Part shown: positions 1-41,425 of the stretch, piece by piece
Position numbering within the stretch: the stretch's first letter is position 1
Layout of the letters: each line of letters starts with the position of its first letter
NCBI GenBank assembly: GCA_012837585.1
Contig: DUQW01000088.1
Span: 1-41,425 of the forward strand
DNA length: 41,425 nt
Reading direction: 5' to 3'
DNA from: Acholeplasmataceae bacterium
Lineage (GTDB): Bacteria > Bacillota_I > Bacilli_A > Acholeplasmatales > Acholeplasmataceae
The notes under the pieces: generated by a model
Database searches by the model: none
What the model saw: the letters and a program-made list of their open reading frames with translations, nothing else
What the model was told of the DNA's origin: nothing
Translations under genes and position numbers: made by a program

Positions 1-599
1 ACAACATCATATCCTTCATTTTTTGCTTTTTGAAGTCCGTCATAAATTACACTTGAAGGATCAGCAAATTGTTCTTTTGAATAAAAAGCTACTTTAGCGC
101 GATCGGCCCATATTTTTAATTGTTCGATAGCACCAGCTCTAAAAGTATCACCAGCAATAACTAATACTTTATGACCTTCAGATAGGAATTGATGAGCAAT
201 TTTTCCAATTGAAGTTGTTTTACCAACTCCATTAACACCTACAAAAAGATAAACGTTAATTTTATCTTTATCATATGTTAAGTCAGTAATAACAACCTCA
301 TCTTTTAAATATATTTCAAATAATTTATCGACAATTATTTCTGATAGTTCACTTGGATCTTCAATTTTCTTTGAGTTGATTTCTTTTTTTAATTCATCAA
401 CAAAATATAATACAGTATCAACACCTACGTCAGCTTGAATAAAAATATCTTCAATTGAATCAAATAGTTCATCATCAATACGATCGCTAGATTCTAAAAT
501 ATCTCTTAAATTATCTAAAGCTTGTCTTGAACGGTGAAGCCCCATTTCATATTTATTTGTTTTTGGTTTTCTTCTAAATATTCTCTTAAAAAAACTCAA
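1..599 (-). CDS. ftsY: Signal recognition particle receptor FtsY (partial, C-terminus beyond left edge)
   Basis: Reading the minus strand from a TTG at 597-599 gives MSFFKRIFRRKPKTNKYEMGLHRSRQALDNLRDI...VGVNGVGKTTSIGKIAHQFL...VIAGDTFRAGAIEQLKIWADR, the SRP-GTPase signature. SD-like AAAGGATG lies upstream. Confidence 0.93.
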   Translation of the reverse strand, partial: MSFFKRIFRRKPKTNKYEMGLHRSRQALDNLRDILESSDRIDDELFDSIEDIFIQADVGVDTVLYFVDELKKEINSKKIEDPSELSEIIVDKLFEIYLKDEVVITDLTYDKDKINVYLFVGVNGVGKTTSIGKIAHQFLSEGHKVLVIAGDTFRAGAIEQLKIWADRAKVAFYSKEQFADPSSVIYDGLQKAKNEGYDV

Positions 600-625
600 A
601 GGTATCACATCCTTTACCCTATGAT

Positions 626-631
626 ATTATA
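626..631 (-). promoter_or_regulatory. Probable -10 box of ftsY promoter (TATAAT)
   Basis: TATAAT on the minus strand between the sRNA terminator and ftsY; the -35 region is poor. Confidence 0.45.
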
Positions 632-653
632 TCATAATAAAGATAATATTAAT

Positions 654-683
654 AAAAAAAGCGACCCTCTTGGGGAGAGGGTC
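654..683 (-). terminator. Intrinsic terminator GACCCTCT-CCCCA-AGAGGGTC-GC-TTTTTTT
   Basis: Perfect 8-bp stem followed by T7 on the minus strand, directly upstream of ftsY. Confidence 0.85.
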
Positions 684-752
684 TAATTAAGGGGATTTAG
701 TGTGAATAAATCACACTATAGGGGATAAGTAACATCTATAAAATTAGATGCA
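654..752 (-). ncRNA. Candidate orphan small RNA (~99 nt) with three C-rich motifs, own promoter and intrinsic terminator
   Basis: Minus-strand -35 TTTACA (781-786), 17-nt spacer, TGn-TATAAT -10 (758-763). Then a hairpin (733-738/745-750), AUCCCCU (720-726), an 8-bp hairpin (698-705/711-718), AUCCCCU (690-696), and an 8-bp terminator stem (663-670/676-683) with a CCCCA loop and T7. No ORF. Confidence 0.72.
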
Positions 753-757
753 CTTAA

Positions 758-786
758 ATTATAACACAGTTTTTACAAATTGTAAA
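758..786 (-). promoter_or_regulatory. Promoter of candidate sRNA (TTTACA-N17-TATAAT, extended -10)
   Basis: Direct reading of the minus strand: TTTACA ATTTGTAAAAACTGTGT TATAAT. Confidence 0.75.
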
Positions 787-841
787 CATTAATTTACATT
801 TCAATAAGAAATGGCATTACTTACGCATTTAATATGAATTG

Positions 842-2665
842 TTATTCATCTTTTTCTTCAATTTGTTTAGTGCTTCGTTTTGGTTTATCTGTTTCTATAT
901 TTTCGGTATATTTACATTTTGGAAAATTCGAACAACCAATAAATCTACCATAATTCGAATATTTATATTCTAGTGGATTACCGCATAGCGGGCACATTGT
1001 ACCCGTTTTTTCATTTGGTATAAAGGGCATGTTTTTATCTGCATATTGATAGATTGGCATAAAGTGATTATAGAATCTACGAAGTGTTTCAGTACGATCT
1101 TTTTTACCTTCGGCAATCTCATCTAAAACTGTTTCAAGTCTTGACGTATATTCATAGTTAATAATCTTGCTAAAATACTCAGTTAAAGCTTTTGAAGTAC
1201 GCATTCCTAATTTTGTTGGTACGAATCTTCTTTTTTCGGATCTTACATAATCTCTTTGTCTTAAAGTTGAGATAATATGTGCATATGTTGAAGGTCTACC
1301 AATTCCTAATTGTTCAAGTTTTTTAATTAGAGTAGCCTCAGAGTATCTAGTTGGTGGTTCGGTTTGTTTTTCATTGAATTTTAACTTCGCATTTACAAGT
1401 TCTTCACCAACTTCAAATTTTGGTAAAACCTTATCTTTATTATCATCTTTAATAATGGTATAACCTTTAAATGTTTGAATAACTTCTTCTGTTTCAAAAT
1501 CATGATCATTACTTGTAACAGTAATCTTAGTTACATCATATTTGCTGTCTGCCATTAATGCTTCTAAAGTTCTTTCATAGATCATTTTATATAATCTAAA
1601 TTGATCTTTATCTAAGTATGATTCAACTAATTCAGGAGTTAGTTTAACATCAGTAGGTCTAATTGCTTCATGGGCATCTTGTGATTGGTCTGATTGTTTT
1701 TGATTATAAAAGCCTAAATATTCTTTACCGTATTTTTCTTGGATAAAATCTCTTGCCGGGTATAAAAATTCGTTTGATAATCTTGTTGAGTCAGTACGCA
1801 TATACGTAATTAAACCAGTAATATCACCATTTATTTGAATACCTTCATATAATTGCTGAGCAACACGCATTGTCTTACTTGCTGAATATCTTAAGATGTT
1901 ATTAGCGTCTTGTTGTAATGTTGATGTAATATAAGCTGGTTTAGCTTTTGATGTTCTAACTCTTTTATCAATACTTTTAACTATATAAGGTCCAGTTACT
2001 TCTTCTTTAATAAGGTTAGCTTCTTCTAATTTAATTAAATCTTTATGTTGTTTAATATAGTTAAAGTCTATTTTATTATATATTAATTTAATATCATAGT
2101 AAGTTTCTGGAATAAATGCTTGAATTTCTTCTTCAAGTTCAACCACTAGCCTCAAGGCAACACTTTGAACTCTTCCTGCCGATTTAGCTTTAATTTTCTT
2201 TTTAACTAAATTAGATAATTTAAAACCAATAATTCGATCGACAATTCTTCTTGTTTCTTGAGATTCAACTAAATCTATATTAATTTTCTTTAAGTTATTT
2301 AATTCTTGTGAGACAGTCTTTTTAGTAATTTCTTTAAATTCAGCTCTATTTTTAGCATTTTCATCTAAATTTAAAATTTGTGATAAATGCCAAGCGATTG
2401 CCTCTCCTTCTCTATCAGGGTCAGTTGCAAGGATTACTTCTTTACCTTTGGCTGCCTTAATTAACTCCTCAACTACTTTTTCCTTACCTTTAGTTATTTC
2501 ATATCGAGGTTTAAAATCATTTTGAATATCAACGCCTAAATCACCACGGCCTGAAGTTGCTAAATCTCTAATGTGACCGACCGAAGCTAAAACTTGGACG
2601 TCTCGTCCAACATAACTTTTGATAGTTTTAGCTTTTGATGGAGATTCCACAATTAATAATTTCAT
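842..2665 (-). CDS. topA: DNA topoisomerase I
   Basis: MKLLIVESPSKAKTIKSYVG... with type IA motifs (ITYMRTDSTRLS, IGRPSTYAHIISTL) and one C-terminal zinc finger (CPLCGNPLEYKYSNYGRFIGCSNFPKC). Confidence 0.97.
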   Translation of the reverse strand: MKLLIVESPSKAKTIKSYVGRDVQVLASVGHIRDLATSGRGDLGVDIQNDFKPRYEITKGKEKVVEELIKAAKGKEVILATDPDREGEAIAWHLSQILNLDENAKNRAEFKEITKKTVSQELNNLKKINIDLVESQETRRIVDRIIGFKLSNLVKKKIKAKSAGRVQSVALRLVVELEEEIQAFIPETYYDIKLIYNKIDFNYIKQHKDLIKLEEANLIKEEVTGPYIVKSIDKRVRTSKAKPAYITSTLQQDANNILRYSASKTMRVAQQLYEGIQINGDITGLITYMRTDSTRLSNEFLYPARDFIQEKYGKEYLGFYNQKQSDQSQDAHEAIRPTDVKLTPELVESYLDKDQFRLYKMIYERTLEALMADSKYDVTKITVTSNDHDFETEEVIQTFKGYTIIKDDNKDKVLPKFEVGEELVNAKLKFNEKQTEPPTRYSEATLIKKLEQLGIGRPSTYAHIISTLRQRDYVRSEKRRFVPTKLGMRTSKALTEYFSKIINYEYTSRLETVLDEIAEGKKDRTETLRRFYNHFMPIYQYADKNMPFIPNEKTGTMCPLCGNPLEYKYSNYGRFIGCSNFPKCKYTENIETDKPKRSTKQIEEKDE

Positions 2666-2691
2666 TAATAATTCCCTCTCTTTCCTTTATA

Positions 2692-2719
2692 ATTATATAT
2701 TCTATTTTTGATTTGTCAA
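2692..2719 (-). promoter_or_regulatory. topA promoter (TTGACA-N16-TATAAT)
   Basis: TTGACA at 2714-2719 and TATAAT at 2692-2697 on the minus strand, upstream of SD GAGAGGGA and the topA ATG. Confidence 0.7.
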
Positions 2720-2791
2720 GTTATAAAAATTTAAGTTTTTTTATATATATTTATTAAAATATATAATAGTTTTTAATTTTATTTTGTTTAT

Positions 2792-2814
2792 AAAAAAAAG
2801 AGATTACAAATCTC
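2792..2814 (-). terminator. rnhB terminator overlapping the stop codon
   Basis: GAGATT-TGT-AATCTC followed by T8 on the minus strand; the rnhB TAA stop (2804-2806) lies within the hairpin. Confidence 0.75.
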
Positions 2815-3415
2815 CTTTTTCTAAAATATTTTTAACAGGTTTAAATGTTTTACGATGTATTTCGGAAACACCATGTATTTTTAATAACTCTAAATGTCTT
2901 TTAGTCGGATATCCCATATGTTTAGAAAATTCATACATTGGATATTTTGTATCATAATCTTCCATTAATTTATCACGATACGTTTTCGCGATAATTGAAG
3001 CACAAGCGATACTAAAACTAGTCATATCTCCTTTAGTAATTGATATTTGCGAAATATTAGAATTAATATGTTCAAAATCAATTAATAACATATTAGGTTT
3101 GATTGTCAAGTTACTAACGGCTCGCTCCATCGCAATTTGACTTGCGACTTTAATGTTATAAAGATCAATCTCCTGGGCACTTACAACACCAATTCCAATT
3201 GATTTAGCATGTTTTTTAATTAAGATGGCTAAATCTTTGCGGTTCTTTTTAGTTAGTTTTTTAGAATCATTAACTTTTATTAATTCCGGATGGTAATCAA
3301 TAATAACTGCTGCAGCAACTACTGGCCCTGCAAGAGGCCCCCTTCCCGCTTCATCAATACCAGCAATAAAATTAATATTATGTTTTAGTTTTATGTTGTT
3401 ATCATGGCCGTTCAA
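2804..3415 (-). CDS. rnhB: Ribonuclease HII
   Basis: IAGIDEAGRGPLAGPVVAAAV, DSKKLTKKNR, SIIAKTYRD motifs. Confidence 0.95.
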   Translation of the reverse strand: MNGHDNNIKLKHNINFIAGIDEAGRGPLAGPVVAAAVIIDYHPELIKVNDSKKLTKKNRKDLAILIKKHAKSIGIGVVSAQEIDLYNIKVASQIAMERAVSNLTIKPNMLLIDFEHINSNISQISITKGDMTSFSIACASIIAKTYRDKLMEDYDTKYPMYEFSKHMGYPTKRHLELLKIHGVSEIHRKTFKPVKNILEKGDL

Positions 3416-4244
3416 AAGAAAGTCCTCCTAAACGATTTTGACGAATATCTTTTAAGATAATTCCGTAAACTCTATCATAATCAATTTCTTTACCTGGAAG
3501 TAGGGCGCCTTGAGTTTTCCCAATATGGTCTAATATTCTTATTGGGTCTTTAATTGAATCAAGGCGATATCTCATTTTTAGTTGTTCCGGATAGTATTTT
3601 GATAAATACTCTAAACAATATATTACAACGTCATCAAGTGGCAAAATATCATCTCTAATTGCACCCGTAATAGCTAGATTATATCCGGTAGTTTGATCAA
3701 ATTTAGGCCATAATACACCTGGGGTATCAAGTAGTTCAAACTCATCAGATAATCGATACCAATTAAGTTTGCGGGTTACTCCCGGTCTATTTTCCACAAT
3801 TGCGACAGACCTAGTCCCTAAATTATTAATTAAAGTAGATTTTCCAACATTAGGAATACCTAAAATCATCGTTTTAAAAGGTGTTAATTGACGTCCTTTA
3901 GCTAAAATTTTTTCGACTTTATCATGTAATATAACATTTCTAACAAGTGGATAAATTTTAGATAAACTTCTTTTATCAGTGGCATCAATTTGAAGGGTAT
4001 AAAACCCTTCTTTTTTATAATAGGTTTCCCACTCAGATAAAACTTTTTTATCAGCTAAATCACTTTTATTAAGTAAAATTAGAGTTGGTTTATCTTTTAC
4101 TCTTTTTAATATTTCTGGATTCATACTTGATTTAGGAATTCTAGAATCAAGTAAAATCATTACAATATCAACTAATTTTAAGTGTTTTTCAAGTTCGCGA
4201 AAAGACTTCGCCATATGACCTGGATACCAGTTAATATTACTCAT
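3402..4244 (-). CDS. rbgA: Ribosome biogenesis GTPase RbgA/YlqF (circularly permuted GTPase)
   Basis: INWYPGHMAKS..., LNKSDLAD (G4) precedes GIPNVGKSTLIN (G1), DTPGVLWPKF. Confidence 0.95.
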   Translation of the reverse strand: MSNINWYPGHMAKSFRELEKHLKLVDIVMILLDSRIPKSSMNPEILKRVKDKPTLILLNKSDLADKKVLSEWETYYKKEGFYTLQIDATDKRSLSKIYPLVRNVILHDKVEKILAKGRQLTPFKTMILGIPNVGKSTLINNLGTRSVAIVENRPGVTRKLNWYRLSDEFELLDTPGVLWPKFDQTTGYNLAITGAIRDDILPLDDVVIYCLEYLSKYYPEQLKMRYRLDSIKDPIRILDHIGKTQGALLPGKEIDYDRVYGIILKDIRQNRLGGLSFERP

Positions 4245-4248
4245 CTAA

Positions 4249-5019
4249 TCAACCTCCAAACTTAAAAATCATTTTTCCTCCAATTTGAGAAATATGAAAT
4301 GCACCGAAGTGCCTTGAATCACTTGAATTATTAAAATTATCTCCAAGTGCTATATAATAATCTTTTGAAAGCGTAACTTCGTCATCATAATTACCATTAT
4401 GTAATTCAAGCTCGACCATTTTCATGTATTCATCTTTTGAAAACATAGTCGGTGATCTATCTTCTTTTAAATACCTATTTTGGTATAACGTGTCATTAAC
4501 AAAAATAAAACCAAAGCCCGGAATAGTTTCTTTAAAACTTATTTTATCACCAGGAACTGCAATCACTCTTTTAATAATTAGTTCCTTTCCGTTAGAACCA
4601 TCACGTGAAATAATTATTACATCATCAATCTTTGGAACATAGTTAAATTTATAAATTAAAATATCTTGATTATGGTGCAGAGTTTGCTCCATAGAGCGAC
4701 CATCCACTTTTCCAGAAACTATTACATTACCAAAAATCATAATAATAATTGATGTCATTACGACCATCGGTGCAATGAAATCATATATTTTAAATTCTTT
4801 AGAAGTTTCATCTATTTCTTCATTATAAATATAAGTTTTAATGAATATATATAATAGATATACAATCGATAATAAAGCTCCAATTATATAAATAATTGGA
4901 AGCCACGCTTTAGTTAAAGGGTTGTTAAAAGTAACAATTATCATCAAGATATTTGTTATAAATAAGACTGTACTTATATATAAATATGAAAGTGATTTTT
5001 CTTTGGAAAGATAATTCAT
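4249..5019 (-). CDS. lepB: Signal peptidase I with N-terminal transmembrane segments
   Basis: DGRSMEQTL (catalytic Ser box), IIKRVIAVPGDKI (Lys box), ALGDNFNNSSDSRHFG. Confidence 0.9.
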   Translation of the reverse strand: MNYLSKEKSLSYLYISTVLFITNILMIIVTFNNPLTKAWLPIIYIIGALLSIVYLLYIFIKTYIYNEEIDETSKEFKIYDFIAPMVVMTSIIIMIFGNVIVSGKVDGRSMEQTLHHNQDILIYKFNYVPKIDDVIIISRDGSNGKELIIKRVIAVPGDKISFKETIPGFGFIFVNDTLYQNRYLKEDRSPTMFSKDEYMKMVELELHNGNYDDEVTLSKDYYIALGDNFNNSSDSRHFGAFHISQIGGKMIFKFGG

Positions 5020-7130
5020 ATATTCTTTAATACTTCCTCTAATTGATCTTGAGTTTTAATTAATACTTCTCTAGCAACTGTTCCTTGTGCCTCTGATACA
5101 ATGTGGTAATTTTCTAAAGCATCAACTAATGTTTGGGCACGATTAAAGCCTATTGAAAATTCCTTTTGTATACTATTAATTGAACAACGTTGTTCTTGAA
5201 CAACAAATTTAGCTACAGGAACGAATAATTCATCTGATAAATCCATCATAAATTTCGCTTTTTGCTGTAATTCTTCGTGTTGGAAGACATAGTTAGGTTC
5301 ACTATGTTTTCTAATAAAGTCAGTTACATCATAAATTTCGCTATCTGGAATCCAAGCACCTTGAAGTCGAATAACTTGATCAGTTTCTTTAAAAAGCATA
5401 TCTCCTTTACCAAGTAAGCTTTCAGCTCCTTGAGAGTCTAGAATTGTTACTGAGTCAACAAATGAAGCAACTCTAAAGGCAATTCTTGACGGAATATTAG
5501 CTTTAATAGTTCCCTTAACAACATCTGTTGTTGGTCTTTGTGTTGCTACTAATAAGTGAATGCCGGCTGCTCTTGCTTTTTGAGTAATTCTTTGAATTGA
5601 GTTTTCAACGTCTTGAGCTGCAACTACCATTAAGTCAGCTAACTCATCAATTACAATAACGATATATGGCATTTTATCGCCTTGGGCTGCGCCATTTAAG
5701 ATGTTTTTGTTATATGATTGAATATCACGGCTTCTATTTTCGGCAAAAGTTTTAAATCTTTTTTCCATTTCATCAACAACCCATTTTAAAGCTGTTGCTG
5801 CCATCTTAGCATCAGTAATAACTGGAGTAATCAAGTGTGGTAAATCATTATATGGTTGTAATTCTACCATTTTCGGGTCAATTAAAATCAGTTTTAAATC
5901 TTCCGGCGTATTTTTAAGTAGTAAACTAACTAATATAGTATTAACACAAACACTCTTACCACTATTAGTCGCACCCGCAATTAATCCGTGAGGCATCTTT
6001 TGAATATCTGTGTAAATATTTTCACCATCAATATCAACACCTAAGGCTACTCTTAGTGGTTTATCTTCGTAATCAGTAAATTCTGGAGTATCAACAACAT
6101 TACCGAATTTAACAATTTCTGGAACTTCGTTTGGTACTTCGATTCCAACATATGGTTTACCAGGGATTGGAGCTTCAATTCTAATTGAAGATGCCGATAA
6201 ATTCATCATTAAGTTATCTTCAATTGAGTTAACACGTTTTACGTTAACTCCAGCTTCTAATTCAATTTCATAACGAGTAACTGTTGGTCCTTTTTTCGTA
6301 TTAACTACTCTACCATCAATACTAAATTGAGCTAATGTTGAGTTAATAACTTCAACTTGACGAATTAACCACTCAGGTTGTGAGTCAAGTTCCAAATCTT
6401 TTTTCGAAAACATTTTAACGCTTGGCATAACGTATTGAGATTCAAATGTTTGTTTTTTAGCTTTTGGCTGAGGAGCAACTTCTTCTTCGATAGGTTCTTT
6501 AGAAACTTCTTCAAAGACATTAAGTTTTTGTTCCATTTCCATTGCTTCTTCAACAGTGTATGTAGTTGGAGTATGATAAATATCAAACTCTTCAAAATTT
6601 TGTGGTGTTGTAGGTTCTTCTAAAGTTTCTTCTTCAAGTGGTTTTACTGGTTCATAATTAACTGTTTTTGCTTTAGCATCTTTATGATCATCATAAAATG
6701 CACTTGATGATTGTGGTTTATTAACTTCTTTAAAGAAACCAATAGGTTTAATTAATGTTTCTTTTTTAGAAGCAACTTCAGATTTTTCAACTTCTGGTTT
6801 ATGAACTGGGCTACCTAAAAATTGTTCTCTTGATTCATCAGTAACAATATTGGTAAATTCGCTATATTGAGATCTTTCTTCAGCTGAAATTTTACGTGAT
6901 TTTTCATCACGGAAAGTATCATAACGGGTATCAACATCACCAGTGTCAACTACTTTTACTTCAGGTACAAAAACGTCAACTACTTTTCTTCCCCAAATAG
7001 GAGAAACAGGTTTAGTTGGTTTGAATTTAGTATCAGTTCTTAATCCTTCAATTTTGACAATTTGAGGAATAACAAAGATTGTTTTTTTACTTTCATATTT
7101 GTTATTTTGTTCTTTTTTCCTTCTTTGCAT
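5016..7130 (-). CDS. ftsK: DNA translocase FtsK/SpoIIIE/SftA family, no transmembrane domain apparent
   Basis: PHGLIAGATNSGKSVCVNT Walker A, LILIDPKMVEL, VIDELADLM, C-terminal winged-helix gamma domain. Start revised from 7163 to the ATG at 7130, which has SD GAGGAGG. Confidence 0.93.
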   Translation of the reverse strand: MQRRKKEQNNKYESKKTIFVIPQIVKIEGLRTDTKFKPTKPVSPIWGRKVVDVFVPEVKVVDTGDVDTRYDTFRDEKSRKISAEERSQYSEFTNIVTDESREQFLGSPVHKPEVEKSEVASKKETLIKPIGFFKEVNKPQSSSAFYDDHKDAKAKTVNYEPVKPLEEETLEEPTTPQNFEEFDIYHTPTTYTVEEAMEMEQKLNVFEEVSKEPIEEEVAPQPKAKKQTFESQYVMPSVKMFSKKDLELDSQPEWLIRQVEVINSTLAQFSIDGRVVNTKKGPTVTRYEIELEAGVNVKRVNSIEDNLMMNLSASSIRIEAPIPGKPYVGIEVPNEVPEIVKFGNVVDTPEFTDYEDKPLRVALGVDIDGENIYTDIQKMPHGLIAGATNSGKSVCVNTILVSLLLKNTPEDLKLILIDPKMVELQPYNDLPHLITPVITDAKMAATALKWVVDEMEKRFKTFAENRSRDIQSYNKNILNGAAQGDKMPYIVIVIDELADLMVVAAQDVENSIQRITQKARAAGIHLLVATQRPTTDVVKGTIKANIPSRIAFRVASFVDSVTILDSQGAESLLGKGDMLFKETDQVIRLQGAWIPDSEIYDVTDFIRKHSEPNYVFQHEELQQKAKFMMDLSDELFVPVAKFVVQEQRCSINSIQKEFSIGFNRAQTLVDALENYHIVSEAQGTVAREVLIKTQDQLEEVLKNI

Positions 7131-7881
7131 TGTCTTCTTCCTCCTCAGTTTTAATATATTCATTTAATTCTTCCATTGATGCTTCTTCATTAATTTCCGA
7201 TTCAAATATTTTTTTACTATAAATTTTATATGTTTCTTCGCCAATGATAATGATGCTATTTATGGCGATTTTTCTAATTATTATTTTAATGGCTTGATCA
7301 ACAGTACCTTTTTTAATCCAGTAAAATGGGTTAACTACTTTTAAAGCTTGCATCATCTTACCTAATTTTGCTCCCGTTGCTGTTTTATAAATTTTAGATT
7401 CAGTAATTTTTTGACCAGTATTCTTTAAGGTAATAATTTTTTTAATAGTATAACCGCGAAACATTTTTAATATTTTAGAACTTAATAATTCATCAATTCT
7501 ATCGGTAATGTAATGAACTAAAACTAATGTTTCATCAATTGTTAGTTCGTATAAAGGGTATTTACTAGAGGGATTAAATTTACTTGCAATATTATGTGCT
7601 AGATCTTTTCCAACTTCATAGACATTTTTAACTGTTGATTGTTTTTTCTCTTTTTCCATTTGTTTAAATCTACTAATGGAATCATCAATGAGCCACTGAA
7701 CTTCATTTTTATCAACATCAGCTTCTTCAACTTTCTTTTTCTTCATTTCTTTATTCATACTCTTAATAACGGCAAGAATATATAAAAGTAATAAGAGTAA
7801 AAAGCCCATAAGAATACCTATTCCAAAGGCGATGATTGTTGGGAGATTTAAATAGTCTTGTAAATTAATTAGAAAAATCAT
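7102..7881 (-). CDS. Conserved hypothetical protein with N-terminal transmembrane helix
   Basis: MIFLINLQDYLNLPTIIAFGIGILMGFLLLLLLYILAVIKS... Start revised to the ATG at 7881, because SD-like GAGAGGG lies inside the first codons of the longer ORF. Confidence 0.7.
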   Translation of the reverse strand: MIFLINLQDYLNLPTIIAFGIGILMGFLLLLLLYILAVIKSMNKEMKKKKVEEADVDKNEVQWLIDDSISRFKQMEKEKKQSTVKNVYEVGKDLAHNIASKFNPSSKYPLYELTIDETLVLVHYITDRIDELLSSKILKMFRGYTIKKIITLKNTGQKITESKIYKTATGAKLGKMMQALKVVNPFYWIKKGTVDQAIKIIIRKIAINSIIIIGEETYKIYSKKIFESEINEEASMEELNEYIKTEEEEDNAKKEKRTK

Positions 7882-8016
7882 GTGATTCCCTCTCATAATA
7901 TTATAACATAGATTATAATATTGATTACATAGGAAAATAATCGCAAATAATATGTAAAAATAATATAATTTGCATTTTCAATTATTATTATGAGATAATT
8001 TATTGTGAGGTGTTTT

Positions 8017-8823
8017 ATGAAATATTATTTGTTTTTTGATTTAGACGGCTCTTTACTTGATAGACATGGTAATTTATCAAAAAGAACAATCAACTACGTA
8101 AACTATTTAACCAGTAAGGGACACGAAGTAATTATTACTACGGGTAGACCATATGTAGGAGCTATTGATATTTACCGCCAATTAAATTTAAAAGGACCAT
8201 TTATTACTGATAATGGGGCCTTTATTTCTAATCCATCTGACCCTAATTTTAAAGAGATTAAACTTCTAATGGATTTAGAAGATTCTCATAAATTATTTAG
8301 ACTGGTAAAAGATATTACAATTTCCGCTTTATATAATATCGATGAAAAAGTTTATATTTATAATTATGACGAAAGATTAAGTTGGCTATTCCATGTAACA
8401 AAAAAGGAAGATATTATCATAGGAGACTTCGATAAAGTTGATGTTGCTCCTACGGGAATAATCTTTACCTTACTTGATGAACATCAAAGTTTTTTTGAAA
8501 CAATTATTAATAACCATTTCGAAAAAATTACTTACCGCTTATGGGGATCAAAAGACGGCATTTCACTTTATGAAGTTTACGTTAAAGAAAACACTAAGGG
8601 AAATGCGATAAATATTATTATTGATATGTTTAAAGTTAACCGTGACTATACAATCGCATTTGGCGATGATTTAAATGATTTTGATATGCTTCAAACAGTT
8701 AATCACGGAGTATCAATGTTAAATGCTAAAAACGGATTAGAATTAGCTAGTAAATATCAAACTTATTTAACTAATCAGGAAGATGGAATTGTCGATTATT
8801 TAGAAAAAGTTTTCAATTTATAA
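8017..8823 (+). CDS. HAD-superfamily hydrolase, Cof type
   Basis: FFDLDGSLLDRHGNLS...TTGRP...GDDLNDFDML. ATG at 8017 preceded by GAGGTG. Confidence 0.9.
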   Translation: MKYYLFFDLDGSLLDRHGNLSKRTINYVNYLTSKGHEVIITTGRPYVGAIDIYRQLNLKGPFITDNGAFISNPSDPNFKEIKLLMDLEDSHKLFRLVKDITISALYNIDEKVYIYNYDERLSWLFHVTKKEDIIIGDFDKVDVAPTGIIFTLLDEHQSFFETIINNHFEKITYRLWGSKDGISLYEVYVKENTKGNAINIIIDMFKVNRDYTIAFGDDLNDFDMLQTVNHGVSMLNAKNGLELASKYQTYLTNQEDGIVDYLEKVFNL

Positions 8824-8841
8824 TTAATAATTAAAAAATAA

Positions 8842-8886
8842 AAAAACCTAAGAAAAGGTCTTAACAATAAGCTTTCTTAGGTTTTT
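8842..8886. terminator. Bidirectional terminator between convergent genes
   Basis: AAAAACCTAAGAAA...TTTCTTAGGTTTTT, a ~14-bp stem usable on both strands. Confidence 0.85.
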
Positions 8887-8891
8887 AATTT

Positions 8892-9392
8892 TTATTTTTT
8901 TAAGATGAAACGTTTTTCTTCAATAATGATTTTTGCAGTTTCAGTAAGTGACAATTGCGAATTGTCTAATACGTATTTTGGATCAAGCTTAGCATCAGCG
9001 AAACCACGTAATTCTTGTTCAAGATCTAGTGATGTTTGTCCGTCTGTTGGTCTTGTTTGATTACGTAGTTGCAGTGTTTTTAAACCTGCTGTTAAAAATA
9101 CTACTTTAACTTCTTCTTGGTCTAAACCGCTAACTAATTCGTCAATTTCATTTGGTAAAACTGAGTGAGAAAAGACTACGTCTACTCCGTTTTTTAAGAA
9201 ATTTTGAATGATTGATTTAGCATTCTTTAAGAAGAAATCACTAACGTTTCCATTAACTAATCGAAACCTTGAAATGTCATCGCCATCAACGATCGCAGTA
9301 GATTCAGTTAAATGATGTCCTAAAATTCTTGCAACTGTTGTTTTACCGACTGATACTGGACCGGAGATGATAAAAAGTCTTTTTTTATCCAT
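8892..9392 (-). CDS. P-loop small-molecule kinase-like protein (AAA_33 type)
   Basis: LFIISGPVSVGKTTVARILG (Walker A), IVDGDDISRFRL. Confidence 0.7.
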   Translation of the reverse strand: MDKKRLFIISGPVSVGKTTVARILGHHLTESTAIVDGDDISRFRLVNGNVSDFFLKNAKSIIQNFLKNGVDVVFSHSVLPNEIDELVSGLDQEEVKVVFLTAGLKTLQLRNQTRPTDGQTSLDLEQELRGFADAKLDPKYVLDNSQLSLTETAKIIIEEKRFILKK

Positions 9393-9405
9393 AAATATCC
9401 TCCAT

Positions 9406-11829
9406 TTATTTTTTAATAGGCTTTAAATTCCAAATATCACGATTGTAGTCTAAAATTGTTCTGTCAGCTGAGAAGAACCCTGACATTGCTGTATTGTGAA
9501 TTGACATTTGATACCATCTCTTCTCATCTTTATATAGCTTATTAATGTTGTCTTGAGCAACTAACCAGTTATTTAAGTCTTTTAATACATAGTATCGATC
9601 TTTATAAATTAAAGAATCTTTAATTTCTTTAAATTCATCAAATGGTACATCAAAGAATCCATTAGTTAATTGATCTAATACTTCTTTAATGACTAAGTCA
9701 TTTTCGTAAATTTCAATTGGACGATAACGTTCTGGATTTTTCTCAAGTGCTGTTACCACGTCTGCTGTTAGTCCAAATAATTGCATGTTATTATCGCCAA
9801 CTAATTCGTTAATTTCAACGTTAGCGCCGTCAAGAGTACCTAAAGTAATCGCTCCGTTCATCATAAACTTCATATTACCAGTACCTGATGCTTCTTTAGA
9901 AGCTGTTGAGATTTGTTCAGAAACATCTGCTGCTGGCATAATCTTTTCAGCATATGATACGTTATAATCTTCAACGAATACTACTTTTAATAGTTCATTA
10001 GTCTCTGGGTCATTATTTACTTTATCAGCGATAGTATTAATTAATTTAATAACTTTTTTCGCATAATAATATGTAGGTGCCGCTTTCGCGCCGAAGATAA
10101 ATGAATGTGGATGATAGTTAGCTTTGAAATCTTCATCTGATTTTAGTCGATTATAAATCGCCATAATTCCTAAAGCTTTCATCAGTTGTCGTTTATATTC
10201 ATGTAATCTCTTAACTTGAATATCAAAGATTGATGTTGGATCTAACTTAATTTGTTGGTTATTGAAAATGATATTAGCTAGTTCAGTTTTTCTAGCTAAC
10301 TTCATTTCTTTATAACGTTTTTGAATCTTAGGATCATTTTCATATTTTAATAATCCTTTTAGTTTTTCAGTATCTTGAACCCAACCATCACCAACTGTAT
10401 CCGATAAAATAGAAACTAATTCAGGGTTGATATGATAGCACCAACGACGGTGTGTAATACCATTAGTTTTATTGTTAATCTTATTTGGATAGTGTGAATG
10501 AAAATCCTTAAAGACGATATCTTTTAAGATTTCAGTGTGTAATTTTGCTACTCCGTTAACTGAAAACGAACCAATAATAGCTAAGTTAGCCATTCTAATT
10601 ACGTTGTCTTTAATAACGCGTAGTGATGGGATAAACGCTGAGTCTTTGCCATATTGTTTTTCAAGTGATTCTACGAATCTACGATCAATTTCTTCAGTAA
10701 TTGTATAAATTCTTGGAAGTAATTGTTTAAAAATATTAATTGGCCAAACTTCTAACGCTTCATATAAAATAGTGTGGTTAGTATACGCACATACTTTAGT
10801 TGTAATATCCCATGCTTCTTCCCATTCTAGTTGTTCTTCATCAACTAAAATTCTCATTAATTCAGGAATAATTAATGTTGGATGCGTATCATTAATTTGG
10901 AATACGACAAAGTCAGCTAAGTTTTTAACTGTTCCGTGATTCTCTTTATGCTTTTTAATAATTGAGTTAATTCCTGCTGATGAGAAGAAATATTGTTGCT
11001 TTAATCTTAAGATTTTACCAGCTACAGTATCATCATTTGGATAAAGCATTTCTGAAATTTCTCTTACCTTATGGTAATAATCATGAGTTACGAACGAGAA
11101 GTTCATATCTGATGGTTCAGCATTCCACATTCTTAAGGTGTTAACTACACCATTTTTATCTCCAATAATTGGCATATCATATGGAACTGCTTTAACGTAT
11201 TGAGCATTTAAGTGTCTTACATCTAGTGATCCGTCTGGTTTTAAACCAATCTCAATATGTCCGTAAAACGGAACGTTTACGGCTTCTTCTTGACGACGAA
11301 TTTCCCAAATGTAACGGTCTTTTAACCATACGTCTGGTGATTCAACTTGATATCCGTTTTGGATAATTTGTTTGAAGAATCCATAACGATATCTAATTGT
11401 TTGTCCCATTACAGGTAACCCTAGTGATGCTGATGAATCAAGGAAACATGCAGCAAGTCTTCCTAGACCACCGTTTCCTAATCCCGCGTCCGCTTCTCTA
11501 TGTTCAACGTCATCTAAATCTATTCCTAAATCATTTAACGCCGCTTTAACCACATTATAGACACCATAGTTTTGTAAGTTATTAGTAATCATTCTTCCCA
11601 TTAAAAACTCCATTGAGAAATAATGAACTACCTTATGTTTTTTCTTTTTAATTACTTCGTTTGTCTCGTACCATGCAGGTCCGATCTCCTCCATTAACAT
11701 CTCACCTAATACCATATATTGTTGATAAGGTGTAGACTTCTCGAAAGGAATGGCATACTTTTTAATAATATTTTCTTTGAATAATTGTGTAAATGCTTCT
11801 TTATTCTTAAAGTTTGTCATTTTTATCAC
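9406..11829 (-). CDS. glgP: Glycogen/maltodextrin phosphorylase
   Basis: FSMEFLMGRM, DAGLGNGGLGRLAACFLDS, and the PLP-lysine region EASGTGNMKFMMNGAITLGTLDGANVEI. A start at 11820 is also possible. Confidence 0.96.
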   Translation of the reverse strand: MIKMTNFKNKEAFTQLFKENIIKKYAIPFEKSTPYQQYMVLGEMLMEEIGPAWYETNEVIKKKKHKVVHYFSMEFLMGRMITNNLQNYGVYNVVKAALNDLGIDLDDVEHREADAGLGNGGLGRLAACFLDSSASLGLPVMGQTIRYRYGFFKQIIQNGYQVESPDVWLKDRYIWEIRRQEEAVNVPFYGHIEIGLKPDGSLDVRHLNAQYVKAVPYDMPIIGDKNGVVNTLRMWNAEPSDMNFSFVTHDYYHKVREISEMLYPNDDTVAGKILRLKQQYFFSSAGINSIIKKHKENHGTVKNLADFVVFQINDTHPTLIIPELMRILVDEEQLEWEEAWDITTKVCAYTNHTILYEALEVWPINIFKQLLPRIYTITEEIDRRFVESLEKQYGKDSAFIPSLRVIKDNVIRMANLAIIGSFSVNGVAKLHTEILKDIVFKDFHSHYPNKINNKTNGITHRRWCYHINPELVSILSDTVGDGWVQDTEKLKGLLKYENDPKIQKRYKEMKLARKTELANIIFNNQQIKLDPTSIFDIQVKRLHEYKRQLMKALGIMAIYNRLKSDEDFKANYHPHSFIFGAKAAPTYYYAKKVIKLINTIADKVNNDPETNELLKVVFVEDYNVSYAEKIMPAADVSEQISTASKEASGTGNMKFMMNGAITLGTLDGANVEINELVGDNNMQLFGLTADVVTALEKNPERYRPIEIYENDLVIKEVLDQLTNGFFDVPFDEFKEIKDSLIYKDRYYVLKDLNNWLVAQDNINKLYKDEKRWYQMSIHNTAMSGFFSADRTILDYNRDIWNLKPIKK

Positions 11830-13684
11830 TCTTCTTTCCTTTGTATTTTAATATTAGCCCGGTTAATGGACCAAGTGTTACTTTGATGTGTTGTCTAAAT
11901 TTGTGGCGTGGTTCCATGATTGTTTCTAGAGGTAAGCCGTTATATTGGTTACTTCCGTAATAAACATCTTTATCACTATTTAATATCTCCTCGTATACAC
12001 CTTCCTTTGGAACTCCTAGTTCAAAGTTATGGTATACGTTTGGAGTTAAATTCAAGATTATAACTGAATGTTCATCTTTACCCCAGCGAATATATGAATA
12101 AATTGATTGTTTAGCGTTATCGGCATCAATCCACTCAAAAGTTCTAGGGTCATGATCAAATGCGTAAAATTCTTTGTGATGGTGGTAAACTAGACCTAAA
12201 TCTTTAAAGAATCTATTAAAACGATTATGGGCTGGAAAATCTAATAAATTCCAATCCAATTCTCGGTTAACATTCCATTCAGCGAAATGGGCAAATTCTT
12301 GTCCCATAAATAATAGTTTTTTACCAGGATGAGTCATCCATAAAGTTAGTAGAGCGCGGTAATTTGCGAACTTTTGGAAATAATCTCCAGGCATTTTAGT
12401 AAGCATCGAACCTTTTCCATGAACTACTTCGTCATGAGAGTAAGGTAAGATAAATTGTTCAGAAAATGCATAAGTTGTTCCAAATGTAATATTATGATGG
12501 TGCCACTTACGATAAATTGGATCTTTTTTAAAATAGCTTAAGGTATCATTCATAAATCCCATATTCCATTTATAATTAAATCCAACTCCGCCAGCGTCAA
12601 CTGGTTTAGTTACATCTGGATGAGCACTTGAGTCCTCTGCCATAAATAATATTCTATCGTCTAAACCAAATAGATGGTGAGATAATTGTTTTAGAAAATC
12701 GATTGCAGGTTTATTTTCACCGTGATCTGGGTTTCCGTGGTGGTGATATAAGTTTGATACCGCATCAATACGGAAACCGTCAACGTGGAAATATTTTACC
12801 CAAAACGATAGTGCTGAAAACATAAAACTTTTAGTAGGTCCCTTAGAAAAGTCTAAGTTTGCTGTACCCCAAACAACGTTTTCTCTTTGAAATTCATCTT
12901 CTATTTCATATAAAGGGGTTCCATCAAAGAAATATAGTCCGTGTTCATCACGGTTAATATGTCCCAGTACCCAGTCAATTAATACACCAATACCAGCTTG
13001 ATGTAATCTATCAATTAAATACATTAAATCTTTAGGTACACCGTAGCGTGATGTCGCAGCGAAAAATCCAGTTCCTTGGTATCCCCAAGAATCATCTAGT
13101 GGATGTTCGTAAATTGGTAAAAATTCAACGTGAGTAAAGTTATTTTCCTTTAGGTAATGAATTAAATCTTCTACTAATTCATTATATTTAATAAATTGAC
13201 CATGTTTTCTTTTCCAAGAACCAAGATGCATTTCATAAATTAAAAGTGGTTTGTCATATGGTTTTGGTTTAGTATACATCCAAACGTCATCATGCCATTC
13301 ATAACCTTCAATATCATAAACTTTTGAAGCGTTTGCTGGTCTTACTTCACTAAAATAAGCGTAAGGATCAGCTTTATACAAAACTCTGCCGTCTCGAGTG
13401 TAGACTTCATATTTATAAGTGTTCCACTCTAAGTTTTCCGAAATTTCAATTGACCAGACTCCGTACGGATCAATTTTTGTTAGTTCATGTTTCCAACCTT
13501 CAAAATTGTTGTATGAACAAATCAATTTTACTGCAACCGCATTTGGTGCATAAACAGTAAACCTAGTTGCGACGATTTTACCTTTTTTATCTCTTACTAA
13601 ATGAGAACCAAATAAACGGTAAGCGTCTGATGATTTACCCTGGTCAAAGAAATATAAATCTTCTTTTGATGGATACCAATTCAT
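11807..13684 (-). CDS. glgB: 1,4-alpha-glucan branching enzyme
   Basis: EMHLGSWKR, VLIDWVLGHI, DGFRIDAV, AEDSSAHPDVT, LPYSHDEVVHGKGSM. Confidence 0.95.
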   Translation of the reverse strand: MNWYPSKEDLYFFDQGKSSDAYRLFGSHLVRDKKGKIVATRFTVYAPNAVAVKLICSYNNFEGWKHELTKIDPYGVWSIEISENLEWNTYKYEVYTRDGRVLYKADPYAYFSEVRPANASKVYDIEGYEWHDDVWMYTKPKPYDKPLLIYEMHLGSWKRKHGQFIKYNELVEDLIHYLKENNFTHVEFLPIYEHPLDDSWGYQGTGFFAATSRYGVPKDLMYLIDRLHQAGIGVLIDWVLGHINRDEHGLYFFDGTPLYEIEDEFQRENVVWGTANLDFSKGPTKSFMFSALSFWVKYFHVDGFRIDAVSNLYHHHGNPDHGENKPAIDFLKQLSHHLFGLDDRILFMAEDSSAHPDVTKPVDAGGVGFNYKWNMGFMNDTLSYFKKDPIYRKWHHHNITFGTTYAFSEQFILPYSHDEVVHGKGSMLTKMPGDYFQKFANYRALLTLWMTHPGKKLLFMGQEFAHFAEWNVNRELDWNLLDFPAHNRFNRFFKDLGLVYHHHKEFYAFDHDPRTFEWIDADNAKQSIYSYIRWGKDEHSVIILNLTPNVYHNFELGVPKEGVYEEILNSDKDVYYGSNQYNGLPLETIMEPRHKFRQHIKVTLGPLTGLILKYKGKKSDKNDKL

Positions 13685-14424
13685 TAATATCGTTCCTCAA
13701 CTTTCTTAATGTTTTCTAACAAGTAACCTTTTCTTAAAAGTTTCTCTCTAATTTTCATTTTTTTCTCATAATCACTCGCGTCATCAGATTTTGCCTTAGA
13801 TTTAATTTTATGATAGTCTTTTTTTAAACTATCAATTTCATCGTATGAAATATCATCTAATAATTCTGATAATATCTCATTGATAAGGGAGAGGTTAAAT
13901 CCCTTTGAGTAGTATCTTCTAGTTAGTTTTTGTTTGTAAGAATGTTTTGAAGAACTAATTTTTTGTAAATCTTTTTGAAGTAATTCAGTTAGAATCTCTT
14001 CTTCATCAATTTCGCTAATTAATTCTTTAATAATGCTATAATGGACCCCGTCTTCATATAGCTTTTTCTCTATGTTTATTGGTCCAAATGAATACATTTT
14101 TAATCTAATATAATTTCTAGCGTATTCATAATCATCTAAATAATTTAATTCTTTTAATCTTTTAATAACTTTAGATAAAGTATCATTATCGATATTTTTT
14201 TCTATCAAATAATTTTCTAACATTTTCACTGATTGCATCTTTGCTAGACGTTTTAATGCTAGATTGTAATAAAAATAATAGTTATTTTCTTTAATTACTT
14301 CTTGAAATGGGATATTTTCATGTTCGTAATATAGCCTATATTTGGAAACAACTTCCATTTCCAGTTTTATTTTTTGTTCATCGGTAATTAAATAATATAA
14401 ATCTTTTTCTTTTATGATTTTCAT
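13684..14424 (-). CDS. recX: Regulatory protein RecX
   Basis: Small helical repeat protein with LKELNYLDDYEYARNYIRLKMYSFGPINIEKKLYEDGV, the RecX signature. Confidence 0.85.
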   Translation of the reverse strand: MKIIKEKDLYYLITDEQKIKLEMEVVSKYRLYYEHENIPFQEVIKENNYYFYYNLALKRLAKMQSVKMLENYLIEKNIDNDTLSKVIKRLKELNYLDDYEYARNYIRLKMYSFGPINIEKKLYEDGVHYSIIKELISEIDEEEILTELLQKDLQKISSSKHSYKQKLTRRYYSKGFNLSLINEILSELLDDISYDEIDSLKKDYHKIKSKAKSDDASDYEKKMKIREKLLRKGYLLENIKKVEERY

Positions 14425-15944
14425 GTTAATAAAAATTGAATTTGATTATCAAATAAATGATTTTCTAATTTTGACATATAGTCATCATACATTTTTTGAC
14501 TTGTTTGCAAATTATATATTCCTGATGGATAAAGCCCCATGTCTTGTTGGAATTGTTTTATTGCATTTTCAGTAGCAATATCCATATATCCATCTTCTCT
14601 TAAATTTAATAATGGGTTATAAACATTTAAATACTTTTGAGCTGACTCTAAACCAATATTAACTTCGTCTAATGAGACATCTTTTGTATAATAAGGAACT
14701 TCAATAGTTAAAATTCCTTTTGGTAATACTTCAGTAACTGGAATCGGATTTGTATCTTTATCCATAATATTATTTTCACCATAAAACCAATAACCTTCAG
14801 TATATTTAAGTGATAAAATAATTTGTTCAGTCATTGGAATATTTACAGTAGTTTGATAAACATTTTTACCATAAGTCGGCTTTCCAAAGACTTCATAGCC
14901 ACCGAAGTAATGTAGCGATGCAGCAAGCATTTCTGAAGCTGATGCAGTATTTTCATCAACTAAAACTTTAATATTGTAAGGCTTTTTCTCAGCAAGCGCG
15001 CCACCATAATAAAATGTTTTGCCTGTTTTTGATGCTTTTATACCAATAACTTTAGTGTGGTCGCTAGTAATAAATTGTTGCATAATTGGAACAATTGTTG
15101 TTAGATAACCACCTGGATTATCTCTTAAGTCGATAATTAATGTTTGATCTTCGGTTAATCTTTGTTCTAAGATAGCCAAATGTTCTGCAAAGACTAAAGA
15201 AGTTTTTTCTTCAAACTGATGAATCTTAATATATCCATAAGTTGCAGTAACATCATCAATATTACTTGTTACAGTTGGACGAGCAAATCTTTCATATCTT
15301 ACAACGATAACTCTTCTACTTTGATCTAATCTTTCGATAATTAAAGTTCTTTCATCCCCACTATTACCTCTTACATATAATAACGCTTCGGTTTGAGGTG
15401 TTTTTTCATCACGGAAAATAATATCTCTTCCATTATGACGAACTCCAATAATGTTATCTCCTGGATAAATATAAGCTTTTTCTGCTGGTGAGTGTCTCAT
15501 TACTTCGTTAATTTTAATCATGTAATCTTCATAGATGAAACTAATTCCTAATCCTTCAAAATGTTCTTCATCATAATCAGTTAAATTGGAATTTGACACT
15601 CCAGGAGTTACCGCAACTAAACTAATTTGCGTATAAGGATCTCCAAGTGAATCAACTAAACTAGTTAATTGATAATAAAATGCTTCATTTTTATCAACTT
15701 CTTTATAATAATTTTTATCTAAAAACTCATATAAATCAGCATAAGCTTTTTGTTCAAAAGTTAATTTTGAGTTGTTTTCATTAGGAATACTTGGTTGGTA
15801 ATCAACTTTAGTAATTACATTAAACATAAATCCTAAGAAAAATGCTAAAACTACGGCTCCTAAGAAAATTAAACTTAAGAGTCTTTTTGATATTGTTTGT
15901 CTTTCGTTTTGATTAAAATCTCCGTTATAGTTTTGATTATTCAT
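14421..15944 (-). CDS. S41 C-terminal processing peptidase with PDZ and peptidoglycan-binding-like domains
   Basis: N-terminal TM segment; PDZ (YPGDNIIGV); LIIDLRDNPGGYL, VLVDENTASASEMLAASL, YGKNVYQT; C-terminal DIATENAIKQFQQDMGLYPSG. Confidence 0.92.
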   Translation of the reverse strand: MNNQNYNGDFNQNERQTISKRLLSLIFLGAVVLAFFLGFMFNVITKVDYQPSIPNENNSKLTFEQKAYADLYEFLDKNYYKEVDKNEAFYYQLTSLVDSLGDPYTQISLVAVTPGVSNSNLTDYDEEHFEGLGISFIYEDYMIKINEVMRHSPAEKAYIYPGDNIIGVRHNGRDIIFRDEKTPQTEALLYVRGNSGDERTLIIERLDQSRRVIVVRYERFARPTVTSNIDDVTATYGYIKIHQFEEKTSLVFAEHLAILEQRLTEDQTLIIDLRDNPGGYLTTIVPIMQQFITSDHTKVIGIKASKTGKTFYYGGALAEKKPYNIKVLVDENTASASEMLAASLHYFGGYEVFGKPTYGKNVYQTTVNIPMTEQIILSLKYTEGYWFYGENNIMDKDTNPIPVTEVLPKGILTIEVPYYTKDVSLDEVNIGLESAQKYLNVYNPLLNLREDGYMDIATENAIKQFQQDMGLYPSGIYNLQTSQKMYDDYMSKLENHLFDNQIQFLLT

Positions 15945-15946
15945 AA

Positions 15947-16858
15947 TTATTCACCTGTTAATTCAAATCCATAACCAACTACTTCCCTTGTCTCAACAAT
16001 GAAAGTGAAAGCTTTTGGATCGTGTTTTAAAACGTAATCCTTTAAGTCAAATGTTTGGTTACGAGCAATTGTACAAATAATTAAAGTTCTTTCATTATCA
16101 GTATATCCACCAGTAACTTTGCCCTTGGTAAAACCGCGTTCTAAATCGTTAATAATTGCGCCTTTAATAGCTTCTTCATATTTAGGACAAGTAATGATAA
16201 ACGCAGTAAATCCTGATCTACCATTAAAGATAACTTTATCTACTATTAATCCAATTAAGAATACTGAAATTACCCCGTATAAGACAATTTCAATATCAAA
16301 GGCGAATAGTCCTAATAATACTACTATTCCATCGGTTAAGTAGATCGCTACTGAAAATGGAATTTTTAAGTATTTGTTAAATATTTTTTGGACAATGTCC
16401 ATACCACCAGTAGTGGTATTATTGTTAAAAACAAGACCCAACCCAGCTCCAACGATCATTGAGCCGAATAACGAGGCAATTAGTAACTGGGATGTTTCAG
16501 TATTTTCAGCAAAGCCTCTAAAAATTAAATCATTTGGCACTTTAAAAATTTCTAATAAGAAAATGATTGTTGGATATAGTATAGTTGGATATAATGTTCT
16601 AAAGAAAACTTTTTTACCTAATGTAAAATATGCCAGTATTAATAAACCAACGTTAAATGCATAAACAAGGTAACTAATCTTTAACCATTCCTTGTTAATA
16701 AGATGGGTTAAGACGATACTTAAACCACCAACTCCACCTGAGTTAATATTTAACGGAATGAAGAAAAAGTAAAACCCAATAGCCATAATTAAGACACCTA
16801 GAGTAATTTCTATATATGACTTAGTATAAAATTTAGTTTTTGGTTTCATCTTTGGCAT
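15947..16858 (-). CDS. YitT family membrane protein (DUF161/DUF2179)
   Basis: Polytopic N-terminus with GGVGGLSI and TTTGGMDIVQKI, C-terminal DPKAFTFIVETREVVGYGF. Confidence 0.88.
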   Translation of the reverse strand: MPKMKPKTKFYTKSYIEITLGVLIMAIGFYFFFIPLNINSGGVGGLSIVLTHLINKEWLKISYLVYAFNVGLLILAYFTLGKKVFFRTLYPTILYPTIIFLLEIFKVPNDLIFRGFAENTETSQLLIASLFGSMIVGAGLGLVFNNNTTTGGMDIVQKIFNKYLKIPFSVAIYLTDGIVVLLGLFAFDIEIVLYGVISVFLIGLIVDKVIFNGRSGFTAFIITCPKYEEAIKGAIINDLERGFTKGKVTGGYTDNERTLIICTIARNQTFDLKDYVLKHDPKAFTFIVETREVVGYGFELTGE

Positions 16859-16861
16859 AAC

Positions 16862-17950
16862 TTACCTCCACTTTAAATATGCATTGATAAAGTTTTCTAG
16901 TTTGCCATCCATAACATCATCAATTTGACTTGTTTCTTCGTTAGTTCTTAAATCTTTTACCATTTGATATGGATGGAAAACATACGAACGAATTTGAGAA
17001 CCCCAACCAATTGATTTTTGTTCTCCTTTTAATTTCATTAATTCTTCTTCTTTTTTCTCTAATTCAAGTTGTAATAATTTTGAAGATAATATTTTCATTG
17101 CCGTTTCACGGTTTTGAATTTGACTACGCTCATTTTGACATGTAACAACAATCTTTGTTGGTAAGTGGGTAATTCTTACCGCTGAATCGGTTGTGTTAAC
17201 CGACTGACCACCGGCACCGCCTGAGCGGTATACGTCAACTTTAATATCTTCTTCTTTAATATCAATTTCCACGTCATCATCAACTTCAGGAACAACTTCA
17301 ACTGCAGCAAATGATGTATGACGTTTTTTATTAGCGTCAAATGGTGAAATTCTTACTAATCTATGAATTCCAATTTCCGCTTTTAAATAACCATAAGCAA
17401 ACGGACCAGAAATCATAATCATAACTGATTTAATTCCGGCTTCATCTCCAGGTTGATAATCTAGTATTTCAGTTTTGTAATTCATGCGTGAAGCATATCT
17501 TAAATACATTCTTTGTAGCATTTCCGCCCAATCTTGGGCTTCAGTGCCGCCTGCTCCGGCTTGAATCGTTAAAATACAGTTATTGTTATCATATGGTTCT
17601 GATAGCAAGGTTTGAATTGAAAACTCTTCGATTAATTCAGTAAAAGAATTAAGTTCAGTCATTAAGATTTCCCACTCTTCAGTATCTTTTTCAGAGATTT
17701 CAAACCATTCTTTTAAACTTTCTAAATCTTTTGATAGTTTTTTGAAGGTATTTAGATTATTTTCAACTTCAGAAATTCTTTTAGTGACTTTTCTGGCGTT
17801 ATTTTGGTCATTCCAAAAATTAGGATCTAACATTTGTTTGTTAAGTTCCTTTAGTTCAGTTTCTAGGGCGCTAATATCTAACGCATTAGATAAGTCAGCT
17901 ACTCTTTCTTCATATTCAGTTAATAATCTTGATACTTCAAATCTTTCCAT
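16862..17950 (-). CDS. prfB: Peptide chain release factor 2 (no programmed frameshift)
   Basis: AGAGGTEAQDWAEML, SPF selectivity tripeptide, RSGGAGGQSVNTTDSAVRI. Continuous 362-aa frame. Confidence 0.95.
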   Translation of the reverse strand: MERFEVSRLLTEYEERVADLSNALDISALETELKELNKQMLDPNFWNDQNNARKVTKRISEVENNLNTFKKLSKDLESLKEWFEISEKDTEEWEILMTELNSFTELIEEFSIQTLLSEPYDNNNCILTIQAGAGGTEAQDWAEMLQRMYLRYASRMNYKTEILDYQPGDEAGIKSVMIMISGPFAYGYLKAEIGIHRLVRISPFDANKKRHTSFAAVEVVPEVDDDVEIDIKEEDIKVDVYRSGGAGGQSVNTTDSAVRITHLPTKIVVTCQNERSQIQNRETAMKILSSKLLQLELEKKEEELMKLKGEQKSIGWGSQIRSYVFHPYQMVKDLRTNEETSQIDDVMDGKLENFINAYLKWR

Positions 17951-17953
17951 ATA

Positions 17954-20416
17954 TTATTGCCAAGGTTTACGTTTTCCTCTAACTTTTCTCGTTTTAGGAC
18001 GATTCCTTGTTACTTCCTCTCCTTGATTTGTTGAAGTGTTTTTAACCACTTGTTCTCTTTCAACGTTGTATTCAATTGTTGCTCTTAAAATGTATCTAGC
18101 AGTATCTTCGGTCATGCCTCTAACCATTTCTTCAAACATCGCTCTACCTTCTTGCTGGTAAACAATTAACGGGTTAGTTTGACTGTAGGCTTGTAAGCCA
18201 ACAGCTTGTCTTAATTCACTCATTGAGTCGATGTGTCTCATCCAGTAAGTGTCAATTACTCTTAGTAATACTACTTTTAGGAATTCATTAAATAATTGAG
18301 GTGGAACATTTTCTTTTTTATTAGTAATTTCAATTTTAGCTTTGTTTAATAAGTATTCTGATAATTCAATAGTGTCGGTAATATTAGAAATTTCTTCTAA
18401 TGTAAGTGTTCCTTTTTTAAACAAGTTACCATCGTAATGTTTAATTACCGCTTCATGATTAATTGTTCCGTGTTTATCATCATTAATAAACATTGGAACT
18501 GATTGAGTCACAGCTCTATTAACCATTTCAATAGCGTGATCTTCGATAGAATCAGTTAATAAGATGAAACGACGTTCTTCATAGATAATTTCTCTTTGTT
18601 GACGCATAACGTCGTCATATTTTAAAACTGATTTTCTAGTGTCATAGTTCAAACCCTCTATTCTTTTTTGAGCGTTTTGAACAAATCTAGAAAACATTTT
18701 TGATGTAAGTGGCTCATCTGGATCACCTTGTAAATTAGCAATCATTGCCATCTGTGATCTAAATCTTTCGCCACCGAATCTCATTAATAATTCGTCATCT
18801 GCTGATAAATAAAATCTTGAATATCCTGGGTCTCCTTGACGACCACTACGACCACGTAACTGGTTATCTATTCTTCGTGATTCATGGCGTTCACTACCAA
18901 TAACAGCAAGTCCTCCAAGTTCAACTACACCTTCGCCTAATTTAATGTCGGTACCACGACCAGCCATGTTAGTTGCGATTGTAACTGCACCTTTTTGACC
19001 AGCATTTAAAACGATTTCAGCTTCACGAGCGTGGTTTTTAGCGTTTAATACTTCGTGCTTAATTCTTTCTTCTCTTAACATTCTTGAAAGTAATTCTGAA
19101 GTTTCAACAGCAATCGTACCAATCAAGATTGGTTGACCTTTTTCATGACGTTCTTTAACTTCTTTAATTAACGCACGATATTTAGCATCCGCAGTTGCAA
19201 ATAACATATCAACTGCATCTTGACGAATAACAGGAGCGTTAGTTGGAATTTCAACAACGTTCATGTTATAAATTTCTCTAAATTCTTCTTCCTCAGTTTT
19301 TGCAGTACCAGTCATACCAGAAAGTTTTGCATACATTCTAAAGAAGTTTTGGTATGTAATGGTTGCAACTGTAATAGTTTCCTTTTTAATTTCAACATTT
19401 TCTTTCGCTTCTAATGCTTGATGCAATCCTTCAGAAAATTGTCTACCTCTTAAAATACGTCCAGTAAATTGGTCAACAATTAAAACTTCACCATCTTGAA
19501 CAACGTATTCTTTATCTCTAAACATTAACTTGTTAGCTCTTAGGGCGTTATTAATATGGTGTAATAGTGATACGTTTTTTAATTCATATAAGTTTTCGAT
19601 TTTAAAAACTTGTTCAGCTCTTTCAATCCCTTTAGGTAAAAGTTCAATTGTTTTTGATTCAATATCAATTTCATATTCATCTTCTCTAACAGATTTAGCA
19701 AATCTATCAGCAGCTTGATAAAGGTTTCTTGTTTCGCGTGCACCACCTGAAATAATTAATGGAGTTCTCGCTTCATCAATTAAAATCGAGTCAACTTCGT
19801 CGATAATTGCATATCTTAATCCGCGATGTTGTACCATATCATTTTTATGAACAACCATATGATCACGTAAATAGTCAAATCCTAATTCACTATTGGTTGA
19901 GTACATAATATCGCAATTATAAGCATCTCTTTTTTGGCTAGGTGATAAATCACGGACATTTAGTCCTACTGTTAAACCTAAAAAGCGGAATAAATCACCG
20001 ATTTCCCCGTCAGATTCTCTTCGTGCTAAGTATTCGTTAACCGTAACGATATGAACTGGTTCACCACTTAGTGCATTTAAGTAAGCCGGCATAACCGCTG
20101 TCAGTGTCTTACCTTCTCCAGTTTTCATCTCGGCGATGTTACCATGATGGATAACGTAAGCCCCTTGAATTTGTACTGGATATGGTTCTAGACCAGTTAC
20201 TCTAATTGATGCTTCTCTAACTAAAGCAAAAGCTTCAATTAATAAATCATCAAGTGTTTCACCATCACTATAGCGTTGTCTAAATTCATTGGTTAATCTT
20301 TTAAAGTCCTCATCTTTAAGTGATTTATAATTTTCATGTTGCTCAACAACTTTTTGAGCAATATTCGCTGATTCTTTTAACACTTTTCTTGATGGATCAA
20401 ATAATTTTTTAAACAT
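17954..20416 (-). CDS. secA: Preprotein translocase ATPase SecA (no C-terminal zinc domain)
   Basis: EMKTGEGKTLTAVMPAYLNAL, IIDEVDSILIDEARTPLIISG, NMAGRGTDIKLGEGV. Ends KRGKRKPWQ without the zinc-binding cysteines. Confidence 0.97.
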   Translation of the reverse strand: MFKKLFDPSRKVLKESANIAQKVVEQHENYKSLKDEDFKRLTNEFRQRYSDGETLDDLLIEAFALVREASIRVTGLEPYPVQIQGAYVIHHGNIAEMKTGEGKTLTAVMPAYLNALSGEPVHIVTVNEYLARRESDGEIGDLFRFLGLTVGLNVRDLSPSQKRDAYNCDIMYSTNSELGFDYLRDHMVVHKNDMVQHRGLRYAIIDEVDSILIDEARTPLIISGGARETRNLYQAADRFAKSVREDEYEIDIESKTIELLPKGIERAEQVFKIENLYELKNVSLLHHINNALRANKLMFRDKEYVVQDGEVLIVDQFTGRILRGRQFSEGLHQALEAKENVEIKKETITVATITYQNFFRMYAKLSGMTGTAKTEEEEFREIYNMNVVEIPTNAPVIRQDAVDMLFATADAKYRALIKEVKERHEKGQPILIGTIAVETSELLSRMLREERIKHEVLNAKNHAREAEIVLNAGQKGAVTIATNMAGRGTDIKLGEGVVELGGLAVIGSERHESRRIDNQLRGRSGRQGDPGYSRFYLSADDELLMRFGGERFRSQMAMIANLQGDPDEPLTSKMFSRFVQNAQKRIEGLNYDTRKSVLKYDDVMRQQREIIYEERRFILLTDSIEDHAIEMVNRAVTQSVPMFINDDKHGTINHEAVIKHYDGNLFKKGTLTLEEISNITDTIELSEYLLNKAKIEITNKKENVPPQLFNEFLKVVLLRVIDTYWMRHIDSMSELRQAVGLQAYSQTNPLIVYQQEGRAMFEEMVRGMTEDTARYILRATIEYNVEREQVVKNTSTNQGEEVTRNRPKTRKVRGKRKPWQ

Positions 20417-20597
20417 AATGTATCACGTCCCTAACATATTATATTTTACTATATTTATATAGTATTATCAAGAAATTCCGGTTTGTAACGGTACCAAAAA
20501 GCATTATTTTCACACTAGTTTTAATAAGTGAAATTGCAGTTTGACTAATTTGTCTATTTTTTAGGCTGAAAAATAATATAATTTTCATATATAAAAA

Positions 20598-20650
20598 TAA
20601 AAAAATCTAGTATTGAATGTGAATAAACCACAAACTACAATAGATTTTTT
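20598..20650 (-). terminator. Terminator-like hairpin downstream of metK
   Basis: AAAAATCTA...TAGATTTTT outer stem with T-run. Confidence 0.65.
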
Positions 20651-20660
20651 ATATGAATAT

Positions 20661-21803
20661 TTATTTAATTAATTTTTGAAATACTTCAATACTATCTAAT
20701 TTTTCCCAGTTAAAGTCTCTTCCAAAATGTCCGTACGCAGCTGTATTTTTAAATACTGGTGCTTCAAGTTGTAATTTATCAATAAAACCTCTTGGCGATA
20801 AATCAAAGTTATCCCAAATTGCTTGTGTGATAATATTATCATCAACTAATCCAGTACCAAATGTATCGACATATAAACTTACTGGATAAGCAACTCCAAT
20901 AGCGAATCCTAATTGTATTTCGCATCTTGAAGCAATTTTTGAAGCAACAATATTTTTCGCTAAATATCTAGCAATATATGCTCCTGAACGGTCAACCTTT
21001 GATGAATCCTTACCACTCATCGCTCCGCCACCATGTTTTGCGTATCCGCCATAAGTGTCAACAATTAACTTTCTTCCTGTTAATCCAGCATCACCTTCAG
21101 GACCACCCATAACAAATCTTCCGGTAGGGTTAATATAATATTTAGTGTTTTTATCTACTAAATGCTTCGGAATAATATAATCGATTACTTCTTTTTTTAC
21201 ATCACGTCTAACATCATCAATTAAGTAATGTTCACGATGTTGAGTTGATACTACGATTGCATCAATACGATTAACTTTCCCGTTTTTATCATATTCAACT
21301 GTTACTTGAGTTTTCCCGTCTGGTCCCAAATCAGGTAAAATACCCATTTTTCTAACTTCACTTAATCTCTTAGCTAATTTATTAGCAAGAGTAATTGCAA
21401 GCGGCATATATTCTTTTGTTTCATTAGAAGCATATCCAAAAACAATCCCTTGATCACCAGCTCCTTGAAGTGCCGTTCCGTTACCGTCAACACCTAATGA
21501 TATATCAGGTGATTGTTTGTCAATTTTAACTAAAAACTCAACTTCATCCGCATCATAACCTAATGCTCGGTCTGTATATCCAATTTTTTTAATTGCTTCT
21601 TTTGCAACTTCTATATAATTTACTTCAGCTTTACTTTTAACCTCACCATAGATAAAGCAAAAATTAGTAGTAACCGAAACTTCAACTGCTACTCTTGCTT
21701 TTGGGTCTTTTGTTAAAATTGCATCCAATATGCTATCAGCAATTATATCTGATACCTTATCAGGATGTCCTTCTGTAACTGATTCACTTGAAAAATATCT
21801 CAT
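20661..21803 (-). CDS. metK: S-adenosylmethionine synthetase
   Basis: MRYFSSESVTEGHPDKVSDIIADSILDAIL, GGGAMSGKDSSKVDRSGAYIARY. Start revised from 21869 to 21803 (SD AAAGGAGAG); the upstream part of the ORF is leader RNA. Confidence 0.97.
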   Translation of the reverse strand: MRYFSSESVTEGHPDKVSDIIADSILDAILTKDPKARVAVEVSVTTNFCFIYGEVKSKAEVNYIEVAKEAIKKIGYTDRALGYDADEVEFLVKIDKQSPDISLGVDGNGTALQGAGDQGIVFGYASNETKEYMPLAITLANKLAKRLSEVRKMGILPDLGPDGKTQVTVEYDKNGKVNRIDAIVVSTQHREHYLIDDVRRDVKKEVIDYIIPKHLVDKNTKYYINPTGRFVMGGPEGDAGLTGRKLIVDTYGGYAKHGGGAMSGKDSSKVDRSGAYIARYLAKNIVASKIASRCEIQLGFAIGVAYPVSLYVDTFGTGLVDDNIITQAIWDNFDLSPRGFIDKLQLEAPVFKNTAAYGHFGRDFNWEKLDSIEVFQKLIK

Positions 21804-21841
21804 GTTTATCTCTCCTTTATAATAATTTTTAGTATTGGCAT

Positions 21842-21972
21842 AAAAAAATGACGCCAGGAAAAGCGTCAATTTATCTTTTCCTTATTGTTGGGATAACCCC
21901 CTCGTCTTAAGCACCTAATTTGATAGGTTGCTACTACCATAACGGTGACTAGCCTAGATAGTTCTTAATAAG
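21842..21972 (-). promoter_or_regulatory. metK leader riboswitch candidate (divergent SAM-I/S-box-like aptamer plus terminator)
   Basis: P1 CUUAUU (21967-21972)/AAUAAG (21881-21886) encloses three hairpins. GCAACC..(P3)..AGGUGC matches the SAM-I core. Terminator UGACGC/GCGUCA (21849-21868)+U7; antiterminator AGGAAAAG (21875-21882)/CUUUUCCU (21856-21863). Confidence 0.75.
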
Positions 21973-21979
21973 TACATGT

Positions 21980-22008
21980 ATTATATAATATTTTTTATTG
22001 TTTAACAA
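21980..22008 (-). promoter_or_regulatory. metK promoter (TTGTTA-N17-TATAAT)
   Basis: -35 at 22003-22008, -10 at 21980-21985 on the minus strand, just before the aptamer P1. Confidence 0.75.
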
Positions 22009-22018
22009 CTTATTTAAC

Positions 22019-23314
22019 TTATTTAAAATTATCGTAAATATTTGCGAATTCTTGATTAAATGAAATAAATCTTTGGAATAAATTTTGATCGAAAAACACA
22101 TTAAATTCTGTTTCAAATACTTTCATAACTGTCAAATGCGTAAGAGGTCTTTTATAAGACTCAACAGCACGCATGGTGTAATATAAATCCGCTAGTAAGA
22201 TAATTTGTGATTCTAAATCTTGTTGAACTTTATTCATATCATAAACAAATGATTGCGATAAAATTCCTTCAGTATTACTTCTTGCAATATCTTCACACTT
22301 TTGAGCAAGTTGAATTCGTTTAGAAATAGTTGCAGCAAGTTCAGTTTTTTCTCTTAAAGCATCATAACTACGAGACAGACTCTTATCAGAAATATCTTCA
22401 ATTTCAGCATGTCTTAAATGGACTAAAGCGTAATCTTTTAAATTCTCTAAATCAGTGGTTGAAAGACCATTTAATTCTCCTAAACGATGAGCTAATCTGT
22501 AGACTTGATGAGCTCTTTTTTCATTAAAGAATGCTTTAGAAGATGATAAAACAACCTTAAATAAATCTGATGAGATAGCTTGGAAGTCAGACTCAACTTC
22601 TTGACGTCTAATCTTTTCAGAAACTCTTTCTTTTTGCATATATTGCCCAATCGAAACATTGGCATATAATACGACAATGTAAATAATAAAAATAATACTT
22701 CTTAATCCAATATCAACAAACATTAACTTCATTGGCTCTCCACCCCCACTAATTAATGTAGGTGAATAGTGAGTGACAAAGAAGTGTAGAATTGTTAAGA
22801 TTGAAAATAATAATAATGCCCCATTTAACAAAGCTTTTTTGTCTTGGTAAAGCGCTACTATAGTAATTACATAAAAGAATAAAATATAAGCAAATGTCTC
22901 TAGTCCATCAACATTATGAACTTTTAAATAAAATAATGTTGCTGAGATGAATAAATAAAACACAGCGAAATACATGGCAATTTGCTGCTTTGAAAGGTCA
23001 TCTTTTTCACCTTTATTAATTAGTTTAGACATAAAGTAGTTAATAACAAATGTTAGTGGAAAAGTAGCAACTGTAACTACCCAGTTAAATGTTTTATCGG
23101 CTGGATCAGTTGAAACTATTGAGACAACTAACATTAATAAAAAGTAGAAAATGTTTGATAGTAAAATAATATTTTTAATAACAATATTTCTTCTTTTTAA
23201 GACTGCTACTTCATCGGTAATATCAATACCTTCTTCAAACCCAAAGAAACGTGAAAAAAGGGACTTGCCGAAGTTTTTTAAATTAAATTTTGCTTTCTCT
23301 TTTTTACGTTTCAA
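22019..23314 (-). CDS. Polytopic membrane protein with degenerate HD-GYP-like C-terminal domain
   Basis: About six TM helices, then HQVYRLAHRLGELNGLSTTDLENLKDYALVHLRH...ILLADLYYTMRAVESYKRPLTHLTVMKVFETEFNVFFDQNLFQRF, resembling the HD-GYP framework without HD or GYP catalytic residues. Confidence 0.6.
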   Translation of the reverse strand: MKRKKEKAKFNLKNFGKSLFSRFFGFEEGIDITDEVAVLKRRNIVIKNIILLSNIFYFLLMLVVSIVSTDPADKTFNWVVTVATFPLTFVINYFMSKLINKGEKDDLSKQQIAMYFAVFYLFISATLFYLKVHNVDGLETFAYILFFYVITIVALYQDKKALLNGALLLFSILTILHFFVTHYSPTLISGGGEPMKLMFVDIGLRSIIFIIYIVVLYANVSIGQYMQKERVSEKIRRQEVESDFQAISSDLFKVVLSSSKAFFNEKRAHQVYRLAHRLGELNGLSTTDLENLKDYALVHLRHAEIEDISDKSLSRSYDALREKTELAATISKRIQLAQKCEDIARSNTEGILSQSFVYDMNKVQQDLESQIILLADLYYTMRAVESYKRPLTHLTVMKVFETEFNVFFDQNLFQRFISFNQEFANIYDNFK

Positions 23315-23320
23315 TTGATA

Positions 23321-23890
23321 TTACTCCTCTACTTCATCAAATAATGTAAATTTTTCGTAATCTTTTACATGAGCTTCCGACTCATTAATAACTTGAGCCA
23401 CTCTTGTTGATGCGGCAGCAGCAATTGCTCCAACGATATCATCTAAGAATGTATGACAAGTGCCTTCTTCTTTTCCGTCATCATTTAATTTTCTTACAAT
23501 ACCTGGTTTATTTACGTCAATATCACCAAAGTTTGTCTGGCCAATTGTACCATATGTACCAGCAACATCAAGACCCATAACTTCGTCAACACCAAATAAC
23601 CCTAAATCATAATAAATGATATCTTGAAGTGGTTGAGGTAACATCTTCTTTTCAGCTAATACGTCAATAGCAATAGAAAGTTGTAAATAATGGAAAACAT
23701 CTCTTAAAGATAAGAGTTTTTCTACCGATTCAACACATTCTTTAAAATCAATATCTTTAGTGTATCTAGATTGTTGATTATACGTAACTGTTGCAATATC
23801 TTCAACTGTTACTCCTCTTTCTTTTAATGCTTTAATGTTCATTTCAAGCATTTCATCTCTTGTAAAAACTATTCTTGGTTTTTTACTCAT
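23321..23890 (-). CDS. pgpA: Phosphatidylglycerophosphatase A-like (YutG/PgpA family)
   Basis: GVTVEDIATVTYNQQSRYTKDI...GLFGVDEVMGLDVAGTYGTIGQTNFGDIDVNKPGIV...FLDDIVGAIAAAASTRVA. Confidence 0.85.
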   Translation of the reverse strand: MSKKPRIVFTRDEMLEMNIKALKERGVTVEDIATVTYNQQSRYTKDIDFKECVESVEKLLSLRDVFHYLQLSIAIDVLAEKKMLPQPLQDIIYYDLGLFGVDEVMGLDVAGTYGTIGQTNFGDIDVNKPGIVRKLNDDGKEEGTCHTFLDDIVGAIAAAASTRVAQVINESEAHVKDYEKFTLFDEVEE

Positions 23891-24810
23891 AGTAATACTT
23901 CCTTTCCGAGTTTATCGTATAGTTTTAATATAGTTTGACCGTTTAGAAAATCCTTAGTTAGCATTGCTCTTTTACCTGCAGGTTGTAACTTTAAGATTTC
24001 TAAATCATAATCCGCTGTTGAAATTAACAATTTTTTATCTAAATTAGTAACAACTCCTGGAGTGCCATTACTTATTATATCACTTTTTCTAGCTTCATAT
24101 ATCTTTAATATATGATCACCGATATAAGTAATAGCTCCTGGTTCATCTTGCATCGCTCTAATATGGGCTTCAATTACACTTGACTTTTGATTCCAATTAA
24201 TAATTTGATCATCAAAAGTAATATTATAAGCAAATGTTGCTTTTGATTCATCTTGCGAAACTGGTGGATATTTTTTTGGATTATTTAAATATTCTAAGAT
24301 CATCTCTGAGCCTAAAATACTTAATTTCTTAGTAAGAGATGTCGTTGTATCAACATCTTTAATTGGAATACTTTCTTGGTAATAAACATCACCACTATCC
24401 ATCTTATACTCCATTTTCATAATTGAAATACCTGTTTCTTTATCTAAATTCATAATACTTTTTTGAATTGGAGCACCACCACGATATAGTGGTAACAGTG
24501 ATGCATGAATATTAATTGAGTGAACATTATCAATTAAACCCCTAGGTAAGATTTGACCATATGCTGCAGTCACAATATAATCAGGTTTTAAATCAATAAT
24601 TTTTTGAAAATCATTACGAATTTTAATTGGTTGAAACACTTCAATTCCATGCTCTATGGCAACATCTTTAACTGGAGAAGCTGTTAAAACTCTTTTTCTA
24701 CCAACCGGTTTATCAGGTTGAGTAACAACTAATATTACCTCATAATGTTTAATTAAGTTTTTTAAGATTGGAACAGAAAAATCTGGTGTTCCCATAAACA
24801 CAATTCTCAT
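23887..24810 (-). CDS. fmt: Methionyl-tRNA formyltransferase
   Basis: MRIVFMGTPDFSVPIL, INIHASLLPLYRGGAPIQ. Confidence 0.96.
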   Translation of the reverse strand: MRIVFMGTPDFSVPILKNLIKHYEVILVVTQPDKPVGRKRVLTASPVKDVAIEHGIEVFQPIKIRNDFQKIIDLKPDYIVTAAYGQILPRGLIDNVHSINIHASLLPLYRGGAPIQKSIMNLDKETGISIMKMEYKMDSGDVYYQESIPIKDVDTTTSLTKKLSILGSEMILEYLNNPKKYPPVSQDESKATFAYNITFDDQIINWNQKSSVIEAHIRAMQDEPGAITYIGDHILKIYEARKSDIISNGTPGVVTNLDKKLLISTADYDLEILKLQPAGKRAMLTKDFLNGQTILKLYDKLGKEVLL

Positions 24811-24819
24811 ATTATACCT

Positions 24820-27126
24820 CTATTCTAAATCGATAAATGGCGTATATATAATACGGATTTTATCATTGTTATATTCTTTTAATATTTTAATGATTTGATT
24901 AACATCATTATCTTCATGTTTTATTGTAAGTTTAAAACGATAATCTTCGCCCCGTTTTAAAATGAAAGCTTGACTTGGTCCCAAGACTTTATGATTATTT
25001 TCCTCTAAACTCTCTTTAATAATATAAGCTTCTTGATAAGTTTTCAAATATCCTAAACCAGAAATAATAACCTGGCTCATCTTAACATATGGAGGATAGT
25101 TAGCAATTTTTCTTGCAGCAAGAGCTTTGTTATAAAAATACATGTAATCTTTTTCTAATGTATTAATAGCGTAGTGTGATAAGTTATACCCTTGAATAAT
25201 CGCTTTACCAGGCTTATGTCTTCCTGAACGACCAATTAATTGTTTTAGGAGAATATATGTTTTTTCATCAGCATTATAATAAGATAAATTTAAATTTTCA
25301 TCCGCTAAAATTACGGCAGAAAGTGTAACGTCAGGAAAATCAAAACCTTTGGCGATCATTTGAGTACCAACTAAAATATCTCCATCTTTTGATAAAAATT
25401 GATACCATATTTCTTCATTTGAGCCTTTCTTTTTTGTAGTTGTCGTATCAAGTTTTAAAATTTTAGCTTTAGGAAAATACTTACGTAATTCATAAATTAC
25501 TTGTTCAATCGCAATTCCCCTTGGAGCCAGTTCTTTACTTAAGCAATTCGGACACTCATTTTTATATGGTTCGTGATATCCGCAATAGTGACATTTTAAT
25601 TCACTATCTTCATGATAATAAGTTAGTGATACTCCGCAACTTGGACAAGTTGGAACATATCCACAAACCCTGCACATGACAAACGGTGCATATCCTAAGC
25701 GATTAATTAAAATCATAGCTTGTTCATTATTATTTAAAGTGGTAGTAAGTTCTTCTAATAATTTTCGAGATAAAATAGAAGTGTTTCCTTCCTTTAATTC
25801 ATTCTTTAAGTTAACAAACGTTACTTCTGGCATCAAGTCTATTACTGCTCTTTTTGGTAATTCTAGTAATTTGATTTGATTATTTTGTGCTTGATACATC
25901 GTTTCAACCTTTGGAGTGGCTGATGCATATACTAACGGACAATTATGATATTTACTTCTAATTTTAGCTAAATCTTTAGTCTCATAGATAACTGTTTCAG
26001 TTTGAGTATAACTTTCATCCTGTTCTTCATCTAAAACGATAATTCCAATATTATCAAGTGGTGCAAAAATTGCACTTCTAGTTCCTAAAACTATATTTGC
26101 TTCTCCATCATATATTTTTTGATATTCATCATGTTTTACACCTAATGATAACATCGAGTGAAGAATTGCAACATCTTGAAATTTTGATTTTAATCTTTTT
26201 GCCACTTGAGCAATCATATTAATTTCAGGAACTAAGATCAAAGCGGTCTTACCATTTTTAATAACTTCTTCTATAACTTTAAGATAAACTTCGGTTTTCC
26301 CACTTCCAGTTACACCATATAGTAAATATTCTTTATTAGTGTTAAAACCACTAACTATTTCATTATAAGCTTTTTTTTGATCATTATTTAATAATATATC
26401 TTTATCATTTAAATCAAACTTGTGAGTTACTTCTCGTTTAATAGTAACATCAACACGATAAATTACTTCATTTTTCTCTAAAGTATTTAAAACTGAAGCG
26501 GTAGTAATTTCTAGTAAATCACTTCTTAAAATAGTGTTTTGATAAAAAAATTGTTCAACAATATGCAAATAATTATTAATCCTTTGGTAATTATGATTAT
26601 GATTATATTCGTATCCAATTACTACTTTTGGATTTACTCTTGGTTTAATTGTAGTGATTAATTTAATTAAGTTACTTTTTTCGAATCTCTTAAGTTTAGA
26701 TAAATATTTGTAATCACTCTTACTTAATAACCACTCACCAATACGATTAAAGTTTTGAATTATTTCATCATCAAAAGATTTTAATAATACGGCTTTCTTT
26801 TGGTAATCATGCATAAATTCAGTTGGTGTAATAGCTTCTAAAATAGCGCTCTTAAGCGATGTTGTATGATTAATTAAGTAATCATATATCAAAAACATTT
26901 CATCACTTATAATCGGTTCAATATCAACAACTTCTAAAATAGGTTTAGTAGCTATTTTACTTTCTGTTAAAATATCTACAATATAACCTAATCTTTCCAT
27001 ATTACCAAAAGGGACAACTACTCGTTTGCCAATTTCAATAAATTCAATTAATTCTTCTGGAACAATGTAGTCATATTTTTGGTCTAGTTCTTTAATTTTT
27101 AAGTCAATAATAACACTTACAAACAA
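24820..27126 (-). CDS. priA: Primosomal protein N' (replication restart helicase PriA)
   Basis: LLYGVTGSGKTEVYLK, LDEEQDESYTQ, zinc cysteines CRVCGYVPTCPSCGVSLTYY...CHYCGY, GTQMIAKGFDFPDV. TTG start at 27126. Confidence 0.95.
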   Translation of the reverse strand: MFVSVIIDLKIKELDQKYDYIVPEELIEFIEIGKRVVVPFGNMERLGYIVDILTESKIATKPILEVVDIEPIISDEMFLIYDYLINHTTSLKSAILEAITPTEFMHDYQKKAVLLKSFDDEIIQNFNRIGEWLLSKSDYKYLSKLKRFEKSNLIKLITTIKPRVNPKVVIGYEYNHNHNYQRINNYLHIVEQFFYQNTILRSDLLEITTASVLNTLEKNEVIYRVDVTIKREVTHKFDLNDKDILLNNDQKKAYNEIVSGFNTNKEYLLYGVTGSGKTEVYLKVIEEVIKNGKTALILVPEINMIAQVAKRLKSKFQDVAILHSMLSLGVKHDEYQKIYDGEANIVLGTRSAIFAPLDNIGIIVLDEEQDESYTQTETVIYETKDLAKIRSKYHNCPLVYASATPKVETMYQAQNNQIKLLELPKRAVIDLMPEVTFVNLKNELKEGNTSILSRKLLEELTTTLNNNEQAMILINRLGYAPFVMCRVCGYVPTCPSCGVSLTYYHEDSELKCHYCGYHEPYKNECPNCLSKELAPRGIAIEQVIYELRKYFPKAKILKLDTTTTKKKGSNEEIWYQFLSKDGDILVGTQMIAKGFDFPDVTLSAVILADENLNLSYYNADEKTYILLKQLIGRSGRHKPGKAIIQGYNLSHYAINTLEKDYMYFYNKALAARKIANYPPYVKMSQVIISGLGYLKTYQEAYIIKESLEENNHKVLGPSQAFILKRGEDYRFKLTIKHEDNDVNQIIKILKEYNNDKIRIIYTPFIDLE

Positions 27127-27193
27127 AGAAAATCACCACTTATATTTTACCATTTTTAACATCTATTTACCATATGTAAATAGTTATTAAAAA

Positions 27194-27220
27194 ACCTTCA
27201 TACAAAATTAGTATGAAGGT
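27194..27220 (-). terminator. rbfA operon terminator
   Basis: Perfect 10-bp stem ACCTTCATAC/GTATGAAGGT, 7-nt loop, T-run on the minus strand. Confidence 0.88.
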
Positions 27221-27227
27221 ATATAAT

Positions 27228-27578
27228 TTAATCTTTTTTTAACTCTGCTAAAATCTTTTCAATATGATTACCGTAAGCTAATGCTTGGTCAAACTTGTAA
27301 ATTAACTCAGGTATCTTTCTAGTATTTCTAATTTTTTCAGCTAATTTCATACGGATTAAACCATTATTTTTCTCTAATAGTTTTTTAGCTTTATCTAATA
27401 CTTCTTCGTCATCCGATAAAATCGTGTAGTAAACAGTTGCAAAAGAATGATCTCTTGTAACTCTTACTTCAGTAACATTAATATATCCAACTTGTAAGTC
27501 TTTAATTTCATTATTAATAATGATTGCTACTTCACGTTGGATTAAACTTGCAAGTCTTTCAGTTGAAATTTTTGCCAT
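27228..27578 (-). CDS. rbfA: Ribosome-binding factor A
   Basis: IQREVAIIINNEIKDLQVGYINVTEVRVTRDHSFATVYYTIL...RKIPELIYKFD. Confidence 0.95.
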   Translation of the reverse strand: MAKISTERLASLIQREVAIIINNEIKDLQVGYINVTEVRVTRDHSFATVYYTILSDDEEVLDKAKKLLEKNNGLIRMKLAEKIRNTRKIPELIYKFDQALAYGNHIEKILAELKKD

Positions 27579-27579
27579 A

Positions 27580-29364
27580 TTATTCCACCTCTTTCATTTT
27601 TGAAGCTTCAATAATATCTCCTACTTTAATATCATTGTAGTTTTGAATTCCAATACCACATTCATAACCAGCTCTAACTGATCTAGCATCATCTTTAAAT
27701 CTCTTTAATGATGATAACTTACCTTCATAAACAACGATTGAATCTCTAATCACTCTTACTAATGAATCACGTTCAATCACTCCATCAGTTACGTAACAAC
27801 CAGCGATTGTACCAATCTTTGAGATCTTAAATATATTTCTTACTTCGGCTTGACCAATAATTTGTTCTTCCATTTCAGGTTCTAACATACCTTCTAAAGC
27901 CGCAATAATATCTTCTTGAACTTTATAAATTACACTATATAGTCTAATTTCAATTCCTTTTTCTTCAGCTAACGCTCTAACTGCGGCTGTGGGTCTTACG
28001 TTAAACCCAATTACAATCGCGTTACTTGCTTCTGCAAGAATAATATCATTTTCAGTAATCGCTCCAACGTTTGAACGAATAATATTACAATGGAATCCTT
28101 CAATATCAATTTTTTCAAGTAGTCCGGTTAAAGCTTCAGTTGAACCTTGTACGTCAGCTTTAATAATTAAGTTTAATTCCTTTTCAGCCGCTTCCATATC
28201 GCCAAATAATGAATCAAGGGTTCGTCTTTTACCTTTTAATTGATTTTCTCTTTCACGGTATGCTCTTTCTTCTGCGATTTGTCTAGCGGTTCTTTCATCT
28301 GGAAATACCATTAACATATCTCCAGCCATTGGCACATCATTTAAACCAGTAATTTCAACTGGTTGGCTAGGTTTAGCTTGTTTTTGTTGTCTTCCTAAAT
28401 CATCATGAATCGTTCTAATACGGCCAAATGTTGTACCAATAACAAAGTTATCTCCAACTTTTAATGTTCCTTGTTCAATAATAATAGTTGCAACTGGACC
28501 ACGTCCGCGATCAAGTCTTGATTCAATTACTGTACCAATAGCAAGTCTATTTGGATTAGCTTTTAGTTCAGCAATTTCAGCAACTAATTCAACAACATCT
28601 AATAAATCATCAATACCTTGATTTTTTAGTGCTGATACATTTACAAACGGAACATCTCCGCCCCAAACTTCAGCTAAAACTCCACGTTCTGATAATGCAG
28701 TCATAACACGTTCAGGGTTAGCTGTTGGTTTATCAATTTTATTAACTGCAACAATTAGTGGAACCTTTGCCGCTTTTGCATGGTCAATTGCCTCAATAGT
28801 TTGTGGCATAACTCCGTCATCAGCTGCAACAACTAAAATAACGATATCTGTAACTTTTGCACCACGAGCGCGCATTTCAGTAAATGCAGCGTGTCCTGGA
28901 GTGTCAATAAATGTAATTACAGAACCTTTTCTTTTAACTTGATAAGCACCAATATGTTGAGTAATTCCACCAGCTTCGCCTTGAGCGACTCTAGTTTTTC
29001 TAATCGTATCAAGTAAAGTTGTTTTTCCGTGGTCAACGTGACCCATTACTGTAACAATTGCTGGACGAGAAACTAAATCTTTTGGATCTTCTTTAATTTC
29101 AATTTCGTCATAACGAGTTAAATCAGTAATTTTTTCAACTTCAAAAGTGTAGCCGTAATCATCTACAATTAACTCGACTACATCACGTTCTAAAACTTGG
29201 TTAACATTACTCATAATACCTAAGTTAATTAATTTCTTAATTAATGCTGCAGATGAAATGTCTAAGCCTTCAGCAACCTCAGATAATTTCATGTTATCTT
29301 TATAAATGAACTTTTTCTCTTTTGGTTGAGATTTGTTTACTCTTTTTGTATTTTTCTTTTGCAT
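27580..29364 (-). CDS. infB: Translation initiation factor IF-2 (short N-terminus)
   Basis: [50 protein letters not shown]. Confidence 0.97.
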
Positions 29365-29368
29365 AATA

Positions 29369-29656
29369 TCACATGCCTTTCTTACTAACTAACAGATTAG
29401 CAAAACCTTCATCGGTTATTCCGCAAACTTTAACATTCATTTTACCAATTGATTGGTTTAATAAATAGTCATCTATTTCTAAAATATTAACTCCGTAATA
29501 GTTTGCTTTATCTGTTATCTTCTTTTTAGTGTTTTTTGATGCATCGCTAGATACTAACACTAAATATACCTCTTGCTTTTGTAAGCCATTAATAACTAAA
29601 TCAGTTCCAGTTGTTAATTTTCGAGCTCTTTGGATTAAACCTAATACGCCCCTCAT
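29369..29656 (-). CDS. ylxQ: L7Ae/YlxQ-family ribosomal protein-like RNA-binding protein
   Basis: Short protein LGLIQRARKLTTGTDLVINGLQKQEVYLVLVSSDASKNTKKKI; conserved position between ylxR and infB. Confidence 0.88.
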   Translation of the reverse strand: MRGVLGLIQRARKLTTGTDLVINGLQKQEVYLVLVSSDASKNTKKKITDKANYYGVNILEIDDYLLNQSIGKMNVKVCGITDEGFANLLVSKKGM

Positions 29657-29913
29657 TTTATCAACCCCAATAATTCTTCATAAATAGAATCAGGAATATT
29701 AGCTTCTAATTTTTTATCTAAAATTTTCGTTTTTTTAGCTTTTAGAATAATTTCACGATCTAAAGTTAAATAAGCGCCTCTTCCTGGAGCTTTACCAATT
29801 AAATCAATCGAGATATTTTTTTCTTTATCTCTTACGATTCTAATTAATTCTTCTTTTGGTCGTGCTTCTCTAGAAACTACACAAGTTCTTATTGGAACCT
29901 TTTTTACTTTCAT
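29653..29913 (-). CDS. ylxR: YlxR family protein (RNase P modulator RnpM family)
   Basis: VPIRTCVVSREARPKEELIRIVRD...GKAPGRGAYLT; located between nusA and ylxQ. Confidence 0.92.
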   Translation of the reverse strand: MKVKKVPIRTCVVSREARPKEELIRIVRDKEKNISIDLIGKAPGRGAYLTLDREIILKAKKTKILDKKLEANIPDSIYEELLGLIK

Positions 29914-31013
29914 TAAAATATAATCCCTTCATCTAAAGCCATTTGTTCAGACTTAATATCAATTGACCAGCCAGTAGCTGTAACTGCAAGTCTAACGTTT
30001 TGTCCGGCTTTACCAATTGCTAGTGATAAATGATCGTCTTGAACAATCGCTAGCGCTCTTGGAGTTGATGCGGTTGGATCTATTTGAGTTACCGCAATAA
30101 CTCTAGCAGGTTGTAATGCATTTGAAATTAATTCTTTTGGATCATCAGAATGCTTAAATAAGTCAATCTTTTCTCCGTTTAAGGCTTTAGTAACACCTCT
30201 AATACGCATTCCCTGATCGCCAATACAAGCACCAATTGGATCTACGTTTGGATCATGTGAGATAACTCCAACTTTTGATCTATCACCAGCTTCTCTGGCA
30301 ATACTTATAATTTCAACAATTCCCGCTTTAATTTCAGGAACATAGTTTTCCATTAACTTAACAACTAAATCAGCATTAGTTCTTGAAACAGAAACTTGGA
30401 AGTTTTTTCCTTCCTCAACTTTTGTTACATAAACATTAACTCTATCGCCAACTTGTAAGTTGTCGTTAGGTAATGTATCTCTTTGATTTAAAAAAGTAAT
30501 AGTATCTTGACCTATATTTAAACGGTATCTCTTATCATGATTACCTTTAGCTTCATCAATTCCAACTACTTGAGCTGAAATCATTTGGCTTTCTAATTTT
30601 TTAAAGTGATTAAACACTTTTTCTTTAGTTAAACGATTTAAAATTTCATTAAATCTTTGTTTAACTTGGCTTGATGCATGATATCCGAAATCAGTAGGAG
30701 ATACTTTTTCTTCTAAAATATCACCAACTTTAATTTTTGAATTAATTTTTTTCGCATCAGCTAACATGATTGTTGTCATAATTTTTTCATCTAATGTAAT
30801 GTCATCAATTACTAATTTTTGAGTATAAATTGATAACTCATTAGCTTCCTCGTCTAGATCAACGCGGCAAGTTTTAACGTTAAACTCTTTTTTACAACCC
30901 GCGATCATCCCTTCCTTGAAAGCTTCAACAACGTCGTTTCTTTCAAGTTCCATTTCCTTAACAATTAAATCAATATCTTCTGAAATTGTCGATTTTTTAC
31001 TCATTTTTTTCAC
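29913..31013 (-). CDS. nusA: Transcription termination/antitermination factor NusA
   Basis: S1 and KH domains: VDPIGACIGDQGMRIRGVTKALNGEKID, LAIGKAGQNVRLAVTATGWSIDI. Confidence 0.96.
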   Translation of the reverse strand: MKKMSKKSTISEDIDLIVKEMELERNDVVEAFKEGMIAGCKKEFNVKTCRVDLDEEANELSIYTQKLVIDDITLDEKIMTTIMLADAKKINSKIKVGDILEEKVSPTDFGYHASSQVKQRFNEILNRLTKEKVFNHFKKLESQMISAQVVGIDEAKGNHDKRYRLNIGQDTITFLNQRDTLPNDNLQVGDRVNVYVTKVEEGKNFQVSVSRTNADLVVKLMENYVPEIKAGIVEIISIAREAGDRSKVGVISHDPNVDPIGACIGDQGMRIRGVTKALNGEKIDLFKHSDDPKELISNALQPARVIAVTQIDPTASTPRALAIVQDDHLSLAIGKAGQNVRLAVTATGWSIDIKSEQMALDEGIIF

Positions 31014-31447
31014 ATCCTTACTGCCGTTCTCATTTGTGTGGCAACTCTATATTTAATTTTTATTTGTTTTTTAATATTTTTTTCTCTTATTTCTAAAACT
31101 ATTTCTTCACCGTCAAAAGAAATTAAATCACCAGTTCCTTTAAACTGAGGTGAAACTAAATAGATATGTTTACCAATTTGCTTTTTTAATTCTTCTTCGT
31201 TTCTAATTGGTCTTTCTGCTCCCGCAGTTGAAACTTCTAAATAATAATCTTCAGGAACTAAATCATCAAATCTATCTCTAATCTGAGTGTGAATTAACTC
31301 TAAATTATTAGAGTTTAAATTTTCACCATCTACTAAAACTTCAATGATTTTAGAAATTCCATAATCATTTTTTATCTTAAAAGAGTAAAGTTCTAATCCC
31401 ATTTCTTTTAATAGTTCTTCAATTTTTAACTCTAATTCTTTAAACAT
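31010..31447 (-). CDS. rimP: Ribosome maturation factor RimP
   Basis: GLELYSFKIKNDYGISKIIEVLVDGE...YYLEVSTAGAERPI; upstream of nusA. Confidence 0.93.
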   Translation of the reverse strand: MFKELELKIEELLKEMGLELYSFKIKNDYGISKIIEVLVDGENLNSNNLELIHTQIRDRFDDLVPEDYYLEVSTAGAERPIRNEEELKKQIGKHIYLVSPQFKGTGDLISFDGEEIVLEIREKNIKKQIKIKYRVATQMRTAVRM

Positions 31448-31459
31448 ATACCTCTCTCC

Positions 31460-31486
31460 AAAAAAATAAGTGGATTGGGGCCCACT
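31460..31486 (-). terminator. Weak intrinsic terminator/attenuator in the rimP-nusA operon leader
   Basis: AGTGG-GCCCCAAT-CCACT-TA-TTTTTTT on the minus strand, between a TATAAT -10 (31502-31507) and the rimP SD GGAGAGAGG. Confidence 0.65.
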
Positions 31487-31566
31487 AATAATGTCAAAAC
31501 TATTATATCACACTTTCTAATTAAATTAAAATAATACATATTTATTTTAAATATGTCATAAAAATA

Positions 31567-31589
31567 AAAGGCTGCAAGCGGCAGCCTTT
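31567..31589 (-). terminator. Terminator of the GT-PlsC fusion gene
   Basis: AAAGGCTGC-N5-GCAGCCTTT followed by TTATTTT on the minus strand. Confidence 0.8.
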
Positions 31590-31595
31590 AAATCT

Positions 31596-33416
31596 TTATT
31601 TATATTCTTCTACTTTTAATGCTTCCATTTTAGCAAGTGATGTCTCCATAAAGTCATCAATTGAATCTCTTCTCAACATATAATAACTTGGATAAATCGG
31701 TTCACCAATATTAAGAATTACACGTTTTTTAAATTTTCCATTTTTCTTAGGTATTTGTAAAAAACTAATTCTAGCTGGAATAATAGGTGCCATCGCGTTT
31801 TGTGCAACATGGAAAGCCCCTTTTTTAAATCTTTGAAGATCTTCATTTTTATACACTAAATTGCCTTCAGGATATATTAAAACAAATCGACCTCTTTGGA
31901 CCTTTTTTGTAATTTCATTAATAAAAACTTTTGTTTCATCAATACCGACTGGTGTTGGGATTGTACCAAAAAATGTAATTATTGGCCCATAAACCTTATG
32001 TTCAAAGTTACCTGGCATAGAAGTATAAACTGACAATCTAGGATATGTGGCACAAGCATTCATTAATGAATCTAAATTGTGAACGTGGTTACTTATAATA
32101 ACTGCACCAGTTTTTACCTTTTTCAAATTATTTTTACCAATAATTCTTAATCCACCAAATAAATAAGAATATAATTTAAATAAAGGATAAATTAATAGAA
32201 AAAATATTCTAACAAAGAAGTGACCTACTTTATTTGGTCTTAGTTTCTTTAAATATTTTCTATTTGATTCTTCTTTTGAAAACTCATTTAGCTTAACATC
32301 ATGGACTGCTGCCTTAAACATCTCTTCTAATCTTTTAACAGCTGTATCTATTTTGAAATTTTGCATTGAGTCTTGATATTTCTTACTCATTTTTATTCTT
32401 TCTTCAGGATGCTCAATCCAATAATCAATTTTTTCAGCTAAATCTTTAGGATTATTTAACTCAAATAAACTACGGTCATCAAGAGCAAATATTTGCCCAG
32501 GAGCACTAAATGGCGCGTTTGATAATACTGGTACCAATCCACCAGCAAGTGCTTCAAGAACAGAAATACCTTCAGTTTCAATTTCTGCCGTATGAACATA
32601 TAAATCGCTCTTTTTGATAATTTCAATTAACTCATTTTGTGAATAAAATCCAAATGTGACATTCAAGTTTAATTTTTTAGCAAGTTTTCTTAGTTTTTTG
32701 TTTCTTGGACCCTGACCAGCTACTACTAGTTTAATTTTATCTTTATATTTAGAATACTTCATAGCTTTAAATAATATTTCTTGTCGTTTTTCAAGCGACA
32801 AACGGCCAACGGTTAGAATTTGAAACTCTTCTGGGTTATATGGACGGTTAGCCTCAACAAAAAACTGATGCCCCACTCCATTAGTAATTGGGTGCAGGAT
32901 ATTTTTATATCGATGTTGTCTTAATTTATCGGCCATCACTGGACTTGGACAATGAACTCTGTCAACATATTTATATACTCGGCGTTTATAGAACTTATAT
33001 AAAATCCAAGCCACCGGCATCAATATCTTACCAGCTCCTGAGCCATAAGCTACGTGTTCCGGACAATAATGATATGATCCCGTTACCGCAATTCCCATTT
33101 CTTTTGCTACTTTGGCTGCAACAACAGCTGATTTCCACGGAAAGAAAAAGTGAACAACATCAGCTCCTTCAAAAGCACGTCTAAAAACATTTACATCAGG
33201 TTTTGCATAATAAGTTTTTTGAGTTGCCGACCATTTTGATACAATTGGAATATTTCTTTCTTTTAATTGAAAATATTCTTCTCCCTGGATACTACTAATT
33301 GATACAACTCTAACTGTATGTCCCATTTCTTCTAACATCTGTTTTGAACGTACGGCAGTCATAGTTGTTCCGTTTGAAAATTCTCCATATGAATCTATTA
33401 CATAAACTATAATCAT
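31596..33416 (-). CDS. Fusion protein: GT4 glycosyltransferase (N-terminal) plus PlsC-like 1-acylglycerol-3-phosphate acyltransferase (C-terminal)
   Basis: N-terminal GT4: SYGEFSNGTTMTAV, ILTVGRLSLEKRQEIL, EGISVLEALAGGLVPVLS. C-terminal PlsC: NHVHNLDS (HX4D) and YPEGNLV. One uninterrupted frame. Confidence 0.88.
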   Translation of the reverse strand: MIIVYVIDSYGEFSNGTTMTAVRSKQMLEEMGHTVRVVSISSIQGEEYFQLKERNIPIVSKWSATQKTYYAKPDVNVFRRAFEGADVVHFFFPWKSAVVAAKVAKEMGIAVTGSYHYCPEHVAYGSGAGKILMPVAWILYKFYKRRVYKYVDRVHCPSPVMADKLRQHRYKNILHPITNGVGHQFFVEANRPYNPEEFQILTVGRLSLEKRQEILFKAMKYSKYKDKIKLVVAGQGPRNKKLRKLAKKLNLNVTFGFYSQNELIEIIKKSDLYVHTAEIETEGISVLEALAGGLVPVLSNAPFSAPGQIFALDDRSLFELNNPKDLAEKIDYWIEHPEERIKMSKKYQDSMQNFKIDTAVKRLEEMFKAAVHDVKLNEFSKEESNRKYLKKLRPNKVGHFFVRIFFLLIYPLFKLYSYLFGGLRIIGKNNLKKVKTGAVIISNHVHNLDSLMNACATYPRLSVYTSMPGNFEHKVYGPIITFFGTIPTPVGIDETKVFINEITKKVQRGRFVLIYPEGNLVYKNEDLQRFKKGAFHVAQNAMAPIIPARISFLQIPKKNGKFKKRVILNIGEPIYPSYYMLRRDSIDDFMETSLAKMEALKVEEYK

Positions 33417-33439
33417 CTTATCTACTCCTATAATTCAAA

Positions 33440-33456
33440 TGCTATTTAAAATAGCA
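33440..33456. promoter_or_regulatory. 17-bp palindrome (candidate operator) at the GT-PlsC transcription start region
   Basis: TGCTATTT-A-AAATAGCA, perfect 8+1+8, just downstream of the promoter at 33465-33493. Confidence 0.6.
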
Positions 33457-33464
33457 CTTAATAT

Positions 33465-33493
33465 ATTATAATCTCTTAGTTAAGTAATGTCTA
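33465..33493 (-). promoter_or_regulatory. Promoter of GT-PlsC gene (TAGACA-N17-TATAAT)
   Basis: -35 TAGACA at 33488-33493, 17-nt spacer, -10 TATAAT at 33465-33470. Confidence 0.65.
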
Positions 33494-33557
33494 AACATAA
33501 ATGAATCGTGGGAAAATAAGGAAATATAATGTTAAATAATGAAATTATATAATAAAA

Positions 33558-33584
33558 AACTCTCCATAGGAACTATGAAGAGTT
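33558..33584 (-). terminator. Terminator of the hypothetical membrane protein gene
   Basis: AACTCTTCATAG-TTC-CTATGGAGAGTT followed by TTTTATT on the minus strand; one mismatch in the stem. Confidence 0.75.
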
Positions 33585-33609
33585 AATAAAATATAATTTT
33601 TTTTATGAT

Positions 33610-34080
33610 TTAATCAAGTTCTTTAAATTCAGCTTCCTCTACTTTATTAGGTTTTTTAAAAGGAACCTTTGGTTTTTGCAAAGATATAATTAAAAAATAA
33701 ATTGATCCAAACAGGCCAATTACTATTAATAATCCCGAAGAGACGATAGTAATTATTAAATTAAGATTTGGATTATCACGAATAATATAGTCAATAAATA
33801 ATAAAACTAATACTGGAACTGCCGCAATATAACCAACAACCCTTTGAATTTGATAATCTCTTTCTTTTATAGTAATCATATCATCACGGACAAATCTTCT
33901 AACTCCAATAAATAAACCAATTAGTAAAAGTATTAGAAAAATAGGTAGGGCTAATTTTAAAACCGATTCTACTTTCGTTTCCTTTTCTATAACATTTAAT
34001 ATGATGTTTTGAATACCATAAAAAATAAGCCAAGCGAATATTGCTACTGAAAATGCGATTCTTTGTCGTTTAATTTGCAT
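33610..34080 (-). CDS. Hypothetical four-TM membrane protein
   Basis: 156-aa ORF with four hydrophobic segments, flanked by a terminator and a divergent promoter region. Confidence 0.65.
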   Translation of the reverse strand: MQIKRQRIAFSVAIFAWLIFYGIQNIILNVIEKETKVESVLKLALPIFLILLLIGLFIGVRRFVRDDMITIKERDYQIQRVVGYIAAVPVLVLLFIDYIIRDNPNLNLIITIVSSGLLIVIGLFGSIYFLIISLQKPKVPFKKPNKVEEAEFKELD

Positions 34081-34153
34081 ATTTACAACTCCTTTTTTAC
34101 ATTTTATTACAAGTTATGCTATTATTATTATATAACAAATATGAGGTGGTATT

Positions 34154-34642
34154 ATGAAAAAGGCTATTTATCCAGGAAGTTTTGACCCACTAACTAATGG
34201 TCATTTGGATTTAATAAGACGTGCAAGTAAATTAGTTGATAAATTATATGTTGTCGTTGCAGATAACGTAAATAAGAAAACTGTCTTTACTGTTGAAGAA
34301 CGAATCAATATGATTAAGTTAGTAACTAAAGATATCCAAAATCTTGAAATTTTGCATACTAACAAATTAGTTGTTGAAGTTTCAAGAGATTTAAATATAT
34401 CAATAATGATTCGCGGACTTAGAAATCTATTGGATTATGTAAGTGAGTATCAACTTGCAAGTTTTAATAAAAACTTAAATCCGGACATTGAAACACTAAT
34501 CATGTTCCCATCAAAGGATATGCATTATATTTCATCATCTGCAATTAAGGAACTAATCTATCATGATGCTGACATTTCACCTTATGTACCACATGAATTA
34601 GTAGATGTTATTCGTAATAAATATTCAAAAATTGTTAAATAA
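34154..34642 (+). CDS. coaD: Phosphopantetheine adenylyltransferase
   Basis: KKAIYPGSFDPLTNGHLDLIRRA, MIRGLRNLLDYVSEYQLASFN, SSAIKEL. Confidence 0.96.
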   Translation: MKKAIYPGSFDPLTNGHLDLIRRASKLVDKLYVVVADNVNKKTVFTVEERINMIKLVTKDIQNLEILHTNKLVVEVSRDLNISIMIRGLRNLLDYVSEYQLASFNKNLNPDIETLIMFPSKDMHYISSSAIKELIYHDADISPYVPHELVDVIRNKYSKIVK

Positions 34643-35399
34643 TACCTTTATTTTTTAGAAATTCATATAATTTATTGTCTTTGACATTAGGGCCGATTAA
34701 ATCGGCCTTTTCTTTTAATTCATTGACCTTTGAATTTCCCATAGCTATCCCAATATCAGCAACTTCTATCATGTCAATATCATTATAACCATCGCCAATC
34801 GAAATTACCATGACATCTCCTAATATTTCTTTAACTTTTAAAATACCAGTTCCTTTAGAGTGATTCCCAATTGTTAAATCAACACCAGATCTCGTCCATA
34901 AGTATTGATTATAATTAGGTAATTCTTCAAGACATTTGAATAGCGTTTCAAAGTCACTAGAAACTAACCAAGCTTGGTAGACTTTGTTTTTTAAATAATA
35001 ATCAGGGGTTAGCTTAGCTTCATTTTTTAAATTAATTTCTCCTCTTAGTTGCAGTCTTAGTAGTGCATCTTCATTTAATCCAGAAACCCCCATTAATAGA
35101 TCATGATTTACTGCTTTTTCTAATATTTCATCAATACTTTCGTTATCATATGGTGAGTCATAAATTACTTTACCGTTTAAAGTAACATATGCTCCGTTTG
35201 AATATACAAATGAATCAAAATAATGAAGTATATCATTAATTACGCCCATTCTACCAGGTCCACGACCAGTAGCAATTCCCAAGTAAAAATTATCGTCTTT
35301 TGATAATTCATCAAGAAGTCTTAAAGTTTCTGATGGAACAGTAAATGTTTCAGAATCTACTAACGTGTTATCTATATCAAAAAATATAATTTTCTTCAT
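34635..35399 (-). CDS. HAD-superfamily hydrolase, Cof type
   Basis: IIFFDIDNTLVDSETFTVP...GIATGRGPGRM...ISIGDGYNDIDMIEVADIGIAMGNS. Confidence 0.9.
   Translation of the reverse strand: MKKIIFFDIDNTLVDSETFTVPSETLRLLDELSKDDNFYLGIATGRGPGRMGVINDILHYFDSFVYSNGAYVTLNGKVIYDSPYDNESIDEILEKAVNHDLLMGVSGLNEDALLRLQLRGEINLKNEAKLTPDYYLKNKVYQAWLVSSDFETLFKCLEELPNYNQYLWTRSGVDLTIGNHSKGTGILKVKEILGDVMVISIGDGYNDIDMIEVADIGIAMGNSKVNELKEKADLIGPNVKDNKLYEFLKNKGII
34691..34716 (+). terminator. Intrinsic terminator for coaD embedded antisense in the convergent HAD gene
   Basis: GGCCGAT-TAA-ATCGGCC followed by TTTTCTTTT, 48 nt past the coaD stop. Confidence 0.72.
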
Positions 35400-35407
35400 G
35401 TTTTCTC

Positions 35408-36412
35408 CTATTTTAATGCTTCATCAATTAGTTTTAGTTCTTCTTTAGTAAAATTTAAGTTATTTATGGCTTCAAGATTATCATATAATTGTGATATTTT
35501 AGATGTTGAAATTAATACTGATGATACATTTTCATCTCTTAAAGCCCAAGCAAGAGCCATTTGAGCAATATTTTGACCTCTTGCTTTTGCAATTTCATCA
35601 AGTTTGATTAGTTTACTTCTTAAATCTTCGGTAATATCTCTTTCATTTAAGAAAACAATATAATCTTTTTTAGCTCTTGAATCTTCTGGTATATCTTTTA
35701 TATATTTATTAGTAAGTTTTCCTTGAGCTAAGACACTATATGCAATTAATCCGCCATCAAGTTTATTAACTGTTTCTGGTAATTTATCTTCTTCTATATA
35801 TCGATTTAACATAGAGTATTGTGGTTGAGTAATAACAAAAGGCACGTGTAATTCACGTAAGATTTTAACGGCTCTTGAAAGTTGTTCGCTTTTATAATTA
35901 GATAATCCTACATATAAAGCTTTACCTTGCAGAACAATATCTCTTAGGGCTAACATCGTTTCATATAAATTAGTTTCATGATCAAATCTATGATGATAAA
36001 AAATATCGACATAAGGAATGCCTAATCTTTTAAGTGATTGATCAAGAGATGCTATTAAATATTTTCTAGAACCATGATCACCATACGGCCCTGGCCACAT
36101 TCCGTAACCAGCTTTTGTTGAAATAATAATTTCATCACGATATGGCATTAACGCTTCTTTTAATACACGACCAAAAAATTCTTCTGCTGATCCTGGGGGT
36201 GGTCCATAGTTATTAGCTAAATCAAAATGAGTAATCCCATTATCAAAGGCCGCTAGTATCATTTCTTTTCCTTTTTCATAATCATTAACCGCACCAAAAT
36301 TAACCCATAGGCCAAATGATAAAATTGGAAGTTTTAATCCACTATTACCTAATCTACGATAAATCATTTTTTCATATCTTTTGGGATTCGCTACATAAGT
36401 CATCTTTAACAC
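35408..36412 (-). CDS. Aldo/keto reductase (YghZ/Kv-beta-like)
   Basis: MIYRRLGNSGLKLPILSFGLWVNFG...FDLANNYGPPPGSAEEFFGRVL...STKAGYGMWPGPYGDHGSRKYLIASLDQSLKRLG. A start at the internal Met at 36403 is possible. Confidence 0.93.
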   Translation of the reverse strand: MLKMTYVANPKRYEKMIYRRLGNSGLKLPILSFGLWVNFGAVNDYEKGKEMILAAFDNGITHFDLANNYGPPPGSAEEFFGRVLKEALMPYRDEIIISTKAGYGMWPGPYGDHGSRKYLIASLDQSLKRLGIPYVDIFYHHRFDHETNLYETMLALRDIVLQGKALYVGLSNYKSEQLSRAVKILRELHVPFVITQPQYSMLNRYIEEDKLPETVNKLDGGLIAYSVLAQGKLTNKYIKDIPEDSRAKKDYIVFLNERDITEDLRSKLIKLDEIAKARGQNIAQMALAWALRDENVSSVLISTSKISQLYDNLEAINNLNFTKEELKLIDEALK

Positions 36413-36539
36413 CTCCGCTTATTTTAATTATACCATGAATATATATGATATTTTTCATTTAAAAGAAAACTTATTATTTCCAATATATTGTTTTTTTTGA
36501 TAAAATATATATAACGAAATACGATATTGGAGGAATTAA

Positions 36540-38237
36540 ATGAAAAACTCTTTACTTAAAACCGATGAGATCGGAGTTTTCGCTTTAGGAGGTTTAGGTG
36601 AAGTAGGTAAGAACTTATATGTTCTTGAAATTAGTAATCAAATTTTTCTGCTGGACTGCGGAATTATGTTTCCTGATGCTCACTTATTAGGAATTGATTA
36701 TGTTTTACCTGATTTTACCTACTTAGAAGAAAATAAGGAAAGAATTGTAGGATTATTCATCACTCATGGTCACGAAGATCATATTGGTGGTATTCCGTAT
36801 TTACTTAGAAAAGTTAATATCCCTAAAATTTACGCTTCTGGATTTGCAGTAAGTTTAATTAAAGCAAAATTAGGTGAATTTACGGATATTAAAATGCCTA
36901 AAATTGAAAACTATGAATCTCACTCTAAATACTATTTTAAAGATGTTGAAGTTAGTTTTGTTAGACTAAATCACTCAATACCTGATATGCATGGTATCGC
37001 CTTTAAGACACCACTTGGATATATTTTCCATACTGGTGATTTTAAAATTGATCTGACACCTGTAGGACCAGGAGCTGAATATCATAAATTAACTAAAATG
37101 GGCGAGGAAGGAATGTTACTTGTTTTATCTGATTCAACTAACGCCGAAAGGGATGAAACAATTCAATCAGAAAGAGCAATTGGCGAATCAATTAATGATC
37201 TGTTTTATAATATTAAAGGTAGAATTATTATTGCGACATTTGCATCTAATATCTACCGTATGCAACAAATTATTGACGCTTCAATTTTATCAAATAGACA
37301 AGTTGCAGTAATTGGACGTTCAATGGAAAATGCAATTGAAATTGGTCTACAATCGGGATATATTAAAGCGCCAAAAGATATCTTTGTAAAACCTGAAGAT
37401 ATTAACCGTATCCCACCTGAAAGATTAACTATCTTATCAACCGGTTCACAAGGTGAACCGCTAGCTGCATTAAGTAGAATTGCTGCTGGTTCACACCGCT
37501 TTATTAAGGCGATTCCTGGTGATACAGTAATATTTTCGTCATCACCAATTCCAGGTAATCAAGAGCCAATTAACCGAACAATAAATGCTTTATTTAGAAT
37601 TGGGGCTGATGTAATAACACATGGTCCACTTGCTGATACTCATACATCAGGACATGGTAATCAATTTGATTTAAAGCTATTATTATCTTTAACTAAACCT
37701 AAGTTTTTTATTCCAGTTCACGGAGAACATAGAATGCTTAAATTCCACCGTGATTTAGCTATCTCCGTTGGAGTTGATCCGCAAAATATTTTAATTATGG
37801 ATAATGGTGATGTTGCAGCTGTTTCAAAAGATAAAATTAGACTTGCTGGTAGAGTTCAAGCTGACGATGTTTACGTTGACGGGACAGGAATCGGAGATAT
37901 TTCAAATAATATCATTAGAGAAAGAAAGATGTTAAGTGATGATGGAATGTTTGCGGTAATTATTACTGTTGATAACCAGAATCGAAAAATTATTGGAGAT
38001 CCTACTATTATCTCTCGAGGCTTTATTTATATGAAGGGTAATGAAGCCTTAACTGATGCTTTAGCTAATGATACTAAAGAATTTGTTACTAATGTATTTA
38101 ATAATAAAAATTTAATATCTGAATCTGAATTTAAGACAAAATTATCTGATTATTTAACTGATAAAATCTATGATATTACTCAAAGAAAACCGATGATTAT
38201 TCCTGTTATTAGAAATTTTAATACAACTGATTTATAA
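36540..38237 (+). CDS. rnj: Ribonuclease J
   Basis: GGLGEVGKNLYVLE, LFITHGHEDHIGGIPYLL, FHTGDFKIDLTP, HTSGHGNQFDLKLLL, FIPVHGEHRML. Confidence 0.96.
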   Translation: MKNSLLKTDEIGVFALGGLGEVGKNLYVLEISNQIFLLDCGIMFPDAHLLGIDYVLPDFTYLEENKERIVGLFITHGHEDHIGGIPYLLRKVNIPKIYASGFAVSLIKAKLGEFTDIKMPKIENYESHSKYYFKDVEVSFVRLNHSIPDMHGIAFKTPLGYIFHTGDFKIDLTPVGPGAEYHKLTKMGEEGMLLVLSDSTNAERDETIQSERAIGESINDLFYNIKGRIIIATFASNIYRMQQIIDASILSNRQVAVIGRSMENAIEIGLQSGYIKAPKDIFVKPEDINRIPPERLTILSTGSQGEPLAALSRIAAGSHRFIKAIPGDTVIFSSSPIPGNQEPINRTINALFRIGADVITHGPLADTHTSGHGNQFDLKLLLSLTKPKFFIPVHGEHRMLKFHRDLAISVGVDPQNILIMDNGDVAAVSKDKIRLAGRVQADDVYVDGTGIGDISNNIIRERKMLSDDGMFAVIITVDNQNRKIIGDPTIISRGFIYMKGNEALTDALANDTKEFVTNVFNNKNLISESEFKTKLSDYLTDKIYDITQRKPMIIPVIRNFNTTDL

Positions 38238-38239
38238 AA

Positions 38240-38261
38240 AAACACCAGGCGGTGTTTTTTT
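38240..38261. terminator. Bidirectional terminator between rnj and cobO-like gene
   Basis: AACACC-AGGC-GGTGTT flanked by an A-run and a T-run. Confidence 0.88.
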
Positions 38262-38275
38262 GTTTATATATCTAA

Positions 38276-38791
38276 TTAAAAATCTATTCCTCTTCGTGCT
38301 AATACACCTTCGTGGTAATAATGTTTTAACTCGCGCATTTCTGTAACTAGATCCGCTCTTTGTTTTACAAAGTTAGTAGCATATCTACCAGTAATAATTA
38401 ATTCAACATGTTCAGGTTTAGCATCAATTAATGTATGAAACTCCTCTTCTGTGATTAACTCAGTGATAAAACATAAATTCAACTCATCTAAAATAACTAC
38501 ATCATATTCACCTGATTTTAAAACTTTAAGTGAATACTCATATCCTTCTTTGGCTTTCTCAATATCAGTATATTTAGGATCGTTACCGACAAATGTTGGT
38601 GCACCAAACATTTTAATTTCTAAATTATCTAATTTTTCTAAAATTTCAAAAGCGGAATCTTTAATTCCTTTCATAAATTGACCAAGAAATACTTTTTTGC
38701 CAGCCCCTAATGCCCTAATTGCCAATCCGAAGCAAGCTGTAGTTTTTCCTTTTCCGTTACCGGTATAAACATGAATATAACCTTTGTTCAT
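38276..38791 (-). CDS. cobO: Cob(I)alamin/corrinoid adenosyltransferase (CobO/BtuR/CobA type)
   Basis: GYIHVYTGNGKGKTTACFGLAIRALGAGKKVFLGQFMKG...VVILDELNLC...IITGRYA...EMRELKHYYHEGVLARRGIDF. Confidence 0.93.
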   Translation of the reverse strand: MNKGYIHVYTGNGKGKTTACFGLAIRALGAGKKVFLGQFMKGIKDSAFEILEKLDNLEIKMFGAPTFVGNDPKYTDIEKAKEGYEYSLKVLKSGEYDVVILDELNLCFITELITEEEFHTLIDAKPEHVELIITGRYATNFVKQRADLVTEMRELKHYYHEGVLARRGIDF

Positions 38792-39321
38792 AATGAGTCA
38801 CCACTTTCATTTATAGTTTTTTCTTCTAACTGAGAATCTAATACTCTCTTTAATGGTTTATATAACCATAGTACTGATAAGAAGCTTGATGCTGCAATTA
38901 AAATTTCAAATGGAATATCTTGGATAAAATATGTCCAAAATGGTATTTGCAGCATAAATACTCCTGGTATAAAAAATATCCAACAATATATTAAAGAATA
39001 TAAAATACTTAAAAATGCCAATCCCAATGAATAATTTACTTTCTTAAATATAGTTTTTAAAGTAATCAGAATGACTAAATAACCTGCATACATAAATGGT
39101 ACTACTATTAAATTAAATGATCCCATCAGTAAGTTATCCAAAATAACATGGACTGTAATCATTAAAACTGATTCAATAAAATTAAATGTCTTACAATATA
39201 AAATTATTAATAAAAATGTCAGTTGTACGTTAGGAATAAAACTTAAAATTTGTTCTTGAACAAATAATATAGCTGTAAGAATGGATATGATTACTAATCT
39301 TTTAATCGTCATCTTTTTCAT
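38788..39321 (-). CDS. ECF transporter S component-like membrane protein
   Basis: Polytopic, with RLVIISILTAILFVQEQILSFIPNVQLTFLLIILYCKTFNFIESVLMITVHVILDNLLMG, S-component style. Overlaps cobO (ATGA). Confidence 0.75.
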   Translation of the reverse strand: MKKMTIKRLVIISILTAILFVQEQILSFIPNVQLTFLLIILYCKTFNFIESVLMITVHVILDNLLMGSFNLIVVPFMYAGYLVILITLKTIFKKVNYSLGLAFLSILYSLIYCWIFFIPGVFMLQIPFWTYFIQDIPFEILIAASSFLSVLWLYKPLKRVLDSQLEEKTINESGDSL

Positions 39322-39322
39322 A

Positions 39323-39727
39323 TTATGTCTCCACCCTTGTTAGAATAAATGTTACTTTTAACTTGTTTTCTAATTTGATTTGGCTAACTCCAACCGTAGA
39401 AAATTCATCGTTTACTAATATTTTTATAAATAATTCGTTTTTATTAGGTGCATGAAGTGAATCAATCTTTATAATATATACTCCAAATACACTATTTTCA
39501 TATTCTATATCGTAGTTATCATCAAGTATCTTAAAAAGTGTATCTCCAGCTTTGTAGTTATGATATTCTGTGCTTAAAACATTATTTTCAAGATCAATAA
39601 GTTCAATCGTAATGGTTCCGTTATCTTTTGCCTCTTCCCTCTTGGCAAGCATAACAAAACCAGTTATGATTAACCCTAGTACAATAATTGAATATATGAT
39701 CTTTAAAATAAGTTTTTTTCTAAGCAT
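39323..39727 (-). CDS. Membrane-anchored DUF4430/transcobalamin C-terminal-like domain protein
   Basis: N-terminal TM helix then TITIELIDLENNVLSTEYHNYKAGDTLFKILDDNYDIEY...YIIKIDSL...LFIKILVNDEFSTVGVSQIKLENKLKVTFIL, compatible with a DUF4430 fold. Confidence 0.6.
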   Translation of the reverse strand: MLRKKLILKIIYSIIVLGLIITGFVMLAKREEAKDNGTITIELIDLENNVLSTEYHNYKAGDTLFKILDDNYDIEYENSVFGVYIIKIDSLHAPNKNELFIKILVNDEFSTVGVSQIKLENKLKVTFILTRVET

Positions 39728-39732
39728 AATAA

Positions 39733-41424
39733 TTAATAATATAAATTAACTGTTTTATTTACTCGTAAATGAACTAAGTATAACGCTAATGCAGCAAAGG
39801 CTTGAGGAGTTGCAAATGGTATGTCAATTTCTGTACTATCTAAATTAGTTTTAAATCCCTTAGCAGTTGCATCATAAAATTTTATTAAACCTTGTGTAAG
39901 GGTAGTAGATTCATCTAAATTTAATGTTTTACCATTTGATGTATAAGCAATTAAAGCCATTGCTGTTGATGACGAACTTGCTTTACCATCCCACCCTAAA
40001 ATACCGTCTTTTGTTTTGTTAGTTGTAATAACATTATATAAATTTGTTTTATCATATTCACGATTAGTGGATGTAGCAAGAATAAATGCCGCAGTATCTG
40101 AATCAAACCATTCATTAGTATGAACTGTAGGTAAATCGGCTAAAATTGTATTAAGTAATGCTTGATTATTGTTAAAATTAGTAATTAAAGCTAGTGCCAT
40201 TGGATATGAATAAAATGATGCTACTGATGCTAAGTTTTCAGTGTATGTAATAATTGAACTTGGCACCTCTAAGCCATAAGCTTTAGCAAGTAGCATTAAT
40301 TTAAATGCATCTCCTTCACTAGAAATTGTCGCAGTATTTAAATACTCAACTACTGTTTGTTTTGGAACAACTTGAGTTAAATCATAATCATATCCATTTT
40401 CATTTAAAAGAGTAATTGCCGCTATTGCGTTATAATCAAATAATACAACACCATTTTCAACACGAATAAAACTTGCTTTGTGTGTATCATATACACTTGA
40501 TATAATATTTTCAATTTGAGCTATTTCAGGATTAACTATATTTTTTTCGCGAAATCTAACATGTGAAAAATCTAGTTCAGACTCCATTACAGCTCCGCCT
40601 ACTTTAGCAGTAAATTTAAAACTGCCTTTAAATTTATAAGTTGTTGTAATTGTATGAGTTGTATTTTCAATAGTAACTAGCACTTCTAATTCTGATTCTA
40701 AAGTACCAATAACAACATCAAATTCTTCTAGTTCTAATTCAACTAATATTTCTTTTTTCGCTGCTTCATCATTTGTCATGTGAAGTTTCATTTCAACTTC
40801 AGCATCACCAATTTTAGTTTCAAGTTCTAAGACAAGTTTTCCTTTTTCATTTTTAATTTTTAATTTGAACTCTAATTTTTGACCTACTTTGGGATCAACA
40901 ATATATTGAAACTCTCTTTCACCTTTTTGAAGTTTAGATGAAACTTCTACTTTAATGTCATTAGCTTCATGGATAACTGTTAATTCTTTTTCACCATCTA
41001 CTGGGTCAATTTCAACTTGACCGTCAATTAATAATTCTTTAACAGTTTTACCAACAGTAATTACTAATAATCCTTTAAATTCAGTTTCAACTTCATGTTC
41101 AGTTACGTTATAATGCATTACATAATTAACATCAGCACCTAATAAATCTTTAGAATCATATGTAGCCATTTTTTCGTAACCTTCACGGTTAGAATCAGAA
41201 TGTTTAATTTCAACATTTTGCAAAAATGTTTCTAACATTAATAATTGTTGATCAATTACTCCTACTAATGAATCAGCTAAATTTACTTCAATGGCTTGCT
41301 GATTAATTTGAGGTCCAGTACTATTGGCTAATGTAACTTGCGATGCATTTGAGTTTAATGTTGCTGCGCCTTGAGACATATTAGCTGCTGACACAGCTTG
41401 AACCATATATGCGTCTTCATCTTT
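39733..41424 (-). CDS. Surface/secreted protein: beta-rich N-terminal region and C-terminal alpha/alpha-toroid (prenyltransferase-like/intrinsic-factor-like) repeats; N-terminus beyond right edge
   Basis: Toroid-like repeats: WFDSDTAAFILATS, GILGWDGKASSSSTAMALIAYTSNG, PFATPQAFAALALYLVHLRVNKTVNLYY. The frame stays open to the window edge upstream of the ORF-track Met (KDEDAY-M). Confidence 0.65.
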   Translation of the reverse strand, partial: KDEDAYMVQAVSAANMSQGAATLNSNASQVTLANSTGPQINQQAIEVNLADSLVGVIDQQLLMLETFLQNVEIKHSDSNREGYEKMATYDSKDLLGADVNYVMHYNVTEHEVETEFKGLLVITVGKTVKELLIDGQVEIDPVDGEKELTVIHEANDIKVEVSSKLQKGEREFQYIVDPKVGQKLEFKLKIKNEKGKLVLELETKIGDAEVEMKLHMTNDEAAKKEILVELELEEFDVVIGTLESELEVLVTIENTTHTITTTYKFKGSFKFTAKVGGAVMESELDFSHVRFREKNIVNPEIAQIENIISSVYDTHKASFIRVENGVVLFDYNAIAAITLLNENGYDYDLTQVVPKQTVVEYLNTATISSEGDAFKLMLLAKAYGLEVPSSIITYTENLASVASFYSYPMALALITNFNNNQALLNTILADLPTVHTNEWFDSDTAAFILATSTNREYDKTNLYNVITTNKTKDGILGWDGKASSSSTAMALIAYTSNGKTLNLDESTTLTQGLIKFYDATAKGFKTNLDSTEIDIPFATPQAFAALALYLVHLRVNKTVNLYY

Positions 41425-41425
41425 A

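Follow-up and report, generated by a model that had tools for sequence, protein, structure and literature searches.

Why does the gene for a corrinoid adenosyltransferase lie in one operon with a transporter subunit and two predicted surface proteins, whose folds recall the vitamin B12 carriers of animals, in a small bacterium without a cell wall, a member of the Acholeplasma family? We consider it very probable that the operon encodes a system for corrinoid capture, uptake and activation, as a preliminary description of the locus had proposed. This reading is supported by cobalamin riboswitches in relatives, the match of the S component to CbrT, the co-occurrence with B12 enzymes, the neighbouring glutamate mutase operon, the predicted folds, the conserved linkage of the genes and natural fusions of DUF4430 to the S component.

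The host genome (G000) comprises 1.05 Mb in 99 contigs, and the window, that is, the whole stretch of 41,425 nucleotides that was analysed, is one entire contig of it (G000:C47). Four packed minus-strand open reading frames occupy the end of this contig, encoding in transcription order the toroid protein, the DUF4430 protein, the S component and CobO. All four were confirmed, as were the gaps of 5 and 1 nt and the 4-nt overlap given in the preliminary description. Since the window is a complete contig, the toroid gene is truncated at its 5' end. The features are as follows:

39733-41424, minus strand: toroid open reading frame, 563 aa, 5' end open at the contig end
40528..41424, minus strand: N-terminal part of this frame, about 299 residues, homologous to a lipoprotein linked to sigma/anti-sigma genes
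39733..40527, minus strand: alpha/alpha-toroid domain, residues 300-563, of a predicted corrinoid-capture lipoprotein (59% identity to congener G012; AlphaFold2)
39323..39727, minus strand: membrane-anchored DUF4430 protein, transcobalamin-like beta-grasp, SLBB (Pfam PF14478, hydropathy)
38788..39321, minus strand: ECF S component, CbrT-like, predicted corrinoid-specific (profile match to CbrT; riboswitch-linked orthologues)
38276..38791, minus strand: corrinoid adenosyltransferase of the CobO/BtuR type (Pfam PF02572; P-loop GNGKGKTTA)
38236..38255, no strand assigned: terminator-like hairpin ACACC-GCCT-GGTGT followed by a T run, read from the sequence

The hairpin separates cobO from a convergent RNase J gene.

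Predicted products of the operon

Two of the four proteins could be assigned by family profiles. The DUF4430 protein matches PF14478 above the cut-off (E 1.6e-12) and carries a single N-terminal hydrophobic segment at residues ~2-30 according to its hydropathy, in agreement with the membrane-anchored DUF4430-like protein described before. CobO matches CobA_CobO_BtuR (PF02572) with an E-value of 6.7e-56 and 189.6 bits against a cut-off of 25.7, and together with the GNGKGKTTA P-loop this confirms the CobO-type adenosyltransferase family; its scores against the two NCBIfam equivalogs are just below both cut-offs (157.6 vs 167.75 and 179.2 vs 185 bits). The S component and the toroid protein matched no family in Pfam or NCBIfam and were assigned by profile comparison (CbrT) and by fold (AlphaFold2/Foldseek), respectively. 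In the whole PDB the S-component profile (A1) had one match, 6fnp_A, the B12 S component CbrT of Lactobacillus delbrueckii (E 1.4e-4), which places the protein with the corrinoid family and not with another vitamin. CbrT has been shown to bind and transport both cobalamin and cobinamide (PMC5997447). A shared EcfA1-EcfA2-EcfT module is encoded on contig C9 of the window's genome.

The toroid domain of the window was modelled as an alpha/alpha toroid by AlphaFold2 with a pLDDT of 96.5, and Foldseek returned rat transcobalamin as its top PDB match, as the earlier fold assignment would predict. The TM scores against intrinsic factor were 0.54-0.58; terpene cyclases and complement C3d score about equally, and none of these matches had an E-value below 0.001. 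The DUF4430-toroid lipoprotein of Peloplasma aerotolerans, a relative from a sister genus (pLDDT 95.4), finds the beta domain of human transcobalamin first (5no0/5np4, free and cobalamin-bound), which bears out the suggested likeness of DUF4430 to this domain. Comparison of the toroid profile with transcobalamin by hhalign was not significant, and homology of the two is therefore not claimed from sequence; against PDB sequences, the profiles of the toroid and of DUF4430 yielded chance matches only. The comparison with transcobalamin drawn in the preliminary description thus holds for the folds of the toroid and of the beta domain, but not for the toroid sequence profile. Moreover, toroid and beta domain are encoded by separate genes in the window and its congeners, in place of the single polypeptide of transcobalamin/intrinsic-factor-like binders.

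The description of the toroid gene stands for the toroid domain and has to be revised for the remainder of the frame, which is cut by the contig end and whose first ~290 residues belong to a different lipoprotein family. Residues 1-286 are 35% identical to a lipoprotein of the congener G013 (L147:6299-7285), whose gene adjoins a sigma-factor gene and a related protein. This lipoprotein family, which accompanies genes for sigma factors and related proteins, was observed at L147:6299-8958, at G000:C75:20208-20756 and, as a domain fused to the toroid, in the window at 40528-41424. The copy on contig C75 is decayed, with three stops, and occupies the expected site beside a thioredoxin-like gene; the foreign region is absent from the toroid proteins of the congeners G012 and G013. 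The match to the G013 lipoprotein and the decayed copy at the expected site indicate that the window shows an in-frame fusion, absent from both congeners whose toroid N-terminus can be read; this fusion may be real or may be an assembly chimaera.

It is improbable, although it deserves to be taken seriously, that the 563-aa frame is such a chimaera or a broken fusion and that the operon may here lack a working capture protein, unlike its relatives. The assembly is MAG-like with 99 contigs, the contig terminates within the frame, and the N-terminal part derives from another family, of which the decayed copy lies at its own site. Against this, the junction is crossed by an open reading frame, and the longest exact match between the toroid region of the window and the other copy is 17 bases, a short stretch for a misjoin driven by repeats. 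The toroid domain itself is intact, residues 300-563 being 59% identical to the toroid lipoprotein of G012, a protein of 293 aa with a VSGC lipobox.

Riboswitches and B12-dependent enzymes as evidence for the substrate

The cobalamin riboswitch expected upstream of a corrinoid operon is found in relatives, but not in the window's genome. RF00174 lies directly upstream in all 24 toroid-DUF4430-S loci of sister genera. In a wider survey of S components 47 of 50 genomes contained a cobalamin riboswitch, which adjoined the operon in 46 of the 47 cases that could be placed; the two sets share some genomes, so their counts are not additive. A script located 44 of the 47 riboswitches no more than about 135 nt from the first gene; those of L092 and L103 overlap the called start. 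Within the window's own genus, RF00174 was found in G013, where it scores 88 bits and separates citG from the toroid gene, hence cobalamin riboswitch control occurs inside this genus. The Rfam search of the window gave no match, nor did RF00174 match anywhere in the window's whole genome, where assembly gaps adjoin the operon; in G012 there is no room for a riboswitch between citG and the toroid gene. In these two genomes the riboswitch therefore seems to be lost or unassembled.

The genomic neighbourhood points to the enzyme that is probably supplied. The window's genome contains one PF02310 protein, the glutamate mutase subunit S, whose gene is followed by GlmL and GlmE. Contig C63 ends with mutS, the genes for GlmL and GlmE and the first part of the methylaspartate ammonia-lyase gene, and contig C99 carries the remainder of that lyase gene followed by citD, citE, citF and citC; we infer the join C63-C99-window from the congeners. 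G013 has mutS-glmL-glmE-mal-citD-citE-citF-citC-citG-riboswitch-toroid as one uninterrupted run, and G012 has toroid-DUF4430-S-cobO directly behind citG. Taken together, these gene runs indicate that the cassette ends an adenosylcobalamin-dependent glutamate fermentation operon. In this genus the glutamate mutase operon upstream of the cassette encodes the methylaspartate pathway of glutamate fermentation along with citrate/citramalate-lyase genes, and the glutamate mutase operon genes of the congener score above the NCBIfam equivalog cut-offs.

An association with B12 enzymes is also seen across the family. Among 88 family genomes, PF02310 B12-binding proteins above the cut-off occur in 5 of 15 genera, the same five that have a toroid or a high-scoring S component, and toroid-type genes are restricted to genomes with B12-binding enzymes (2x2 table 31/0/3/54; Fisher p ~1e-20, a value that ignores relatedness). 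Lower-scoring S components in three further genera (g2, g4, g5) occur without PF02310 proteins above the cut-off, and may serve B12 enzymes that lack a PF02310 domain. Distant S-component members were also seen in Acholeplasma relatives without PF02310 proteins above the cut-off (L091, G003, G005, G006, G011, G015).

Cobalamin riboswitches control cobalt transporters too, and S components vary widely in substrate. The cassette might accordingly import a non-corrinoid, such as cobalt or another tetrapyrrole, under corrinoid-responsive control, but we regard this as highly improbable: the S-component profile matches CbrT and none of the other solved vitamin S components in the PDB, DUF4430 is the B12-binding domain in transcobalamin, and the toroid-type cassette tracks B12-using enzymes and adjoins the adenosyltransferase and the glutamate mutase operon. 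At L006-L009 and L021 the riboswitch and toroid operon are immediately preceded by a gene that looks by eye like one for a cyclodeaminase, possibly connected with histidine or folate metabolism. Folate as a substrate, considered on account of this gene upstream of several sister operons, was set aside in favour of corrinoids, which the cobalamin riboswitches and the CbrT match indicate.

Conservation of the cassette and proposed mechanism

The congener G012 (Acholeplasmataceae bacterium AS06rmzACSIP_177) carries the same four genes (loci L003/L033), so their order is not a matter of chance. Sister genera of the same family contain 24 loci in which a toroid lipoprotein, a membrane-anchored DUF4430 protein and the S component follow one another in conserved order. 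Their lipoprotein has its toroid at the C-terminus and, with the exception of L015 and L020, a DUF4430-like domain at the N-terminus. When GTDB genomes were searched with the alignment of S components, 79 loci were retrieved, mostly from Acholeplasmatales, Izemoplasmatales and related MAGs. The DUF4430 gene lies directly 5' of the S gene in 73 of them and is fused to it in 2 (together 75/79), and a toroid is present in 51. The predicted conservation of the linkage is thus confirmed for DUF4430, the S component and largely the toroid; cobO, in contrast, was above the cut-off in 2 of 88 family genomes, in both cases within this operon, and its linkage is limited to the window's genus.

In the two fused loci (L054:5398-6504 and L096:5365-6492) a membrane-anchored DUF4430 domain and the S component form one polypeptide. 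These fusions, along with the near-zero spacing of the separate genes, suggest a direct action of DUF4430 on the S component. Both fusions stem from Acholeplasmatales MAGs of ruminant gut samples. The toroid-free cassettes suggest that DUF4430 and the S component form the minimal unit, with the toroid as an added capture part. Paracholeplasma vituli (L091) has a DUF4430-S pair with a cobalamin riboswitch. At L104, L109 and L111 a DUF4430 lipoprotein and an S component without toroid, again with a cobalamin riboswitch, lie near genes that look by eye like those for a copper ATPase and CsoR.

The existence of such riboswitch-linked pairs, the 28 of 79 loci in which no toroid was detected and the foreign N-terminal region, related to proteins beside sigma-factor genes, would also be consistent with a B12 system made of DUF4430, S component and CobO, in which the toroid lipoprotein has another surface role, for instance in adhesion or stress sensing. 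We judge this unlikely, since the toroid gene comes first after the riboswitch in sister genera, where the toroid is also fused to a DUF4430 domain, and since the congeners carry a plain toroid lipoprotein without the foreign part. Counting against a corrinoid-capturing toroid in this particular genome, the toroid of the window is not joined to a DUF4430 domain, as it is in relatives, and has the foreign N-terminus instead.

For the corrinoid system that we favour, the following course of events can be proposed. The lipid-anchored alpha/alpha toroid and the membrane-anchored DUF4430 beta domain would together grip a corrinoid on the outer side of the single membrane, in the manner of the alpha and beta domains of intrinsic factor. 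The bound corrinoid would be passed to the CbrT-like S component, which presumably works with the shared EcfA1-EcfA2-EcfT module encoded on the other contig. In the cytoplasm, CobO is predicted to adenosylate the imported corrinoid, and the product would serve the adenosylcobalamin-dependent glutamate mutase. A more specific version, for which we see even chances, is a split intrinsic-factor-like receptor, whose two chains would clamp the corrinoid atop the S component and load it directly into the ECF transporter. If true, bacteria would possess a B12 receptor that consists of the same domains as the animal carriers, and this two-chain clamp may show how the ancestors of the animal proteins worked.

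A better knowledge of this operon is of interest, since it unites both building blocks of animal B12 carriers with a predicted B12 transporter subunit and a B12-activating enzyme, and since relatives keep the genes under a B12-sensing RNA switch, which makes a bacterial counterpart of the animal carriers directly testable. For the operon family, the riboswitch, the relationship to CbrT and the co-occurrence with B12 enzymes provide independent evidence on the substrate. The proteins are small and well-folding, and some come from named strains, so that binding and hand-off to the ECF transporter are measurable. The operon suggests how reduced relatives of Acholeplasma feed an adenosylcobalamin-dependent fermentation, and points to a likely role for the DUF4430 proteins that adjoin B12 S components in lactobacilli.

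Comparison with known corrinoid systems

Among the papers that we searched, none dealt with DUF4430 in ECF transport or with B12 uptake in this lineage. The concept itself was published in 2007: Burroughs et al. reported bacterial proteins in which a toroid stands to either side of an SLBB (DUF4430) domain, noted a second SLBB protein in the operon and linkage to CbiO/CbiQ, predicted that such proteins scavenge B12 and suggested bacteria of this kind as the source of the B12 binders of animals (PMC1796856). What is new here is the toroid on a separate chain, the CobO-type enzyme and the position of the genes after a glutamate mutase operon in a member of the Acholeplasma family. With the transcobalamin-like SLBB clade, to which human intrinsic factor, transcobalamin and haptocorrin belong, the system shares the combination of toroid and DUF4430/SLBB, the surface location, the second SLBB protein, the linkage to transport of the CbiQ/CbiO type and the predicted scavenging of B12. 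It differs in that toroid and beta domain are separate proteins in the window, whereas sister genera have the order beta then toroid, and in that the partner is a CbrT-like S component with a shared ECF module, cobO is part of the operon and the lineage is that of the Acholeplasma family.

The closest parallel in transport is the L. delbrueckii cluster nrdJ-cbrS-cbrT-pduO, which encodes the B12 transporter ECF-CbrT (eLife 2018, PMC5997447). On a plasmid of Lactobacillus intestinalis (L157:1300-4995) we found nrdJ, DUF4430, an S component with 60% identity to CbrT and a PduO-type adenosyltransferase in a row, a layout equal to that of the window with an unrelated adenosyltransferase. Judged by this gene order, cbrS of L. 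delbrueckii is probably the DUF4430 gene. Both clusters place DUF4430, an S component related to CbrT and an adenosyltransferase behind a B12-consuming enzyme, but the window has in addition a toroid, its adenosyltransferase is of the CobO type (PF02572) and not of the PduO type (PF01923), and the consumer is glutamate mutase instead of ribonucleotide reductase. As in BtuCDF of E. coli with its BtuF protein, an external corrinoid-binding protein is predicted to feed an ATP-driven importer, whereas the folds and the transporter class of the two systems are unrelated.
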